64,000 bases of DNA from Acidobacteriota bacterium (GTDB lineage Bacteria > Acidobacteriota > Terriglobia > 20CM-2-55-15). The stretch lies in assembly GCA_022821145.1 (NCBI GenBank), contig JAJEEE010000024.1:1-64000 (forward strand). Reading direction: 5' to 3'. Every line of letters begins with the position of its first letter. Within the stretch, counting starts at the first letter, position 1. The notes beneath the pieces were generated by a model that had not been told where the DNA came from, ran no database searches, and worked only from the letters and a program-made list of their open reading frames with translations. A program made the position numbers and the translations under genes. Below are positions 1 through 64,000 of this stretch, piece by piece.

Positions 1-4
1 ATCC

Positions 5-34
5 TTGACAGAAGGCCTTCGAGGGCGTCAAAAT
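5..34 (+). promoter_or_regulatory. Candidate sigma-70 promoter for the first DUF1592 operon
   Basis: A perfect TTGACA at 5-10 is followed, after 18 bases, by CAAAAT (29-34, 4 of 6 matches to TATAAT). It lies about 70 bases before the GTG start at 103. The -10 match is modest, so this is a motif-based inference. Confidence 0.35.
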
Positions 35-102
35 TCCGCGTTAAATAGCGTTCGAGTTCCGGACCGGCGCGTACGAGTGGGTCCGACGGACAGGAGGGTT
101 GT

Positions 103-2487
103 GTGACAACCATACGGGTGGTTGGTGTTGCAGCGATCGGAGTTTGCCTGGCGGGGGCCGTGACGGCGGCGCCCCGGCAGACGGATGTATCCGTCCACCG
201 GGCGGTGATGGACCAGTATTGCGTGGGTTGCCACAACGCCAACAGCGCGGTGGGCCAACGCACGGGGTTGTTTCTCGAAGAGTTGGACCTGTCCAACCTC
301 GGTGGTCATGCCGAGGAGGGCGAGGATATCGTTCGCAAGATCGCGGCGGGACTGATGCCGCCGTCCGGAGCGCGCCGTCCCGAAGGCGACGAGCTCCAGG
401 AACTCGTGCGGTGGATGGAGGACGAGCTCGACCGCGGCGGCGGCACGCACCTTCCCGCTCCGGGGCTGCATCGTCTCAACCGCGCGGAGTACTCCAACGC
501 GATCCGAGACCTTCTGGCTCTGGAGATCGACGCGGCCGACTTTCTCCCGTCCGACGACTCCAGCCACGGCTTCGACAACATGGCCGGCACGCTGACGATG
601 TCGCCGGCGCTGATGGAAGCCTACCTCTCGGCGGCGGGCAAGATCAGCCGCCTGGCGATCGGCACCGAGACGGCGCCGACGCTGGTGGTGTTCGACGCGC
701 CGCTCGACACCGCGCAGAACCGCCACGTGCAGGGTCTGCCGTTCGGAACGCGCGGCGGTCTGCTGATCGAGCACGAGTTCCCGGCCGACGGCGAGTACGT
801 GTTCACGATCAAGGGGATGACGGGCTATTTCACCCGCGTTCTGGGCAACGTGGCGGGAGAACAGCTCGAGATCACCATCGACGGGGAACGCGTCTACCTC
901 TTCGACTGGGACGAGGAGATCGCGCCGACCGAGGGCAACGGCGGCCGCAGCGCCGCCATTCCGATCAAGGCCGGTTTTCACCGGATCGGCGTGACGTTCC
1001 TGGCGACCAACGATCTGCCGGACACCGAGATCAACCGGCCGTTCGAGCGGACGATGAATTCGCCGGGCTTCATTCCGGGGTTCAACTTCTACCCGCACGT
1101 CGGTCAGGTGTTCCTGGAGGGTCCCTACACCGCGACCCCGGCGGTGGAAACGCGGAGCCGGGACAAGGTCTTCGTCTGCCGTCCCGAAACCAACAGCGAC
1201 GAAGCCGAGTGCGCGCAAGAGATTCTTTCGACCCTGATCCGGAGCGCGTTCCGCCGCCCGGCGACCGATGCCGACCTGCAGGTGACGATGCGCTTCTTCG
1301 AAATCGGCCGTGAAGAGGGCGGCCATTTCGATTCCGGCATCGAGGCGGCGCTCCAGCGCATTCTGGTCGACCCGGAGTTCATTTACCGGTCCGAGACCGA
1401 ACCGGCCGATCTGGCCGAAGGCGACCCCTACCGGATCAGCGACCTCGAACTCGCCTCGCGCATTTCGTTTTTCCTGTGGAGCAGCGTTCCCGACGACGAG
1501 CTGATCGACCTGGCCGCGGCCGGGCGCCTTTCCGATCCGGCGGTTCTCGAAAGCCAGGTACGCCGGATGATCGCGGATCCTCGAGCGGCGTCGCTGATCG
1601 AGAACTTCACCGGCCAGTGGCTCAACGTCCGGGGCATGGCGGCCAGTGAACCCGTCGTGGAGCTGTTCCCGGACTTCGACAGCCAGTTGCGCGACGCCTA
1701 CGCCCGGGAGATCGAGCTGTTCTTCGCGAGCATCGTCAACGAGGACCGCAGCATCCTGGACCTGTTGACCGCGGACTACACGTTCGTCAACGAGCGGCTT
1801 GCCCGGCAGTACGGCATTCCCGACCTCTACGGGTCGCGGTTCCGCCGCGTCGACCTGGGAGACGCGTTCGACATGCGGCGGGGCCTGTTGGGCAAGGGGG
1901 CGCTGCTGACCGTCACCTCGCAGGGCAACCGCACGTCGCCGGTCCAGCGGGGCAAGTGGTTCCTGGAGACGTTCCTGGGCGTCAGCCCCCCGGACCCGCC
2001 GCCGGGCGTGGAGACGGACCTGTCGCCGGAAGAGGGCAACAGCGCGCCGCAGACGCTCCGCCAGCGCCTGGAGGCCCACCGCGCCAATCCGCAGTGCGCC
2101 TCGTGCCACAACATCTTCGAGCCGATGGGCATGGCGCTGGAGAACTTCGACGCGGTGGGCACGTGGCGGACGCATGACGCCGGATCGCCGATCGATCCGA
2201 CGGGCGTCATTTCCGACGGCACGCGCCTGGAAGGCGTCCACAGCCTGCGCGACGTGCTGGTGGACAAGTCGGACCAGTTCGCCAGGGTGGTCATCGAGAA
2301 GCTGCTCACCTACGCGCTCGGACGCGGCGTCGAATACCCCGACATGCCGGCGGTTCGCGCAATCGCCCGCGGCGCCGAAGATGGCAATTATCGTTTTTCT
2401 TCGATCTTGATGGGTATCATCCAGAGCCCGGCGTTCCAGATGAACATGGCCGCCGGCGAGGATGCGCTCCAACAGGCGGCACGTTAA
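103..2487 (+). CDS. DUF1592-type exported diheme-cytochrome-like protein, module copy 1
   Basis: This 794-residue exported protein has the planctomycete/acidobacterial PSCyt-like architecture: N-terminal cytochrome region, DUF1587, a central beta-rich insert, DUF1595, DUF1592, DUF1588 and DUF1585. Two CxxCH heme motifs are visible, C40-x-x-C43-H44 and C665-x-x-C668-H669. Residues 1-23 look like a signal peptide. GTG at 103 was chosen because a good ribosome site (caggaggg) sits just upstream. The gene for its usual partner, a DUF1552 protein, starts 18 bases downstream behind its own AGGAGG. Known: the family is widespread in Planctomycetes and Acidobacteria and of unknown function. Inferred: a periplasmic electron-transfer or redox role. 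Confidence 0.9.
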   Translation: MTTIRVVGVAAIGVCLAGAVTAAPRQTDVSVHRAVMDQYCVGCHNANSAVGQRTGLFLEELDLSNLGGHAEEGEDIVRKIAAGLMPPSGARRPEGDELQELVRWMEDELDRGGGTHLPAPGLHRLNRAEYSNAIRDLLALEIDAADFLPSDDSSHGFDNMAGTLTMSPALMEAYLSAAGKISRLAIGTETAPTLVVFDAPLDTAQNRHVQGLPFGTRGGLLIEHEFPADGEYVFTIKGMTGYFTRVLGNVAGEQLEITIDGERVYLFDWDEEIAPTEGNGGRSAAIPIKAGFHRIGVTFLATNDLPDTEINRPFERTMNSPGFIPGFNFYPHVGQVFLEGPYTATPAVETRSRDKVFVCRPETNSDEAECAQEILSTLIRSAFRRPATDADLQVTMRFFEIGREEGGHFDSGIEAALQRILVDPEFIYRSETEPADLAEGDPYRISDLELASRISFFLWSSVPDDELIDLAAAGRLSDPAVLESQVRRMIADPRAASLIENFTGQWLNVRGMAASEPVVELFPDFDSQLRDAYAREIELFFASIVNEDRSILDLLTADYTFVNERLARQYGIPDLYGSRFRRVDLGDAFDMRRGLLGKGALLTVTSQGNRTSPVQRGKWFLETFLGVSPPDPPPGVETDLSPEEGNSAPQTLRQRLEAHRANPQCASCHNIFEPMGMALENFDAVGTWRTHDAGSPIDPTGVISDGTRLEGVHSLRDVLVDKSDQFARVVIEKLLTYALGRGVEYPDMPAVRAIARGAEDGNYRFSSILMGIIQSPAFQMNMAAGEDALQQAAR

Positions 2488-2505
2488 GGAGGAGAAGGTC
2501 ACACC

Positions 2506-3855
2506 ATGTTCATCACCAAGAAGCACATTTCACGCCGGACGGTTCTGAAGGGCGCGGGCGCGGCTCTGGCGCTGCCGCTGCTGGACGCGATGGTGCCGGC
2601 GGCGACCGCGCAGGCGCAGACGGCGGCGGCGCCGGTGCCGCGGTTCTTCGGCGGTTTCGTGTGCCATGGCGCGGCCCCGGGTTACTGGGAGCCCGAAGCG
2701 CCGGGCGCGCTGCCCGACGAGTTGCCGTTCATCTGGAAACCCCTGGAACCCTACAAGGACCAGACGACGATCATAACGGGCCTGCACGCCACCTCGTCGG
2801 AACCGCCCCCGGGCGAGACCGGCGCCGACCACTGGGTGGCGGCGGCGTTCCTGTGCGCCGAGAAGCCGAAGAAGACGGCGGGCGCCGACGTGCGCGCCGG
2901 GCACACGATCGACCAGATCATCGCCGAGAAATACGGCCGGGAAACCCTGCTGCCCTCGATCGAGATGAACGTGGAAGACCCGGGCTCGGGCTCCAGCAAC
3001 TGCGGCGAGGGTTACAGTTGCGTCTACACGAACACGATCGCCTGGGCGTCTCCGACCACGCCGCTGCCGATGGAGCTGAACCCGCAGGTGGTGTTCGAGC
3101 GCATGTTCGGCAACGGCAGCACGCCCGAGGAGCGCGCCGCGCGGCGGGAACGCAACCGCAGCATCCTGGATTCGCTCACGCCGAAGATTTCCGGCCTGGG
3201 CGGCGACCTGAGCGTGCCGGACCGGGCGCGTCTGGACGACTTCACCGACAACGTCCGCGAGATCGAGCGGCGCCTGGAGATCGCGGCCAACGCGTCGGCG
3301 GCCGCGCCGGAGAACCTGGACGTGCCGCCGGGCATCCCGCAGTCCTTCGACGAGCACATCAAGCTGCAGTTCGACCTGCTGGCCCTGGCCTTCCAGGCCG
3401 ACATCACGCGCGTCGGCACGCTGCTGTTCGCCCGTGACCTGACCGGCCGGCGGTACCCGGAGAGCGACGCGCCCACGCTGGGCTTCCACGGCGGCTCGCA
3501 CCACGGCGAGGACCCTGCCCGGATCGACCAGTTCTCCAAGATCAACCAGTACCACGTGGCGATGCTGGCGCACTTCGTCGACAAGCTGCACAACACCGCC
3601 GACGGCGACGGGACGCTGCTGGATCATTCGCTGGTCCTGTACGGCAGCAACATGGGGAACCCGAACCAGCACCTCCACTACGACGCGCCGCACGTGCTCG
3701 TCGGAGGGCTGAACGGCCGCATGCCCGGAGGGCGCCATCTGACGTATCCGAGCAGGACGATCTCGACGGGCAACCTGTTGCTGAGCATCCTGGACAAGTA
3801 CGACATCCACCGGGACAGTTTCGGCGACAGCAACGGGCGGCTCGAGGAGCTGTAA
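2506..3855 (+). CDS. DUF1552 (HXXSHH) family Tat-exported protein, module copy 1
   Basis: This 449-residue protein opens with a Tat-type leader (SRRTVLKG at about residues 9-16, then an Ala/Leu-rich stretch ending near AQAQ). It carries the motif that names the family, H328-G-G-S-H-H333. Other family landmarks visible are a QPLPMELNP-like segment in the middle and an LYGSNMGNPN segment near residue 380. The function is unknown; resemblance to DUF1501 and alkaline-phosphatase-like proteins is only suggestive. An AGGAGG lies upstream of the ATG, and the gene is the second cistron after the DUF1592 gene. Tat export suggests it folds, perhaps with a cofactor, before crossing the membrane. Confidence 0.9.
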   Translation: MFITKKHISRRTVLKGAGAALALPLLDAMVPAATAQAQTAAAPVPRFFGGFVCHGAAPGYWEPEAPGALPDELPFIWKPLEPYKDQTTIITGLHATSSEPPPGETGADHWVAAAFLCAEKPKKTAGADVRAGHTIDQIIAEKYGRETLLPSIEMNVEDPGSGSSNCGEGYSCVYTNTIAWASPTTPLPMELNPQVVFERMFGNGSTPEERAARRERNRSILDSLTPKISGLGGDLSVPDRARLDDFTDNVREIERRLEIAANASAAAPENLDVPPGIPQSFDEHIKLQFDLLALAFQADITRVGTLLFARDLTGRRYPESDAPTLGFHGGSHHGEDPARIDQFSKINQYHVAMLAHFVDKLHNTADGDGTLLDHSLVLYGSNMGNPNQHLHYDAPHVLVGGLNGRMPGGRHLTYPSRTISTGNLLLSILDKYDIHRDSFGDSNGRLEEL

Positions 3856-3902
3856 GCGTCAGGCTGCGGGAACAGACAACCAGGGTACTGGAGGGAAGCA
3901 CG

Positions 3903-5888
3903 ATGAGGGCGAAACTCATTCCTGTACTGGCCGCATGCGCCGTTCTGGCAGTCGGCGCGCTCCCGGCCATGGCGCAGTCCGAGGTCGCCGACGCGGCCAT
4001 GCGCGGAGACGTGGATGCGGTCCGGCGGCTCCTGGACGCGTCGGCCGACGTCAACGGCCGCCCGGCCGACGTCAACGCCCGCCAGGGCGACGGTGCGACG
4101 GCCCTGCACTGGGCGGCCTACGGCGGGGACGTCGAGTTGGCGCGGCTGTTGATCGACGCCGGCGCCGACCCCGCGGCGGCGAACCGCAACGGGTCCACGC
4201 CGCTGTGGCTGGCGGCGACCAACGGCGACACCGCGATGATCCAGACGCTCCTGGACGCGGGCGCCGACCCGAACGAATCGCTGCCGCTGGGGCGCACGCC
4301 GCTCATGCTCGCCGCGCGGACGGGAAACCCGGACGCGGTGGCCGTGCTCCTCGACCACGGGGCCGACGTCAACGCGCGTGAGACCGCGCGTGGGACGACC
4401 CCGTTGATGTGGGCCGCCGACCAGGGCCACGCCGACATCGCGAGCCTTCTGATCGCCCGCGGCGCAGACGTCGGGGCGCGCTCGGACCCGGCCGCCCGCA
4501 ACGCCCGCAACAACATTGGCAAGGAAAACGACCCCCGCGGCGCGGTCCGGCGCCAGGTGGAGGCGATCCTCGACGCCCAGGAGTCTCCGGATCTGGACAC
4601 GCTGCTGCGGCCCGTGTCCGGCTTGCCCGGGCAGCTCGAACGCGAGGCGGCCGAGCGCGAGGCCACCGATGCGGAAGACGCCGGCGAGCCGGAAGACGCC
4701 GCCACCGAGCCCCAAACGGGGGAGACCCCCCCCGTGGAATTCGACGAGGCCGCCCCGGAGGCGGACGGGCCACCGACGGGCGACGCGGACCAGGCGGACG
4801 GTCAACGGGAGGCCCAACCGGGCGACGCCGACTTCCAGGGATTCGACCGGCCCGACCGGGGCGCCCGGGAAGACGGCGGTGAGTTCACGCCGTTGGTCTA
4901 CGCCGTCCGGGCCAACGCGATGGACGTTGTCGACGTGCTCCTGGAAGCCGGGGCGGACGTCAACCAGGTGACCGGCTACGGCTGGAGCCCGTTGCTGGCC
5001 GCCACGCACAACCGGAACTACCAGCTCGCCGCGCACCTGATCGAGAACGGCGCCGACGTCAACATCGCCCACAACGGCGGCTGGACGCCATTGTACCTGG
5101 CCACCGACAACCGCAACGCGGAGGACGGCGACTACCCGATCCGTCAGCCGGACATGGACCACATGGAGTTCATCACGCTGCTGCTGGAGTCCGGCGCCGA
5201 CGTCAATGCCCGGATGACCGACAGCACGGAGACCCGAACGGTCTTCACGAACCAGTGGCTGAGCGAGGAAGGCGCGACCGCGTTCTTCCGCGCCTCACAA
5301 TCCGGCGACGTCGACCTGATGCGGCTCCTGCTCGAGTACGGGGCCGACCCGCACATCAACACGGTGCTGAACGTGACGCCGCTGCAGGTGGCGGCCGGCA
5401 TCGGGTGGGTCGAGGGCGTCACGACGGAGCGTTCGACCGAGGAGACGATCGAGGCGGTCCGCCTGCTGCTGGACCTGGGCATCGACCCCAACATCCAGGC
5501 CGAGACCGGCCGCGTGGCCCTGCACGGCGCCGGTCACAAGGGCGCGACCGAGGTGGCGCGGATTCTGGTGGCCGCCGGCGCCCGCCTGGACATCCGGGAC
5601 TACGGCAACACCGACAACCGCGGCAGCCCGGAGATGGCCGCCCATACCTGGCTGCCGGTGGATTACGCCGACGGCCTGGTTCGGGTCGGCGTGCAGTCGG
5701 CCATCGCCCATCCGGAAACCGGGCGCGTCCTGCGCGAGCTGATGGAGCAGGCCGGCCTGGAGACACCCCCGATGAACCGCACCCTGGACTCGGTCTGCAT
5801 CACCGAGGCCTGCGACCTGTTCCCGGTCACGATCTTCGGCGAGAATTACGCCGAGGAGCGGCTGCGCAACCAGCCGGAGCAGCCATAG
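3903..5888 (+). CDS. Exported ankyrin-repeat protein with an acidic linker, module copy 1
   Basis: The 661-residue product has a signal peptide (residues 1-25, ending AMAQ). It then has about five ankyrin repeats (residues 28-195), a long Asp/Glu/Pro/Gly-rich linker (about 235-320), and a second block of at least five repeats (320-590). Repeat hallmarks such as TPLMLAARTG, LLDAGADPN and ALHWAAYGG are plain. The C-terminus contains two Cys in VCITEACD. GGAGG lies upstream of the ATG. It is the third gene after the DUF1592/DUF1552 pair, an order repeated twice more in the window. Ankyrin repeats bind proteins, so a periplasmic scaffold for its neighbours is a reasonable inference. Confidence 0.9.
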   Translation: MRAKLIPVLAACAVLAVGALPAMAQSEVADAAMRGDVDAVRRLLDASADVNGRPADVNARQGDGATALHWAAYGGDVELARLLIDAGADPAAANRNGSTPLWLAATNGDTAMIQTLLDAGADPNESLPLGRTPLMLAARTGNPDAVAVLLDHGADVNARETARGTTPLMWAADQGHADIASLLIARGADVGARSDPAARNARNNIGKENDPRGAVRRQVEAILDAQESPDLDTLLRPVSGLPGQLEREAAEREATDAEDAGEPEDAATEPQTGETPPVEFDEAAPEADGPPTGDADQADGQREAQPGDADFQGFDRPDRGAREDGGEFTPLVYAVRANAMDVVDVLLEAGADVNQVTGYGWSPLLAATHNRNYQLAAHLIENGADVNIAHNGGWTPLYLATDNRNAEDGDYPIRQPDMDHMEFITLLLESGADVNARMTDSTETRTVFTNQWLSEEGATAFFRASQSGDVDLMRLLLEYGADPHINTVLNVTPLQVAAGIGWVEGVTTERSTEETIEAVRLLLDLGIDPNIQAETGRVALHGAGHKGATEVARILVAAGARLDIRDYGNTDNRGSPEMAAHTWLPVDYADGLVRVGVQSAIAHPETGRVLRELMEQAGLETPPMNRTLDSVCITEACDLFPVTIFGENYAEERLRNQPEQP

Positions 5889-5893
5889 GCTCC

Positions 5894-5925
5894 GGGGAGC
5901 CGGCTCGAAGGCGGGTCGGCTCCCC
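5894..5925 (+). terminator. Strong hairpin after the first ankyrin gene
   Basis: A perfect 9-bp stem (GGGGAGCCG at 5894-5902 pairing with CGGCTCCCC at 5917-5925) with a 14-base loop starts five bases after the stop codon. No T-run follows, so it may stabilise the mRNA 3' end or act with Rho rather than terminate on its own. Confidence 0.45.
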
Positions 5926-5966
5926 AACATCGCAAACACGAATTTCCGCGTGACTCGCTAAACTGT

Positions 5967-5995
5967 TTGACAGTTCGGCGTGAATGGGGTATTCC
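5967..5995 (+). promoter_or_regulatory. Candidate promoter for the TonB-dependent receptor gene
   Basis: A perfect TTGACA (5967-5972), a 17-base spacer and TATTCC (5990-5995) lie in the 223-base gap before the receptor gene, leaving a leader of roughly 110 bases. The -10 half is weak. Confidence 0.4.
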
Positions 5996-6111
5996 ACGCC
6001 TATCGAGTAAGCGCCAGTGCCATGGCGCGTCATGTCGGCGCGCGATGGTGTTCGGTGGGTGTGTCGCGGAACCAGTTGCGCACAGGTTCTGCGGCGGGAG
6101 GGTTTTCAATT

Positions 6112-9100
6112 ATGCAACGCTCCATCGGAATCGCATTGCTGATCGCCGGCGTCGGACTCGCCATGCCGCTCGCGGCCCAGGTCGGCACCAGTTCGGTCAA
6201 CGGTGTCGTGGAGGACGCCACCGAAGCCCGGATTCCCGGGGTCGAGGTGATGGCCACCAACGTCGCGACCGGAATCGAGACGGTGGTCCTGACCAACGAA
6301 GCGGGGGCGTACAACATACCGAACCTGCAGGCGGGGGGCTATACGGTTCGGGCCGAGCTGCCCGGCTTCCAGACGCAGATCTTCGAGAATGTCACTCTGG
6401 TGGGCAACGACACGCAGCAGTTCAACTTCACGCTGGAAGTGGCTGCCGTCGCAACCGCTGTCGAGGTGACGCTCGACGCCGAGGAGTTGCTCACGCAGAC
6501 CGGCGCGACCGTGGGCGACGTCCTCCCCGACTACTCGCTCCGCGCCCTGCCGCTGGTGGGCAACGACGTTCTGGACCTGGTCAACGTCCTGGGCGGCGTG
6601 TCGCTGTCCGGCAACGAGGGCAACGTCGGGTTCGGGGACGCCCAGGAGGCCGGCGGCAGCCGGTTCACGACCCTCGCGGGCGTCAGCGCGAGCTACGTCA
6701 ACACGACGCTGAACGGCATCAGCGTGACGGACGACTACTACTCGGGCGTCGGCGAGCCGGATAACACGTCGGGCATCCTTTCGGTGACCCGCATCAACCC
6801 CGAGCTGGTGCAGGAGGTCCGCCTGATCCTGACGCCGGTGGACGCCGCGCTCGGCCGCGGGAACGGGCAGGTCCAGTTGACGACGCGTTCCGGAACCAAC
6901 GAGTTCCGCGGGACGGCGCGCTGGGACGTCCGGAACCCGGCCCTCGACGCCCGGAGCTGGAACGAGAACCGGCTCGGGACCGAGCAGGACTGGTTCAACC
7001 AGAACCAGTACACGATCGCCTACGGCGGACCGATCGTCCGGAACCGGACGTTCTTCTTCGCGCTGTGGGACCAGAACACGTACCGGCAGCGCTTCAACGT
7101 CAACAACACGGTCCTGACGCCATGCGCGCGCAACGGCGTCTACCGTTACTACCCGAATTGGGCCAACGGCAACGTCACGCAGCCCGAGCCGGCCCTGACC
7201 GGGGCGCCGAACCTGGCGCGCCCGACGGTCGACCGCCAGGGGAACGCGGTGGCGCCGGCGGCCAACCCGGACGGTTCGCCCTACACCAATTCGTTGCAGT
7301 ATTTCAGCGTCTTCGGTCCAATCGACGTCGCCAACATGCCGTCGTCGGTGGCCGCGGACTGCTCGAACATTCCCCTGATGAACGGCAGCCTGGCGGGCGC
7401 GTCGAGTCCGGAGATGGCGTGGGACCCGAACCGCTGGAACTTCGACCCGACCGGTTTCGTCTCGCGTGTGTTCAACGAGATGCCGCAGCCGAACAACTGG
7501 GATATCGGCGACGGCCTGAACACGGCCGGCTACCGCTACATCCAGCGGCGGTCCGGCGTCGACGGCGGCGGGTTCTTCGGCTCGGTCGGCACGACCAGTG
7601 ACCGGGCGAACCGGAAGCAGATCAACATCAAGATCGACCACCAGTTCACGCAGGACCACAAGCTGGCGGTGCAGTGGAACTACGAGCGCGACACCTCGCA
7701 GGGGGCGAGCCCCGACTATGACCAGGGTTTCTGGGGATCGGTCGAACGTCGGCCGCAGGTCTTTTCGGCCAACCTGAACTCGACACTTTCGCCGACGATG
7801 GTCAACGAGTTCATCTTCGGTCTGCGCGCCACGGATAACGTCAACCTGTGGGGCATCGACACCGACCAGTACGGAGACGCGGCCAGGAACTTCTTCCCGA
7901 CCATCAACGGCATTCCCGTGGTCACGAGCCTGTCGATCATCGGCAGCCCCATGATGGACGCCGGCGACGCCACCAACGGAAACAAGACGCGGCAACTCGT
8001 CTTCAGCGACAAGCTGAGCTGGACCATGGGGGCGCATTCGTTCCGGTTCGGCGGCGAGATCCGCAAGGTGCGCGCCGAGGCTTTCGAGAACCGCGACATC
8101 ATCCCGATCATGTCGGCGGGCGCCGGACAGGTGCCCGTGTGGTCGCAGACCTGCAACTGCGACTTCGAGGACCTGATCGACAGCCGTCCCGAGTACGGCG
8201 CCGGCGACGGGAACCACTTCCAGAGCGCCAACGTGGGTTTGCTCGAGAACCTTCTGCTGCTCCAGTCCGGTTCGGTCGGCGGCGTCGTGCAGCATTACTT
8301 CGTCCAGGACGTCAACGACCTGGACACGTTCCAGAGCTTTTCGACCGACGCCGACAAGCTTCGGGACTGGCGCCGGAACGAGGCGGCCTGGTACGTCCAG
8401 GACGACTGGAAGGTCACGCGCGACGTGACGCTGAATATCGGCGTGCGTTGGGAGTACTACGGCCCGCCGTGGGAGAACGGCGGGCTGATGCCCTCCTCGC
8501 TCGGATCGAACCTGAACGGCGTGTTCGGGATCTCGGGCGACAACTGGGACGACGCCTGGTGGCAGTCCGATCCCAACCCGATGCGGAACTACCCGAGCGT
8601 GCCGACCTCGATGGAATTCATCGGGAAGAACTCGCCCAACCCGGGCCGGTCCATCTACGGCCGCGACACCAACAACTACGGGCCGGTCTTCGGCTTCGCA
8701 TGGAACGTTCCGTGGTTCGGACAGGGCCAGACCGTCGTCCGCGGCGGCTACTCGGTGACGTTCCAGGGCGGCGGCAACCTCGGGGCCCTGGACGGGACGG
8801 CGGGCGCGGTTCCCGGCGCGGTCTACGACGCCGAGTTGGACGCCGCGACGAACACCTTCATCCGGCTGGCCGACTTCGGCTCGAGCGCCGGCAGCCTGTC
8901 CACGCCGGGCACGTTCGAATTCCGCGACTATCCGCATACGTCGGTCGTCCCGCTTCCGGAGGATACGCGGACGCCGGGCGTCGCTCTCCGGCCGATGAAC
9001 CCGTCGCCGGAGCGCCACGGCGTGACGATCTTCGGTCCGATCGAGTTCTACGACGACGTGTACCTGTCGCCCTACGTGCAGAACTTCAACCTCACCGTGA

Positions 9101-10515
9101 CGCGGAACATCGGGCGGAACATGACGCTCGACGTCAGCTACGTCGGCACGGTGGCGAAGAAGCTCTTCACCGAGGCGCCCGTCAACTCGCCCAACTTCCT
9201 GACCAACGGCCTGAAGGAGGCCTTCGACATCGCGCGCGCCGGCGGAGAGTCGCAGTTGCTGGACGACCTGACCAACTCGGTCAACGGCGCGTACGGCGGC
9301 TCGGGCGCCGAGTGGCTGCGCAACCAGAGCGCGGGTCTGATCGCCAACCCCCTGGCTCGGGGCGAGTATTCCCGGTTGGCCTGGAACCTGGCGCGCTACA
9401 ACGGCAGCCCCTTCACAGGCGGCGTGGCGCCCGGGGAGCCGGGCGAGCGCGGTACGGTCCTGCATAACAGCGTCAGCGCACGGTGGCCGAACGGCGTTCC
9501 GGACAACTTCATCATCGCCAACCCGCAGTTCGGCAGCCTCAACATCGTCACGAACCAGAACAGCACCAACTACCATTCGCTCCAGACCAAGTTCACGCTC
9601 CGTCCGACGCTGGGCATCAACTACCAGGGCACGTTCACCTGGAGCCGGATGCTGGGCTCTCCGACGGCGGTCAACACCGGCGCCGGAGCGATCGGGTTCT
9701 TCAACCCGGGAGACCGGCAGGCCGACTACGGACTGCAGTTCCAGCACCGGACGCTGGATTTCCGGAGCCACGGGACGTTCGTCCTGCCCATCGGGCCCGG
9801 AAAACCGATCCTGGGCAACACGGACGGATGGGTGGCCCGCGCCCTGGAAGAGTGGCAGTTCTCGGCGATCTTCCAGATGACCAGCGGCGTACCGATGTCG
9901 ATTTCGGCGCGCAACGGCTTTTACGAAGGTCTGTGCAGTTGCAACTTCGGTCCGACGAATCCCTTCGGCAACGCGCCGCCGGATCTGACGGTCGCCGGCG
10001 CGGAGATGCTGAACAACGGGCGGGGCATTGGAGAAGTGACCTGGCAGGGTGACGTCGGCACGTACTTCGCCGATTATGACTTCGGTCGCGTACCCGACCC
10101 GCAGTGCTGGGGCGTGGGCGAGGCGGCCTCCGGCGGCCAGACGCTCCGCCAGCGCTGCTTCAACCAGCTCCAGGCCGTCACGCTGGACGGCGCGATCGTC
10201 ATGCAGAACTCGCTGCCGGCCACGCGCGGGAACCTGGGCGCCAATACGCTCGAAGGGCCCGGGACGTGGTCGCTCGATGCGTCGTTGAGCAAGTCGTTCC
10301 AGATCGGCGAGGCCCGCCGGTTCCAGATCCGCTTCGACGCGTCCAACATCTTCAATCATCCGCAGCCGAACACGCCTTCGTTCTGGAGCCTGTTCGCCGG
10401 CGGTCTGCGGGGCACCAACCTCGCTTTGAACCACCCGAACGACTTCGGCCAGATCGGCATCAAGAACGGTTTGGGGAACCGCCGGTTCCAGGCGACGCTT
10501 CGCCTGGACTTCTAA
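6112..10515 (+). CDS. Oar-like TonB-dependent outer-membrane receptor
   Basis: The 1467-residue product starts with a signal peptide (MQRSIGIALL to LAAQ). A carboxypeptidase-regulatory-like beta-sandwich follows at about residues 25-110 (SSVNGVVEDAT, NEAGAYNIPNL, GFQTQ). Then come a plug-like region and a very long barrel rich in aromatic and Asn residues. The last residue is Phe (LRLDF), as expected for outer-membrane barrel assembly. This is the usual plan of Acidobacteria TonB-dependent receptors (Oar/RagA-like), which import large or polymeric substrates. An upstream in-frame ATG at 5980 exists, but ATG 6112 has a GGGAGG site and begins the signal peptide, so it is preferred. The substrate cannot be told. 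Confidence 0.9.
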   Translation: MQRSIGIALLIAGVGLAMPLAAQVGTSSVNGVVEDATEARIPGVEVMATNVATGIETVVLTNEAGAYNIPNLQAGGYTVRAELPGFQTQIFENVTLVGNDTQQFNFTLEVAAVATAVEVTLDAEELLTQTGATVGDVLPDYSLRALPLVGNDVLDLVNVLGGVSLSGNEGNVGFGDAQEAGGSRFTTLAGVSASYVNTTLNGISVTDDYYSGVGEPDNTSGILSVTRINPELVQEVRLILTPVDAALGRGNGQVQLTTRSGTNEFRGTARWDVRNPALDARSWNENRLGTEQDWFNQNQYTIAYGGPIVRNRTFFFALWDQNTYRQRFNVNNTVLTPCARNGVYRYYPNWANGNVTQPEPALTGAPNLARPTVDRQGNAVAPAANPDGSPYTNSLQYFSVFGPIDVANMPSSVAADCSNIPLMNGSLAGASSPEMAWDPNRWNFDPTGFVSRVFNEMPQPNNWDIGDGLNTAGYRYIQRRSGVDGGGFFGSVGTTSDRANRKQINIKIDHQFTQDHKLAVQWNYERDTSQGASPDYDQGFWGSVERRPQVFSANLNSTLSPTMVNEFIFGLRATDNVNLWGIDTDQYGDAARNFFPTINGIPVVTSLSIIGSPMMDAGDATNGNKTRQLVFSDKLSWTMGAHSFRFGGEIRKVRAEAFENRDIIPIMSAGAGQVPVWSQTCNCDFEDLIDSRPEYGAGDGNHFQSANVGLLENLLLLQSGSVGGVVQHYFVQDVNDLDTFQSFSTDADKLRDWRRNEAAWYVQDDWKVTRDVTLNIGVRWEYYGPPWENGGLMPSSLGSNLNGVFGISGDNWDDAWWQSDPNPMRNYPSVPTSMEFIGKNSPNPGRSIYGRDTNNYGPVFGFAWNVPWFGQGQTVVRGGYSVTFQGGGNLGALDGTAGAVPGAVYDAELDAATNTFIRLADFGSSAGSLSTPGTFEFRDYPHTSVVPLPEDTRTPGVALRPMNPSPERHGVTIFGPIEFYDDVYLSPYVQNFNLTVTRNIGRNMTLDVSYVGTVAKKLFTEAPVNSPNFLTNGLKEAFDIARAGGESQLLDDLTNSVNGAYGGSGAEWLRNQSAGLIANPLARGEYSRLAWNLARYNGSPFTGGVAPGEPGERGTVLHNSVSARWPNGVPDNFIIANPQFGSLNIVTNQNSTNYHSLQTKFTLRPTLGINYQGTFTWSRMLGSPTAVNTGAGAIGFFNPGDRQADYGLQFQHRTLDFRSHGTFVLPIGPGKPILGNTDGWVARALEEWQFSAIFQMTSGVPMSISARNGFYEGLCSCNFGPTNPFGNAPPDLTVAGAEMLNNGRGIGEVTWQGDVGTYFADYDFGRVPDPQCWGVGEAASGGQTLRQRCFNQLQAVTLDGAIVMQNSLPATRGNLGANTLEGPGTWSLDASLSKSFQIGEARRFQIRFDASNIFNHPQPNTPSFWSLFAGGLRGTNLALNHPNDFGQIGIKNGLGNRRFQATLRLDF

Positions 10516-10540
10516 CGGTCCTTCGAGGACTGCTGATCGC

Positions 10541-10582
10541 AACGAAAACTCCCCCGCGAGGGCGTGGGGGAGTTTTTTCGTT
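10541..10582 (+). terminator. Rho-independent terminator after the receptor gene
   Basis: An A-rich arm and CTCCCCC (10541-10555) pair with GGGGGAG and a T6 run (10566-10582) around a GC-rich loop. It is a textbook intrinsic terminator, and the A/T arms would let it act on both strands. The next ATG is only 19 bases beyond it. Confidence 0.85.
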
Positions 10583-10600
10583 CGCGGCGCCACGGCTAGA

Positions 10601-12304
10601 ATGGACGGCATGCTGTTCGTACGGACCATGATCGCGTTCGCGGTCGTCGGCGTCGCCGGCGGGGCCGCAAGCGCACGGACGGCTCAGGTGGACCATCCCG
10701 TGCGCTTCACGAACGTGGCCTCCGAGTCCGGAATCCACTTCCGGCACGAGAACGGCGCGAGTCCGGACAAGTACTTCCCGGAAATCATGGGCGGCGGCGC
10801 CGCCATCTTCGACTATGACAACGACGGGTGGGCCGACCTGTTCCTGGTCGACGGCGGGTCCTTCGTCGACGAGGGCGCGGCGGCCCGAGCCCGGCATCGT
10901 CTGTACCGCAACCGCGGGGACGGCACATTCGACGACGCCACGGCCGGGTCGGGAGTCGCCGTGTCCGGATTCGGCATGGGCGCCTGCGCGGCGGACTTCG
11001 ACAACGACGGGTGGACGGATCTGTACGTGACGGCCTACGGCGCGAACCGGCTCTACCGGAACACCGGGGACGGCGGATTCCGGGACATTACCGAGGCGGC
11101 TGGCGTCGCCGCGCCGGACTGGAGCGCGAGTTGCGCCTTCGGTGACGCGGACAACGACGGCTACGTCGACCTGTACGTCACCGGCTACGTCGGCTTCGAT
11201 CCGGCCGACAACCGGTTCTGCGGCTTCGGGGACGTTCGGAGCTACTGCCATCCCAACGTCTACGAGAGCGTGCCGGATGTCTTCTTCCGCAACAACGGCG
11301 ACGGCACGTTCACCGACGCCACGCGCGAGGCGGGCGTGAACGCCGCGCCCGGCAACGGGTTGGGCGTCGTCTTCGGCGACTATGACGCGGACGGATGGAT
11401 CGACATGTACGTGGCGAACGACGCGGTGCCCAACTACCTGTTCCACAACACCGGGAACGGCGCGTTCGAGGAAGTCGCATTCTGGGCCGGCGTCGCGGTC
11501 GGCATCACGGCAAAACCGCTGGCCGGGATGGGGACCGACATGGGCGACTTCAACGGCGACGGGCTTCTCGACATCTTCGTCACCAATCTGGACCTGGAGA
11601 CCCACACACTCTACGCCAACGTGGGCGGCGGCCTCTTCGACGACGTCACGCTTCGGAGCGGCGTGGCCGAGGCGACGCTGCCGTACGTGGGATTCGGCGC
11701 GGTCTTCCTGGACTATGACAACGACATGGACCTGGACATCGCCGTCGCCAACGGCGACGTCGACGACAACGCCGCCCGCATGAGCGACACGAAGACGTTC
11801 GAGCAGCCGAACCTCCTGCTCCGGAACGACGGATCGGGCAACTTCACGAACGTCGGGCCCGCCGCGGGCCCGGGATTCGACGACCTGAAGCCCAGCCGCG
11901 CACTGGCCGCGGGCGACCTCGACAACGACGGGGACCTGGACATCGTCGTCGGCAACCTGGGCCGGACCCCGGATCTCCTCCGCAACGACGGGGGCAACGG
12001 CGCGAACGCGCTGCTGGTCCGCACCGAGGGCGTCCGGGCGAATCGCGGGGGCGTCGGCGCACGGCTGAGCCTGTCGGTCGCCTCGGCGGTTCTCGTCCGG
12101 GAAGTGCGGGCCGGGTCCAGCTACCTGGCGCAGAACGACGCCCGCGTGCACTTCGGCCTGGACGATGCGGCACGGGCCGAGCGGTTGGAGATCCGGTGGC
12201 CCGGCGGCGGCGTCGACGTGATCGAGAACATCGAGGCCAACCAGATCTTGACGGTCCGGGAAGGCGAGGGCATCGTCGAACGCAGGCCCTTCGCGACGGA
12301 CTGA
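10601..12304 (+). CDS. CRTAC1-family exported protein (FG-GAP/VCBS repeats plus ASPIC/UnbV)
   Basis: The 567-residue product has a signal peptide and about seven FG-GAP/VCBS-like repeats. Each carries a calcium-type DxDxDG loop, for example DYDNDGWADLF, DADNDGYVDLY and DLDNDGDLDIV. The C-terminal ASPIC/UnbV domain (about residues 470-560) shows GVGARL, SYLAQND, VHFGL and IRWPGG. Such proteins are predicted calcium-dependent beta-propellers on the surface or in the periplasm; the precise role is unknown. The start lies just past a strong terminator. A TAGAAT at 10597-10602 could drive a leaderless message from the second ATG at 10610, which begins the hydrophobic leader MLFVRTMIAF. A TPR gene follows 33 bases downstream. 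Confidence 0.88.
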   Translation: MDGMLFVRTMIAFAVVGVAGGAASARTAQVDHPVRFTNVASESGIHFRHENGASPDKYFPEIMGGGAAIFDYDNDGWADLFLVDGGSFVDEGAAARARHRLYRNRGDGTFDDATAGSGVAVSGFGMGACAADFDNDGWTDLYVTAYGANRLYRNTGDGGFRDITEAAGVAAPDWSASCAFGDADNDGYVDLYVTGYVGFDPADNRFCGFGDVRSYCHPNVYESVPDVFFRNNGDGTFTDATREAGVNAAPGNGLGVVFGDYDADGWIDMYVANDAVPNYLFHNTGNGAFEEVAFWAGVAVGITAKPLAGMGTDMGDFNGDGLLDIFVTNLDLETHTLYANVGGGLFDDVTLRSGVAEATLPYVGFGAVFLDYDNDMDLDIAVANGDVDDNAARMSDTKTFEQPNLLLRNDGSGNFTNVGPAAGPGFDDLKPSRALAAGDLDNDGDLDIVVGNLGRTPDLLRNDGGNGANALLVRTEGVRANRGGVGARLSLSVASAVLVREVRAGSSYLAQNDARVHFGLDDAARAERLEIRWPGGGVDVIENIEANQILTVREGEGIVERRPFATD

Positions 12305-12337
12305 GCCGGAGAGGATCACTCCGGCGGAACGGGGCGG

Positions 12338-14044
12338 ATGCCGATGCGAACGCGATCCATGGTGCGGCTCGCGGTCCTCGCGCTTGCGTGGACGTCGTCC
12401 GCGGACGTTCGTGCGGCGCAGGACCTCGAGGGCCCATGGCGGGATCGGCACGAGACCGGACTGCGGGCATTGGCCGAGGGGCGCCTCGAGGACGCCGTCG
12501 GTTCCTTTCGGGCCGCCGTCCGCGAAGCCGAGGAACTGGGTCCCGAGAATTATCGGCTGGGCGAGAGCCTCGGCGCGCTGTCGGAGGCCGCGCGCCGGCT
12601 GGGCAACTACGCCGAGGCCGAGACTCACGCATTGGCGTCGCTGGCGATACTCCAACGCATACTGCACCCGCAGGATCCCGTGATCGCCGTGCACCGCAAC
12701 AACCTGGCGGAGACCTACTGGCAGCTCGGCCGTCCCGAGGACGCAGAGCCGCATTACCGGCTGTCGCTGCCCGTTCTCGAGACGGCGCTCGGCCCCGAAC
12801 ACCCCGACGTGGTCCGAAGCCTGGACCGGCTGGCCGTCCTGGCCATGGGGCGGGACGACTCGGCCGCGGCCGTTCGCCTGTACGAGCGGCTCCTGGCGGC
12901 GCGCTGGGGCGCGGGCGACGACGCGTTCGTGGAGTGGCTGGACAGCCTGTCGGCGCTGCTGGCGATCGCGCAGTTCCCCGACGCCGAGCGGGACGCGGCG
13001 GTGCGGCGGTTCTTCGACCGCCTGGGCGGGGTCGGTCCTTCACCCGCGGGATACGTCGCCGCCAGCCGGCTGCTTTTCCGGCAGCAGCTCGTGGATGTCG
13101 CCGAACGCGTCATGCTCCTGGCCATCGACGCGTTTCCAGGGTCGCGCGGCATTCGGACAGAGCTGGCCGAGTTGTACGCCGAAAACAACCGGTTGCGGAG
13201 CGCTCTGGCGATGTTCGACGAGGCCCTCGAGATCCAGAGCGCGCCGGATGCCGACGCGCGCGCGCGGGCGCAGCTTCACGTACGCAGCGGTCACATGCAC
13301 ATCGAGCTGGGCCAGTTCGACGAAGCCGCACGGGCGTTCGAGCGCGCCCTGGAGATCGCCCCCGACGCGATGGAGGCCCGGCTGGAACTGGCCGGCCAGT
13401 ACCTGGTCCGCGACATGCTGGAGGAAGCCCGGGTGGAGTACGCCCGCGTCGTCGCCGGCAGTCCCGGAACGGCCGACGCGCACTACGGGCTCGCCGAGCT
13501 CTACCTGCGGCTGGGTCGTTTCAACGAGGCGGCCGAGGCTGCGGCGAACGCCGTCGAGGCCGATCCGGAACACCAGAGGGCGCGCTACACGCGCGTCCGG
13601 GCGCTGGCCCGCGGGGGCCGCGCCGAGGAGGGGCGGCGCGAGCTGGCCGAGTATCAGCGGCGCGAGGCCGAAGCCGCGGCGTCCGACGACAGGGAAGTCC
13701 GGGAATCGGCGATCAACCGGAGCGGGGCGGCCGCTCTGGTCGAAGGGAGATCGGAAGCCGCCATCGCCCTGTTCCGCGACGGCATCGAGGCCTACCCCGA
13801 CGCGGCGCTGATCTACCTCAACCTCGGCGTCGCCCTCTCCAAGCTGGGCCGCCGGGAAGCCGCCGTCGCGACGTTCCAGGCCATGCTCGACCGCGGTTGC
13901 TGTCCGCTCGGCGACAGCTACCTCGTGCACCAAGGCCTGGCGGCCCTGTACTCCGACCTCCGCGACGAACGGTCGATCCGCCACCGGGCGCTCTACCTGC
14001 GCGAACTCGACCGGGCGCTGGCGGCCGTGCTCGAGCGGAGGTAG
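12338..14044 (+). CDS. Exported tetratricopeptide-repeat protein
   Basis: A 568-residue protein with an N-terminal leader (ending about residue 27, VRAAQ) and TPR units along most of its length. The first third resembles kinesin-light-chain-type TPRs (GNYAEAETHALASLAI, YWQLGRPEDAEPHYR). Later units are ordinary TPRs (GQFDEAARAFERALEIAPD, GRFNEAAEAAANAVEADP). TPR arrays bind peptides or proteins. It follows the CRTAC1 gene with a 33-base gap and is probably co-transcribed. A GGGGCGG tract precedes the ATG. It converges on the minus-strand CRTAC1 gene with only 25 bases between. Confidence 0.85.
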   Translation: MPMRTRSMVRLAVLALAWTSSADVRAAQDLEGPWRDRHETGLRALAEGRLEDAVGSFRAAVREAEELGPENYRLGESLGALSEAARRLGNYAEAETHALASLAILQRILHPQDPVIAVHRNNLAETYWQLGRPEDAEPHYRLSLPVLETALGPEHPDVVRSLDRLAVLAMGRDDSAAAVRLYERLLAARWGAGDDAFVEWLDSLSALLAIAQFPDAERDAAVRRFFDRLGGVGPSPAGYVAASRLLFRQQLVDVAERVMLLAIDAFPGSRGIRTELAELYAENNRLRSALAMFDEALEIQSAPDADARARAQLHVRSGHMHIELGQFDEAARAFERALEIAPDAMEARLELAGQYLVRDMLEEARVEYARVVAGSPGTADAHYGLAELYLRLGRFNEAAEAAANAVEADPEHQRARYTRVRALARGGRAEEGRRELAEYQRREAEAAASDDREVRESAINRSGAAALVEGRSEAAIALFRDGIEAYPDAALIYLNLGVALSKLGRREAAVATFQAMLDRGCCPLGDSYLVHQGLAALYSDLRDERSIRHRALYLRELDRALAAVLERR

Positions 14045-14069
14045 ACGGCCGGGGCGGCCCATTGCCCGG

Positions 14070-15764
14070 CTATGGCCCGGGAACGATGCGTCCCTCGCCT
14101 TCCCGAACCAGCCAGTAGCGTCCACCCGCAACGCCGTCCAGCGCCTCGGACTCCCCGTTGGGCCATCGGACCCGAACCTGCTCGACCGCGTCGACGTCCC
14201 CCAGCCCGAAGTGCACCCGCAAGTCGTTGTGCGAGAGGTAGCTGCCGCCGCTCCGAACCTCAGCCGCCCGCGTCCGCCCCCCGGCGTCGATCTCGATCCG
14301 GGCGCCGATCGCGTCCCGGTTGCTGGAAACGCCGATCAGGCGGAAACCGATCCAGTGGTTCCGGTTCCCCCCCTCGTTGCGGTAGAAGCTGGGCTCCTCG
14401 TTCACGTTGATCACGATGACGTCGATGTCGCCGTCGTTGTCGTAGTCGGCGAAAGCCGCGCCGCGGGCGGGTTTCGGGATCGCGAGATCCCCTCTCGGTT
14501 CCGACGTGATCTCTTCGAAGCGGCCGTCGCCGAGGTTCCGATAGAGTTCCTTCGGCTGCAGGTGCCGGACGCCGACGCCGAGCTCGCCGATGTTCGGGTA
14601 TACGTGCCCGTTCGCGACGAACAGGTCCACCCATCCGTCGTTGTCGAGGTCGGCGAAACCGGCGCCCCAGCCCAGATGCGGGCGCGACGGCGCGCCGGTC
14701 GCCGACATGGCGGTCGCGTCGGTGAACAACATGCCGCCGCGATTCTGATAGAGGGTGTTCGTGTCCTGCGAAAAATTGGTCACGAAGATGTCGAAATAGC
14801 CATTGCCGTCGTAGTCCGCGACGGCCAATCCCATGCCCGCCTGCGCGTATCCCATCAAGCTGACCGACGTGCCCGAGATCAGGCCTATTTCCGAGAACGT
14901 TCCGTCGCGATCGTTCCGGAACATGAGATTCTCCGTGGAGTCGTTCGCCACGTAGATATCCGGCCAGCCGTCGTTGTCGAAGTCGGTGAACTGGACACCG
15001 AAACCGAAATGGCCCGGGTCGTCGATGCCGGCCGCGGCCGTCACGTCCGTGAACGAGCCGTCGCCGTCGTTGCGGTAGAGCACATCGGGTTCGCCCGGAA
15101 GGGAAAGGGGCCCGATCATCACTTCCAGTTCGCCCATGTACAATTCGTTCCCGGGATCGCCGCGGCGGGGGATCGCCTCTTCGTCGAACGTCAGGTAGTT
15201 GGCCACGTACAGGTCCACGTCGCCGTCGCGGTCGTAGTCGCCGAACGCGCAGTTCGTGCCCCAGCCCGCATGGGCCACGCCGGCGCGCGCTCCGGTTTCT
15301 TCGAACCGCCCGTCCCCGAGATTTCGGTACAACTTGTTGGGACCCCACGCCGTCAGATAGACATCGCGTCGGCCGTCGTTGTCGTAGTCGGCGACGCAGA
15401 CGCCGAAGGCCCAGCCCGAATCGTTCAGTCCGGACGCGGCAGTGACGTTGCGGAATCTCCCGTCCACGTTCTCGTAAAGCGCCGCCACCGGGTCGCCGCC
15501 GTCGCGATACCGCGTGAGCGTCGATCCGTTCGTGATGACAAGGTCGGCGTCGCCATCGCCGTCGTAGTCGAAGAACGCGGCGCCGTTGCCGTTCACCTCG
15601 ATGATGTAATCGGCGTCGCCCGTTCCACTGACGTTCGCCAGCGTCACGTCCAGCTCGGCGGCCACGTCGACCAGATCGGGGAACGCGGCGGTCTGGGCCA
15701 CGACGTTCGGGGCCGCGAGCAGCATCGACGAGAACGGCGCCGCTAAAAAGGCGTGTCGTTTCAT
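14070..15764 (-). CDS. Second CRTAC1-family exported protein (VCBS repeats plus ASPIC/UnbV)
   Basis: A 564-residue paralogue of the CRTAC1 protein at 10601. It has a signal peptide (MKRHAFLAA to VVAQ) and seven DxDxDG repeat loops, among them DYDGDGDADLV, DFDNDGWPDIY and DYDNDGDIDVI. The terminal ASPIC/UnbV domain shows AIGARIEI, SYLSHND, VHFGLGD and VRWPNGE. It is the last gene of a four-gene minus-strand operon whose other members are all TPR proteins. The pairing with TPR genes is therefore the same as in the facing cluster. Confidence 0.88.
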   Translation of the reverse strand: MKRHAFLAAPFSSMLLAAPNVVAQTAAFPDLVDVAAELDVTLANVSGTGDADYIIEVNGNGAAFFDYDGDGDADLVITNGSTLTRYRDGGDPVAALYENVDGRFRNVTAASGLNDSGWAFGVCVADYDNDGRRDVYLTAWGPNKLYRNLGDGRFEETGARAGVAHAGWGTNCAFGDYDRDGDVDLYVANYLTFDEEAIPRRGDPGNELYMGELEVMIGPLSLPGEPDVLYRNDGDGSFTDVTAAAGIDDPGHFGFGVQFTDFDNDGWPDIYVANDSTENLMFRNDRDGTFSEIGLISGTSVSLMGYAQAGMGLAVADYDGNGYFDIFVTNFSQDTNTLYQNRGGMLFTDATAMSATGAPSRPHLGWGAGFADLDNDGWVDLFVANGHVYPNIGELGVGVRHLQPKELYRNLGDGRFEEITSEPRGDLAIPKPARGAAFADYDNDGDIDVIVINVNEEPSFYRNEGGNRNHWIGFRLIGVSSNRDAIGARIEIDAGGRTRAAEVRSGGSYLSHNDLRVHFGLGDVDAVEQVRVRWPNGESEALDGVAGGRYWLVREGEGRIVPGP

Positions 15765-15787
15765 CCGGTCGCCGCCATGGGTCGCCG

Positions 15788-17098
15788 CTACGGATTCGCG
15801 TCGATACGCGCGCCTTCGCTGTCGATGTAGTCTTCCAGACCTTCGAGCGAACCGTTCCGGACGCGATAGGCGACCTCGAGCAACTGCCGGGCCTGGGGTT
15901 GTGGGAAATCGAGGAAGACGGCTCGCGCGAGCGCCGATACCGCCCCGTCGACGTTCTGATCGTTGGTATGCGCCACGCCCAGAAGGAAATAGAGCTGTGC
16001 GTCGGGAACGGACTCGGCCGCCCGGGCGTAAGCGGCGGCCGCGTCCGGGAAGTTGCCGCGCTGATACCGGACCATGCCGAGCGCGGCGTTGGCCTGGGAC
16101 ACCATGGCGGCTCGATCGAGTCCTTCGATTTCGGCCGCGTCGGTGCTGGCCACGTAGGCGTCAACGGCCGCCACGGCTCTCGCCGCGTAGTCCTCGGCGG
16201 CTTCCAGGTGCTCTGCGCGCGACGGACCGTCCGGAGGAATGCGCTCGGGCTCGGCCATGTACTGCGAAACGCGGGTCAAGACCTCGTGGTCGTCGGACTG
16301 AACCTCCAGGAACCGCCGCGCGTATGCGATCTCGTTCTCCAGGTTTTCCAGGAACCGGTAGGTCCCCATCAGCGTCCCCAGCAGCAGCGTCTGCCGGGCC
16401 GCGTGCCGGTCCCGTTCAAAAGGATAGCCGGGCGCGGTCTCGTCGAACTGCTCGGTATAGAGCGCCCATGTCTCGCTTTCCGCCTCCAGCGCCATCTCGC
16501 CGAACCGGAGCACGTTGTCGGCGTCCTCGAGCGACTGGTACGCCTCCATCATCGCTTGGTAGAAGATCGACCTCTGGTTGGAGAAATCCAGGCGGAAGGC
16601 GGGGACTTCCGGGACGTTTCCGGGGTCCGTGATGAACCCCATCTTGCCGTTGAAGAAGAACTCGTGGGCATCGAGCGCTTCCTGGGCGGCCGCGATGACC
16701 TCCTCGGGCTCGGCCGCGTCATACAGGGTCTGGAAACGCATGCGGAGCACCAGGTAGGTGAACTCGCTCCCGGTCGTGGGCGCGTCGCCGTCGGTGGCTG
16801 CTTCGATCGGGCGGTTGACGTCGAAGCCGCCCAGCAGGTCTTCTCCCGGGCCCACGTCGATGCGTTCGTCACGATACTCGCCGGACAGGAACTCGTTGAT
16901 CAGGCGGAGGCGCAGGTTCGGATCCCGGGCGTCCTGGATCCGGATGACCGCCTGGTATTCCGCTTCCGTTCCCAGGGGCGACACCGGAGCGTTGGGGTCG
17001 AACCGGATCGTCACGAGCTGCGCCGAGTGAGCCGCGCCGGCGAGCCATGGCGCCGTCGCCGTGATCAGGCCCGCCATGAGGAAGCGGCCGGTTCTCAT
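15788..17098 (-). CDS. Exported TPR-like protein
   Basis: A 436-residue protein with a signal peptide (MRTGRFLMAGLITAT to AHSAQ) and a helical repeat body. Recognisable TPR units lie near the C-terminus (GNFPDAAAAYARAAESVPD, then QNVDGAVSALARAV). The N-terminal half is helical but without clear TPR consensus. An in-frame GTG at 17125 would overlap the previous gene by four bases. ATG 17098 has GGAG eight bases upstream and begins the signal peptide, so it is preferred. No enzyme motif was seen; a role in an exported protein complex is inferred from the operon. Confidence 0.78.
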   Translation of the reverse strand: MRTGRFLMAGLITATAPWLAGAAHSAQLVTIRFDPNAPVSPLGTEAEYQAVIRIQDARDPNLRLRLINEFLSGEYRDERIDVGPGEDLLGGFDVNRPIEAATDGDAPTTGSEFTYLVLRMRFQTLYDAAEPEEVIAAAQEALDAHEFFFNGKMGFITDPGNVPEVPAFRLDFSNQRSIFYQAMMEAYQSLEDADNVLRFGEMALEAESETWALYTEQFDETAPGYPFERDRHAARQTLLLGTLMGTYRFLENLENEIAYARRFLEVQSDDHEVLTRVSQYMAEPERIPPDGPSRAEHLEAAEDYAARAVAAVDAYVASTDAAEIEGLDRAAMVSQANAALGMVRYQRGNFPDAAAAYARAAESVPDAQLYFLLGVAHTNDQNVDGAVSALARAVFLDFPQPQARQLLEVAYRVRNGSLEGLEDYIDSEGARIDANP

Positions 17099-17121
17099 GC
17101 GATTTTTCTCCAACGGCCGGT

Positions 17122-18189
17122 TCACGGCTGCGCGAACTCCAGGAGTTGCCGGGCCGTTTCCGCGTTCGGATCGTCCGGCCGCAACTCGAGGTAACGTTCC
17201 AGAGCCCCAACGGCGTCGGCGATGCGATCCGGGATGCTCAGGTAGGCGATTCCCAACTGGTAGTAGGCGTCGGCCATTTCGGAATCGACTTCGACGGCGC
17301 GCTCGAATGCCGTGACCGCGGCGGCGGACTGTCCGGCGTTGGTCAGAACGACGCCGATGTTGAAGAAGCTCAGACCCGCGCCCTCGGAGTCGAACTCGAC
17401 GGCCCTCTCCGCGTTTTCGATCGCACGGTCCACGTCGCCGGCCGTGGCGTAGATCAGCGTCAGGTTCGTGTAGTAGTTGGTTTCCTCCGGCAAGACGCCT
17501 TGGGCCAGGGCGGTCTCCTGCGCCAGTTCGAAGCTTTCGGCGGCTTCCTCCAAACGCCGAGCCCGTTCATAGGCGAGGCCCAGGTTGGCGTAGATGATGT
17601 GTTGCGGAGTCGGCGAGCCTTCGGCGGCCGCCGTGAACAGCCGTATGGCCTCGTCGAAGTTCCCGGCGCCCATGGCCTGCCTGCCGGCGTCGAACGCCTC
17701 GCGCATGGCCGCATCGGCCGCCGCCAGGGCCGTCCGCTCCTCGGTGTCGTCGAACGGGTTCTCCGAGGGGATCGCAACGGCCGCGCCCTCGCTGACGAGC
17801 GTGACGTCGCGTACGACGCGGGTCGCCACTCCGAGATCGCCGGAGAACTCGTCCGATTCGATCTCCAGCCGTTCCAGGTCCACGCGCAACGGGTTCTCGC
17901 CCGCCCGTACGCGAACCTCGGCGATGGCCAACGGCTGTCCGTCGATCTCGATCGTCATCTGGTACCGGCCCGGGCTGACCGAGAGGTGGATGAAGTCGCC
18001 GCGCCCGTCGCTGTCGAGCTCGAAGTGACGGGTCCCTCCGATTTCGTCGAGCAACAGCCGGGCCCCGGCCAACGGCTCGCCGTCCCGCCCGAAGAGTTCG
18101 CCGTCGATACGTCCCTGCTGAGCCGAGGCCGCTCCAGCGGCCGCGGCGATGAGGACGGCCGCCCACCCCATCCTGCGAATCGTCGTCAT
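17122..18189 (-). CDS. Exported protein with an N-terminal beta-sandwich and TPRs
   Basis: A 355-residue protein with a signal peptide (MTTIRRMGWAAVL to ASAQQ). A carboxypeptidase-regulatory-like domain follows at about 25-100 (GELFGRDGEPLAGARL, FIHLSVSPGRYQM), then at least four TPRs (about 150-350; GNFDEAIRLFTAAAEGSP, GQSAAAVTAFERAVEVDSE). The ATG has TGAGGATC just upstream and was chosen over an in-frame start at 18237. Its stop sits just upstream of the next gene's chosen start. The domain pairing matches the neighbour at 18234-19325. Confidence 0.8.
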   Translation of the reverse strand: MTTIRRMGWAAVLIAAAAGAASAQQGRIDGELFGRDGEPLAGARLLLDEIGGTRHFELDSDGRGDFIHLSVSPGRYQMTIEIDGQPLAIAEVRVRAGENPLRVDLERLEIESDEFSGDLGVATRVVRDVTLVSEGAAVAIPSENPFDDTEERTALAAADAAMREAFDAGRQAMGAGNFDEAIRLFTAAAEGSPTPQHIIYANLGLAYERARRLEEAAESFELAQETALAQGVLPEETNYYTNLTLIYATAGDVDRAIENAERAVEFDSEGAGLSFFNIGVVLTNAGQSAAAVTAFERAVEVDSEMADAYYQLGIAYLSIPDRIADAVGALERYLELRPDDPNAETARQLLEFAQP

Positions 18190-18233
18190 GATGATCCTCA
18201 CCGTCGGGAACCCGATGGGTATGCACGCCCGGG

Positions 18234-19325
18234 TCACCGTTGCCCCTCCAGCGCGGCCTGGATCTGAAGCCTCACGTTCTCGAGAACGTTCCGGCGAGGC
18301 GAGTCGGGGGCCGCGTCCAGGTACGCCTCGATTTCGCCGAGGGCGTCGTCGTAACGTCCCAGGCGCGTATAGACGTTCAGCAGCGCCAAGTGCGCGTCCA
18401 GCGCGCCCGCGTCCAGTTCCAGCGCACGGAGCAGCGGAACCTCGGCGCGCGCGTGGTCACCGTTTTCGTAAAGCGCGGACCCAAGGTAGAAATGAGCCTC
18501 GGCCGCGAGTGGTTCCAGGCGCACGGCCGCCTCCAGGAAGCCGATCGCCTTTCGGTAGGATTCGATCGCCAACTCCGGGCCGGTCTCGACATCCAGGGCC
18601 TGGCCTTCCTGGAAATGGAGCATTCCCGAATTGATGAGCGGACGCGCGTCGTTCGGTCCGAGTTCCCGGGCGCGTTCCAGCGCGTTCTCGGCGTCCCGGT
18701 ACCGGCCCGCCTTCACGTACTCGATGCCGACGGCGTTCAGAGCGTCGTAGAAGTCCGGTGCCTCGGCCAGGGCCGCTTCGAGATGCGCCACCGCCGCCTC
18801 CGCATCGCCGGCCTCCGTCGCTTCGAGTGCGGACCGGTAGGCGTCCCGCGCCCGGGAAGGAATCGACGCCGTCAGCCGGTCCACGTCGACGACGCGGGAA
18901 CGCCCGTCGCGCCCGTCCAGAGGGGTTTCCGGCGCGACCGGTTCCAGGTGGAGGACCAGGATTCCGGAGAATTCGAGCTGGAACGGGTTGCGGGGGTGCG
19001 GCAGCAGCGTCCGGTAGTCGAGAACTCGGCGGATGGGTTCGTACCCGTCTTCGTCGATGGCCAGGATGAAGCGGTCGAGGGGATCCACTCCCAGGATATT
19101 CTGGAACTCGAACTCCTCGCTGCCGATCGTGTACGCCGTGGCCACTGTGCGGCCGGTGCTCCCGCTGTCGAGCCGGACCTCCACCAGCCAGTCGACGGGG
19201 CGTCCGTTGGCGATCACGCGCCCCGTCAGGCCCGTGAGGACGTGACCGGGTACCTGGGGCGTCGCGGCGGGCGCGGCCAACGCTCCAAGCATCGCGACAA
19301 CGGCCGTCCGGCCGGCTACGTTCAT
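18234..19325 (-). CDS. Exported TPR protein, first gene of the minus-strand CRTAC1 operon
   Basis: A 363-residue protein with a signal peptide (MNVAGRTAVVAML to ATPQ). An N-terminal beta-rich domain (about 25-150) resembles a carboxypeptidase-regulatory fold, and TPRs fill about 170-350 (GRYRDAENALERARELGP, GDHARAEVPLLRALELDA, GRYDDALGEIEAYL). A perfect GGGAGGGAGG lies just before ATG 19325. A well-formed promoter is about 30 bases further up, so this gene heads the operon 18234 > 17122 > 15788 > 14070. Confidence 0.8.
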   Translation of the reverse strand: MNVAGRTAVVAMLGALAAPAATPQVPGHVLTGLTGRVIANGRPVDWLVEVRLDSGSTGRTVATAYTIGSEEFEFQNILGVDPLDRFILAIDEDGYEPIRRVLDYRTLLPHPRNPFQLEFSGILVLHLEPVAPETPLDGRDGRSRVVDVDRLTASIPSRARDAYRSALEATEAGDAEAAVAHLEAALAEAPDFYDALNAVGIEYVKAGRYRDAENALERARELGPNDARPLINSGMLHFQEGQALDVETGPELAIESYRKAIGFLEAAVRLEPLAAEAHFYLGSALYENGDHARAEVPLLRALELDAGALDAHLALLNVYTRLGRYDDALGEIEAYLDAAPDSPRRNVLENVRLQIQAALEGQR

Positions 19326-19353
19326 CCCTCCCTCCCGAAATGATCGAGTTCTC

Positions 19354-19382
19354 AATCTATATCCGGCGCGGATGCGAGTCAA
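19354..19382 (-). promoter_or_regulatory. Promoter of the minus-strand TPR/CRTAC1 operon
   Basis: On the minus strand TTGACT (19382-19377), a 17-base spacer and TAGATT (19359-19354) lie 28 bases before the start at 19325. Good matches and ideal spacing. Confidence 0.5.
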
Positions 19383-19422
19383 AGTTTCCTCATGCGTCGT
19401 TCCGGACCGCGTCCACCGCGGA

Positions 19423-19845
19423 TCAACACCCGTATCCGCCTTTCGACATGCGCTTGAACGACGCCCGGATCAGCTCCCGCAGCACGTCGGCGTCCACGTC
19501 CTCGAGCCTCTTGATGTACAGGCACGATTTGCCCGTCGTGTAGCGGCCGAGCTTCTTCATCAAGGCTTCGTGCCGCTCGAATCCGGTCATGATGTAGACC
19601 GTCAGGCTCTGCTTGCGCGGTGAGACGCCGGTCGCCATCCAGTCGCCCTCGCGGCCCGTCGCGTACTTGTAGTGGTAGCTGCCGAAGCCGACGATGCTGT
19701 CGCCCCACATGGTGGGCGGCTCCCCGGTCACGTCGGCCATCAAGCGGACGACGGCGCGGCAGTCCTCCCGGCGCCGGGCGTTGTCGATGCCCGCGAGAAA
19801 CGTTTCGACGTCCGCGTCGTTCTTCTTCGTCTTGAGCTCGGCCAT
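19423..19845 (-). CDS. DUF1801 family protein
   Basis: A 140-residue protein matching the DUF1801 / YdhG-like fold along its whole length. Features are an early VETFLAGIDN, MADVTGEPPTMWGDSIVGFG, a YKYATGREGDWMATG stretch and a C-terminal SCLYIKRLEDVD. It has no signal peptide and is probably cytosolic. The family's biochemical role is not established. It lies 21 bases downstream of the PQQ dehydrogenase gene on the same strand and could be read through from it, although the two have no obvious shared role. Confidence 0.88.
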   Translation of the reverse strand: MAELKTKKNDADVETFLAGIDNARRREDCRAVVRLMADVTGEPPTMWGDSIVGFGSYHYKYATGREGDWMATGVSPRKQSLTVYIMTGFERHEALMKKLGRYTTGKSCLYIKRLEDVDADVLRELIRASFKRMSKGGYGC

Positions 19846-19866
19846 GGGTACGGTTTCCGCGGCTGG

Positions 19867-21636
19867 CTAGTCCAGGGCGTATACCCAGACGGACCCGCCC
19901 TGAGGCACCGGCTCCAGCTCTCCGGGAAACAGGCGCGTCAGCGTGCCCTGCATCCCGGCCGAGTCGCCGCCCCAACCCGAGAGCACGGCGATGTACTGCT
20001 TCCCGTCGACGGCGAAGGACGACGGCGGCGCCAGGATGCCGGACGGCGTCGGGGCCTCCCACAGGAGCGCGCCCGTTTCGGCGTCGAAGGCGTGGACCTT
20101 CCGGTCGTTGGTCCCGCCCGCGAAAACCAGGCCCCCGCCCGTCGCCAGCATGCCGCCCCAGTTCGGGCTTCGCGGGTACTCGTGCGTCCAGACCCGCTCG
20201 CCCGTGTCGACGTTCCAGGCCTGCACCTCGCCGAAATGGTCCGCGCCCGGCACCATGGGCGGCTCTCCGCTGCGCTGGCCGCGGACCGTGCCGGTGAATC
20301 CCCGGCCCGCGGTGTAGGTCACCTCCTCGGCGCCCATCAGCTCGCCGCACAGGTTGTTGTTGGCCGGTACGTAGATCATCCGGGTCTCGGGGCTGAACGC
20401 GATGGGGGGCCAGTTCTTTCCGCCGTGAATGCCGGGGCAGAAACGCGCGCTCCGGCCCGAGCCCGGCTTCCGGTCCGGGTCGATCTCGGGGCGCCCGGTA
20501 ACGGGATCCAGGCCCAGGAAGACGTTCTGGAACACGTAGGGCTTGCCCTCGACGAAGCCGATCGGACCGTCGGTGCGTTCCAGGAACCAGAGGTATCCGT
20601 TGCGGGCCACGTTGATCAAGCCCGTGATCGTCCGGCCGTCCCGCTGGTAGTCCACCACGATCGGGGGCGAGACCTCGTCCCAGTCCCAGGAGTCGTTCGG
20701 GTGGTACTGGAAATGCCCGCGGATCTCTCCGGTCGCGACGTCGAGCGCCACGGTCGAGGTGACGTAGAGATTGTCCCCGGGCCGCTGGTCGCCGATCCAC
20801 GGCCCGCCGTTGCCCGTGCCCCAGAACGCCAGGTTCGCCGCTGGATCGTAGTTGCCCGTCACCCAGACGGGAGCCCCGCCCGTCCGCCACTGATCGCCGT
20901 CGGGCCAGGTCTCGCTGCCCGGTTCCCCGGGCTCGGGGATCGTATAGGTCCGCCACAGCTCCGTCCCGTCGGCGGGATCGAAGGCGGCGACGAAGCCGCG
21001 AATCCCGAACTCGCCGCCCGAGGCGCCCACCATGACGGTCCCGCCCGCCACCAGCGGGGCCAGCGTGGTGTAGTAGCCGGCGGCGTTGTCGGCGATGGTC
21101 GTTTCCCAGACCGTGTCGCCGGTGCGTGCGTCCAGGGCCACCAGCACGGCCTCGCCCGCCGCCCACAGGACGTAGTCCCCCCAGAGCGCGACGCCGCGAT
21201 TGGTCTCGTGCGGCACGCGCGCGCCCTCGGGGCGCGGGCGCCGGTGCCGCCACAGGAGCCGGCCGGTCGCCGCCTCCAGAGCAACCACTTGGTTGTTGGG
21301 CGTCGTGATGAACATCACGCCGTTGTTGACCAGGGGCGCCGACTCGTGGACGGGCGTCTCGCCGGTGGCGAATCCCCAGACCGGACGGAGACGCCCGACG
21401 TTCTCCACGGTGATTTCGTCGAGCGGGCTGTAACCCCACCCGTCGTAGGTTCCGCGGATCGACAGCCAGTTCGCGTCCTCCGGGTTCAGCAGGCGCTCTT
21501 CCGTGACCGGCGCGTAGTCCCGGAGAACCCCCGGAAGCGGGACCGGTTCCGGAAGCGCCTGGGCACGGGCCGCGGCCGTCGATGCGGCCACGAGCGCCGC
21601 CAGGCAGGTCACACGAACGATCGTCTGTGCGCGCAT
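19867..21636 (-). CDS. PQQ-dependent alcohol-dehydrogenase-like quinoprotein
   Basis: A 589-residue exported eight-bladed beta-propeller of the PQQ methanol/ethanol dehydrogenase family. It has a signal peptide (MRAQTIVRVTCLAAL to RAQA) and tryptophan-docking blades (GRLLWRHRR, GDTVWETTI). The family stretches GTGNGGPW, QRPGDNLY, NDSWDWD (which should hold the catalytic Asp) and CPGIHGGKNWPP are present. The adjacent Cys-Cys pair seen before NRG in classical methanol dehydrogenases is absent; here the residues read VPHETNRG. There is no C-terminal cytochrome domain. The ATG was chosen because GGGAGGA precedes it. Electrons would pass to a separate acceptor. The substrate is unknown. Confidence 0.85.
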   Translation of the reverse strand: MRAQTIVRVTCLAALVAASTAAARAQALPEPVPLPGVLRDYAPVTEERLLNPEDANWLSIRGTYDGWGYSPLDEITVENVGRLRPVWGFATGETPVHESAPLVNNGVMFITTPNNQVVALEAATGRLLWRHRRPRPEGARVPHETNRGVALWGDYVLWAAGEAVLVALDARTGDTVWETTIADNAAGYYTTLAPLVAGGTVMVGASGGEFGIRGFVAAFDPADGTELWRTYTIPEPGEPGSETWPDGDQWRTGGAPVWVTGNYDPAANLAFWGTGNGGPWIGDQRPGDNLYVTSTVALDVATGEIRGHFQYHPNDSWDWDEVSPPIVVDYQRDGRTITGLINVARNGYLWFLERTDGPIGFVEGKPYVFQNVFLGLDPVTGRPEIDPDRKPGSGRSARFCPGIHGGKNWPPIAFSPETRMIYVPANNNLCGELMGAEEVTYTAGRGFTGTVRGQRSGEPPMVPGADHFGEVQAWNVDTGERVWTHEYPRSPNWGGMLATGGGLVFAGGTNDRKVHAFDAETGALLWEAPTPSGILAPPSSFAVDGKQYIAVLSGWGGDSAGMQGTLTRLFPGELEPVPQGGSVWVYALD

Positions 21637-21799
21637 CGATTCATCCTCCCGCAACCGGTACTGAACCCGCGTTGCCCACCGGACCCCCCGGGCGCGGTCC
21701 TCGTCACCGGCGTCCGTAAACGTTAGCAGTCCGTCAGGGAAGTGTACATGGCCGCGTTCATGTTAACCTTCGACGAATCCGGCTCCGAGGAGGCTCCCG

Positions 21800-23242
21800 A
21801 TGAGCGGTTTCGCGATCACGCTTTCGGCCGCGCTGTCGATGGCCGTGCAGACCGGCCCGTGCGAGGGGGTCGAGGCCCCGCCGGGCGCGACCGTCACTTC
21901 CATCGAGCGTGTGGCGGCCGATGGGACGCTTCCGGAGCACTGCCGCGTGGCCGCCGTCCTGGCCCCATCGGACGATTCGGAGATCGGAATGGAGGTGTGG
22001 CTCCCGACCCGGGACTGGAACGGCAAGTTCCTGGCCGTGGGCAACGGCGGGTGGGCCGGGACCGTTTCCACGGGGGCGCTGGCCGGCGGGCTCGGCGAAG
22101 GGTACGCCGCGGCATCGACCGACACGGGCCACACGGGACCGCCGGGGGCGTTCGCCGTCGGGCATCCGGAGAAGGTCGTCGACTTCGCCTACCGTGCGAT
22201 GCACGAGACCGTCGTTCAGTCCAAGGCCATCATCGAGAGCTTTTACGACCGCCCGCCGCGCCTGTCCTACTTCAGCGGGTGTTCGACCGGCGGTTGGCAG
22301 GGACTGGCCGCGGCCCAGCGCCATCCCGACGATTTCGACGCGATCGTCGCGGGCGCGCCGGTCTATGACCGGCCGCGTCTCCATGCGTCCGAGATGATGA
22401 AGTTCGTGGAGATCATGACCGAGCCGGATCGCCTCGTTCCGCGCGCGAAGATCGAGATGATCGCCGAAGCCGTGACGAACAGTTGCGACGGCGACGACGG
22501 GGTGGTCGACGGACTCATCGACGATCCCCGCACGTGCGGCTTCGAGCCCGCGTCGCTGGCGTGCACCGGAGCCGAAACCGACATGTGCCTGACGCCGCCC
22601 CAGGTCGCATCGTTGGAACGCGCCTATGCATCCACCGTCACCGGCGCCGGCGAGTTCGTATACTCGGGGCACGCGCGCGGGTTCGAGTCGGCGTGGCGGA
22701 TGCCGGCGCCGGGCGGCGAGCCCCGGACGAGTCCAATGGCCAGCTTTCGATTCCTGGCGCACGAAGACCCGGACTGGAATTGGCGGGACTTCGACCTGGA
22801 AGCCGATCTGGCGCTGCTGATGGAGAACGCGGCCGTCCTGCAAGCTACAGACGCCGATCTCGGTCGATTCCGTGACCGCGGCGGCAAGCTGATCGTGTAC
22901 CACGGCTGGAACGATCCCGGCCCTTCACCGCTGAGCACGATCCGTTACTACGACCGCGTGCTGGATGCGATGGGTCCCGAACAGGACGACTGGTTGCGCC
23001 TGTACCTGATGCCGGGCGTCGGCCACTGCCGCGGCGGCGCGGGGCCCGACCAGGCCGATTTCCTGGCCGCTATCGAGCGATGGGTCGAATCCGGAACGGC
23101 GCCGGATCGGATCCGGGCTTCCAGGGTACGGAACGGGCAGGTGGACATGACACGCCCGCTATGCCCGTACCCCGAAGTGGCCCGATGGACGGGACTCGGT
23201 TCGACGAACGATTCGGAGAACTTCGACTGTGTGGCGCCATGA
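21800..23242 (+). CDS. Tannase/feruloyl esterase family protein
   Basis: A 480-residue alpha/beta hydrolase of the tannase/feruloyl esterase family. It has the nucleophile motif G-C-S162-T-G-G, the acid D372 in HGWNDP and the base H409 in GVGHCRGG. A calcium-type loop (CDGDDGVVDGLIDDP, about 229-243) and Cys residues placed to bridge the active site are also as in the family. A short hydrophobic N-terminus (MSGFAITLSAALSMA) suggests export. Members cleave gallate or ferulate esters from tannins and plant polymers. The next gene, a cupin, overlaps its end by 14 bases. With ligJ 5.7 kb away it supports a role in plant-aromatic use. Confidence 0.88.
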   Translation: MSGFAITLSAALSMAVQTGPCEGVEAPPGATVTSIERVAADGTLPEHCRVAAVLAPSDDSEIGMEVWLPTRDWNGKFLAVGNGGWAGTVSTGALAGGLGEGYAAASTDTGHTGPPGAFAVGHPEKVVDFAYRAMHETVVQSKAIIESFYDRPPRLSYFSGCSTGGWQGLAAAQRHPDDFDAIVAGAPVYDRPRLHASEMMKFVEIMTEPDRLVPRAKIEMIAEAVTNSCDGDDGVVDGLIDDPRTCGFEPASLACTGAETDMCLTPPQVASLERAYASTVTGAGEFVYSGHARGFESAWRMPAPGGEPRTSPMASFRFLAHEDPDWNWRDFDLEADLALLMENAAVLQATDADLGRFRDRGGKLIVYHGWNDPGPSPLSTIRYYDRVLDAMGPEQDDWLRLYLMPGVGHCRGGAGPDQADFLAAIERWVESGTAPDRIRASRVRNGQVDMTRPLCPYPEVARWTGLGSTNDSENFDCVAP

Positions 23243-23804
23243 AGCCATCGTCTGGGGAGCGCTGCTGCTCCAGGGACCGGTGCTGGACAACGACTACGTC
23301 ACCGTGCATCGAAACGCCGCGCCCTGCGCGCCGGCCGCGTCCGGGTGCGGCGACCGCGTGATCGTCGCGCTCGCCGCGGTGGACTTCGAAGGCGCCCGCA
23401 TGGAGCGCGGAGACGTGCGCGTGTTCGACGCCGCCGAGAGCTACTCCGCCCCGAGCGGGGGAGATTTCGTCGAAGTGGCCCTCAAGCTCGACCGCCCTCC
23501 GGTGAGAACGACCGCCGAGACGATCGTTCCGCCCAACTACAACGTCACGCACCACGAAGGCGAGCGCTTCCGGGTGATCGAGGGCAGACTGCGGCCGGGC
23601 GACACCCGCGACCGCCATACGCACAACCAGCGATTGATCGTCTATCTCAACGCGGCGCGGCTGCGCCAGTTTCCCGATGGGGAACCGGAGAGATCGACGC
23701 GTTTCATCGCCGACGACATCCGGTTCGCCGAGCCGACGACCCACGAACTGGTCAACGTCGGAGACGTTCCGGTCCGCAACATCGTGATCGAGCTGAAACC
23801 CTGA
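23229..23804 (+). CDS. Cupin-like protein translationally coupled to the tannase gene
   Basis: A 191-residue protein starting at GTG inside the end of the tannase gene. Two cupin-like stretches are visible, an N-terminal one (about 35-75) and a C-terminal one with GERFRVIEGRLRPGD, DRHTHNQRLIVYL and NVGDVPVRNIVIEL. The His residues in HHEGE and HTHNQ are candidate metal ligands. A short hydrophobic N-terminus may be a signal peptide. The function is unknown; small acidobacterial cupins of this kind are usually uncharacterised. The overlap implies translational coupling with the esterase. Confidence 0.7.
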   Translation: MWRHEAIVWGALLLQGPVLDNDYVTVHRNAAPCAPAASGCGDRVIVALAAVDFEGARMERGDVRVFDAAESYSAPSGGDFVEVALKLDRPPVRTTAETIVPPNYNVTHHEGERFRVIEGRLRPGDTRDRHTHNQRLIVYLNAARLRQFPDGEPERSTRFIADDIRFAEPTTHELVNVGDVPVRNIVIELKP

Positions 23805-23817
23805 GACGATAGAAGCT

Positions 23818-23845
23818 TTGAATCCGGCGCGCGGTGGCATATCGT
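23818..23845 (+). promoter_or_regulatory. Possible promoter before the secreted-protein cluster
   Basis: TTGAAT (23818-23823), a 16-base spacer and TATCGT (23840-23845) lie 38 bases before the ATG at 23884. The match is modest. Confidence 0.28.
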
Positions 23846-23883
23846 GAATCGTGTTTCTGTTGGAGTGGAGGCTAGTCGAACCC

Positions 23884-24702
23884 ATGCGACACACCCGCTT
23901 TAGTTTCCTGATCGCGGCCGTTTCGGCCGTCGTCGCGCTGCTGGCCCACGTTCCGGAGGCGCCGGGACAGGGATTCCGGACCGAGATTCCGAGGATGCCG
24001 GACGGCGCCCCCGATATCAGCGGCGTCTGGCAGGCCCTGAACAACGCGCACTGGAACGTCGAGCCGCACGTGGCCGACTATCCCGTCGTGCTCGAGCTGG
24101 GGGCGCAGTTCGCGATCCCGCCCGGGCAGGGCGTGGTCGAAGGCGGCGAGATCCCGTACCTTCCGGAGGCGCGGGCCCAAAGGGACGAGAACTTCGCCAA
24201 CCGGCTCGGCAACGATCCGGAAGCCAAGTGCTACCGGGCCGGCGTGCCGCGGTCCACCTACATGCCGTACCCGTTCCAGATCTTTCAGAACACCGGCAAC
24301 GTCTACGTCATCTACCAGTTCGCGGCGGCCATCCGGAACATCCACGTCGGCGGCGTGCGCGAGGCCCCGATCGACACGTGGATGGGGTGGTCGAACGGGA
24401 ACTGGGAGGGCGACACGTTCGTCGTCGACGTCACGGGCGTCAACGGGGTGACGTGGCTCGACCGGGCCGGCAACTTCACCAGCAACCAGGCCCGGATCCA
24501 GGAGCGTTATACGCTGATCGGTCCGAACCACATGGAATACGAGGCGACGATCACCGACCCGACGATCTACTCGAGACCGTGGACGATCCGCATGCCGCTC
24601 TACCGCAGGATCGAGGACGATTTCCAGTTCCTCGAATTCAAGTGTGTGGCGTTCTCGGAAGAGATACTATACGGACATCTGAGGAAGCCGCCTGAAGACT
24701 AA
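23884..24702 (+). CDS. Secreted acidobacterial protein of unknown function (PDISGVW type)
   Basis: A 272-residue protein with a signal peptide (MRHTRFSFLIAAVSAV to APGQ). After it comes the phrase PDGAPDISGVW, typical of a large family of exported proteins in Acidobacteria and some Proteobacteria. Further family-like stretches are GNWEGDTFVVDV and RIQERYTLIGPNHMEYEATITDP. I know of no assigned activity. The related proteins at 24719 and 26207 share the same signatures, so the three form one local expansion. Confidence 0.75.
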   Translation: MRHTRFSFLIAAVSAVVALLAHVPEAPGQGFRTEIPRMPDGAPDISGVWQALNNAHWNVEPHVADYPVVLELGAQFAIPPGQGVVEGGEIPYLPEARAQRDENFANRLGNDPEAKCYRAGVPRSTYMPYPFQIFQNTGNVYVIYQFAAAIRNIHVGGVREAPIDTWMGWSNGNWEGDTFVVDVTGVNGVTWLDRAGNFTSNQARIQERYTLIGPNHMEYEATITDPTIYSRPWTIRMPLYRRIEDDFQFLEFKCVAFSEEILYGHLRKPPED

Positions 24703-24718
24703 CGGAGGACGTTACACG

Positions 24719-25687
24719 ATGATTCGACGAGCCATCACGATCGCGGGCGCCGCGGCCCTCGTCACGGCGCTCCTGGCCCCCGCGCCGTCGAGCGCGCAGA
24801 CCCGGATGACCGCCTGGGGCGAGCCGGACATTTCGGGATACTTCACGCAGTCGCAGACCGTGCCGTTGCAGCGGCCCGAGGAACTGGGCGAGCAGGAGTT
24901 CTACACGCCCGAGGAAGCCGCCGAGCGGGCGGCCCGGCGCATGGCGCCCCCCGAGGGCCCGCCCGAGAGGAACCGCGGCACCAACAGCGACGTGCACTAC
25001 GACTTCGATCAGTTCGGGCTGAGCGGGTTTCAGAACGAGGTGGCGACCAACCTTCGGACCTCGATCATCGTGGATCCCCCGAACGGCCGGATGCCCGCGC
25101 TTCTGGACGCCGCCCGCGAACGGGCGGACGCGCGCCGGGAAGCGCGCCGCGGACGCGAGTTCGACGGGCCCGAGAACCGGTCGCTGACCGAACGCTGCAT
25201 CGTCTGGTCCAGCACGCTGCCCCCGATTCTGCCGGGCGGATACAACAGCAACATGCAGATCTTCCAGAGCCCGGGATACGTCGTGATCCAGGCCGAGATG
25301 GGCGATCCCCGAATCATTCCCACCAACGGGGAGGCTCACGCGGCGGGCGACCTCCAGCAGTACAACGGCGTGTCCGTGGGCCGCTGGGAAGGCGAGTCGC
25401 TGGTGGTGGAAACCACCAACTTCCACGAGGCGACGGCCTGGAGGAATTCCGGCCCGAACATGAAGGTGACCGAGCGCCTGACGCGGATCGACGACGATAC
25501 GGTCGAGTATCGTTTCACGGTGGAGGATCCCGAGACGTGGGCCGCCGCGTGGTCGGGCGTGTATCCGCTGGCGCGGATCGACGGGCCCATCTACGAGTAC
25601 GACTGTCACGAAGGGAACTACGGCATCGCCAACATCCTGGCCGGTCAGCGCGCCGAGGAGCGGCGGCAGGCGGAGAATGGACAGTAG
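24719..25687 (+). CDS. Secreted acidobacterial protein of unknown function, paralogue A
   Basis: A 322-residue exported protein (signal peptide ending SSAQ). Conserved stretches are GEPDISGYF, EFDGPENRSLTERCI, YNSNMQIFQSPGYVVI, VGRWEGESLVVETTNFHE and YEYDCHEGNYGIANIL. It starts 16 bases after the preceding related gene, behind GGAGG, and so is probably in the same operon. It aligns over its full length with the protein at 26207-27157. No catalytic motif is recognised. The two Cys in ERCIVW and YDCHEG could pair in the periplasm. Confidence 0.78.
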   Translation: MIRRAITIAGAAALVTALLAPAPSSAQTRMTAWGEPDISGYFTQSQTVPLQRPEELGEQEFYTPEEAAERAARRMAPPEGPPERNRGTNSDVHYDFDQFGLSGFQNEVATNLRTSIIVDPPNGRMPALLDAARERADARREARRGREFDGPENRSLTERCIVWSSTLPPILPGGYNSNMQIFQSPGYVVIQAEMGDPRIIPTNGEAHAAGDLQQYNGVSVGRWEGESLVVETTNFHEATAWRNSGPNMKVTERLTRIDDDTVEYRFTVEDPETWAAAWSGVYPLARIDGPIYEYDCHEGNYGIANILAGQRAEERRQAENGQ

Positions 25688-25731
25688 GACATGGACTTCA
25701 AGGCAATCCTGAGACGATCGGGGGTGGCGGA

Positions 25732-26124
25732 ATGCGCATGACACGTGTGGCGGCGTTCGTGTTGGCGTTGGCCGTGTCGGGAACCCCGGCCGCGGCCCAT
25801 CACGCGTTCGCGACGGAATTCGACGCGGAGCGGCCCGTGGAGTTCACGGGCACGGTGACCCGGGTCGAGTTGATCAACCCGCATTCGTGGATCCACATGG
25901 ACGTGGAGAACGAGGACGGCACGGTCACGAGCTGGATGGTCGAGGGCGGCAGCCCCAACGCCCTGCTGCGGCGAGGCATCGACCGGAACAGCATACCCAT
26001 CGGCGCGGAGCTCTACGTGGACGGCTACGGTTCGCGCGACGGAGAGAGCAAGGCCGTCGGCGTGGACATGCGGTTCGCCGACGGCACGCCGCTGTTCTTC
26101 GGAGGAACCCAGCGCGACCCGTGA
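25732..26124 (+). CDS. DUF6152 family exported protein
   Basis: A 130-residue protein with a signal peptide (MRMTRVAAFVLAL to AAAHH). It is the compact family domain with HHAFATEFD at the mature N-terminus, VEFTGTVTRVELINPHSW and VEGGSPNALLRRG. These small beta-barrel-like proteins sit beside PDISGVW-type genes in many Acidobacteria. Their role is unknown, though the N-terminal His-His could bind metal. ATG 25732 begins the signal peptide and has a GGGGTGG tract before it; the frame stays open further upstream but without signal-like sequence. Confidence 0.8.
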   Translation: MRMTRVAAFVLALAVSGTPAAAHHAFATEFDAERPVEFTGTVTRVELINPHSWIHMDVENEDGTVTSWMVEGGSPNALLRRGIDRNSIPIGAELYVDGYGSRDGESKAVGVDMRFADGTPLFFGGTQRDP

Positions 26125-26141
26125 CATCCCGGCTGCGGAAG

Positions 26142-26190
26142 AGCGGGACGGCGGACTCCGGTGGAGGACGCGGGTCCCGCTTTTCTTTTT
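26142..26190 (+). terminator. Intrinsic terminator between the DUF6152 gene and the next gene
   Basis: AGCGGGAC (26142-26149) pairs with GTCCCGCT (26174-26181), and TTTTCTTTTT (26181-26190) follows. The loop is 24 bases long. It stands only 17 bases before the next ATG and so may give partial rather than full termination. Confidence 0.6.
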
Positions 26191-26206
26191 CGCCACGGAG
26201 GAGACG

Positions 26207-27157
26207 ATGACTCGACGCCCCGCATACGCGTTCGTTCTGGCCGCCGTGTTCTCGGTCTCGCTCGCGGCTCGCGGACAGGAACCCGAGTTCCGGCTGCCCG
26301 ACGGCACGCCGGACATCCAGGGAATCTGGACCAACGCCACGATCACGCCGCTGGAGCGCCCGGGCGATCTGGCCGACACGCCGTTCTTCCCGAGTCTCGA
26401 GGCGGCCCGGGAGTATGCGGCCCGCGTCCTGGCCCAGCGGAATCCCGACCGCCGGGACGGGCCGCCGCGGGCCGACGTCTCGCGCGCCTACAACGCGTTC
26501 TGGTGGGACTTCGGCACCGACGTCGTCGAGACGCTGCGGACGTCGCTCGTCGTGGACCCGCCCGACGGGAGGATTCCGGACCGGACGGCCGACGCGGAAG
26601 CACGGGCTGCGGCCCGGCGCGAGGCCAACGCCGGCCGGGCCTTCGACGGCCCGGAGAACCGGCCGCTGGCCGAGCGCTGCATCATCTGGCCGAACGAAGG
26701 ACCCCCGATGCTGCCCAGCGCCTACAACAACAACTACCAGATCGTGCAGTCCCCGGGCTACGTGGTGATCCTCCTGGAGATGATCCACGACGCCCGCATC
26801 ATCCCCACCGGCGGCCGGGATCACCTGCCCGGCGCGGTCCGTCAATGGCTGGGAGACTCCGTCGGCCGCTGGGAAGGCGACACGCTCGTCGTGGAGACCA
26901 CGAACTTCGACGACCGGATGAACTTCAGGGGCGCCAACGTGAACCTGCGCGTCGTCGAGCGGTTCCGGCGCGTGGACGCGGACACGCTGATGTACGAGTT
27001 CACGGTCGAGGACGAAACCACCTGGGAACGATCCTGGTCGGGCGAGATTCCCATGCGGGCGACCGAGGGCCCCCTCTACGAGTACGCTTGCCACGAAGGG
27101 AACGAGAGCCTCGTCGGCGTCCTCAGCGGGGCGCGCCGGCGCGAAGCGGGGGACTGA
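26207..27157 (+). CDS. Secreted acidobacterial protein of unknown function, paralogue B
   Basis: A 316-residue exported protein (MTRRPAYAFVLAAVF leader). It shares with the 24719 protein DGTPDIQGIW, AFDGPENRPLAERCIIW, YNNNYQIVQSPGYVVI, VGRWEGDTLVVETTNFDD, TFTVED-like segments and YEYACHEGNESLVGVL. GGAGGAG precedes the ATG. It lies just after a terminator-like hairpin, so its level may differ from that of the genes before it. It converges with the S41 protease gene, 12 bases away. Confidence 0.78.
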   Translation: MTRRPAYAFVLAAVFSVSLAARGQEPEFRLPDGTPDIQGIWTNATITPLERPGDLADTPFFPSLEAAREYAARVLAQRNPDRRDGPPRADVSRAYNAFWWDFGTDVVETLRTSLVVDPPDGRIPDRTADAEARAAARREANAGRAFDGPENRPLAERCIIWPNEGPPMLPSAYNNNYQIVQSPGYVVILLEMIHDARIIPTGGRDHLPGAVRQWLGDSVGRWEGDTLVVETTNFDDRMNFRGANVNLRVVERFRRVDADTLMYEFTVEDETTWERSWSGEIPMRATEGPLYEYACHEGNESLVGVLSGARRREAGD

Positions 27158-27169
27158 TCGGCGAATTCG

Positions 27170-28765
27170 CTACGGCGCTCCGGACGCGTCGAACGCCGCC
27201 TGGGCGCGAAGCGAGAGCGCCCGGGCTTCCGGCATCAACTCCAACGCTTTCAGGAACTGCGGGTCGGTTTCCAGGCGCGCGCGGCTCGCGACCGGGACGC
27301 CCAGCTTGTCCTGCAGGATCTCGTACTGTATTTCCCGGTTCAGGTAGTCCGCGTTGGCCGCGAATTCCTCGTCGGTGAACTCGATGTCGCGCTCGCGAAT
27401 GTGCGTTGCGAACGTGTCGAGAATCGCGTCCGTGACCCGGAAGGACTCGTCGATGTCGGCGTTGTCCTCCAGGAACTCCCGGGCGAAGCTGTAGAACGCC
27501 TGCGCGATGTTCAGCCTCCGCTGGAAGGCGTTGGTCTCGGGCGGCACGACGCGTTCGTCCGGCGTGATGCCGCCCCCGCCGTGCAGTACGCGTCCGAGGT
27601 CGGACCGGTAGACGTCGTCCGGATCGGGTTCGAAATCGTCGTGCTCGGTCACCCGGTTGTTGATGTAGTCGAACTCGGACACGCCTTCGTAGTCGCGCTG
27701 GATCAGCCGGCCGCTGGGCGTGTACCACTTCTGCGTCGTCAACGTCAGGATCGCCTGCCGGCTGATCGGCAACAGCGACTGGACCAGGCCCTTTCCGAAG
27801 CTCGTCTCCCCGACGATCAGGCCGCGGTCGTGGTCCTGGACGGCTCCGGCGACGATCTCGGACGCGCTCGCGCTGTTCCGGTCGATCAGGACGACCAGCG
27901 GGAAGAGGTTGCGGTCGTTGGTCCGCGTCGACGGGAACTCGCGGTTCGAGCCGCGCGTGCGGCCGCGAGTTTCCACGATCAACTGGTCGCGCTGCAGAAA
28001 CGTTTCCGACACCTCGATGGCCGATTGCAGCGCGCCGCCCGGATTGGCGCGCAAATCCAGGACCAGCCCCTCCAGGTTCGCGGGGTCCAGCTCGCGCAGG
28101 GCCGAGCGCAACTCGTCGCCGCTCGTCTCGTTGAACGACGCCAGGCGGATGTAGCCGATGCCGTCGTCACGGACGAACTTGTTGGTGACCGAGAAGCTGG
28201 CGATCTCGTCACGGACGATCGTCATGTGAATCGGTTGGTCGAAGCCGCGCCGCACCAGTGTCACGTCGACCGGGGTGCCCTTGGGCCCCCGCAGCCTGTT
28301 GACCACGTCGTTCAGGTTCCAGCCCTCGATGGCCTCGCCGTTGACGTGGCTGAACACGTCGCCCACGCGGAGGCCGGCCCGTTCGGCGGGTGAGCCCGCG
28401 AACGGGGGTTCGATGATCATCACCTGGCCCAGCCGCGCCATGACGCGAATCCCCAGACCGTAGTAGCGGCCCTCCAGCTCCTGCCGCCGCGCCGTGGCGT
28501 TCTCGGGACGGATGAAGGACGAGTGCGGGTCCAGGGTGCGCAACATCCCGTCGATGGCGCCGTAGACGGCGGCGTTCGTGCTCACGGGAGTCGCGGCGTT
28601 CTCCTCCAGAAGCGCCAGCAGGCTGCTGAAGGTCCGCATCGAGGCGTCCAGATCCTGCGGCGTTTGCGTTCGGGCCTGAGAGGTGGCGCCATCGACGCCG
28701 AAGAGCATGGCGAGCGCGACTACGGCCGTTCCCGGCAGGACCGCTGACGAAAGTCGGTGTCTCAT
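27170..28765 (-). CDS. S41 family C-terminal-processing protease
   Basis: A 531-residue exported serine protease of the CtpA/Prc family. It has a signal peptide (MRHRLSSAVLPG to TSQA) and a PDZ domain (about 95-190; AGSPAERAGLRVGDVF, VNGEAIEGW, VTLVRRG). The S41 core has DLRANPGG, the Ser in NSASASEI (about S300) and the Lys in SFGKG (about K325), a Ser-Lys dyad. The C-terminal about 120 residues are helical. Such enzymes trim or degrade periplasmic proteins. ATG 28765 has GAGGGAG upstream and a good promoter further up, so it is likely monocistronic. Confidence 0.92.
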   Translation of the reverse strand: MRHRLSSAVLPGTAVVALAMLFGVDGATSQARTQTPQDLDASMRTFSSLLALLEENAATPVSTNAAVYGAIDGMLRTLDPHSSFIRPENATARRQELEGRYYGLGIRVMARLGQVMIIEPPFAGSPAERAGLRVGDVFSHVNGEAIEGWNLNDVVNRLRGPKGTPVDVTLVRRGFDQPIHMTIVRDEIASFSVTNKFVRDDGIGYIRLASFNETSGDELRSALRELDPANLEGLVLDLRANPGGALQSAIEVSETFLQRDQLIVETRGRTRGSNREFPSTRTNDRNLFPLVVLIDRNSASASEIVAGAVQDHDRGLIVGETSFGKGLVQSLLPISRQAILTLTTQKWYTPSGRLIQRDYEGVSEFDYINNRVTEHDDFEPDPDDVYRSDLGRVLHGGGGITPDERVVPPETNAFQRRLNIAQAFYSFAREFLEDNADIDESFRVTDAILDTFATHIRERDIEFTDEEFAANADYLNREIQYEILQDKLGVPVASRARLETDPQFLKALELMPEARALSLRAQAAFDASGAP

Positions 28766-28791
28766 CGCGGGGTCTCCCTCCAAGTCGGTTC

Positions 28792-28820
28792 AGTATACGC
28801 AACCGCCCGCCACATATCCA
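28792..28820 (-). promoter_or_regulatory. Promoter of the S41 protease gene
   Basis: On the minus strand TGGATA (28820-28815), a 17-base spacer and TATACT (28797-28792, 5 of 6) lie 26 bases before the start codon. Confidence 0.45.
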
Positions 28821-28873
28821 CGTTTCCGCGCCGCGCATCGCCGGGCGGGACCGTCCGCCACGCGCCTCCCGTT

Positions 28874-28884
28874 CGTGTTAGCAT
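28874..28884 (+). promoter_or_regulatory. Extended -10 promoter candidate for ligJ
   Basis: CGTGTTAGCAT contains an extended -10 (TG-n-TAGCAT) exactly 52 bases before the ligJ ATG. The same 11 bases stand at the same distance before the DoxX-like gene at 60856. No clear -35 is visible. Confidence 0.35.
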
Positions 28885-28936
28885 CCTGCTCTTTCGGGAC
28901 CGGGCGTGGCCCGGCCGTCAACCGGAGGACGCGCGC

Positions 28937-29953
28937 ATGATCATCGATTGTCACGGACATTACACCACCGCGCCGCCGGCCCTGGAGGACTACCGGAAGC
29001 GGCAGATCGCCGGTTTGGCCGAGTCCGGCCGCGCCGCCGAAAAGGGCGTCGTCGACATCACCGACGCCGAGTTGGCGGACAGCGTGGAAGGCGCGCAGTT
29101 GAAGTTCCAGCGGGAGCGCGGCAGCGACCTGACGCTGTTCTCGCCGCGCGCGTCCCGGATGGGCCATCACGTCGGCAACGAGACGACGAACCGGCACTGG
29201 GCCGAGCACTCGAACGACGTCATCCACCGCATCTGCAAGCTGTATCCGGAGAACTTCGTCGGGGTGTGCCAGTTGCCGCAGGTTCCCGGAGCGCCGCCCG
29301 CCAACTGCATCCCCGAGCTGGAGCGGGCGGTGACGGAGCTGGGGATGGTCGGATGCAACCTCAACCCGGACCCGTCCGGCGGCTTGTGGACAGACCCGCC
29401 CCTGACCGACCGGTACTGGTATCCGTTCTACGAAAAGATGGTGGAGCTGGACGTTCCGGCGATGGTGCACGTCAGCGCCTCGTGCAACCCCAACTTCCAT
29501 GCGACCGGCGCGCACTACCTGAACGCCGACACGACGGCGTTCATGCAGTTCCTGATGAGCGACCTGTTCCGGGACTTTCCCACGCTGCGGTTCATCATTC
29601 CCCACGGGGGCGGCGCCGTGCCGTATCACTGGGGCCGGTACCGCGGGCTCGCGCAGGACAACAAGCGGCCGTTGCTGGTCGATCTGATCCGGGACAACAT
29701 CTTCTTCGACACGTGCGTTTATCACATGGCCGGCATCGAGCTGCTCACCCGGATCGTACCGGCCGCCAACATCCTGTTCGGTTCGGAGATGGTCGGCGCC
29801 GTGCGCGGAATCGATCCGGAGACCGGGCACCACTACGACGACACGAAGCGGTATCTCGACCGAGCGGACTGGTTGATGGACGCCGACCGGCAGGCCATCT
29901 TCGAAGACAATGCGCGGCGCGTGTATCCGCGATTGAACGCGAGGATTCGGTAG
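28937..29953 (+). CDS. ligJ: 4-oxalomesaconate hydratase
   Basis: A 338-residue amidohydrolase-superfamily protein that resembles LigJ from start to end. Shared stretches are MIIDCHGHYTTAP, ERGSDLTLFSPRAS, NLNPDPSGG, HVSASCN, HYLNADTTAFMQ, IPHGGGAVPYHWGR, FFDTCVYH, FGSEMVGAVRGIDP and NARRVYPRL. Probable metal ligands H6, H8 and H178 and the active-site E284 region are intact. LigJ hydrates 4-oxalomesaconate in the protocatechuate/gallate 4,5-cleavage route, feeding pyruvate and oxaloacetate. It acts in the cytosol. No other genes of the pathway are adjacent, which is unusual, but a tannase lies 5.7 kb upstream. ATG 28937 begins the family's conserved N-terminus. Confidence 0.92.
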   Translation: MIIDCHGHYTTAPPALEDYRKRQIAGLAESGRAAEKGVVDITDAELADSVEGAQLKFQRERGSDLTLFSPRASRMGHHVGNETTNRHWAEHSNDVIHRICKLYPENFVGVCQLPQVPGAPPANCIPELERAVTELGMVGCNLNPDPSGGLWTDPPLTDRYWYPFYEKMVELDVPAMVHVSASCNPNFHATGAHYLNADTTAFMQFLMSDLFRDFPTLRFIIPHGGGAVPYHWGRYRGLAQDNKRPLLVDLIRDNIFFDTCVYHMAGIELLTRIVPAANILFGSEMVGAVRGIDPETGHHYDDTKRYLDRADWLMDADRQAIFEDNARRVYPRLNARIR

Positions 29954-29969
29954 CGGCTTCGACGGGTCT

Positions 29970-29984
29970 CCGGGGCTTCCCCGG
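29970..29984 (+). terminator. Compact GC hairpin after ligJ
   Basis: CCGGGG-CTT-CCCCGG forms a 6-bp stem with a 3-base loop 17 bases after the ligJ stop. No T-run follows, so termination is uncertain. The rest of the 180-base gap (29985-30095) holds nothing I recognise. Confidence 0.3.
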
Positions 29985-30095
29985 GTTACGCGGGTGTCGG
30001 GGCTTGGTGGCCAAGTAGTTGCTTGAGCGCGGCGTCAGTCCGAAAACACAACGCACTACCCGTGTGTGAACGCCCCGACCGTTCCCCAGTCAGGT

Positions 30096-30124
30096 TTGAA
30101 GCCGGCCGACGCTTGCGTTAGAGT
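30096..30124 (+). promoter_or_regulatory. Candidate promoter of module copy 2
   Basis: TTGAAG (30096-30101), a 17-base spacer and TAGAGT (30119-30124) lie only nine bases before the ATG at 30134. If real, the message would be leaderless or nearly so, which fits the lack of a Shine-Dalgarno sequence there. Confidence 0.35.
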
Positions 30125-30133
30125 AGCTGCGGC

Positions 30134-31075
30134 ATGGTGGCTCGATCGCCGCATATCAATCGCAGAGGCTTCGTGCAGACGGCGGTGGGCGGCATGGCCG
30201 CGGCTTGTCTGGCCAGCGTCCGCCCAGTCCGGGCGTCCGCCCAATCGGCGCGCATCGCCGCGCAATCCCTCGGCGGCAACCTCTTCCTGCTGACCGGGGC
30301 CGGGGCCAACGTCGTTGTCCGCACCGGCGACGGTGGCGCCGTCATGGTCGACGGCGGCGCGGCGGAGCGTTCCGGCGAGCTGTTGACCACGGTCTCGGCC
30401 CTGCCTGGAAGCGGCCCCGTCCACACGTTGTTCGACACCCACTGGCATCCCGAGCAGACGGGCTCGAACCGCGTCCTGGGTCCGTCGGGCGCGCGGATCG
30501 TCGCGCACGAAAACACGCGCTTGTGGCTGACGACGGACGTGACGCGCCCATGGGACGACCGTACGCACCCGCCGTTGCCCGAGGAGGCGCAGCCGAACGA
30601 CACCTTCTACGAGACGTACGGGTTGGGCGCCGGCGCCGAACGGATCGAATGCGGCCACATGCCGCAGGCCCATACCGACGGCGACATCTACGTGCGCTTC
30701 CCCGAGGAGAACGTCCTGGTCGCCGGCGGCGTACTGTCGTCGGAAGACTGGCCGCTGGTGGACTGGTGGACCGGCGGTTGGATCAACGGGATGGTCGACG
30801 GCCTCCGGACGCTCGTCGAGGCGTGCGACGACGACACGACCATCGTGCCCGCTGACGGTCCGGTCATGGCGCGCGCCGAACTGGAGGCCCAGCTCGCGAT
30901 GTACGGCGAGATTTCCCAGCGCCTCCGGGCCATCATGTACAACGGCTTGAGCCCCGCCGACGCCGTGGCGGAACGGCTCACCGAATCCCACGACGCGCGG
31001 CTGGGCGGCGACGCGGACTTCTTCATCCGGCGCGCGTTCGAGAGCATGTGGGGCCATTTCACGCCGGATGCGTAA
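30134..31075 (+). CDS. Tat-exported MBL-fold protein with altered metal site, module copy 2
   Basis: A 313-residue protein with a Tat leader (R10-R11-GFVQT) and a metallo-beta-lactamase fold. The usual HxHxDH is H103-W-H105-P-E107-Q108, so the second metal site Asp and His are replaced by Glu and Gln. H180 (AHTDGD) is kept. The bridging Asp position is G199 and the last His position reads ADG instead of GHG. It is therefore unlikely to be a standard two-zinc hydrolase. Its stop overlaps the start of the DUF1592 gene. A same-length paralogue heads copy 3 at 44983, so it is a regular part of the module. Confidence 0.85.
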   Translation: MVARSPHINRRGFVQTAVGGMAAACLASVRPVRASAQSARIAAQSLGGNLFLLTGAGANVVVRTGDGGAVMVDGGAAERSGELLTTVSALPGSGPVHTLFDTHWHPEQTGSNRVLGPSGARIVAHENTRLWLTTDVTRPWDDRTHPPLPEEAQPNDTFYETYGLGAGAERIECGHMPQAHTDGDIYVRFPEENVLVAGGVLSSEDWPLVDWWTGGWINGMVDGLRTLVEACDDDTTIVPADGPVMARAELEAQLAMYGEISQRLRAIMYNGLSPADAVAERLTESHDARLGGDADFFIRRAFESMWGHFTPDA

Positions 31076-33575
31076 CGTCGCCATGACTCGATCGATACAA
31101 CCCGTTCTCGCTGTCGGCGGCGTGCTTGCCGTGCTGGCCGGCGCGGCGCCCGTCGAAGCGCAGGAGACATTCGACGCCGCCCCGTTCGTCGAGCGCGCCG
31201 GCGAGCACTGGACCCTGCTCGAGACGTACTGCATGGGTTGTCACAACGCGAACGTGTTGGCCGGCGGCGTGGACTTCACGGCGCTCGCGCCGGCGTCCGT
31301 GCCCGAGGAGGCCGAGACCTGGGAACGGGCCGTCCGCAAGCTGCGCGGAAGCATGATGCCGCCTCCCGGCGCGCCTCGACCCGATTCGGTCCGAATCGAC
31401 GCTTTCGTCCGGTGGATGGAAAGCTATCTGGACGCCGCGGCCGCGGGACGCCCCCGGCCGGGCCGCGTCGTCCTGCATCGCCTGAACGCCAAGGAATACG
31501 CCAACGCGGTTCGCGACATGCTCGCCCTGGAGCTCGATCCGGCCGAAGTGCTGCCCCAGGACGAGCAGAGCGACGGCTTCGACAACGTCGCCGACGTGCT
31601 GCAGACCACGCCCACGTTCTTCAGCCAGTACGTGGCGGCCGCGCGTTCCGTGGCCGTCCAGGCCGTGGGCCGGGCCGATCCCGGACCCGGCAGCCGGTCC
31701 TACGTCCGGCCCGCGGACCAGGAGGGCAAGCAGTCGGGCCACGTGGACGGCCTGCCGCTGGGCACGCGCGGCGGGTTCGCCGTGGAGCACATGTTTCCGG
31801 CCGACGGCGAATACCGGGTCAACGTGAACGACATGTTCCCGGGCGACATCTACTTCGCCGGCGCCGAGCACGCGAACGACCTGATCGTGTTGTTGGACGA
31901 CGTCGAGATCTACAGGACGCGGATCGGCGGGGACGACGACCTGCGGGCCATCGACACCGATCAGTCCCCGGCGATCGACGCCATCAACGCGCGATTGAAG
32001 GACATCGGCTTCACGACGACGGCCGGCCCCCACACCGTGGCGGTGACGTTCCTGGCGCGCACGTTCGCCGAATCCGACCAGCAGTTGTCGCTGCTCGCCC
32101 CGGGCGGCGGCATGGACCGGCTGATGCGCATCACCGGGTTCGAGGTCCGCGGGCCGTTCAATCCGACCGGCCTCTCGGAAACGCCTTCGCGGGCGCGCAT
32201 ATTCGGTTGCTATCCGGAATCCGAGTCCGAGGAGCGGACCTGCGCCTCCGAGATACTCGAACGGCTCGCGCGGCAGGCCTACCGGCGGGGGCCGACGTCC
32301 GCCGACATGGACGTGTTGCTCGGGTTCTTCGACGCGGGCCGGGCGGAGGGCGGCTTCGACGAAGGCGTCCGGAGCGCGCTGACGCGCATCCTGGCCAGCC
32401 CGTTCTTCCTCTACCGCGCCAGCGAGCCGGATCCGGACGACGGCGCGATGGACGGCTCCGATCGACTGGGGGGGCTGGAGCTGGCGTCGCGGCTCGCCTT
32501 CTTCCTGTGGAGCAGCATTCCCGACGACGCGCTCCTCGACCTGGCGGAGTCCGGGCGCCTGTCCGATCCATCGGTCCTGGAAGCCGAGGTCCGCCGCATG
32601 CTGGCGGATGCGAAGTCGGAGACGCTGGCGCGGAATTTCGCCTACCAGTGGCTGCAGCTTCAGGCCATCGACGAGATCGATCCGGATCCGAACGTCTTCC
32701 CGTTCGCCGCCAACCACCGCACCGTCGTCGGCGTCGACGGCGACCTGCGGAGCGACATGACCGAGGAGATCATGCTGTTCGTCGACAGCGTGATCCGCGA
32801 GGACCGCAGCGTCCTGGAACTGTTGACGGCGGACTACACGTACCTGAACGAGCGGCTGGCCTTGCACTACGGCGTCGGCAGCGTCCGGGGCGGCCGGTTC
32901 CGCCGCGTCACGGTCGGCGACACGGTCCGCCGCGGCCTGTTGGGGAAGGCCGGCGTCCTGATGGTGTCGTCCTATCCCGACCGGACCTCGCCGGTCCGCC
33001 GCGGCGCCTGGATCCTGGAGAACATCACGGGAACGCCGCCCTCGCCGCCGCCGCCCGACGTGGAGGCGCTGCTCGACGACAACGAGGTCGGCGCGAAGGA
33101 CTTCAGGTCCGTCCGCGACCGGTTGGCCGCCCACCGCGCGCAGCCGAGCTGCAACGGGTGTCACGGGATCATGGACCCGCTGGGTTTTGCGCTCGACAAC
33201 TTCGACGCCGTGGGCCGGTGGCGCGACGTGGAGATGTTCGCGGGCACGCCGATCGACGCGTCCGGCGAGCTGCCCGACGGCACGCCGCTCGCCGGTCCCG
33301 ACGACCTGCGCGCGGCGCTGCTGCGGAGGCCCGACCAGTTCGTTCAGACGTTGACCGAGAAACTGTTGCTGTATGCGCTCGGCCGCACCGTGGAACACCA
33401 CGACATGCCGGCCGTGCGGACCATCGTGCGGAACGCGGCGGAAGACGGATACCGGTTCTCGTCGATCGTTTCGGGCATCGTCCTGAGCGATCCGTTCCGC
33501 CTGGTGGAGTCCGTGGACGCGCCGAACGCGTCCGGATCCGTGGACGCGCCGGACGCGGCCGGAGACGAGGAGTAG
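31068..33575 (+). CDS. DUF1592-type exported diheme-cytochrome-like protein, module copy 2
   Basis: An 835-residue paralogue of the protein at 103. It has an N-terminal leader (VLAVGGVLAVLAGAAPVEAQ) and CxxCH motifs at C55-H59 (CMGCHN) and C695-H699 (CNGCHG). Between them are the DUF1587, DUF1595, DUF1592 and DUF1588 stretches (VLHRLNAKEYANAVRD, ASRLAFFLWSSIPDDALLD, TADYTYLNERLALHYG), and a DUF1585 end follows. ATG 31068 overlaps the preceding stop by eight bases; ATG 31083 is an alternative start. No strong ribosome site is visible, which suggests translational coupling to the MBL gene. Confidence 0.9.
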   Translation: MRNVAMTRSIQPVLAVGGVLAVLAGAAPVEAQETFDAAPFVERAGEHWTLLETYCMGCHNANVLAGGVDFTALAPASVPEEAETWERAVRKLRGSMMPPPGAPRPDSVRIDAFVRWMESYLDAAAAGRPRPGRVVLHRLNAKEYANAVRDMLALELDPAEVLPQDEQSDGFDNVADVLQTTPTFFSQYVAAARSVAVQAVGRADPGPGSRSYVRPADQEGKQSGHVDGLPLGTRGGFAVEHMFPADGEYRVNVNDMFPGDIYFAGAEHANDLIVLLDDVEIYRTRIGGDDDLRAIDTDQSPAIDAINARLKDIGFTTTAGPHTVAVTFLARTFAESDQQLSLLAPGGGMDRLMRITGFEVRGPFNPTGLSETPSRARIFGCYPESESEERTCASEILERLARQAYRRGPTSADMDVLLGFFDAGRAEGGFDEGVRSALTRILASPFFLYRASEPDPDDGAMDGSDRLGGLELASRLAFFLWSSIPDDALLDLAESGRLSDPSVLEAEVRRMLADAKSETLARNFAYQWLQLQAIDEIDPDPNVFPFAANHRTVVGVDGDLRSDMTEEIMLFVDSVIREDRSVLELLTADYTYLNERLALHYGVGSVRGGRFRRVTVGDTVRRGLLGKAGVLMVSSYPDRTSPVRRGAWILENITGTPPSPPPPDVEALLDDNEVGAKDFRSVRDRLAAHRAQPSCNGCHGIMDPLGFALDNFDAVGRWRDVEMFAGTPIDASGELPDGTPLAGPDDLRAALLRRPDQFVQTLTEKLLLYALGRTVEHHDMPAVRTIVRNAAEDGYRFSSIVSGIVLSDPFRLVESVDAPNASGSVDAPDAAGDEE

Positions 33576-33577
33576 CG

Positions 33578-34888
33578 ATGTTCATCACACGGAAGCGACT
33601 GTCCCGCAGAACCGTTCTCAAGGGCGTCGGAGCCGCCGTCGGCCTGCCCCTGCTGGACGCGATGGTGCCCGCCGCGACCGCGTTGTCGCAGACGGCGGCG
33701 GCGCCCGCGCCGCGGCTCGGCTTCGTCTACGTCCCGCACGGCGCGGTCATGGAGCGGTGGACGCCGTCGGCGACGGGCGCGGACTTCGAGTTCACCGAGA
33801 TCCTGGGATCGCTCGCCCCGTACCGGGACCGGGTGACCGTGGTGAGCGGCCTGAGGAACGAGGCCGGCGAGAGCCCGACGCCGCACGCGATCACGGCCGG
33901 GACGTGGCTGAACTGCGCCGCGCCGGCCGTCCAGCACAGCCCCCTGGCGGGCACGAGCGCCGACCAGGTGGCCGTCGAGCGGATCGGCGGCGACACGCCG
34001 TTCCCGTCCCTGGAGATGTGCACCGAGCCGGGCGGGCCGTGCGATCCGGGTTACGGGTGCAGCTACGGGCACACGATCTCGTTCCGGACGCCGACGCAGC
34101 CGCTGCCGATGGAGTACAACCCGCGCAAGCTGTTCTACCAGTTGTTCGGACAGGGGGACACCCCCGAGGAACGCGTGCGGATCGTGGGCGAAACGCGCAG
34201 CATCCTGGATTCGATCGCGCTCGACGCGCGCGCCCTGGCGAGCCGGCTGGCGGTTCCGGACCGCAACAAGGTCGGCGACTACCTCGACGCGGTCCGCGAG
34301 GTCGAGCGCCGCATCCAGACCATGGAGGAGCGCGACATCTCGAACCTGGAGTTGCCCGACGCCCCCGTCGGCGTCCCGGCGGATTTCGAGCGGCACGTCG
34401 ACCTGATGTTCGACCTGATCGCGCTGGCCTACCAGGCCAACCTCACTCGGGTCGTGACGTTCATGATGGGCAAGGAAGTCAGCATGCGGACGTTCAACAA
34501 CGTCGGCGTTCCCGACGCCTTCCACCCGCTGTCGCACCACGGCGAGAACGAGGCCAACAAGGAAAAGCTGGCGCGCGTCCAGGCGTGGCACACGGAACGG
34601 TTCGCGCGGTTCGTCGGCACGCTGGCCGCGATGCCCGACGGCGACGGTTCGATGCTGGACCACGCGATCCTGCTCTACGGCAGCAACATGTCGAACAGCA
34701 ACGAGCACGACAACGACCCGCTGCCCTCGGTCCTGGTCGGCGCGGGTTACGGGCGGGTCCGGGGCGGCCGGCACCTGGCCTACCCGCAGGACACGCCGCT
34801 GGCCAACCTGCTGCTGACGATCCTGGACCGGGCGGGCATCGAGGCCGATGCGATCGGCAACAGCACCGGCGCGTTCCCGGAGGTCTAG
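33578..34888 (+). CDS. DUF1552 (HXXSHH) family Tat-exported protein, module copy 2
   Basis: A 436-residue protein with a Tat leader (SRRTVLKGVG, then AVGLPLLDAMVPAA), the signature H316-P-L-S-H-H321, and the same middle and C-terminal landmarks as copy 1 (QPLPMEYNP, LYGSNMSNSN). It starts two bases after the DUF1592 stop, with GACGAGGAG spanning the junction as ribosome site. The reading frame is open far upstream, across the DUF1592 gene, but that part has no sense as protein; ATG 33578 is the family start. Confidence 0.9.
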   Translation: MFITRKRLSRRTVLKGVGAAVGLPLLDAMVPAATALSQTAAAPAPRLGFVYVPHGAVMERWTPSATGADFEFTEILGSLAPYRDRVTVVSGLRNEAGESPTPHAITAGTWLNCAAPAVQHSPLAGTSADQVAVERIGGDTPFPSLEMCTEPGGPCDPGYGCSYGHTISFRTPTQPLPMEYNPRKLFYQLFGQGDTPEERVRIVGETRSILDSIALDARALASRLAVPDRNKVGDYLDAVREVERRIQTMEERDISNLELPDAPVGVPADFERHVDLMFDLIALAYQANLTRVVTFMMGKEVSMRTFNNVGVPDAFHPLSHHGENEANKEKLARVQAWHTERFARFVGTLAAMPDGDGSMLDHAILLYGSNMSNSNEHDNDPLPSVLVGAGYGRVRGGRHLAYPQDTPLANLLLTILDRAGIEADAIGNSTGAFPEV

Positions 34889-34889
34889 G

Positions 34890-36362
34890 GTGCGCCGCGC
34901 GTTCCGGGCATGCTCCATCGCCGCCGCGGTCCTCGCGAACCTGGGAACCGGGGCCGCGGACACGGTGGTCGAGGCCGTCCGGGCCGGAGACCGGGACGCC
35001 GCGCTGGCCCGGATCGCGGCCGGCGCCGACGTGAACCTGCCGGAGCCCAACGGCACGACGGCCGTTCACTGGGCGGCCTACCGGGAAGACGCCGACATGG
35101 TGGCGCGCCTCGTCGCGGCGGGCGCCGACGTGTCGACGGTGAACGACTTCGGCTCGTCCCCGATGATGGAGGCCGCCGCCAACGGCAACGCCGCCATCGT
35201 TCGACTGCTGCTCGAGGGCGGCGCCGATCCCGAGTCGCCCAATCCCGAGAACCAGACCGCCCTGATGGCCGCCGCGCGCACCGGAAACGTCGAGGCCGCG
35301 GGTCTCTTGCTGGAGGCCGGGGCGGACGTGAACGCGGTGGAGGACTGGGGCGGCCAGTCGGCGCTGATGTGGGCGGCCGCACAGATGCAGCCCGAGATGG
35401 TGCAGTTGCTCATCGACCACGGCGCCGAGTTGGACCGCCGGGGCGTCGACCGCAACTGGCAACGGCGCGTGACGGCCGAGCCGCGGCCCAAGGACCTGGA
35501 CCGCGGCGGTTTCACGCCCTTGCTCTACGCGGCGCGGGAGGGCTGCCTCGAATGCGCGCGGCGCCTCGTGGAAGCAGGCGCCGATATCGACCGGCACGAC
35601 CCGGACCGCACGGCGCCGCTGGTCCTGGCCATCATGAACATGCGGTTCGACACGGCGGCGTACCTGATCGAAGCCGGCGCCGACGTGGACAAGTGGGACC
35701 TCTACGGCCAGTCGCCCGTATACGCGGCCGTGGACCTGGCCACGCTGCCGCGCGGCGGCCGCCCCGACATTCCCTCGACGGACGCCGCGTCGGCCATGGA
35801 CGTGCTGGCCATGCTCCTGGAGCGCGGCGCCAACCCCAATCTGCAGTTGAAGCTCCGGCCGCCCTACCGCAACGTCATCTTCGACCGCGGCGGCGACAGC
35901 GTGCTCTCGACCGGCGCGACGCCGCTGCTGCGCGCCTCCAAGGCCGGGGACAACCCCGAGGCCATTGGCATGCTGCTGGAGCACGGCGCCCTCGTCGACC
36001 TGCCCACCGCGAATGGCACGACACCGCTGATGGCCGCCGCCGGCATGGGGCACGGCGCCAACCCCACGCGCGGCCGTTTCAACACCGAGGATGACGCCTT
36101 GACCGCGCTGCCGCTGCTGGTGGCGGGAGGCGCCGACGTCGACGCGCGAGCCGACAACGGCCGGTCGGCCGTGCACGCCGCCGTCGAGAAAGGCTGGGGC
36201 CGCGTCGTCCGGCTGCTGGCCGAAAACGGCGCCGACCTGCGCGCGGCCGACAACGGCGGCCGCACGCCGATGGACCTTGCCATGGGCAACCGGGGCGGTC
36301 GCGGCGGCCCGGCGCCGCCGAACGAGGCGATGGTCACGCTCCTGGAAGCGCTGACGCGCTGA
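34890..36362 (+). CDS. Exported ankyrin-repeat protein, module copy 2
   Basis: A 490-residue protein starting at GTG one base after the DUF1552 stop, with GGAGG in the end of that gene. It has a signal peptide (MRRAFRACSIAAAVLANLG), then about ten ankyrin repeats (AVHWAAYREDADMVARLVAAGAD, ALMWAAAQMQPEMVQLLIDHGAE and others) along the rest of the protein. Near the C-terminus GNRGGRGGPAPP is a Gly-rich break before the last helix. The motif PRPKDLDRGGFTPLLYAAREGC also appears, nearly unchanged, in the copy 3 ankyrin protein, so these two are close paralogues. Confidence 0.88.
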   Translation: MRRAFRACSIAAAVLANLGTGAADTVVEAVRAGDRDAALARIAAGADVNLPEPNGTTAVHWAAYREDADMVARLVAAGADVSTVNDFGSSPMMEAAANGNAAIVRLLLEGGADPESPNPENQTALMAAARTGNVEAAGLLLEAGADVNAVEDWGGQSALMWAAAQMQPEMVQLLIDHGAELDRRGVDRNWQRRVTAEPRPKDLDRGGFTPLLYAAREGCLECARRLVEAGADIDRHDPDRTAPLVLAIMNMRFDTAAYLIEAGADVDKWDLYGQSPVYAAVDLATLPRGGRPDIPSTDAASAMDVLAMLLERGANPNLQLKLRPPYRNVIFDRGGDSVLSTGATPLLRASKAGDNPEAIGMLLEHGALVDLPTANGTTPLMAAAGMGHGANPTRGRFNTEDDALTALPLLVAGGADVDARADNGRSAVHAAVEKGWGRVVRLLAENGADLRAADNGGRTPMDLAMGNRGGRGGPAPPNEAMVTLLEALTR

Positions 36363-36412
36363 CGGCGTCGGCAACGGAGTAAGGGATTTCCGGCTGCGAG
36401 CGCGGCGACGTG

Positions 36413-36688
36413 ATGTTCATCTTCAAAGACGACGAGGCAGGCTATGCGAGGTGGTTGCTGCAGAACCCGCACGGATTCGTGTTCAACCACTTCGGAGGCG
36501 CTGGCCGACCCGACAACGTTCTCCATCGTGCGTCATGCGTTTTCCTTCGCCGCCCGTCAGATGAGGGCCGCAGAACCGTCGTCGAGAAACGGGTGAGCAA
36601 CGACATCGTCTGGCTCGTCGAGCACTTGGATAGCCTCAGGTCTTCCGCGGGCGGCTGGAAGATCTGCAGCTTTTGCTGTCCCTTCTGA
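36413..36688 (+). CDS. Small protein of unknown function with a C-terminal Cys cluster
   Basis: A 91-residue protein. Its start, MFIFKDDEAGYARWLLQNP, then GFVFNHF, VLHRASCVFL and a terminal CSFCCPF, resemble a small family I have met scattered in bacteria; the memory gives no function. The pattern (HRASC, CxxC near the end) hints at metal binding. A GTG at 36410 is an alternative start; the ribosome site is weak. It opens a short stretch of accessory genes with lower coding density between two module copies. Confidence 0.6.
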   Translation: MFIFKDDEAGYARWLLQNPHGFVFNHFGGAGRPDNVLHRASCVFLRRPSDEGRRTVVEKRVSNDIVWLVEHLDSLRSSAGGWKICSFCCPF

Positions 36689-36877
36689 CACGATTCGAAC
36701 CGAAGTCGTTGTTGTGAAGCAACCACGAGCCACCCGTATGCCGGTGCCGTGGTCGCGCTATCGTCTTGTTGGATGGTCCGGTGAAGCCGGCTGAAGTGGC
36801 CGGGCGGACCCCACACATCGACCCGCCTCCCGGACCCTTCGCGCTGGATCCCGGCTGTTGGTGCTAATGCGAAAAGC

Positions 36878-36906
36878 TTGCCTTGAATATAGCTGTCAGC
36901 TATACA
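36878..36906 (+). promoter_or_regulatory. Promoter of the RelE/XRE toxin-antitoxin operon
   Basis: TTGCCT (36878-36883), a 17-base spacer and TATACA (36901-36906) stand 19 bases before ATG 36926. The preceding 190 bases (36689-36877) hold nothing I can identify. Confidence 0.5.
36888..36904. promoter_or_regulatory. Palindromic operator overlapping the toxin-antitoxin promoter
   Basis: TATAGCTG-T-CAGCTATA is a perfect 8-bp inverted repeat around one central base. It covers the end of the spacer and the first bases of the -10 box. This is the expected position for autorepression by the XRE-type antitoxin encoded by the second gene. Confidence 0.65.
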
Positions 36907-36925
36907 TTGAGTGGACGCGGACGGG

Positions 36926-37207
36926 ATGGCCAGCTACCGGTTGACCATCAGGAAGGAGGCCGTCAAGGCGCCGAGAGGCATGTCGCGCACCGATGCTCGT
37001 CGCATACGCGATGCTCTAGGTAAGCTGGCTCAGGACCCGAGCCGACAAGACGTGGAGATAAGGCCGATGCGAGGCCGGCCGGGCTTTCGGCTGCGAGTCG
37101 GCGATTGTCGGTTGGTTTTCGAGCGGCGTCGGTACGCGCGCGGAATCGACGCGCTGCGGATCGCCCCGCGTGGTGACGTTTACCGAGGATCAGGAAGGGC
37201 GCAATGA
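36926..37207 (+). CDS. RelE/ParE-family toxin
   Basis: A 93-residue toxin of the RelE superfamily. It has an N-terminal beta strand (SYRLTIRKEAVK), two helices (MSRTDARRIRDALGKLAQDPSRQDV), and the core strands IRPMRGRPGFRLRVGDCRLVFERRR and IDALRIAPRGDVYR. Members cleave mRNA at the ribosome or poison gyrase; which applies here cannot be told. GTG 36911 is an alternative start. Its stop overlaps the antitoxin ATG by four bases (ATGA). The toxin comes first, the order typical of HigBA-like pairs. Confidence 0.82.
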   Translation: MASYRLTIRKEAVKAPRGMSRTDARRIRDALGKLAQDPSRQDVEIRPMRGRPGFRLRVGDCRLVFERRRYARGIDALRIAPRGDVYRGSGRAQ

Positions 37208-37557
37208 TCAAACCGCAAGTCATTCTGGACGAGGGCGGCCGCCCGGCGTTCGCGGTCATCCCCTGGCGGCAATACGAACGATGGGCCCGTGCCGACGCCG
37301 AAGCGCTCTACGGCCGGGCCAAGGCGGACGATGGAGAGTCTTTTCCCATCGGCGTTGTGGATCGCCTGCTGGCGGGGGAGAACGCCGTCCGGGTCTACCG
37401 CCAGCATCGGGGAATGACGCAAAAGCGATTGGCCGATGCCGCCGGCATCAACGCGGTCTACCTGTCACAGATCGAAAGGGGGCAGCGCACCGGGTCGGCC
37501 CGGACGCTGGCGGCCATCGCCCAGGCCCTGGGTGTCGATGTGGACGCGTTGATCTGA
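37204..37557 (+). CDS. XRE-family antitoxin
   Basis: A 117-residue antitoxin. The N-terminal third (FAVIPWRQYERWARADAEAL) looks like the short toxin-embracing segment seen in Phd/HigA types. The C-terminal half is a helix-turn-helix of the XRE/HTH_3 type (YRQHRGMTQKRLADAAGINAVYLSQIERGQRTGSA, given here by its ends near residues 62 and 100). It should neutralise the RelE toxin encoded just before it and bind the palindrome at 36888-36904 to repress the operon. Confidence 0.85.
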   Translation: MIKPQVILDEGGRPAFAVIPWRQYERWARADAEALYGRAKADDGESFPIGVVDRLLAGENAVRVYRQHRGMTQKRLADAAGINAVYLSQIERGQRTGSARTLAAIAQALGVDVDALI

Positions 37558-37576
37558 CGATTGCCGGATCCCGGCT

Positions 37577-37876
37577 TCAGCTCCGCGCTGTACGACGGGA
37601 CTCGCGTTCCCGGGCTATGCGTTCGGCCAGAAAAACCTTGAGCAGGGACTGATAGGGTACGTCCTGTTCGTTCGCCAGCGCCTTCAACTCCTCGAGCATA
37701 CCGGCGGGCAGCCGGACCGAGATCGTCGTCGTCGACGGTTTCAGCGCAGGGAACGAGCCCCGCGCGGCCTTGTCCCAATCGAAATAGTCGACAACGTCGT
37801 GTTCGGCCCAGAACTCGCGCTCCCGCTCCTCGGTTCGGAACCGTTGCGGCCTAGTTCTCTTGGATCGGCTGTTCAT
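37577..37876 (-). CDS. CopG/BrnA-type antitoxin, apparently without a working toxin
   Basis: A 99-residue antitoxin of the CopG_antitoxin (BrnA-like) family. It has an N-terminal EEREREFWAEHDVVDYFDW, FPALKPSTTTISVRLP (the ribbon), then helices ELKALANEQDVPYQSLLKVFLAERI (by its ends). ATG 37876 is used; GTG 37882 is an alternative. Normally a BrnT ribonuclease is encoded just upstream with overlapping ends. Here the upstream region holds only the end of one (37851-38003), so this antitoxin may be an orphan that still binds DNA. Confidence 0.82.
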   Translation of the reverse strand: MNSRSKRTRPQRFRTEEREREFWAEHDVVDYFDWDKAARGSFPALKPSTTTISVRLPAGMLEELKALANEQDVPYQSLLKVFLAERIARERESRRTARS

Positions 37877-38003
37877 ATTCACTCCGTTCCCGCCGACTCG
37901 TGTCCCGGGCCGATATGATTCGAATCCGTGTTTCCCGAATCGCGCATACGACGGTCAGCGATCGGCCTGCCTTGGTCTGGCCGAGCGCCGGACATCGTGT
38001 CGC
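37851..38003 (-). pseudogene. Remnant of a BrnT-family toxin gene
   Basis: Reading the minus strand from 38003 down to a TAG at 37853-37851 gives 50 residues that match the C-terminal half of BrnT toxins: ALGQTKAGRSLTVV, RIRIISARDTSRRER and SEYEQP. A stop (TGA, 38006-38004) closes the frame just upstream. In the neighbouring frame HERHDVRR may be the preceding part, so a frameshift is likely. The N-terminal half is missing, because the methyltransferase gene begins at 38130. The end overlaps the antitoxin start, as in intact BrnTA pairs. This fragment is too short to be called by usual gene finders. Confidence 0.75.
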
Positions 38004-38129
38004 TCATGCTGCGCCTCGAGAATCGTGGAATCCGAAGCTGGTAGGATGATGTGGACCGTCGACCGCCTTCGTGTCGACGTCCGGTCCTCCTGTCCGTAAC
38101 GAACGGACACGGGACGTGTTCCGACCGGC

Positions 38130-38816
38130 GTGTTCGAACTCATGAGTCACTCCGTCCGCAGCCATCTGCGCCTCGAGATCGATGAGTACGACGAGACGAT
38201 TCGCAAGTTCATTCCCGGCTACGAGGAGGGATTGACCCGCGCCGCGCGGGAAGTCGCCTCCGTCGGACCGGACGTCGTGCTGGACCTCGGCGCGGGGACG
38301 GGGGCATTGGCCGCGGCGATCCTCGAGCACGACGCCGTGGGCGCGCTGGAAGCCATCGACGTCGATTCGGAAATGCTGGACCGGGCCCGGGTCCGGCTCA
38401 AGAAGTTCGGACGCCGCGCGCGCTTCCGGGAACAGTCTTTCGATGCGGGGCTGCCGGCGTGCGACGCGGTCGCGGCGTCCCTGGCGCTGCACCACGTCCC
38501 GACGATGGAACGGAAGCGCGCAGTCTACGGACGCATATTCCGGGCGCTCCGCCGCGGCGGCGTCTTCGTCAACGCCGACGTGACCGTCAGCGCGGATCCG
38601 TCGGCGCGTGACGCGTGCTACGGAAAGTGGGCGGCCCACCTGGTCCGGTGCGGCATCGAGGAGCGGCGCGCCTACGAGCACTTCGACGAGTGGGCGGCCG
38701 AAGACACCTACTTCCCGCTCGACGAGGAGCTGGCGGTCATGCGTGACGTGGGATTCGACGCGGAATGCGCATGGCGGGACTCCCCGAACACGCTGCTGGT
38801 CGGACGCAAGCCGTAG
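38130..38816 (+). CDS. Class I SAM-dependent methyltransferase
   Basis: A 228-residue cytosolic enzyme with the Rossmann SAM site VLDLGAGTGAL (about 50-60), the acidic post-II position in AIDVDSEML (about 74-82), and the later AVAASLALHHVP and LRRGGVFVNADV strands. The substrate cannot be told; the shape is that of the small-molecule methyltransferase_25/31 type. The GTG at 38130 gives MFELMSHSV; ATG at 38142 is an equally possible start. It is alone on the plus strand and converges with the SGNH hydrolase gene. Confidence 0.85.
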   Translation: MFELMSHSVRSHLRLEIDEYDETIRKFIPGYEEGLTRAAREVASVGPDVVLDLGAGTGALAAAILEHDAVGALEAIDVDSEMLDRARVRLKKFGRRARFREQSFDAGLPACDAVAASLALHHVPTMERKRAVYGRIFRALRRGGVFVNADVTVSADPSARDACYGKWAAHLVRCGIEERRAYEHFDEWAAEDTYFPLDEELAVMRDVGFDAECAWRDSPNTLLVGRKP

Positions 38817-38847
38817 CGGCTTTGGTTGCGCCCGGTACGGAACGCGC

Positions 38848-39702
38848 CTACCGGGCGGCCGGGTTGCCCGTGGGCGGCGGCGCCAGATCCCGTTCGGCGG
38901 GCGGTCCCAGGATCTCCGTCAGCAAGGGCTTCAACGCGTCCGCCCAGACCTGGTAGCCCGCCGCGGACAGGTGCAGCCCGTCGTCGGACACGGAATCCGA
39001 CAGCCGGCCGTCGGCGTCCGACAGGTCCGCGTTGGTGTCGAGGAAACGAACGCCGTCCCCGTCGGCGAAGGCGGCGATGGCCGTGTTGATCGCATCGATG
39101 ACGGGGTTGAACGACGGCCGGTCACGGCGCGGAAACACCCCGGTCAGGACGATGACGGCGTCCGGCGCCCGCGCGCGGCAGGCGTCGACGATGGCCCGGA
39201 TTCCGGCCGTGATCGACGCGACCTGGGCGTCTGCGCCGGCGGCTTCGGTCAGGTTGTTCGTGCCCGCCTGGACGACGATGACCCGCGGGTCGACGCCGTC
39301 CAGCTCGCCGTTCTCTACTCGCCAAAGGATGTTCTCGGTGCGGTCGCCGCCCCAGCCGAAGTTGGCCGCGTTCCAGCCGAAGAAGTTGGCGTTCCAGTTC
39401 TCGAGCAGGGCGGGGTAGTCCAGCGCGCCCCAGCGCCGCGTGATCGAATCGCCCGTGAAGTAGACGTCGATCACCCCGGAGCGGGCCTTGGCGAGCAGTT
39501 CCTCGTGTGCCGTCCGCGAATTGTCGTCCGTGCGCGGCCGCGGAACGTCGCTCGGCGGTACCGCGGCGTTGCCGGCCTGGAGCGCGGCGGCTTGAACGGC
39601 ATGGAAGCCGCCGACGCCGAGGCCGAGCACGGCGAGGAACACGTACAGCATCCGGGTGGGCGCGCCGATCGGCGGATCAGTCCGATGCGAGACCCAGTTC
39701 AC
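38848..39702 (-). CDS. SGNH/GDSL-family exported hydrolase
   Basis: A 284-residue esterase-like protein with all four SGNH blocks: GDSI (S86), the Gly block FGWGGD, GTNN (about 147-150) and DGLH (D241-H244). This supports a Ser-His-Asp lipase/acetylhydrolase, resembling platelet-activating-factor acetylhydrolase-type SGNH enzymes. A hydrophobic leader (MLYVFLAVLGLGVGG) starts at the internal ATG 39651, which may be the true start. The listed GTG at 39702 overlaps the previous gene by 26 bases. It follows a CE15-like esterase gene, so both may act on the same plant polysaccharide. Confidence 0.85.
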   Translation of the reverse strand: MNWVSHRTDPPIGAPTRMLYVFLAVLGLGVGGFHAVQAAALQAGNAAVPPSDVPRPRTDDNSRTAHEELLAKARSGVIDVYFTGDSITRRWGALDYPALLENWNANFFGWNAANFGWGGDRTENILWRVENGELDGVDPRVIVVQAGTNNLTEAAGADAQVASITAGIRAIVDACRARAPDAVIVLTGVFPRRDRPSFNPVIDAINTAIAAFADGDGVRFLDTNADLSDADGRLSDSVSDDGLHLSAAGYQVWADALKPLLTEILGPPAERDLAPPPTGNPAAR

Positions 39703-41110
39703 GTTCCGCCCAGGGTATGAAGTATCGCCAGTTCGGCCCGTCGGTATGCCCGCCGTCGTGCTGCCGCCAGGCGAGGCGTCCGTCCAGGAGGCCGGCGTTG
39801 ACCGGCGGCATCGTGGCCGTCCGGTAGTGCTCGCCGGTTCCGAGGTCGCCGGCGCCCAGCAGCCGGAACACGTCGCCCGCGGCGACGGTCGCCATGTAGC
39901 TGCCCTGCTGATCGAGCCACAGGGCGTCGCCCTGCTCGGGCACGCCGTAGCTGATGAAGACGGGCCGCGGCGCGCACAGCGCGATCAGCGCGTGGGAATC
40001 CACGGGCAGGTCATCGGCGTTCATCGAGCCGAAGTCCGCTTCCGCCGCGCCGTACTTCAGGAAGTTGCCGGCCATCCAGTGGTATTCGGACGATCCGGTC
40101 AGGTTCTCGACCATCTCGCCGAAGTTGCGGCGGTACGGAGAGACGCCGCCTTCGCCGGAGGATCCGATCAGCGCGACGGCGAAGCGCGGTTCCAGGGCCA
40201 TGGCGACGAGCGCCGCCTTGCCGTAGCGGGACACGCCTTCGATGCCGACGCGCGCGGCGTCGATGGAGGGGTCCGTTTCCATGTAGTCCAGAGCGCGCGC
40301 CGCGCCCCAGGCCCACGCGCGCAGCGAGCCCCAGTCGTCGGGCCCGCGGGCCTGGCCCCTGTTGACAAGACCGACGACGCCGCGCGTCAGGCCGGCGCCG
40401 TTGTCGGCCTGGACGCTGCGCGGATCCAGGAACGCGAATCCCCATCCCGCCTCGACGAGCTGCTCCGTGGCGGGCGGGTCCGAGCCGGGGCGCGCGCCGC
40501 GTCCGCCGCGGCCGACCGCCAAGCCCAGGGCCTGGTCGAGGTCTCCTCCGCGGAACATGATCATGACGGGCGCCGGTCGGTCGGCGTCGGCGGGGACGAC
40601 GAGCGTCATCGCGATGCCGACCTCGATCGACGGGTACGCCGAGTTGTCGACGCGGCCGACGAGTTGCCTTCCGATCACGGGCCGTTCCGCGATCATGCCC
40701 CGGTTGGATGCGACGACCGTCCACTCGACGTCCGGAGCGTCGGCGGGAACGCGGCCCACAACCTCGCGCTCGAAGGCCTCGACGATCTCCGGCCGCCTCC
40801 GGTCCCGCCAGTCGTCGGCGCTCTCGACGGGGGCGCCGTCGTCCAGCGTCAACAGGGCGGGCCATTCCGGGAACGGGTTGGCCAGCGATTCGTCGTAGTT
40901 CGCCGGGTTGGGCGCGCCCTCCCGTCCGCTGGGGCCCGGACGCAGCGCCGTGATGCCCAGTTGACGCATCATGTCCCGGTGATCGTCGGCCGTCGTCCAC
41001 TCCAGGGGCGGCGGCAAGGCGGCCGTGTCCTGCGCTACGGCCGGCGCGCCGGCCGCCGCCAACGCGATGACCGCGAACGCCCCCAATCCGGCGCGATGCA
41101 TGCCAGTCAT
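39677..41110 (-). CDS. CE15-like glucuronoyl esterase family hydrolase
   Basis: A 477-residue exported alpha/beta hydrolase (signal peptide ending PAVAQ) with the nucleophile motif G-V-S294-R-Y-G-K. The family run SGEGGVSPYRRN, EYHWMAGNFLKY, LPVDSHALIALCAPRPVF and the likely catalytic His in GGH455TDGPNW also match. The CE15 nucleophile block is normally GCSRNGK, so this is a divergent member. Characterised enzymes cut ester links between lignin and glucuronoxylan. ATG 41110 has CGGAGG at ideal distance. A frame open further upstream runs across the transporter gene and is not protein-like. Confidence 0.85.
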   Translation of the reverse strand: MTGMHRAGLGAFAVIALAAAGAPAVAQDTAALPPPLEWTTADDHRDMMRQLGITALRPGPSGREGAPNPANYDESLANPFPEWPALLTLDDGAPVESADDWRDRRRPEIVEAFEREVVGRVPADAPDVEWTVVASNRGMIAERPVIGRQLVGRVDNSAYPSIEVGIAMTLVVPADADRPAPVMIMFRGGDLDQALGLAVGRGGRGARPGSDPPATEQLVEAGWGFAFLDPRSVQADNGAGLTRGVVGLVNRGQARGPDDWGSLRAWAWGAARALDYMETDPSIDAARVGIEGVSRYGKAALVAMALEPRFAVALIGSSGEGGVSPYRRNFGEMVENLTGSSEYHWMAGNFLKYGAAEADFGSMNADDLPVDSHALIALCAPRPVFISYGVPEQGDALWLDQQGSYMATVAAGDVFRLLGAGDLGTGEHYRTATMPPVNAGLLDGRLAWRQHDGGHTDGPNWRYFIPWAERELGLASD

Positions 41111-41223
41111 TCCGTGATCCTCCGTGTGTGCATCCAGCGTACCCGATGTCGCGCCACGGGGCGAGCCGATACGCGAGGCGGAACGAACGCGTTCCGGCTT
41201 GATGGACTGGCGGGAGACGGCCC

Positions 41224-42546
41224 TCATTGCCCCACCGACCGGACCAGGCGCGGGTAGTGCCGCCCGAGCGTCGCGGCCCTTGCGGCGTACTGCACGTGCA
41301 GCGCGGCCCAGAGCCCGTGGTTGCCGAACGGTGTCAGGAGCCACCAGGACGCCAGGAAGATCGCCAGCGACGCCAGCATCGCGTTCCGCATTTCGGACGT
41401 GCGCGTGGCGCCGATGAAGACGCCGTCGAGCTGGAAGGCCCACACGCCCAGCACGGGCACCGCCGCCGCCCACGGCAGGTAGGCCCGGGCCGCGGCGCGC
41501 GCGCCGGGGTCCGTGGTCAACAGGTCGATGATCAGTGTTCCCGTCAGCAGCCAGAGCAGGGAGATCGACACGGCGAGGCCGGCGGCCCAGAACGTGGCCA
41601 TGCGGGCGGCGGCGGACAGGCCGGCCCGGTCGCGTGCGCCGACGGCGCGGCCGACGAGGGATTCGGTCGCGAACGCCAGGCCGTCCAGGAAGTACGCCGC
41701 GACCGCGATGAAGTGCAGGAGCACGGCGTTGGCGGCCAGGATGACGTCGCCCCCGGCGGCGCTTCGCGCGGTGAACCAGGCGAATACGAGCTCCAGGGCG
41801 AGCGTCCGGACCATGATGTCGACATTGAGCGCCATCAGCCGGCCCAGACGCTCGCGGACCCATATCCGGTCCCGGCGCCACCGCGCCCCGATGCGCCGCA
41901 TCTGGCGCGCGGCGAGGACGATCCCGACAACGGCGGCGATCGTTTCGGCCAGCAGCGTGCCGAAGGCGACGCCCGCGACGCCCCAGCCCAGAATGAGCAC
42001 GAACGCGGCGTCGAGCGCCATGTTGGTCAGGTTCAGCACGAGTTGCAGGACGAGTCCGATTCCGGTGCGTCCCAGGCCGATGAACCATCCGAGCAGGGCG
42101 TAGTTGGCGAGCGTGACCGGCGCCGCCCAGATGCGGATGTCGAAGTATTCGCCGGCCAGTTGCTCGACGCCCGCGCTGCCTTCCAGGAGAAAGAAGGCCG
42201 TTTCGCGGATGGGCCGCTGCAGGAGGATCAGGCCGGCGCCCGCCGCGCCCGCGACGAGGAGCCCCCGGGCCAGCACGGCCGCCGTCTCGTCGGGATCGCC
42301 GGCGCCGGCGGCTTGCGCGGCGAGCCCCGTCGTTCCCATCCGCAGGAAACCGAACGCCCAGAAGACGAAACTGAGGATCAGGGAGCCGATCGCGACGGCG
42401 CCGATGTAGGCCGGATCCGGAAGCCGGCCGACGACGCCCGTGTCGACGACGCCGATCAGGGGCGTCGAGACGTTCGACAGCATCACCGGGACGGCGACGG
42501 ACAGGACCGCCCGGTGCGTCAGCGGTTGACGGATGGCGGTGTTCAA
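41224..42546 (-). CDS. MATE-family efflux transporter
   Basis: A 440-residue membrane protein with about twelve hydrophobic segments and MATE features: AVPVMLSNVSTPLIGVVDTGVVG at the start (by its ends), a long hydrophobic core and repeated GLAVSISLL-type helices. MATE (DinF-like) proteins export small molecules using Na+ or H+. It starts at TTG overlapping the stop of the C26 hydrolase gene by four bases (TTGA), so it is translated with the operon. In this context it may export the product of the preceding enzymes. Confidence 0.85.
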   Translation of the reverse strand: MNTAIRQPLTHRAVLSVAVPVMLSNVSTPLIGVVDTGVVGRLPDPAYIGAVAIGSLILSFVFWAFGFLRMGTTGLAAQAAGAGDPDETAAVLARGLLVAGAAGAGLILLQRPIRETAFFLLEGSAGVEQLAGEYFDIRIWAAPVTLANYALLGWFIGLGRTGIGLVLQLVLNLTNMALDAAFVLILGWGVAGVAFGTLLAETIAAVVGIVLAARQMRRIGARWRRDRIWVRERLGRLMALNVDIMVRTLALELVFAWFTARSAAGGDVILAANAVLLHFIAVAAYFLDGLAFATESLVGRAVGARDRAGLSAAARMATFWAAGLAVSISLLWLLTGTLIIDLLTTDPGARAAARAYLPWAAAVPVLGVWAFQLDGVFIGATRTSEMRNAMLASLAIFLASWWLLTPFGNHGLWAALHVQYAARAATLGRHYPRLVRSVGQ

Positions 42547-43289
42547 TCCGTCCGGCCCTGCCGGAAGAACGCCTTCGCGGCGGTGACGAACGCCTCGAAT
42601 ACGTTCATGCACTGCGCGTCGTCGGCGACGTGCCGCTCCGGATGGAACTGCAGGCCGATTCGGAAGGGATGCCCGGTGTCGTAGAACCCCTCGATCAACC
42701 CGTCGGAGGTATGGCACATGGGCGCCAACCCCTCGCCCAGCGTCTTGATTCCCTGGTGGTGGAAGCTGTTGGCCATGAAGCGGGTCGCGCCCACCCACGC
42801 GTGCAGCGGCGTGCCTTCGACGACGGCGATCTCGTGGCGGTACCCGTCGTAGTTGTCCGGGTCCACGTGCTTGAGAGCGGCGCCCAACTCGTGCCGCACG
42901 TCGCCGTAGAGCGTGCCGCCGCGCGCGATGTTGAACGCGTGGCAACCCCGGCACACGCCCAGGTAGGGCTGGCCTTCGGCGAGAACCCGGGCGATGAGCG
43001 CGAATTCCAACGCGTCGCGCTCCAGGTCGGGCGGCTCGATCAGGTCCAGTGGACTGTCGGCGCCGCCGTAGCGGCGCGTATCGATGTCGTTGCCTTCGAC
43101 GACGAGCAACCCGTGCACGGGTCCGTAGGCGTCGAGACGATCGACGGTTCCCTGGACGCGCGGTATCGGGATCGGTACGCCGCCCCCCGCGGCGATCTGC
43201 TCCAGGTAGGTTTCCTGAACGATGTTCTGCCAGCGGCCCTTGCGCAGGTCGTGGCGCATGACGACGAAGATTCGGGGCGCGTCAGGCAT
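42543..43289 (-). CDS. Class I glutamine-amidotransferase-like hydrolase (peptidase C26)
   Basis: A 248-residue enzyme of the gamma-glutamyl-gamma-aminobutyrate hydrolase group, with the catalytic triad visible as C113 (GVCRGCHAFN), H216 and E218 (FHPERH). The oxyanion region GLLVVEGNDID also fits. PuuD-like members remove gamma-glutamyl groups from amines. It overlaps the aminotransferase gene by eight bases and the transporter gene by four, so the three are translationally coupled. A polyamine-type or other amino-compound substrate is an inference. Confidence 0.85.
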   Translation of the reverse strand: MPDAPRIFVVMRHDLRKGRWQNIVQETYLEQIAAGGGVPIPIPRVQGTVDRLDAYGPVHGLLVVEGNDIDTRRYGGADSPLDLIEPPDLERDALEFALIARVLAEGQPYLGVCRGCHAFNIARGGTLYGDVRHELGAALKHVDPDNYDGYRHEIAVVEGTPLHAWVGATRFMANSFHHQGIKTLGEGLAPMCHTSDGLIEGFYDTGHPFRIGLQFHPERHVADDAQCMNVFEAFVTAAKAFFRQGRTD

Positions 43290-44454
43290 GGGCCGGGTCC
43301 GTCGGGTACATCTTCTTCAGGACGGCCACCAGCTTCCGGTCCCGGGCGCGCCGCTGGCTGGCGATTCGAATATGGCGCGCGTCCATGCCGACCTTGTTGG
43401 TGCAGTCGCGGACGTACATGCGGTGCCGGCCGAGCAGCTCCGTCTGCACGTCGCGGGCCGTCGTGCCGATGGGGACGCGGACCAGGATGAAGTTGGCGCC
43501 GGTGGGGTAGACCTTCAGCGCCGGAATGCCGCCGAGTTCGCAGGCCAGCCACTGCGTATCGGCGATCACCTTGAGGCGCGACGTCTCGTACTGGCGCGCC
43601 GTGGCGGGCAGGAGCGACAGGAAGTACTCGGCCAGCGTGTTGACGTTCCAGACCGCCATGTGAGACCGGAGCCGCCGGATGACTTCCGGATTGCCGCTTG
43701 CGGCGTAACCCAGGCGGAGGCCCGGAACGCCGCAGTGCTTGCTCATGGAGCGAATGATCAGCAGGTTCGGGAACGCGCTCATGTGCGGCAGCAGGCTGGG
43801 AACGGGCGTGCCGGCGAAGTCGATGAAGCTCTCGTCCACGATCACGAGGTCGAGGAACGCCGCCTTCTTCAGGAATCGCCGCATCGCCCGCACGCTGAAG
43901 GTCTGCCCGGTCGGGTTGCCCGGGTTGATCACGAGCGCGGCCCGCAGTTTTCGTTCGCGGATCCATTCCAGGTAGGCGTCGAGGTCCATCCGGTAGTCGT
44001 TCTCGGGATCCAGGTAGTAGAGCTCGGAGACGGCGCGATCGCTGAGGTGTTGGACGTACTCGCTGAACGTCGGGACGGCGACGCCGATGCGGCGCATCAG
44101 GTGGTCCATCACCAGCGCGATGATCTCGGTCGCGCCGTTGCCGACGAGCAGGTGCTCGGCCGACACGCCCATGACGGCCGACAGGTGGCGTTCGCCCCGT
44201 CCGCGGGAGCTGCCCGGGTACGACGTGATCAGGTCGACGAAGCGGTCCCGCATCTTCCGAATCATTGCCGGCGTCGGGTAGTAGTGGTTGGCGATGTAGC
44301 AGAAGTCGATGATCCGCCGGGCCTCGTCCACGCCCACCAGCTCGATCAGGCTGGGTGAGTGCGTGGTCTCGGAAAAGAGGCGCCGGCGGTGGTCGTCCCG
44401 CGCGCGGGACCGTCCGGACGCCTTACCCGAAGACGCGACCGTAAGTCTCTTCAT
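43282..44454 (-). CDS. PLP-dependent class I/II aminotransferase, HisC/CobD-like
   Basis: A 390-residue fold-type I PLP enzyme. It has GNGATEII (phosphate-binding region, about 105-112), INPGNPTGQ (about 176-184), the Asp in IVDESFIDF (about 205-213), the Schiff-base K239 in RSMSKHCGVPGLRLGY, and the C-terminal Arg in HIRIASQ. The closest named groups are histidinol-phosphate aminotransferase and CobD; without his or cob neighbours the substrate is open. Its start overlaps the end of the selenoprotein-like gene by 32 bases. Confidence 0.85.
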   Translation of the reverse strand: MKRLTVASSGKASGRSRARDDHRRRLFSETTHSPSLIELVGVDEARRIIDFCYIANHYYPTPAMIRKMRDRFVDLITSYPGSSRGRGERHLSAVMGVSAEHLLVGNGATEIIALVMDHLMRRIGVAVPTFSEYVQHLSDRAVSELYYLDPENDYRMDLDAYLEWIRERKLRAALVINPGNPTGQTFSVRAMRRFLKKAAFLDLVIVDESFIDFAGTPVPSLLPHMSAFPNLLIIRSMSKHCGVPGLRLGYAASGNPEVIRRLRSHMAVWNVNTLAEYFLSLLPATARQYETSRLKVIADTQWLACELGGIPALKVYPTGANFILVRVPIGTTARDVQTELLGRHRMYVRDCTNKVGMDARHIRIASQRRARDRKLVAVLKKMYPTDPAHA

Positions 44455-44767
44455 CGAAGCCGACCAGCAGGGCGCGGCCCGTCCTCAGGGCGGGGGCCCG
44501 CAGCTTGCCGTTCCGGCAGATGGCGTCGAGGATCTCCTTCCGGGCCGGTTTCGTTTTTTTGAGGTCGAAGACGACGACCCGCTTGCCGACGGTGGCATAG
44601 ACCACGTCGACCCGCCCGACCAGATCCAGCGCTTCGGCTTCGGGCACGGCCGCCTTGCGGGCGTTGACTTCGTCGGCGACGGGGATCCCGCGGTTCGCAA
44701 GAAACTCCTGCGTTTTGCCGCACGTCTTTCAGGACGGTCGATGATAGCTCCAGTCGACTCGTGGCAT
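44423..44767 (-). CDS. Probable selenoprotein: ArsC/Spx-like thioredoxin-fold protein with UxxC
   Basis: Read from ATG 44767 through an in-frame TGA (44731-44729, codon 13) to the stop at 44423, the frame encodes 114 residues. It begins MPRVDWSYHRPS-U-KTC and goes on through GKTQEFLANRGIPV, VNARKAA, GKRVVVFDLKK, GKLRAPALR and LLVGFDEETYGRVFG. That is the complete plan of a small ArsC/Spx-like family (about 115 residues) which I recall with Cys at the TGA position (HRxxCxxC). A strong AGGAGG is placed before ATG 44767, which makes no sense if translation stopped after 12 codons. A SECIS-like hairpin follows the TGA. The alternative is a nonsense mutation at the redox Cys. It heads the operon continuing into the aminotransferase gene. 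Confidence 0.72.
44696..44712 (-). promoter_or_regulatory. SECIS-like hairpin downstream of the in-frame TGA
   Basis: On the minus strand CGCAGGA-GTT-TCTTGCG forms a 7-bp stem (one G-U pair) with a 3-base loop starting with G. The loop lies 23 bases after the TGA. A G at the start of the apical loop and a distance of roughly 16-37 bases are the usual features of bacterial SECIS elements. Confidence 0.5.
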
Positions 44768-44897
44768 GGCCGTTCCTCCTCGTCCGAGACGGTGCTCCGC
44801 AGCCTGACCCGGCTCGGGCGCCGCCGCGGTCCGGACAACGCATTGTAGCAGGCGTTCCGTCTTCGCGATCGCCGCCCGCCGTTCCGGCGCAAAACCG

Positions 44898-44927
44898 TTG
44901 GCGCGCCCGCCGATGCCGGTTTAAAAT
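44898..44927 (+). promoter_or_regulatory. Candidate promoter of module copy 3
   Basis: TTGGCG (44898-44903), an 18-base spacer and TAAAAT (44922-44927, 5 of 6) lie 55 bases before ATG 44983. The rest of the 215-base gap between the divergent genes shows nothing further. Confidence 0.45.
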
Positions 44928-44982
44928 CAGCGGTTGAACGTTGCCGTCCCCCAGGGGGCGGGTGCATCCGGACGGAGCGAAC

Positions 44983-45924
44983 ATGGCGCGGCGGCAGACT
45001 CGCAGGGAAATGTTGAAGACCGTCCTCGGCGGCGGGGTCGCGACGGCGCTCGGCGGGTCGGTTTTCGGCGCCGGCCGGGCGTCCCGTCGGGCGCAAACCG
45101 ATGCCGGCGAATCCATCGAACTGGGCGGCGGCGTGTTCGTCGTCCGCGTTCCCGGACAGGCCAACGTCGTGGCGCGGGCCGACGCCGACGGCGTCCTGCT
45201 CGTCGACGGCGGCTCCGCGGAGGGCTCGGAACGCGTTCTGGCCGCCGTCGACGGCGTCGCGGGCGATGGGCCGGTTCACACGCTGTTCAACACCCACTGG
45301 CATCCGGAGCAGACCGGGTCGAACGTCCGGCTGGGGGGCGAAGGCGCGACGATCATCGCGCAGGAGAACACGCGGCTGTGGCTGACGACGGACGTGACGT
45401 GGCCGTGGAACGGGCGGCGCTTCGAGCCGCTGCCCGAGATCGGACAGCCGAACCGGACTTTCTACGACGTCGGCGGCGATCTCCCCTCCGGCGTCCGGTA
45501 CGGGTATATCCCGGACGCGGCGCATACGGACGGCGACCTCTACGTCCACTTTCCCGAAGAGAACGTCCTTGCCGTCGGCGACGCCGTGTCGGGCGACGGG
45601 TGGCCTGTCGTCGACTGGTGGACGGGCGGATGGATCGGCGGCATCGTCGGCGGCATCGAACGCCTGATCGCGCTGGCGGACGCCGAGACGCGGATCGTGC
45701 CGGCCCGCGGCCCTGTCTTGGGGTTGACCGATCTCGAAGAGCAGTACGAGATGTACGGCGTCATCTATTCCCGGCTGTCGCAGTTGTTGAACAGCGGGCG
45801 CGGACCGGACGAGGCCGTCGACGCGCGCCCGACCGAGGAGTACGATGCCCGCATGGGGAATCCGGACGAGTTCGTGCGCCGCGCGTTCGAGAGCCAGTGG
45901 GCCTATCTGTCACCGGACGCCTGA
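44983..45924 (+). CDS. Tat-exported MBL-fold protein with altered metal site, module copy 3
   Basis: A 313-residue paralogue of the protein at 30134. It has a Tat leader (RRQTRREMLKTVLGG), H105-W-H107-P-E109-Q110 in place of HxHxDH, and H181 in AHTDGD. Unlike the other copy it keeps the bridging Asp (VGD200A). The last metal His position reads PARG instead of PGHG. So one metal site may be half intact, the other not. GGAG precedes the ATG. It is the first gene of a four-gene unit: MBL, DUF1592, DUF1552, ankyrin. Confidence 0.85.
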   Translation: MARRQTRREMLKTVLGGGVATALGGSVFGAGRASRRAQTDAGESIELGGGVFVVRVPGQANVVARADADGVLLVDGGSAEGSERVLAAVDGVAGDGPVHTLFNTHWHPEQTGSNVRLGGEGATIIAQENTRLWLTTDVTWPWNGRRFEPLPEIGQPNRTFYDVGGDLPSGVRYGYIPDAAHTDGDLYVHFPEENVLAVGDAVSGDGWPVVDWWTGGWIGGIVGGIERLIALADAETRIVPARGPVLGLTDLEEQYEMYGVIYSRLSQLLNSGRGPDEAVDARPTEEYDARMGNPDEFVRRAFESQWAYLSPDA

Positions 45925-45938
45925 GTGACCGGAGCGTT

Positions 45939-48365
45939 ATGAGAAAGACATCGATCGCATCCATGGCCGCCGCCGCGGCCGTTCTGTCGGCCGCCATGTG
46001 GGCCCCGGTTTCGGGCGCGCCCGTCCGGCAGGCGCCCGGATTGGAGACGCCGCTGGCCACCGTCAACCAGTATTGCGTCGGTTGTCACAACGACCGCGCG
46101 CTGACGGCCGGTCTCAGTTTCGAGGGGATGACCCCCGGCGACATCGCCGAACGCCCCGACGTGTTCGAGATGGCCGTGCGGAAGCTGAACGGGCGCGTCA
46201 TGCCGCCGCCCGGCGCGCCGCAGCCGGACGCGGCCGAATCGCGTGCGCTGGCGGCATGGCTCGAGGAATCGCTGGACGCGGCCGAGGGCGCAGCGCACGT
46301 GCCCGACGCGCTCGTCCTGCACCGCCTCAACCGCAAGGAGTACCAGAACGCGGTCCGGGACCTGCTGGCCGTCGAGATCGACGCCGAAGAGCTGCTGCCC
46401 GAGGACGACACGGTCGAGGGCTTCGACAACATCGCCGACACGCTGCAGGTGTCGCCGTCGTTCATCGAGCAGTACGTCATCGCGGCCCGCGCGGTGGCCC
46501 AGCGTGCCGTCGGGCAACCGAACGCGCGGCCGGGTGGCTGGAGTTTCCGAGCGGGGCCCGGCACGCAGATGAGCCATGTGGCGGGCCTGCCCCTGGGCAC
46601 CCGGGGCGGCATCCTGGCCGAGGTCGATCTCCCGGCCGACGGCGAGTACCAGATCGACGTGGCCGACATGGCGACGCATATCTGGGGCAACGGCATGGAG
46701 TTCGAGAACACGCTGGTCGTGACCCTCGACAACCGGATCGTGTACGAGACGGTCGTGGGCGGTGAAGAGGACATGAAGCTCTACGACCAGGTGCAGGACG
46801 GGGCGCTGGACCGGGTGAACGTACGGCTCAAGAACATCCGCTTCTTCGCGACGGCCGGCCCCCACAGGATCGGCGTCACGTTCAGGCGCCGGACCTTCGC
46901 CGCGTCCGACGACCGGCTGCAGCGGTTCGTGCCCGGCGGCGGACAGGAGCGCATGTACCGCGTCAACTCGTTCCAGCTCCTGGGTCCGTTCGACGCGGCG
47001 GGCGTGAGCGCGACGCCGAGCCGCGAGCGCATCTTCATCTGCCACCCCGACGATGGCGCCGATCCCGAAGCGTGCGCCGAGGACATCATCCGGTCCCTGG
47101 CGCGCCGCGCGTACCGGCGTCCGGTGACCGGCGACGACGTCGCCGAGATCCGCGGCTACTACGAATACGGCCTCGCCTCGGGCGGCTTAGAGGAAGGCGT
47201 CCGCAGCGCCGTCACCGGCATCCTGGCAAGCCCGTACTTCCTGTACCGCGCCGAGCCCGTTCCCCCCGGACTGGCGCCGGGCGAGATCTACGCCGTCGAC
47301 GATCTCGCGCTCGCCTCCCGGCTTTCGTTCTTCCTGTGGAATTCGGTTCCCGACGACGCGCTGCTCGATGGGGCCGCGGCGGGCGCGCTCCGCGAACCCG
47401 AGACGCTCGAAGCCGAGGTGCGGCGCATGCTCGCCGACCCGCGCTCGGAGACGCTCGCGAGCAACTTCGTCCACCAGATGCTCGACATGAAGCGCCTGGA
47501 CGAGGTCGTGCCCGACGCGGTCGTGTTCCCGTACGCCGCCGGCCGGGGCGACCCGCGCCCGGGTTTCCGGACCGAGCTGACGCTGTTCGCCAAGAGCATC
47601 TTCGACGAGGACCGCAGCGTCACGGACCTCCTGACGGCGACCCACACGTACCTGGACGAGCGCATCGCTCTGCATTACGGCGTCACCGGCGTCAAGGGCG
47701 ACCGGTTCCGCCGGGTGGAGCTGGCCGACTCGGCGCGCTGGGGCCTGCTCGGCAAGGGCGCCGTCCTGATGGCGGCCGCCTACCCGAACCGCACGTCGCC
47801 GGTCCTGAGGGGCGCGTTCATCCTGGAGCACATCCAGGGCGTGCCGCCGGCGACGCCGCCGCCGGAGGTCGAGGCCCTCAACGAGAACGACATCGGGACG
47901 ACCAACGCGTTGACGGTCCGCGAGATGATCGCGCGTCACCGGGCCAGCCCGGCCTGCTATTCCTGCCACGCGGTGATGGACCCGCTGGGTTTCGCGCTCG
48001 AGAACTTCGATGCGACGGGGATGTGGAGAGACCGGGACCGCTATGCCGGCGTCGGGATCGATTCCGCGGGCGAGTTGCCCGACGGGACGCCGCTGGCGGG
48101 GCCCGACGACCTGCGCGCGGCGCTCATGCGCGAGCCGGAACGGTGGGTGCAGACCTTCACCGAGCGGCTGCTCGTCTACGCGACGGGGCGCACGCTGGAA
48201 CATCACGACATGCCGACGGTGCGCCGGATCGTGCGCGACGCGGCCGGGCGGAACTACCGTTTCTCGGACCTGGTCCTCGGCGTGGTCCGGAGCGACCAGT
48301 TCCGGATGCGTCGGGCGCCGTCGGCCGTAGAGACGGCGTTCGTGGAATCGGGGGCCGTAAACTGA
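45939..48365 (+). CDS. DUF1592-type exported diheme-cytochrome-like protein, module copy 3
   Basis: An 808-residue protein with a signal peptide (MRKTSIASMAAAAAVL to SGAP) and CxxCH motifs at C46-H50 (CVGCHN) and C673-H677 (CYSCHA). The family's internal stretches are VLHRLNRKEYQNAVRDLLAVE, GFDNIADTLQ, ASRLSFFLWNSVPDDALLD and VMDPLGFALENFD. GGAG precedes ATG 45939. The frame is open about 1 kb upstream without coding sense. It is most similar to copy 2, with the same AVRKLNGRVMPPPGAP-type N-terminal region. Confidence 0.9.
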   Translation: MRKTSIASMAAAAAVLSAAMWAPVSGAPVRQAPGLETPLATVNQYCVGCHNDRALTAGLSFEGMTPGDIAERPDVFEMAVRKLNGRVMPPPGAPQPDAAESRALAAWLEESLDAAEGAAHVPDALVLHRLNRKEYQNAVRDLLAVEIDAEELLPEDDTVEGFDNIADTLQVSPSFIEQYVIAARAVAQRAVGQPNARPGGWSFRAGPGTQMSHVAGLPLGTRGGILAEVDLPADGEYQIDVADMATHIWGNGMEFENTLVVTLDNRIVYETVVGGEEDMKLYDQVQDGALDRVNVRLKNIRFFATAGPHRIGVTFRRRTFAASDDRLQRFVPGGGQERMYRVNSFQLLGPFDAAGVSATPSRERIFICHPDDGADPEACAEDIIRSLARRAYRRPVTGDDVAEIRGYYEYGLASGGLEEGVRSAVTGILASPYFLYRAEPVPPGLAPGEIYAVDDLALASRLSFFLWNSVPDDALLDGAAAGALREPETLEAEVRRMLADPRSETLASNFVHQMLDMKRLDEVVPDAVVFPYAAGRGDPRPGFRTELTLFAKSIFDEDRSVTDLLTATHTYLDERIALHYGVTGVKGDRFRRVELADSARWGLLGKGAVLMAAAYPNRTSPVLRGAFILEHIQGVPPATPPPEVEALNENDIGTTNALTVREMIARHRASPACYSCHAVMDPLGFALENFDATGMWRDRDRYAGVGIDSAGELPDGTPLAGPDDLRAALMREPERWVQTFTERLLVYATGRTLEHHDMPTVRRIVRDAAGRNYRFSDLVLGVVRSDQFRMRRAPSAVETAFVESGAVN

Positions 48366-48424
48366 TATAACGCCCTCATCCGCCGCGAGCGCGTTCGGAG
48401 ACCGCGGCTTTCGGAGAAAACGAG

Positions 48425-49711
48425 ATGTACATCGCCAAGAAGCATCTTTCACGTCGTACGGTGTTGCGAGGCATGGGGGCCAGCATCGCGCTGCCGCTCC
48501 TGGATGCGATGAATCCGGCCGCGACCGCCTGGGCCCAGACCCCGGCGGGAGCGACGCCGTCCCGTTTCGCGTTCGTCGGCTTTCCGCACGGCGCCGTGAT
48601 GGACCGGTGGTCGCCCGCCCAGGCCGGCTCGGACTACGCCATGTCGACGATCCTGGAGCCGCTGGCGCCGTTCCGCGAGCACCTGACGATCGTCTCGGGG
48701 CTCCGGAACCGGCCCGCCGAGACCCCGGAGCCGCACGGCCACGTCGAGATGACGTGGCTGAGCTGCGTGACGCCCTGGGACTTCGGCGTCATCCATCCGG
48801 AAGCCGGGGTCACGGCCGACCAGTTCATCGCCCGTCATATCGGCCGCGAAACGCGCCTGCCTTCTCTCGAGCTCACCACGTCGCAGAACGGGGCCCGGCT
48901 CGCCTGGCGGACGCCGAAGCAGCCGCTGCCGCAGGAAGGCAATCCGCGCGCCGTTTTCTACAAGCTGTTCGGACAGGGCGACACGGAGGCGGAACGCGCC
49001 GCGATCCTGGCCGAGACCGGCAGCATCCTGGACCGCGTTCAGGGCCAGGCGGCGAGGCTTCAGGCCGACCTCGGCGTCGGCGACCGCGTCGTCGTCGGCG
49101 ACTATCTCGACTCGGTCCGCGAGATCGAGAGGCGCGTGGAGATGGCTTCCGGCCAGGACAACAGCGCGTTGGACATCCCGGACGCGCCGGTCGGTCGGCC
49201 GAACGACCTGACCGAGCACTTCCGGCTCATGTTCGACCTGATGGCCTTGGCGTTCCAGGCCGACCTGACGCGCGTGATCACGTTCTCGATGGACCGCGAA
49301 GCCAGCATGCGGACCTACACGAACCTGGGCATTTCCGAGGCGTTCCATCCGCTCTCGCACCACGGCAACAACCCGCAGAAGCTGGAACGACTCGCACAGA
49401 TCCAGCGCTACCACACCGAGGTGTTCACGCCGTTCGTCGAGCGCCTGGCTCAGACGGCGGAAGCGGAAGGCACGGTCCTGGACCACTCCACGATCCTGTT
49501 CGGCAGCAACATGTCCAACAGCGACCGGCACAACAACGACCCGTTGCCGTCGGCCATCCTCGGTCACGCGCACGGCAACATCCGGGGCGGCCAGCACCTG
49601 AGCTACCCGCAGGACACGCGCTTCTCCGACCTGCTGGTCACGCTGTTCGACCGGAACGACATTCCCGTGGAGTCCATCGGCGACAGCGGCGGCACGCTGT
49701 CGGAGGTGTAG
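48425..49711 (+). CDS. DUF1552 (HXXSHH) family Tat-exported protein, module copy 3
   Basis: A 428-residue protein with a Tat leader (SRRTVLRGMG, ASIALPLLDAMNPAA), the signature H308-P-L-S-H-H313, and LFGSNMSNSDRHNNDPLPSA-like C-terminal landmarks. Unlike the other copies it lacks the cysteines in the middle region (the CEP/CGEGYSC-like loop is missing). It starts 59 bases after the DUF1592 stop, slightly further than in other copies, with a GGAGA site before the ATG. Confidence 0.9.
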   Translation: MYIAKKHLSRRTVLRGMGASIALPLLDAMNPAATAWAQTPAGATPSRFAFVGFPHGAVMDRWSPAQAGSDYAMSTILEPLAPFREHLTIVSGLRNRPAETPEPHGHVEMTWLSCVTPWDFGVIHPEAGVTADQFIARHIGRETRLPSLELTTSQNGARLAWRTPKQPLPQEGNPRAVFYKLFGQGDTEAERAAILAETGSILDRVQGQAARLQADLGVGDRVVVGDYLDSVREIERRVEMASGQDNSALDIPDAPVGRPNDLTEHFRLMFDLMALAFQADLTRVITFSMDREASMRTYTNLGISEAFHPLSHHGNNPQKLERLAQIQRYHTEVFTPFVERLAQTAEAEGTVLDHSTILFGSNMSNSDRHNNDPLPSAILGHAHGNIRGGQHLSYPQDTRFSDLLVTLFDRNDIPVESIGDSGGTLSEV

Positions 49712-49716
49712 CCCGC

Positions 49717-51339
49717 ATGCGCCCGTTCCGATCCGGCGCCGGGTTGGCCGCCATCATCGGCTCCCTCGCACTGTCGATCCCGGTTTCCGCCCAGACGCCG
49801 CTGCTGGACGCGGCCGAAGCCGGCAACCGCGCCCAGGCGTTGCGGCTGATCGCCGAGGGCGCGGACCCGAACGCGCCGGGACCGGACGGCGCCACCGCGT
49901 TGATGTGGGCCGCCTATCATGACGATGCCGAGCTGGTCCGGGCGCTGATCCGGGCCGGCGCCGACGCCGGCCTGCGGAACGACTTCGGCACGTCCGCGAT
50001 CACCGAGGCCGCCATCATCGGCTCGGCCCCGGTCATCGAGGCGTTACTGGAAGCCGGCGTCGACCCCGACACGCGGAATCCCGAAGGCGAGACGCCCTTG
50101 ATGGCGGTGGCGCGCAGTGGACAGGTCGCCGCCGCGCGCCTGCTCCTGGACGCCGGCGCCGACGTGAACGCCGTCGAGGCGTGGGGCGCGCAGTCGGCCG
50201 TGATGTGGGCCGCGGCGTACAGTCAGCCCGAGATGGTGGGTTTTCTGGCGTCCCGCGGCGCCGACGTCGACGCCCGCGGCGTCATCCGGCAGTGGGAACG
50301 CAAGACGATCACGGAGCCCCGTCCCAAGGACATGAACAAGGGCGGGTTCACGCCCCTGCTCTACGCGGCGCGCGAAGGCTGCGTCGAGTGCGCCCGGCGC
50401 CTGATCGAAGCCGGCGCGGACCCGGACCTGGCCGATCCGGAACGCGTCACGCCGCTCAACATGGCGCTGCTCAACCTGCACTTCGACTTCGCGGCGTACA
50501 TGATCCAGGCCGGCGCCGACGTCGACAAGTGGGACCTCTTCGGCCGGTACCCGTTGTACATGGCCGCCGACGTCCACACGCTGCCGGTCAAGGGGAACGG
50601 CGCGATGGCCGTCATCCCGAGCCCGGACGAGACGACGGCGCTCCAGGTGGCCCGGATGCTGGTGGAGGCCGGCGCCGACCCGAACTTGCGCCTGAAGCGC
50701 CGTCCGCCGTATCGCGACGTCCCGCAGGACCGCGGCGGCGACGGGATCCTGGCCCAGGGCGCCACGGCGCTGCTGCGCGCGGCGCGCGCCGGCGACGCTC
50801 CGTTCGTCGCGCTACTGCTCGAGGCCGGCGCCGACGTCGACCTGCCGAGCAAGGAAGGGGTGACGCCGCTGATGGCCGCCGCCGGCGTCGAGTTCGGCTC
50901 GCGCGTCACGCGCGGGCGGAACCGCACCGAGGACGGCGTCCTGGCGACGATGCAACTGCTGATCGACGCGGGCGCCGACGTCAACGCCCGCAACGTGACC
51001 GAACCCCGGCGCGTCGTCCCGCAGGGCGCGTCCCAACGGGCGGCGGGTTTCGGCCGCCGGCGCGGCAGCCAGGTCCCCAGCCCGTTCGCGGTGCCTCACC
51101 AGACCGCGCTGCACGGGGCGGCGGGACGCGGGTATACGGCTTTCGTCGAGTTGCTGGCCGCGAACGGCGCGGACCTGGAAGCCCGGGACGCCAACGGCCG
51201 GACACCGCTCGACCTGGCGCGCGGAGGCGTCAACCTGGGCGGGTTCGGCGCGCCGCCCCCGGAGCCGTTCCCCGAGTCGGCCGCCCTGTTGGAGTCGTTG
51301 ATGGCGGAGCGGGGAATTCCCGTTCCGGCCCCGGAATAG
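49717..51339 (+). CDS. Exported ankyrin-repeat protein, module copy 3
   Basis: A 540-residue protein with a signal peptide (MRPFRSGAGLAAIIGSLAL to SAQT) and about twelve ankyrin repeats (ALMWAAYHDDAELVRALIRAGAD, PLMAVARSGQVAAARLLLDAGAD and so on). A basic insert (about 430-450, RVVPQGASQRAAGFGRRRGS) precedes the last two repeats. ATG 49717 lies five bases after the DUF1552 stop, with CGGAGGT in the end of that gene serving as ribosome site. The repeat array is close to that of copy 2, sharing MNKGGFTPLLYAAREGCVEC-like wording and DKWDLFGRYP. Confidence 0.88.
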   Translation: MRPFRSGAGLAAIIGSLALSIPVSAQTPLLDAAEAGNRAQALRLIAEGADPNAPGPDGATALMWAAYHDDAELVRALIRAGADAGLRNDFGTSAITEAAIIGSAPVIEALLEAGVDPDTRNPEGETPLMAVARSGQVAAARLLLDAGADVNAVEAWGAQSAVMWAAAYSQPEMVGFLASRGADVDARGVIRQWERKTITEPRPKDMNKGGFTPLLYAAREGCVECARRLIEAGADPDLADPERVTPLNMALLNLHFDFAAYMIQAGADVDKWDLFGRYPLYMAADVHTLPVKGNGAMAVIPSPDETTALQVARMLVEAGADPNLRLKRRPPYRDVPQDRGGDGILAQGATALLRAARAGDAPFVALLLEAGADVDLPSKEGVTPLMAAAGVEFGSRVTRGRNRTEDGVLATMQLLIDAGADVNARNVTEPRRVVPQGASQRAAGFGRRRGSQVPSPFAVPHQTALHGAAGRGYTAFVELLAANGADLEARDANGRTPLDLARGGVNLGGFGAPPPEPFPESAALLESLMAERGIPVPAPE

Positions 51340-51355
51340 CGCCCGTCCGGCCGAC

Positions 51356-53563
51356 TCAGAACCGGAACGTGTACTGCAGCTTCGCCGTCACCCCACGGTC
51401 CACCGCCTGGAACCGCCGTCTGCCGTCGGGCCGCTCTTCGTGGATCCATCCCTGGCTGAAGACGAAGAACACGTCGCGGCCCGGCTCCAGGATCCAGCGG
51501 ATGCGGCTCTGCCATCCCAGGTTGTTCGAATCGTTGTCGAACTGGACCAGGTTGAAGAACGTCAGGAACGGCGTCACCGAGTAGTCGGCCCGCAGCGTGA
51601 AGATGCGCGCGGCGAAGGCGCCCTCCGGGAGTCGCGCGAACGTCAGGTTGTAGGACGCGGCGGCGTTGAGGCGCGGCGCGAGCTTGTACTGGAACTGGCC
51701 GGAAAGCTCATGCGCCCGGCCCGACCAGAACGTGCCGAACCACCACGTGGCGTCCACTTTCCACGGACGGTTGTCCGACGAGAAGAACTCGATGCGGTAT
51801 CGGTCGAAGGTGTAGTCACCCGAGGCCAACGCCACCCCATCCGATATCTCGAACGGCTCGAACAACCGTTCGAACTGATGCCGCCAGCTCAGCTCGAAAC
51901 GGTCGCCGGAGTTCCACGTCCAGTTCAGGGGCGACGTGAAAAGCTGCCAGCTCTCGAGCCGTCCGCTTTCGATTCGCGTGTGACGCGTGACCGAGAGCTG
52001 GTGCAGCATCTGGCGGATCCCCGGGAAACCGGACGGGCGCGGCGCGAACTCGACGCTGAAGTCCGTGCGCGTCGTGTCGGGACGCTGGACGAAGCCCAGG
52101 GCGGGATCGAAGTTCTTTTCGGTGCGCAGCCAGGCGGCCTCCAGCGACCAGAGGTCGTTCGGATAGGACGCGGCGACGCGGTATGCGCCGGAGTCACCGG
52201 AGACGCCTTCGTTCCGGACGCCCACGGCGAACGCCTGGACGTTGAAGTTCCGCCCGGCGCCCAGGAAGTTCGAGGTGCCCAGAAGCACGTCGGCTCCGAA
52301 CGTGCGCGCGCCGCGGCCCGTTTCCGGGCTGCCTTCCGTGTAGATCACGCCGACGTAGGACTGGTTCAGAATGTTCCGCTTGACGCGCGCCGCCAGGTAG
52401 TTGCCCGCGTCGACGACGCCGGCCGGCCGCGTCTGGGCGTTGAGGACGCCGACGTCGAACCGGCCGGCCTTGCCGGCCAGCTTGACCCCGGCCAGGATGG
52501 GGACTTCCTCGCTGCCGGCGAGGCCGATCCGCCGGCTGAAGAACGGCAGCACGGTGGGGCCGAAGCCGCCGCTGACGCCGAAGTCGAACACGCCCGCGTT
52601 CTCCAGGAAGAACGACCGTTTCTCGGGGAAGAAGAGTGGAAAGCGATCCAGGTTGATCTGGCGGTCGTCCACCTCGGTCTCGGCGAAGTCGGTGTTGACG
52701 GTGGCCGTCAGCCGGAGACTCGGGGTGACGTCGAAGAAGAAGTCCCCGCCGACATCGCCCTCGCGGACGTTGCCGCCCGTTGTCGGTGAGTCGATCCAGC
52801 GGCCCGCGACGAACGGACGCGCATCCAGTCCGCGCCCCTCGGCAATCCCGGCCAAGCCGCCGATGTCCCCGGCCTCGGACACCTGCACGAAGTCCACGTC
52901 CAGGCGGGCGCCGGCCCAGCGGTCTTCCTCCAGCTTGCGGCCGATCGTGCGGGAGACGTTGAAGCCCCACGCCTCGAGTTCCGGCTGGAAGCTCAGGCTC
53001 TTGAACGGGATCGCGAACTCCGCCGTCCAACCGTCGCCGTTCCGGCGCGTGCGCACGTTCCAGATCGTGTTCCAGTCGCTGTTGATCTGGTCGTTCTCGA
53101 TGATCAGGCCGTCGACCAGCGCTCCCGCCGGGTTGGTCGAAAAATAGTACGCGTTGCGCCGGTCGCGGAACGTGTCGATCAGGATCTCGATCCGGTCGTC
53201 GACCGACAGGTCGGCGTCGCGCGACATCTGCGTCGCGATGATCGAATCGGGCTCCGCGTCGTAACAGACGACGCCGATGTAGAGGTTCTCGTCGTCGTAC
53301 AGCAGGCGAACCTCGGTGCGTTCCGTGGGCGCGGCGCCTTCCACGGGTTCGCGCTGCCGGAACTCCCCGATCGGGGCGGCCGATCGCCAGTCCGTTTCCG
53401 AGAGATCCCCGTCCAGCGTGATCGGCGATACCGCCCGCGCCGCCGCGCCGCGCCGCGCCGGCTCCGTCCCGGCCTGCCGTTCCGTTCCCCGGGCGGGCGC
53501 CGGGCCGAGCATCAGGATCGCTAGGGCCGGAATGACGATGCGGATCCGGAACCCGATCGTCAT
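51356..53563 (-). CDS. Carbohydrate-binding-9 / DUF5916-type outer-membrane barrel protein
   Basis: A 735-residue exported protein with a signal peptide (MTIGFRIRIVIPALAIL to PARG). An N-terminal CBM9-like beta-sandwich spans about 45-220 (PITLDGDLSETDWRSA, RLLYDDENLYIGVVC, DDRIEILIDTFRDRRNAYYF, TAEFAIPFKSL). Then comes a DUF5916-like barrel with FPLFFPEKRSFFLENAGVF, ending in YTFRF, an aromatic terminus typical of outer-membrane barrels. Such proteins may bind saccharides at the surface; no catalytic motif is known. It starts in a four-base overlap (ATGA) with the HEAT-like gene. Confidence 0.85.
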   Translation of the reverse strand: MTIGFRIRIVIPALAILMLGPAPARGTERQAGTEPARRGAAARAVSPITLDGDLSETDWRSAAPIGEFRQREPVEGAAPTERTEVRLLYDDENLYIGVVCYDAEPDSIIATQMSRDADLSVDDRIEILIDTFRDRRNAYYFSTNPAGALVDGLIIENDQINSDWNTIWNVRTRRNGDGWTAEFAIPFKSLSFQPELEAWGFNVSRTIGRKLEEDRWAGARLDVDFVQVSEAGDIGGLAGIAEGRGLDARPFVAGRWIDSPTTGGNVREGDVGGDFFFDVTPSLRLTATVNTDFAETEVDDRQINLDRFPLFFPEKRSFFLENAGVFDFGVSGGFGPTVLPFFSRRIGLAGSEEVPILAGVKLAGKAGRFDVGVLNAQTRPAGVVDAGNYLAARVKRNILNQSYVGVIYTEGSPETGRGARTFGADVLLGTSNFLGAGRNFNVQAFAVGVRNEGVSGDSGAYRVAASYPNDLWSLEAAWLRTEKNFDPALGFVQRPDTTRTDFSVEFAPRPSGFPGIRQMLHQLSVTRHTRIESGRLESWQLFTSPLNWTWNSGDRFELSWRHQFERLFEPFEISDGVALASGDYTFDRYRIEFFSSDNRPWKVDATWWFGTFWSGRAHELSGQFQYKLAPRLNAAASYNLTFARLPEGAFAARIFTLRADYSVTPFLTFFNLVQFDNDSNNLGWQSRIRWILEPGRDVFFVFSQGWIHEERPDGRRRFQAVDRGVTAKLQYTFRF

Positions 53564-54159
53564 GTCCGTCGGCGCCCGTCTCCGGCGGCGTCCGCCTTCC
53601 GCAGTTCGTCGAGCACGTTCCGGCTTCGGGCGCGAATGGCCGGGCTGTCCTCGGCGAGCGCGGCTTCCAGCACCAGCCGCAACTCGCGGCGCAGCGGGGG
53701 ATGCGGGCGGGCGATGTTGCGGGCCGCGAACATGGCGTGGGCGCGGACGGCGATCGGCTCGGCCGAGGACCGGACGACGGCGATCGCCGCATCGAACACG
53801 TCGCCGGCCAGGTCCTCGTCCACGTCGATGAACGAGAGCGCACGCCACAACTCGCGCCGCATTCCCGGATCGCCGCAGTCCGTGAGCGTCTGCCAGATCC
53901 GGCGTTCGGCGCGGGTCCCGTCCCGCCGGTTCCGTGCGACGTAGTGCGACAGCAGCCAGGTCATTTGCCAACGGAGGGGAGGCTGACGCCGGCTCAACTC
54001 GTCGAAGAACGCGTCGAAGTCGACGCCCCGGCGCGCCATCACCCGGGCCCAGCGCGCGACGTTCCGTTTCGTGCGGTCGCCGGCCAGCGAGTCGGCGATG
54101 TCCGCGGGCGAAACCGGCCGCCGGGCGCCGTCCGCGGGCCGGGATGTTCGGGTGTTCAT
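53560..54159 (-). CDS. HEAT-repeat-like protein
   Basis: A 199-residue helical protein without a signal peptide. The spacing of helices (RWQMTWLLSHYVARN, MRRELWRALSFIDVDEDLAGDVFDAAIAVV by its ends, AEPIAVRAHAMFAARNIA, AIRARSRNVLDELRK) suggests HEAT-type repeats. No enzyme motif is seen. ATG 54159 was chosen, but the ribosome site is weak and the frame is open to 54294. It overlaps the barrel gene by four bases and is probably translated with it; a cytosolic partner for an exported barrel is an odd pairing. Confidence 0.65.
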   Translation of the reverse strand: MNTRTSRPADGARRPVSPADIADSLAGDRTKRNVARWARVMARRGVDFDAFFDELSRRQPPLRWQMTWLLSHYVARNRRDGTRAERRIWQTLTDCGDPGMRRELWRALSFIDVDEDLAGDVFDAAIAVVRSSAEPIAVRAHAMFAARNIARPHPPLRRELRLVLEAALAEDSPAIRARSRNVLDELRKADAAGDGRRRT

Positions 54160-54174
54160 TGGGCGGAAAACTCT

Positions 54175-54203
54175 TTGTCCGGGCGGCGGTCCGAGACTAC
54201 AAT
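54175..54203 (+). promoter_or_regulatory. Promoter of module copy 4
   Basis: TTGTCC (54175-54180), a 17-base spacer and TACAAT (54198-54203, 5 of 6) lie about 110 bases before the ankyrin start at 54317, in the gap shared with the divergent HEAT-like gene. Confidence 0.5.
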
Positions 54204-54316
54204 AGCACGCACGGAGGCGCGGCGTTGGTGCGCCTGATGCACGGGTGGAGTTTATCCGGGGCATGGGTGCGGAACCCGGCGTCCTCGAACACACGAAACG
54301 TCACGGGAGGGGCCTG

Positions 54317-55975
54317 ATGGCTCGAAGCCTCCGAACAGGTTTGTTGTCGGCAGCGATGGCCGCGGCCTGCGGCGCGATCGTCGCGGCCGCGCAGGCGGAC
54401 CGCTCCGTGGCCGACGCCGCGGAATCGGGCGACCGCGACCGCGTCCTGGAGTTGATCGCCGAGGGCGCCGACGTCAATGCTCCATCCGGGGACGGGTCCA
54501 CCCCGTTGCTGTGGGCGGCTTACCGGCTGGACGTCGACATGGCGGAAGTCCTGATCGCGGCGGGGGCCGCCGTCGACGCCGCGAACGACTACGGCGTGGC
54601 GCCCCTGCTCCAGGCCGCGCGGACCGGCGACGCCGCGATGATCGCGGCGCTTCTCCGCGCCGGCGCCGATCCGAACCAGTCCCACGCCGACGGCGGGACC
54701 CCGTTGATGGCCGCGTCGCGCACCGGCCAACTCGACCCCGTCCTCCGGCTGATCGAAAGCGGCGCCATCGTCAACGCGGCCGATACGTTCCAGAATCAGA
54801 CCGCGCTGATGTGGGCGGCGGCCGAGGGCCACCTCGACGTCGTGGACGCGTTGCTTCGGGAAGGCGCCAACCCCGACCACCGGGCGCGGGTGAACTCGAT
54901 CACGTCGCGACGGAACGCCGATCATCCGACCGGCGGCTTCACCGCGTTGATGTGGGCGGCCCGCAACGGCCACGCGGCCGTCGTTCGGCGGTTGGTCGAG
55001 GGCGGCGCCGGCATGGACCTCAAGAACGGCGACGGCGCTTCGGCAACGATGATCGCCATATACAACGACCGCTTCGACATCGCGTCGCTGTTGATCGAAC
55101 TGGGCGCCGACGTCGACGACGGATCGCTGTACACGGCCGTCGAGATGCGCCGGTCCACGACCGACCAGTTCGCGTTCGACGGGTCCCGCCTTCGCCCGAA
55201 TCACGAGAACGAACGGACGGCGCTGGACCTGATCGCGCAGTTGCTGGAGCGCGGCGCCGACCCGCACCGGTATTTCCAGGGCCAGTTCCATTCCACGTCG
55301 ATGCCCAACGGCGACCGTTTCGCCGACACGCCGTTCTTCCGCGCGGCGGTATCGGCCGACGTCGAAGCCCTGCAGGTCTTCCTGCCTTACGTTTCGGACG
55401 TGGACCAGGTGCTGGTGGTCCCCGAGCCCCCGGGCGGCGGCGAGAGCGCGGGCCCCGGAGGGCGCGGGCGGGGCAACGCCAACGCGGGTCGCACGGCGGC
55501 CATGGCGGCGATGACCGGCGGCCGCGCGCCCGCGATGACCGGCGGGCCGGGATACATCCGCGACGGCGAGGCGCCCTACCGCGAGCCGGGCAGCCGGGCG
55601 CCGGAGGACGCCTTCGCGTTGCTGCTGGAAGCCGGGGCGAATCCGGATGCCAGGGCGCCCGGCGGCGTCCCGTTGCTCCACCAGGCGGTCCGGTCGCGCA
55701 ATCTCGACATCATCCGGGCGCTGGCCGATGCGGGGGCCGACCTCGAACAGCGCGACGACGACGGCCTGACGGCGCTCGACGTCGCCGAGGGCCGCCGCCC
55801 GGAGGGTGCGGAAGACGCGCCGGCCGGCCGCGGCGGCCGGGGCGGCCGTGGCGGTCCGCCGCCGCCGGAAGTCGCCGAGTTGCTTCGCGAGTTGATGGGT
55901 TTGCCGCCGGCCGCGCCGCCGCCGGAGAGCGAGCAGACGGCGCCGGCCCTGGCGCCGGGCGGTGGGGCGCCATGA
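54317..55975 (+). CDS. Exported ankyrin-repeat protein, module copy 4
   Basis: A 552-residue protein with a signal peptide (MARSLRTGLLSAAMAAACG to AAAQ) and about nine ankyrin repeats (LLWAAYRLDVDMAEVLIAAG, PLMAASRTGQLDPVLRLIESG, TALMWAARNGHAAVVRRLVEGG). A Gly/Arg-rich stretch near 380-400 (GGGESAGPGGRGRGNANAG) and a second near 510 (GRGGRGGRGGPPPPE) flank the last repeats. GGGAGGGG precedes the ATG. In this copy the ankyrin gene comes first, and its stop overlaps the DUF1592 start (ATGA). Confidence 0.88.
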   Translation: MARSLRTGLLSAAMAAACGAIVAAAQADRSVADAAESGDRDRVLELIAEGADVNAPSGDGSTPLLWAAYRLDVDMAEVLIAAGAAVDAANDYGVAPLLQAARTGDAAMIAALLRAGADPNQSHADGGTPLMAASRTGQLDPVLRLIESGAIVNAADTFQNQTALMWAAAEGHLDVVDALLREGANPDHRARVNSITSRRNADHPTGGFTALMWAARNGHAAVVRRLVEGGAGMDLKNGDGASATMIAIYNDRFDIASLLIELGADVDDGSLYTAVEMRRSTTDQFAFDGSRLRPNHENERTALDLIAQLLERGADPHRYFQGQFHSTSMPNGDRFADTPFFRAAVSADVEALQVFLPYVSDVDQVLVVPEPPGGGESAGPGGRGRGNANAGRTAAMAAMTGGRAPAMTGGPGYIRDGEAPYREPGSRAPEDAFALLLEAGANPDARAPGGVPLLHQAVRSRNLDIIRALADAGADLEQRDDDGLTALDVAEGRRPEGAEDAPAGRGGRGGRGGPPPPEVAELLRELMGLPPAAPPPESEQTAPALAPGGGAP

Positions 55976-58440
55976 AGGTCGGAGTCCACAACGCGTTCTT
56001 CGTGGTGGCCGTGTCGGCGCTCGCCGCCGCGGGACTCCCGGTCGAAGGCGCGCCCCCTCAGGCGGCGGTTTCGCCGGTGGCGCCGGAATCGCCGTCGGCC
56101 TACCGGGAGATGCTCGACCGCTACTGCGTGACGTGCCACAACCAGCGGACGCGAATCCCGGCGGGGGCGCCGTTGGCGCTGGACCTGGCGAACCTGGACG
56201 ATCCCGCCGCCGACGCCGCGGTCTGGGAAAAGGTCGTTCGCAAGCTGGGCGTTGGCGCCATGCCGCCGCAAGACGCTCCGACGCCGGGCGTCGATACGCT
56301 CGACGGGTTCCGCGACGCCCTGGCGGCGCACCTGGAACGCGCCGCGGGCGCGGCGGAGAACCCGGGCCGGTACGTCCTGCACCGTCTCAACCGCAGCGAG
56401 TACGGCAACGCCGTACGCGACCTGCTGGGCGTCGAGGTGGACGTCAGCGAGCTCCTTCCCAGCGACGGCGGCGACTTCGGGTTCGACAACATCGCGACGG
56501 CGCTGACGGTGACGCCGATGCTGCTGGAGGGTTACCTCTCGGCCGCTCTTCGCATCGCCGATCTCGCCATCGGCGACGCCGAGGCGGCGCCGGGGACCGC
56601 GACCTACTCGGTCAGCACGGTCGTCACCCAGCGGGAACACGTCGAAGGATTGCCCATCGGCACGCGCGGTGGCCTGGTGGCGACGCACACGTTCCCGGCC
56701 GACGGCGATTACGTGTTCTACGGGCGGCTCCTGCGGACCGTGGCGGAGGGCTACGTGGGCGTCGAGGGGCACGACCGGCCGTTCGACTTCATCGTGACCA
56801 TCGACGGCGAGCGGGTCTTTTCGGCGCCGGTCGGGGGGCCGGAGGACCACGAGTCGAGTTCCGAGAACATCGTGATCTCCAAGGAAGAGGTCGACGAGCG
56901 CATGACCTCGCCGCCGATCCACGTGACGGCGGGTCCGCACCGGGTCGGTTTCACGTTCATCGAAAGACCGGCCCAGCCACAGGACGTCTGGCAACCGATC
57001 CTGCGGGACAGCCTCGAGGCGCACAACCCGTCGGGCATTCCCCGACTGCGCACCGGCAACATCGAAGGTCCGTACAACGTCACCGGCGTCAGCGACACCC
57101 CCTCGCGGAGGCGCTTGTTCACCTGCCGCCCATCGTCGCCCGGGGAAGAAGCCGCCTGCGCCGCCGAGATCCTGTCCAACGTGGCGCGCCGGGCGTTTCG
57201 GAGGCCCGTCGACGCGTCGGACATCGCCGCGCCGATGGCGTTCTACGAGGACACGCGCGCGGACGGCGGCGGGTTCGAGGCCGGGATTCGCGCCGGCCTG
57301 GTGCGGGTTCTGGCCAGCCCCGCGTTCGTGTTCCGCGCCGAGGAGGATCCGGCGAACCTTCCCGCGGGAGCCGCGCACCGCATCACGGACATCGAGTTGG
57401 CCTCCCGGTTGTCGTTCTTCATCTGGAGCAGCATCCCGGACGACGCGTTGCTGGACCTCGCCGTCGAGGGGCGCCTGAGTGAGCCGGACATGCTGGAAGC
57501 GCAGGTGCGGCGCATGATCGCGGATCCGCGCGCCGACGCGATGATCGTCGACTTCGTCGGGCAATGGCTCCAGTTGCGCAACCTGGACAAGGTGACGCCG
57601 GACCTGCTGATGTTCCCCGACTTCGACGACAACGTCCGGCAGGCCTTGCGGACCGAGACGGAGATGTTCTTCTCGAGCGTCGTGCGCGAAAACCGCAGCG
57701 TGCTGGACCTGCTCGACGCCGACTACACGTTCCTGAACGAGCGGCTCGCGCGGCACTACGGGATCGGCGGCGTCTACGGGCCGCAGTTCCGGCGCGTGGC
57801 CGTGACCGATCCGAACCGCAGGGGACTGCTCGGCCACGGCAGCCTGCTGTCGCTGACATCGGTGGCGAACCGGACCTCGCCGATCATTCGCGGGAAGTAC
57901 GTCATCTCGAACTTCCTGAACACGCCGCCGCTGCCGCCGCCGGCCGACGTGCCGGCGCTGGAGGAAAGCGCGCCCGCGGACCGTCCGTCCACGGTGCGCG
58001 AGCAGCTCGAGCTGCATCGGGCCAACCCGGTGTGCGCCGCGTGTCACCGGAACATCGATCCGGTCGGGTTCGCGCTGGAGAACTTCAACGCCGTGGGCCA
58101 GTGGATGGACCGGACGCCGGAGGGCCTCGACATCGATTCGGCCGGCGTGCTGGTCGACGGCACGGCGGTCGACGGCCCCGTCGAGCTTCGGAGCGCGTTG
58201 CTGGCGCGCGGGGACGTCTTCGTCGGCACGGTGACCGAGAAGTTGACGACCTACGCCCTGGGACGCGGGCTCGAGCCGATCGACATGCCCATGGTGCGCC
58301 GGATCGTGACCGACGCGGCCGCCGACGACTACGCCATGCAGTCGATCGTCCTGGGCATCGTTCGCAGCCCCGCGTTTCAAATGCGGACGAAATTAGTTGA
58401 TTCTGACGCGCGGAACCGACAAACTGCCGATTTGGAATAA
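55972..58440 (+). CDS. DUF1592-type exported diheme-cytochrome-like protein, module copy 4
   Basis: An 822-residue protein with a signal peptide (MKVGVHNAFFVVAVSALAA) and CxxCH motifs at C52-H56 (CVTCHN) and C688-H692 (CAACHR). The same domain order as the other copies is read from VLHRLNRSEYGNAVRDLLGVE, LASRLSFFIWSSIPDDALLD, DADYTFLNERLARHYG and NIDPVGFALENFN. In its central insert (GTRGGLVATHTFPADGDYVF) it is closer to copy 1 than to copies 2 and 3. It is coupled by a four-base overlap to the ankyrin gene before it. The frame upstream across that gene is not protein-like. Confidence 0.9.
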   Translation: MKVGVHNAFFVVAVSALAAAGLPVEGAPPQAAVSPVAPESPSAYREMLDRYCVTCHNQRTRIPAGAPLALDLANLDDPAADAAVWEKVVRKLGVGAMPPQDAPTPGVDTLDGFRDALAAHLERAAGAAENPGRYVLHRLNRSEYGNAVRDLLGVEVDVSELLPSDGGDFGFDNIATALTVTPMLLEGYLSAALRIADLAIGDAEAAPGTATYSVSTVVTQREHVEGLPIGTRGGLVATHTFPADGDYVFYGRLLRTVAEGYVGVEGHDRPFDFIVTIDGERVFSAPVGGPEDHESSSENIVISKEEVDERMTSPPIHVTAGPHRVGFTFIERPAQPQDVWQPILRDSLEAHNPSGIPRLRTGNIEGPYNVTGVSDTPSRRRLFTCRPSSPGEEAACAAEILSNVARRAFRRPVDASDIAAPMAFYEDTRADGGGFEAGIRAGLVRVLASPAFVFRAEEDPANLPAGAAHRITDIELASRLSFFIWSSIPDDALLDLAVEGRLSEPDMLEAQVRRMIADPRADAMIVDFVGQWLQLRNLDKVTPDLLMFPDFDDNVRQALRTETEMFFSSVVRENRSVLDLLDADYTFLNERLARHYGIGGVYGPQFRRVAVTDPNRRGLLGHGSLLSLTSVANRTSPIIRGKYVISNFLNTPPLPPPADVPALEESAPADRPSTVREQLELHRANPVCAACHRNIDPVGFALENFNAVGQWMDRTPEGLDIDSAGVLVDGTAVDGPVELRSALLARGDVFVGTVTEKLTTYALGRGLEPIDMPMVRRIVTDAAADDYAMQSIVLGIVRSPAFQMRTKLVDSDARNRQTADLE

Positions 58441-58457
58441 CCCGAAGGGGAATCGCC

Positions 58458-59786
58458 ATGATCATCACCAAGAAACACCTGGATCGCCGGACCTTCCTGC
58501 GCGGCGCCGCGGGCGCCGCGGTGGCGTTGCCGTTCCTGGACGCGATGGTTCCCGCCCTGTCGGCGCAGGCCAACGAGCGGCCGGTCCGGTTCGGCGCGAT
58601 CTACGTGCCCAACGGCATCTACCCGCAGATGTGGCATCCGGACGCGACCGGGAGCGACTTCGAGTTCAAGCCGATCATGGCGCCGCTGGAGCCCTTCCGG
58701 GACTACCTGGTGACGATCAGCCAGATGAAGGCTCCCGACGGGAACCCGGAGCAGGGCGGCGTGCACATGGGCGCCAGCGCGGCGTGGCTGAACGGCGTCG
58801 GCCCGCTCACCGACCAGGCCCTGTACACCGTCGTCCGTTCGAAGAAGACCATCGACCAGTTCATAGCCGACGATATCGCCGAGGACACCCCGTTGCGGTC
58901 GCTCCAGGTGGGCACCGAGGACATGGGCACCTCCGCCGGCGCCTGCGACGGCTATCCCTGCGTCTTCTTCAACACGGTCTCCTGGAGGGACGACACCAAC
59001 CCGTTGCCGATGGGCATCAACCCGCGCGTGACGTTCGAGCGCATGTTCGGGGAGGCGGGCTCGGCGAGCAAGCGGCTGGCGAACCTCAAGCTCAAGCAGA
59101 GCATACTGGATTCCGTCGCGGAGGAAGCCGCCAGGATGCAGCGGGGGCTGGGCGCGGCCGACAGCGCCATCCTCGACGAGTACCTGACGAACGTCCGCGA
59201 CGTCGAGTTGCAGCTCGACCGCATGGAGACCCGCTCGGCCGCCGTTCCCGAGGGAACCGACGCGCCGCGCGGGATTCCCGACACGTTCGACGAGCACATG
59301 ACCGTCACCTACGACCTGATGCGGTTGGCCTTCCAGGGCGACATCTCGCGGGTGTTCACGTTCATGGTCGGTCACGAGGGGAGCAGCCGGAGTTATGCGC
59401 ACATCGGGATTCCCGAGCCGCACCATCCGGTGTCCCACCACGCGGACAACCCCGAGAACATCGAGCGGTACGCCAAGCTGACGACGTACCACTCCGTCAA
59501 GCTCGCCGAGTTCGCCGACAAGCTCCGGCAGACGCCCGACGGCGACGCGACCCTGCTGGACCGCGTGATCCTCTACTACGGTAGCGGCATGAGCAACGGC
59601 AACGCGCATGACCGCAACAACGCGCCGGTGCTGGTCCTGGGCGGCGCGAACGGGCGGCTCCAGGGCAACCGGCACATCGCCGTGGAAAACAAGGAGCCGA
59701 CGGCCAACCTGCTGCTGGGCCTGGCCGAGCTCGCCAACGTCGAGGTCCCCTCGATCGGACACAGCACGGGCCGGTTCGTACTCTGA
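58458..59786 (+). CDS. DUF1552 (HXXSHH) family Tat-exported protein, module copy 4
   Basis: A 442-residue protein with a Tat leader (DRRTFLRGAAGAAVALPFLDAM by its ends) and the signature H323-P-V-S-H-H328. Family landmarks are NPLPMGINPRVTFERMFG and LYYGSGMSNGNAHDRN. It starts 17 bases after the DUF1592 stop, behind GAAGGGGA. The mid-protein CDGYPC pair corresponds to the Cys-containing loop of copies 1 and 2. Confidence 0.9.
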   Translation: MIITKKHLDRRTFLRGAAGAAVALPFLDAMVPALSAQANERPVRFGAIYVPNGIYPQMWHPDATGSDFEFKPIMAPLEPFRDYLVTISQMKAPDGNPEQGGVHMGASAAWLNGVGPLTDQALYTVVRSKKTIDQFIADDIAEDTPLRSLQVGTEDMGTSAGACDGYPCVFFNTVSWRDDTNPLPMGINPRVTFERMFGEAGSASKRLANLKLKQSILDSVAEEAARMQRGLGAADSAILDEYLTNVRDVELQLDRMETRSAAVPEGTDAPRGIPDTFDEHMTVTYDLMRLAFQGDISRVFTFMVGHEGSSRSYAHIGIPEPHHPVSHHADNPENIERYAKLTTYHSVKLAEFADKLRQTPDGDATLLDRVILYYGSGMSNGNAHDRNNAPVLVLGGANGRLQGNRHIAVENKEPTANLLLGLAELANVEVPSIGHSTGRFVL

Positions 59787-59897
59787 GCGAGCGGCCCGGC
59801 ATAGCCGACTCGAAAAAGAAAGAAACCGCGCGGGCCTGACCCCGGCCTCGGAGTTCGTTGCCCGTCGTGCGCGCCGCGCGTGGAGGAATGCCCGTCG

Positions 59898-60782
59898 ATG
59901 TTCAAGCGGATCTTGTTCCCCACCGACTTCTCGAGCGACCGGAACCAGGCGCTCCATCACGCGCTGGCGACGCTGGACGCCGATGTCGACGAGGTCATCG
60001 TCCAGCACGTCGTCAACAATTTCTTCGGACCGCACGCGCACTGGGCCTCGCTTTTCGACGTCCATGAACTGCAGAAGGAGATGGACTTCCACGTCGAGAC
60101 CGAAATCGCGGGGGCGCTGGACGAGTCGGCGCGGAAGGCCGTCCGTTTCCGTCCCGTGATCGTCCAGGGCAAACCGGCCGAGGAAATCTGCAGACTGGCG
60201 ACCCAGGAGATGGTGGACCTGATCGTCATGGGCAGCACGATGGGCGTGGCGACCATGAAAGTGGCGCGGGCCGCCGCGCGGCCGTTGCTGGCCATCCCGG
60301 TCCGGGGCGGGGTCCGCTCGTCTGCCGGCGACGGTTCGACCGGCCCTTCACCATCGGCGCCGATCCTGGTCGCCACGGACTTCTCGCGCCAGGCGAAAAA
60401 GGTCACCGACTTCGCCTTCGAGATGAAGACGCTGGCCAACCGGCCACTGCGGCTCGCCTACGCCATCAAGACGCCCGCCGGCCTGAGCCGGCTCCTGCGA
60501 GAGGACCAGGTTGCGGCCTCGCTCGAGAAGTCCCGCCAGTGGGCCGAGACGCAGGCGCGCAGCGTCATCCCTCACGAGTTCATCAATGACCCCTCGGTGG
60601 GGGTCGAAGTGGGGCTGGGCGCAACGAGCGATTTCATTCTGAAGACCGCCAACGAGTTGGGTCCTTCCATCATCGTCATGGGCGCCAAGGAATACGGCCC
60701 CGTCGAGCAGCGGTTCTACGGCACCACCCTCGACAAGGTTCTGAAGAACACCCGGCACCCGGTGCTGACCCTCAAGCTCTGA
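59898..60782 (+). CDS. Tandem universal-stress-protein
   Basis: A 294-residue cytosolic protein with two UspA domains. Domain 1 (1-140) has RILFPTDFS and DLIVMGSTMG. Domain 2 (about 155-294) has PILVATDFS, IIVMGAKEYG, FYGTTLDKVL and HPVLTLKL. Neither domain shows the exact GxxG-9x-G(S/T) ATP motif; the second comes closest. USPs of this tandem type help cells survive stress. GGAGG stands 11 bases before ATG 59898. No promoter stands out in the 111-base gap upstream. Confidence 0.88.
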   Translation: MFKRILFPTDFSSDRNQALHHALATLDADVDEVIVQHVVNNFFGPHAHWASLFDVHELQKEMDFHVETEIAGALDESARKAVRFRPVIVQGKPAEEICRLATQEMVDLIVMGSTMGVATMKVARAAARPLLAIPVRGGVRSSAGDGSTGPSPSAPILVATDFSRQAKKVTDFAFEMKTLANRPLRLAYAIKTPAGLSRLLREDQVAASLEKSRQWAETQARSVIPHEFINDPSVGVEVGLGATSDFILKTANELGPSIIVMGAKEYGPVEQRFYGTTLDKVLKNTRHPVLTLKL

Positions 60783-60792
60783 GATAGACGCC

Positions 60793-60803
60793 CGTGTTAG
60801 CAT
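60793..60803 (+). promoter_or_regulatory. Extended -10 promoter candidate for the DoxX-like gene
   Basis: CGTGTTAGCAT (TG-n-TAGCAT) stands exactly 52 bases before ATG 60856, the same element and the same distance as before ligJ. Confidence 0.35.
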
Positions 60804-60855
60804 AGCGTTCGGTCGACGGGCCGATATTCCGCAACGCAACGCCTCGGGAGTGCGC

Positions 60856-61233
60856 ATGTCGTTTCCAGACATCGCGGTCTGGTTCCTCCAGGGTCTGCTG
60901 GCCGCCATGTTCCTGTTCGCGGGCGGCATGAAGCTGCTGGCGTTCGACCGTTACAAGCGCATGGTCGAGGAGCGGTCCGGCAAGCCCGCCGGACTGCCCC
61001 GGCCCTTGATGACCCTCGTCGGCGCGAGTGAGGTGGCCGGCAGCCTGGGCCTGATCCTGCCCGGCGCCACCGGCATCATGCCCATGCTGACCCCGCTGGC
61101 CGCCGTGGGCCTGGCCGTCGTCATGCTGGGCGCCAGTGTCTACCACGTGCGTCGCGGCGAGCCGCCCTGGATGACGATCATCTTGTGTGGGCTGGCGTCG
61201 CTCGTGGCGGTGGCGCGGTTCGGCGGGATGTGA
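60856..61233 (+). CDS. DoxX-like family membrane protein
   Basis: A 125-residue inner-membrane protein with four predicted membrane segments. The first contains WFLQGLLAAMFLFAGGMKL, typical of DoxX-like proteins, followed by the short loop FDRYKRMVEE. The family's role is unclear; some members serve in redox or sulfur metabolism. ATG 60856 is preferred over GTG 60850 given GGGAG just upstream. Its TGA overlaps the GTG start of the next gene by four bases. Confidence 0.82.
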   Translation: MSFPDIAVWFLQGLLAAMFLFAGGMKLLAFDRYKRMVEERSGKPAGLPRPLMTLVGASEVAGSLGLILPGATGIMPMLTPLAAVGLAVVMLGASVYHVRRGEPPWMTIILCGLASLVAVARFGGM

Positions 61234-62315
61234 CGCCCCCTTCGAGTTCGACAAGACGCCGTTGCCCGCCGCGGCGCCGCGCGGCGACGGCCGCCGTCGC
61301 ATTCCTGGCCCTCTGCGCCGCATCCGCGGCGTCAACGTTCGTCTCCCAGGGCGAGGCTCCGGTGCTGGGCACGATCGAGTTCCCGACCTCGGGGGTCCCC
61401 GAAGCCCACGCGGAGTTCATCGTAGGCGTCCTGGCGCTCCACAGCTTCTGGTACGAGGAGGCCCGCGACCGCTTCGCGACCGCCCAGCGAATCGATCCCG
61501 GTTTCGGCATGGCCTACTGGGGCGAGGCAATGAGCTACGACAACGCCCTGGGCGCCGTTCCCGGAACCGGGAACGAGAGCGCGGGCGAGGCCGTCGTGGC
61601 CCGGATGGATCGCCTGGACGCGGACGGGCGGCTCCGGTGGACGCCGCGCGAGCGGGCCTGGGCCGACGCCGTGCGGGAGCGCTTCTTTCCGGGACGCCCG
61701 CTCGAGGACCGGCGGCGTGCGTATGCCGGCGCCATGGACCGGTTGGCGCTCCAGTTGCCGGACGATGACGAGGCGACGGCATTCGCGGCGCTCTCGTTCC
61801 TGGCCCTTCCCACGTACGACAGGGAAAGCGCGCTCCACGTCGTGACCGTGGCCAGCATGCTCGAGGAGATCTACGAACGCAACCGCGAACACCCCGGCGT
61901 GCTGCACTACCTGATCCACGCTTACGACACGCCGACGTTCGCGCCCATGGGCCTCCGCCAGGCACGGATCTATGCCCGGATCGCGCCGGCCTCGTCACAC
62001 GCGCTCCACATGCCGAGCCATATCTTTCGCCATCTCGGCATGTGGGAGGCGGTGGCCGCGTCCAACGAAGACGCCTACCGGGCCTCGGCGGAGTGGCAGG
62101 AACGGACCGGCCGGCCCCTGGCCGCGCGCGACTTCCACGCGCTGGACTGGATGCTGGCGGCCTACGTGAACCTGGGCCGGCGGGACGACGCGGACGGCGT
62201 GCTCGACGAACTCGATCGCGTCGAAGCGGAGATCCTGCGGCGCGGCCAGGACGCGGGCGATTTTCACTCGCTTGCCGCGTCCATGCGGGCCTACCATGCA
62301 AGCGAAGTCCCATGA
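61230..62315 (+). CDS. Exported TPR-like protein
   Basis: A 361-residue protein starting at GTG in a four-base overlap with the DoxX-like gene. A basic N-terminus and hydrophobic stretch (AATAAVAFLALCAASAAS) suggest a signal peptide or anchor. The body opens with HSFWYEEARDRFATAQRIDPGFGMAYWGEAMSYD (by its ends), a phrase common in acidobacterial TPR proteins. Further helices HYLIHAYDTP, HALHMPSHIFRHLGMWEA and LGRRDDADGVLDELDR follow. The several conserved His residues (HYLIHAYD, HMPSHIF) could bind metal or be catalytic; I know of no proven activity. Confidence 0.75.
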   Translation: MTPPSSSTRRRCPPRRRAATAAVAFLALCAASAASTFVSQGEAPVLGTIEFPTSGVPEAHAEFIVGVLALHSFWYEEARDRFATAQRIDPGFGMAYWGEAMSYDNALGAVPGTGNESAGEAVVARMDRLDADGRLRWTPRERAWADAVRERFFPGRPLEDRRRAYAGAMDRLALQLPDDDEATAFAALSFLALPTYDRESALHVVTVASMLEEIYERNREHPGVLHYLIHAYDTPTFAPMGLRQARIYARIAPASSHALHMPSHIFRHLGMWEAVAASNEDAYRASAEWQERTGRPLAARDFHALDWMLAAYVNLGRRDDADGVLDELDRVEAEILRRGQDAGDFHSLAASMRAYHASEVP

Positions 62316-62362
62316 CTCGAACGACCGGACGGGTTTTCCCGGACCGGTGGAGGTCTGTCGCC

Positions 62363-64000
62363 ATGACCCAAGCAAAACGCTCTCGAAATCGCATGCGAAC
62401 GGGCATCGTGCTGCTGGCCTGCATGGGGATCGTCCCCGCGTCCCTCGCACAGCGGAACGGGCAGCCGGCCAGTGATCTGCTTGGCCAGGAGGATCTGGCC
62501 GGCAACCCGACCTTCGTCGGCGGCGTCACGAATGGCGGGCCCGCCGGACACAGCGTGTGGTGACCGCCCCAGGGGGCGCTGGATCGCGTCCATAACCGTC
62601 TCTTTCTGACGGGCAACGGCAACGGCCGTATCGAAGTCTTCAACCTGAACGACGACGGGACCCTGGCGAGTCCCACCATGGAACACGTGCTGGGCAAGCC
62701 CAGCGCTTTCGCGCGCCGTTCGGCCGCGGGGCAGTGGTCCGAGAGCCAAGTCGAGTTCCCCGGCGCGGTGGCGATCGATCACGTGAATCAGCGCTTGTTT
62801 ACGGTGGACAGCACCAGCGGGGGCAGCCTGACTTCCGGCCAGCAGATCATGGTGTTCGACATCGACCCGGACCGCATACGGACCGGTTCCGCCGTCATCG
62901 CCGTGCTGGGCCAGCCAGACGCGGGCACGAAGACGCGCGGTCTGGCGGCCAACCACGTGGGGCAGGGAGTCAGCCTGGCCGTCGACGACGCCAACCAGAG
63001 GCTCTTCGTCACCGATAGCTCCAACAACCGGGTTCTGGTCTTCGACATCCGACCTGCGGCGTTCGGAACGGGCATGGACGCCGGCATCGTCCTCGGCCAG
63101 ACCGACTTCATCTCGAATGCACCGGGTCTGGCCGCGGACAAGCTGTCCCGGCCCGGAAGCCCCGCCTACGATGCCGCGAACGGGCGGTTGTTCGTCGTCG
63201 ACGGCGGGAACTCGCGGATCATGGTCTTCGACGCCCGCCCGGAGGTCCTGGAGACCGGCGCGGCCGCCATCGGCGTCATGGGCCAGACCGACTTCGTGAC
63301 GAACGAGCCTCACTCCGGTTTGAACGATTTCGCGACCGGCGGGTTGACCTACGACGACCGCAACGACCGGCTCTTCATCGCCGAGAGCCATTCCCGCATC
63401 GAGCATATGCGAATCGCGGTCTACGACGTGGCTCCCGGACAGCCCCTGAACGAGGCGCGACCGACCATCGTGCTCGGGAAGCCCGGCTTCGACGCCTACG
63501 ATCCGATCGTGTCCCGGACGCAGTCGGTCTGGCCGCGCCTGGGAGCGGGCTCGATCGATACCGAGCGGCAACTTCTGGTGGCCACGGAGGGGTACCCCGG
63601 CGGCAACCGGGCCATGATCTGGGACATCTCGCCGGAGAACCTGCGCACGGGCGCTCCCGCCGTCGAGGTGGTCGGTCACCTGAATGACGATATGGAGCCG
63701 GACTTCAACCGCCGCTCCGCAAACGACCGCGTCAACGCGCGGAACATCTATCCGCGGGACGTCATCCTGGACCCCGTCGACCACCGCCTGTTCGCGATCG
63801 ACCAGTACAACAACCGCGTCATGGTGTGGCAACTGGACTCCCGGAACCGCATCCTGGACCGCGAGGCCCGGTGGGTGATCGGACAGCCGCACATGTACAC
63901 GGCGGAGTTGCGGCCGATCAGCGCGAGCACGCTCAAGATTCCACTGGCGCTGACTTACGACACGCTGCACAAGCGGCTCTTCGTCAGCGACGGGTGGGGC
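62363..64000 (+). CDS. Exported NHL-type beta-propeller, interrupted by an in-frame TGA, 3' partial
   Basis: ATG 62363 (GGAGG nine bases upstream) begins a leader (MRTGIVLLACMGIVPASLAQ). At codon 67 a TGA (62561-62563) follows HSVW, and the same frame then stays open to the window's end, giving at least seven NHL/propeller-like blades. Examples are NRLFLTGNGNGRIEVFN, NQRLFVTDSSNNRVLVFD, NGRLFVVDGGNSRIMVFD and HRLFAIDQYNNRVMVW. By comparison with the other blades, the TGA falls where Gly or another small residue is usual. A Gly codon (GGA) mutated to TGA, or a sequencing error, is therefore more likely than selenocysteine, but recoding cannot be excluded. The 3' end lies outside the window. 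Confidence 0.6.

Follow-up and report, generated by a model that had tools for sequence, protein, structure and literature searches.

What does the minus-strand frame between positions 44,767 and 44,423 of this window encode, and is the TGA at its thirteenth codon read as an amino acid? The window, the whole stretch of DNA analyzed, comprises 64,000 nucleotides of contig JAJEEE010000024.1 from an Acidobacteriota bacterium. A sequence-only reading had proposed a small ArsC/Spx-like selenoprotein here, complete only if the TGA is read, and had given no strand. We confirm a 114-amino-acid frame on the minus strand, which runs from 44767 to 44423 through 12 codons counting the ATG, the TGA and 101 further codons to a TAA; translated with TGA as U, it reads MPRVDWSYHRPSUKTCGKTQEFL...VFG and then stops. 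The other elements that had been described were found in place: an AGGAGG before the upstream ATG, a frame open on both sides of a single in-frame TGA, the TGA at the first position of an expected CxxC (UKTC, codons 13 to 16), and a 7-bp hairpin with a G-first loop 23 nt after the TGA. The features are as follows.

44423 to 44767, minus strand: predicted selenoprotein gene, ArsC/Spx-like, family NF041106, 114 amino acids and a TAA stop (from translation with TGA as U, the NF041106 match and homologues with the same TGA).
44729 to 44731, minus strand: TGA codon 13, predicted selenocysteine (Sec), first position of U-x-x-C (all TGA-bearing homologues that were read have it at this codon; L056 and L059 have TGC).
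44720 to 44722, minus strand: TGC codon 16, partner Cys of the UxxC motif (conserved at 90% or more in alignment A2; Ser in L036).
44775 to 44780, minus strand: Shine-Dalgarno sequence AGGAGG, 7 nt before the ATG (from the sequence).
44696 to 44712, minus strand: putative bacterial SECIS upper stem-loop, CGCAGGA-GUU-UCUUGCG (7/7 pairs, conservation, covariation).
44690 to 44721, minus strand: extended form of the hairpin, in which an internal loop sets off a lower stem, GCGG/CCGC (minimum-free-energy fold; weakly supported).

A GGAG-like motif also precedes the start in most homologues. The layout of a single window is not decisive, as 3 of its 1,169 TGA sites combine an upstream ribosome-binding site and ATG with 90 or more open codons downstream, and homology is therefore needed. 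With homology taken into account, we assign a probability of about 0.9 to an intact selenoprotein gene of family NF041106 as the best overall explanation; that the product is a selenoprotein at all appears, from comparison of sequences, almost certain.

The window protein is a full-length match to the NCBIfam model NF041106 (ArsC_rel_Se_1, 'ArsC family (seleno)protein'; 114.2 bits for a cut-off of 85, profile positions 1-107 of 107), sharing the UxxC motif and the position occupied by Sec or Cys, and differing in nothing essential. A 2026 review lists NF041106 in its Table 1 as 'arsenate reductase-like' with a UxxC motif, among high-confidence predicted selenoproteins (PMC13188914), that is, with the same family model and motif as the window gene, and credits the entry to its reference 61, the GOS ocean survey, where 'Arsenate reductase 2' (cd03032, UxxC) comprises 42 sequences (PMC2398784). 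Judging from the motif and the reference number, the two entries would be the same group; the window gene comes from a bacterial genome assembly, whereas the GOS group came from ocean metagenome reads. The 'arsenate reductase' selenoprotein from the Sargasso Sea (PMC1088965) shares the superfamily and a Sec at the equivalent catalytic position, but it carries UxxS under TIGR00014, while the window protein carries UxxC without a TIGR00014 match. The window gene is a new member of an already known family, whose existence is not new: the proposal of a selenoprotein is supported as such but is less novel than had been implied, the family being already catalogued as NF041106 and present in published lists. 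A literature search by specific phrases found no biochemical work on an NF041106-type protein.

The AlphaFold model, with Sec modeled as Cys, has a thioredoxin-like fold (pLDDT 94.6, pTM 0.87) in which residue 13 lies just before a helix (14-25) and residues 55-68 form a beta-hairpin (strands 55-60 and 63-68). Foldseek retrieved Spx, ArsC-related proteins and glutaredoxins at a TM of about 0.5-0.6 of the query, with some glutaredoxin-sized targets covered at about 0.7. The best sequence-profile matches are Spx (PDB 1z3e, 3gfk, 7f75) and ArsC-related structures (3gkx, 1rw1), and Spx reaches a profile E of about 1e-12 and a Foldseek probability of 1.00; against these structures, however, the TM is only 0.5-0.6 and the identity low, and the window protein is shorter, has Sec for Cys, and differs in a loop and in its arginines.

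Being the closest solved structure by sequence and fold, Spx, whose CxxC is a redox switch, suggests that the product might be a selenium-containing redox sensor that binds RNA polymerase and alters transcription when its UxxC is oxidized. We consider this unlikely. The match to the Spx-type model TIGR01617 is 28.1 bits for a cut-off of 75.05, Spx models also score far below their cut-offs, the protein has 114 amino acids versus 131-132 in Spx, and its model shows the beta-hairpin at 55-68. In the profile alignment, the four-residue loop of Spx with Gly52 is missing from the family and the second Arg of the Spx 'RRP' is Ala, which argues against Spx function. Gly52 and Arg60 are the Spx contacts to RNA polymerase alpha; the loop with the former is absent here and the position of the latter is not Arg. 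With TIGR01617 and the Spx models below cut-off and the contact residues missing, membership in Spx was not accepted.

A selenium-dependent arsenate reductase, the function that the published lists evoke by the name arsenate reductase-like and that a match to Pfam ArsC would allow (PF03960, 24.7 bits for a cut-off of 24, Sec written as Cys), seems no more probable than the sensor. The arsC equivalog model TIGR00014 does not match the window protein even at E up to 1, which together with the changed loop and arginine speaks against arsenate reduction; membership in ArsC was not accepted. The substrate-binding arginines of E. coli ArsC are Arg60, Arg94 and Arg107; the arginine of 'RP' is Ala in the window protein, as seen in alignments of the family and Spx profiles rather than in a residue-wise alignment to ArsC itself, whereas the TGA-bearing TIGR01617-type relatives mostly keep the 'RRP' Arg. 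No arsenic-resistance genes occur among the neighbors examined.

Arsenate reductase and true Spx regulator are thus both improbable identities for the protein. We think it probable that it works as a thiol/selenol oxidoreductase instead, most likely a glutaredoxin-like one. In the mechanism that we propose, the UGA at codon 13 would be decoded as Sec by the SelA, SelB, SelD and tRNA-Sec of the host, directed by the stem-loop that begins 16 nt after the UGA and bears a GUU apical loop. The product would belong to the ArsC/Spx superfamily and consist of one thioredoxin-fold domain, whose first helix has at its N-terminus the Sec of a U-x-x-C motif; the selenolate might attack a disulfide, a peroxide or another oxidized substrate, and Cys16 may then resolve the intermediate as a selenenylsulfide, in glutaredoxin-like fashion. 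Such a UxxC redox cycle, whose substrate and partner we infer, is the most economical reading. More tentatively, and in our view rather doubtfully, NF041106 could be a selenoenzyme with a function of its own, distinct from arsenate reductase and from Spx, in which the ArsC/Spx fold has an altered insert (the beta-hairpin of the model) and changed substrate arginines, so that Sec drives an undescribed redox reaction.

The TGA could also be a true nonsense mutation in a former CxxC protein, with a 74-amino-acid downstream fragment or nothing at all being made. The ORF list fits this: in the absence of recoding it contains only a GTG-initiated 74-residue fragment at 44423-44647, just as had been expected of an ordinary gene caller. 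Missing from that fragment, however, would be the active site together with the fold's first strand and first helix, and the TGA recurs at one and the same codon in relatives. Among 11 genomes of the order examined, a same-genus homologue encodes an 80% identical protein and keeps one in-frame TGA. Across the phylum, strong NF041106 matches that contain exactly one TGA occur in 37 of 396 genomes, which represent at least 12 families, and further members with the TGA at the same codon lie in contigs whose record titles label them Bryobacterales, Zixibacteria, Nitrospinota, Planctomycetes, Wallbacteria and Myxococcales. The sequence-only reading had named random stops elsewhere in close relatives as a sign of a pseudogene; what the relatives show is a TGA exactly here and no other stop. 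It had also asked which codon homologues carry at position 13, and beside the TGA of most, two have TGC: L056 (labelled Planctomycetaceae) and L059 (Actinobacteria). The column is invariant once Sec is written as Cys. Compared with its same-genus homologue, the gene has a pN/pS of 0.09 ahead of the TGA and of 0.41 beyond it (after the hairpin), indicating purifying selection on both sides, and codons 19-24, which hold the hairpin, show zero substitutions. In one homologue, L036 (genome G233), UxxS (UTSS) replaces UxxC, yet the TGA and the hairpin are kept.

The hairpin begins 16 nt after the TGA and its loop G lies 23 nt after it, which agrees with a bacterial SECIS, a stem-loop shortly after the UGA whose small apical loop opens with a G. 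Its folding energy is unremarkable (z = -1.3), so that the case for a SECIS rests on conservation and on synonymous-codon shuffles, of which a fraction of 0.0074 (0.74%) pair equally well in the window gene. In the main clade, where the loop opens with GU, the seven pairs hold a single register and compensatory changes are seen: 22 distinct sequences have 98.1% of cells paired and three pairs altered on both sides, and their covariation score is above that of each of the 500 shuffles and of every slid version. Of the seven pairs, L056 forms 2/7 and L059 3/7, so that these two Cys homologues do no better than shuffled sequences. In one clade (L040, L044-L054, L068) the hairpin lies in a shifted register and its loop contains GU, and the main-clade stem is not found in the divergent members L039 and L041-L043. 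The lower stem of the extended hairpin is weakly supported because even L024, the same-genus homologue, does not conserve it. Across species, TGA and hairpin are conserved to a degree that far exceeds chance.

The host genome (G000, 4.18 Mb, 99% complete) encodes the machinery that such a signal would serve: a tRNA-Sec (75.1 bits, anticodon TCA) and selB (380 bits), selA (545 bits) and selD (360 bits), all above curated cut-offs. These are the four components that the sequence-only reading had suggested looking for, and they include selB and tRNA-Sec, whose absence it had equated with a pseudogene. selA is present in every genome whose match contains a TGA (46 genomes, 37 with strong and 9 with weak matches), for a background of 252/396 phylum genomes overall and 8/36 genomes with stop-free matches, the latter being distant relatives, mostly of one family. 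Comparing the 37 genomes with strong TGA-bearing matches to the rest gives a Fisher P of 2.6e-8, a value that ignores relatedness; the counts are not independent, as the bulk of the phylum-wide set comes from few families. With TGA, frame and hairpin all conserved and selA in all TGA-bearing genomes, we rejected the pseudogene, which we now regard as very improbable. General readthrough of the UGA, or its reading as another amino acid without selenium, is less probable still, since we found nothing in its support, while the genome has a dedicated tRNA-Sec (TCA) and SelB, homologues have Cys at the site, and the SECIS-like hairpin is present in main-clade TGA members and absent from both Cys homologues.

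The neighborhood of this predicted selenoprotein gene tells little about its role. In the window it is surrounded by genes for an aminotransferase, a class-I glutamine amidotransferase-like C26 peptidase, a MATE transporter and a metallo-beta-lactamase-fold protein. An all-against-all comparison of flanking ORFs found no neighbors conserved beyond close clades; clusters of flanking ORFs occur only within such clades, namely the Nitrospinota-labelled loci and L026 with L029-L031, where by eye a D12-type DNA methylase-like ORF precedes the gene. Because neighbors are shared only inside close clades, no functional link can be drawn from them. The aminotransferase ORF (43282-44454, minus strand) has its ATG within the end of the selenoprotein gene, an ATG that the same-genus homologue also has, and the two genes may possibly be translationally coupled.

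Standard gene calling truncates a real gene here, and tens of genomes of the phylum have the same TGA-bearing gene. The sharply conserved SECIS and the existence of both Sec and Cys forms make NF041106 convenient for testing what Sec contributes to the ArsC/Spx fold. At least eight other genes of the host genome, recognized solely by profile matches and by where the motif lies, have a TGA at a Sec-like site (SelW-like, UGSC-like and six AhpC/TSA-type, peroxiredoxin-like), and these apparent selenoprotein genes could suffer a similar truncation. The SelW-like gene (L099, C61:103095-103301; PF10262, CVPU) likely encodes a selenoprotein, as its motif suggests. A relative of the UGSC family (L100, C79:55846-56253) has one TGA in GHUSTC; its score of 55.4 bits falls short of the 125 set as the family cut-off. 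Six of the 16 AhpC/TSA-type genes of the host (L101, L102, L104, L105, L108, L109) contain one in-frame TGA, placed at the peroxidatic or UxxC position (GUT, VUT, UPNC, UPYC, UPFC).

Among the weak matches that we read, a second TGA-bearing ArsC/Spx group with UTTC or UTSC is present in ten genomes of the phylum (L111-L120). Its members are closest to TIGR01617 or Spx models, with three of the seven scanned above the TIGR01617 cut-off, and mostly retain the TRS/TRN and RRP residues; from these sequence features they are apparently selenocysteine forms of the Spx/MgsR/YffB type.
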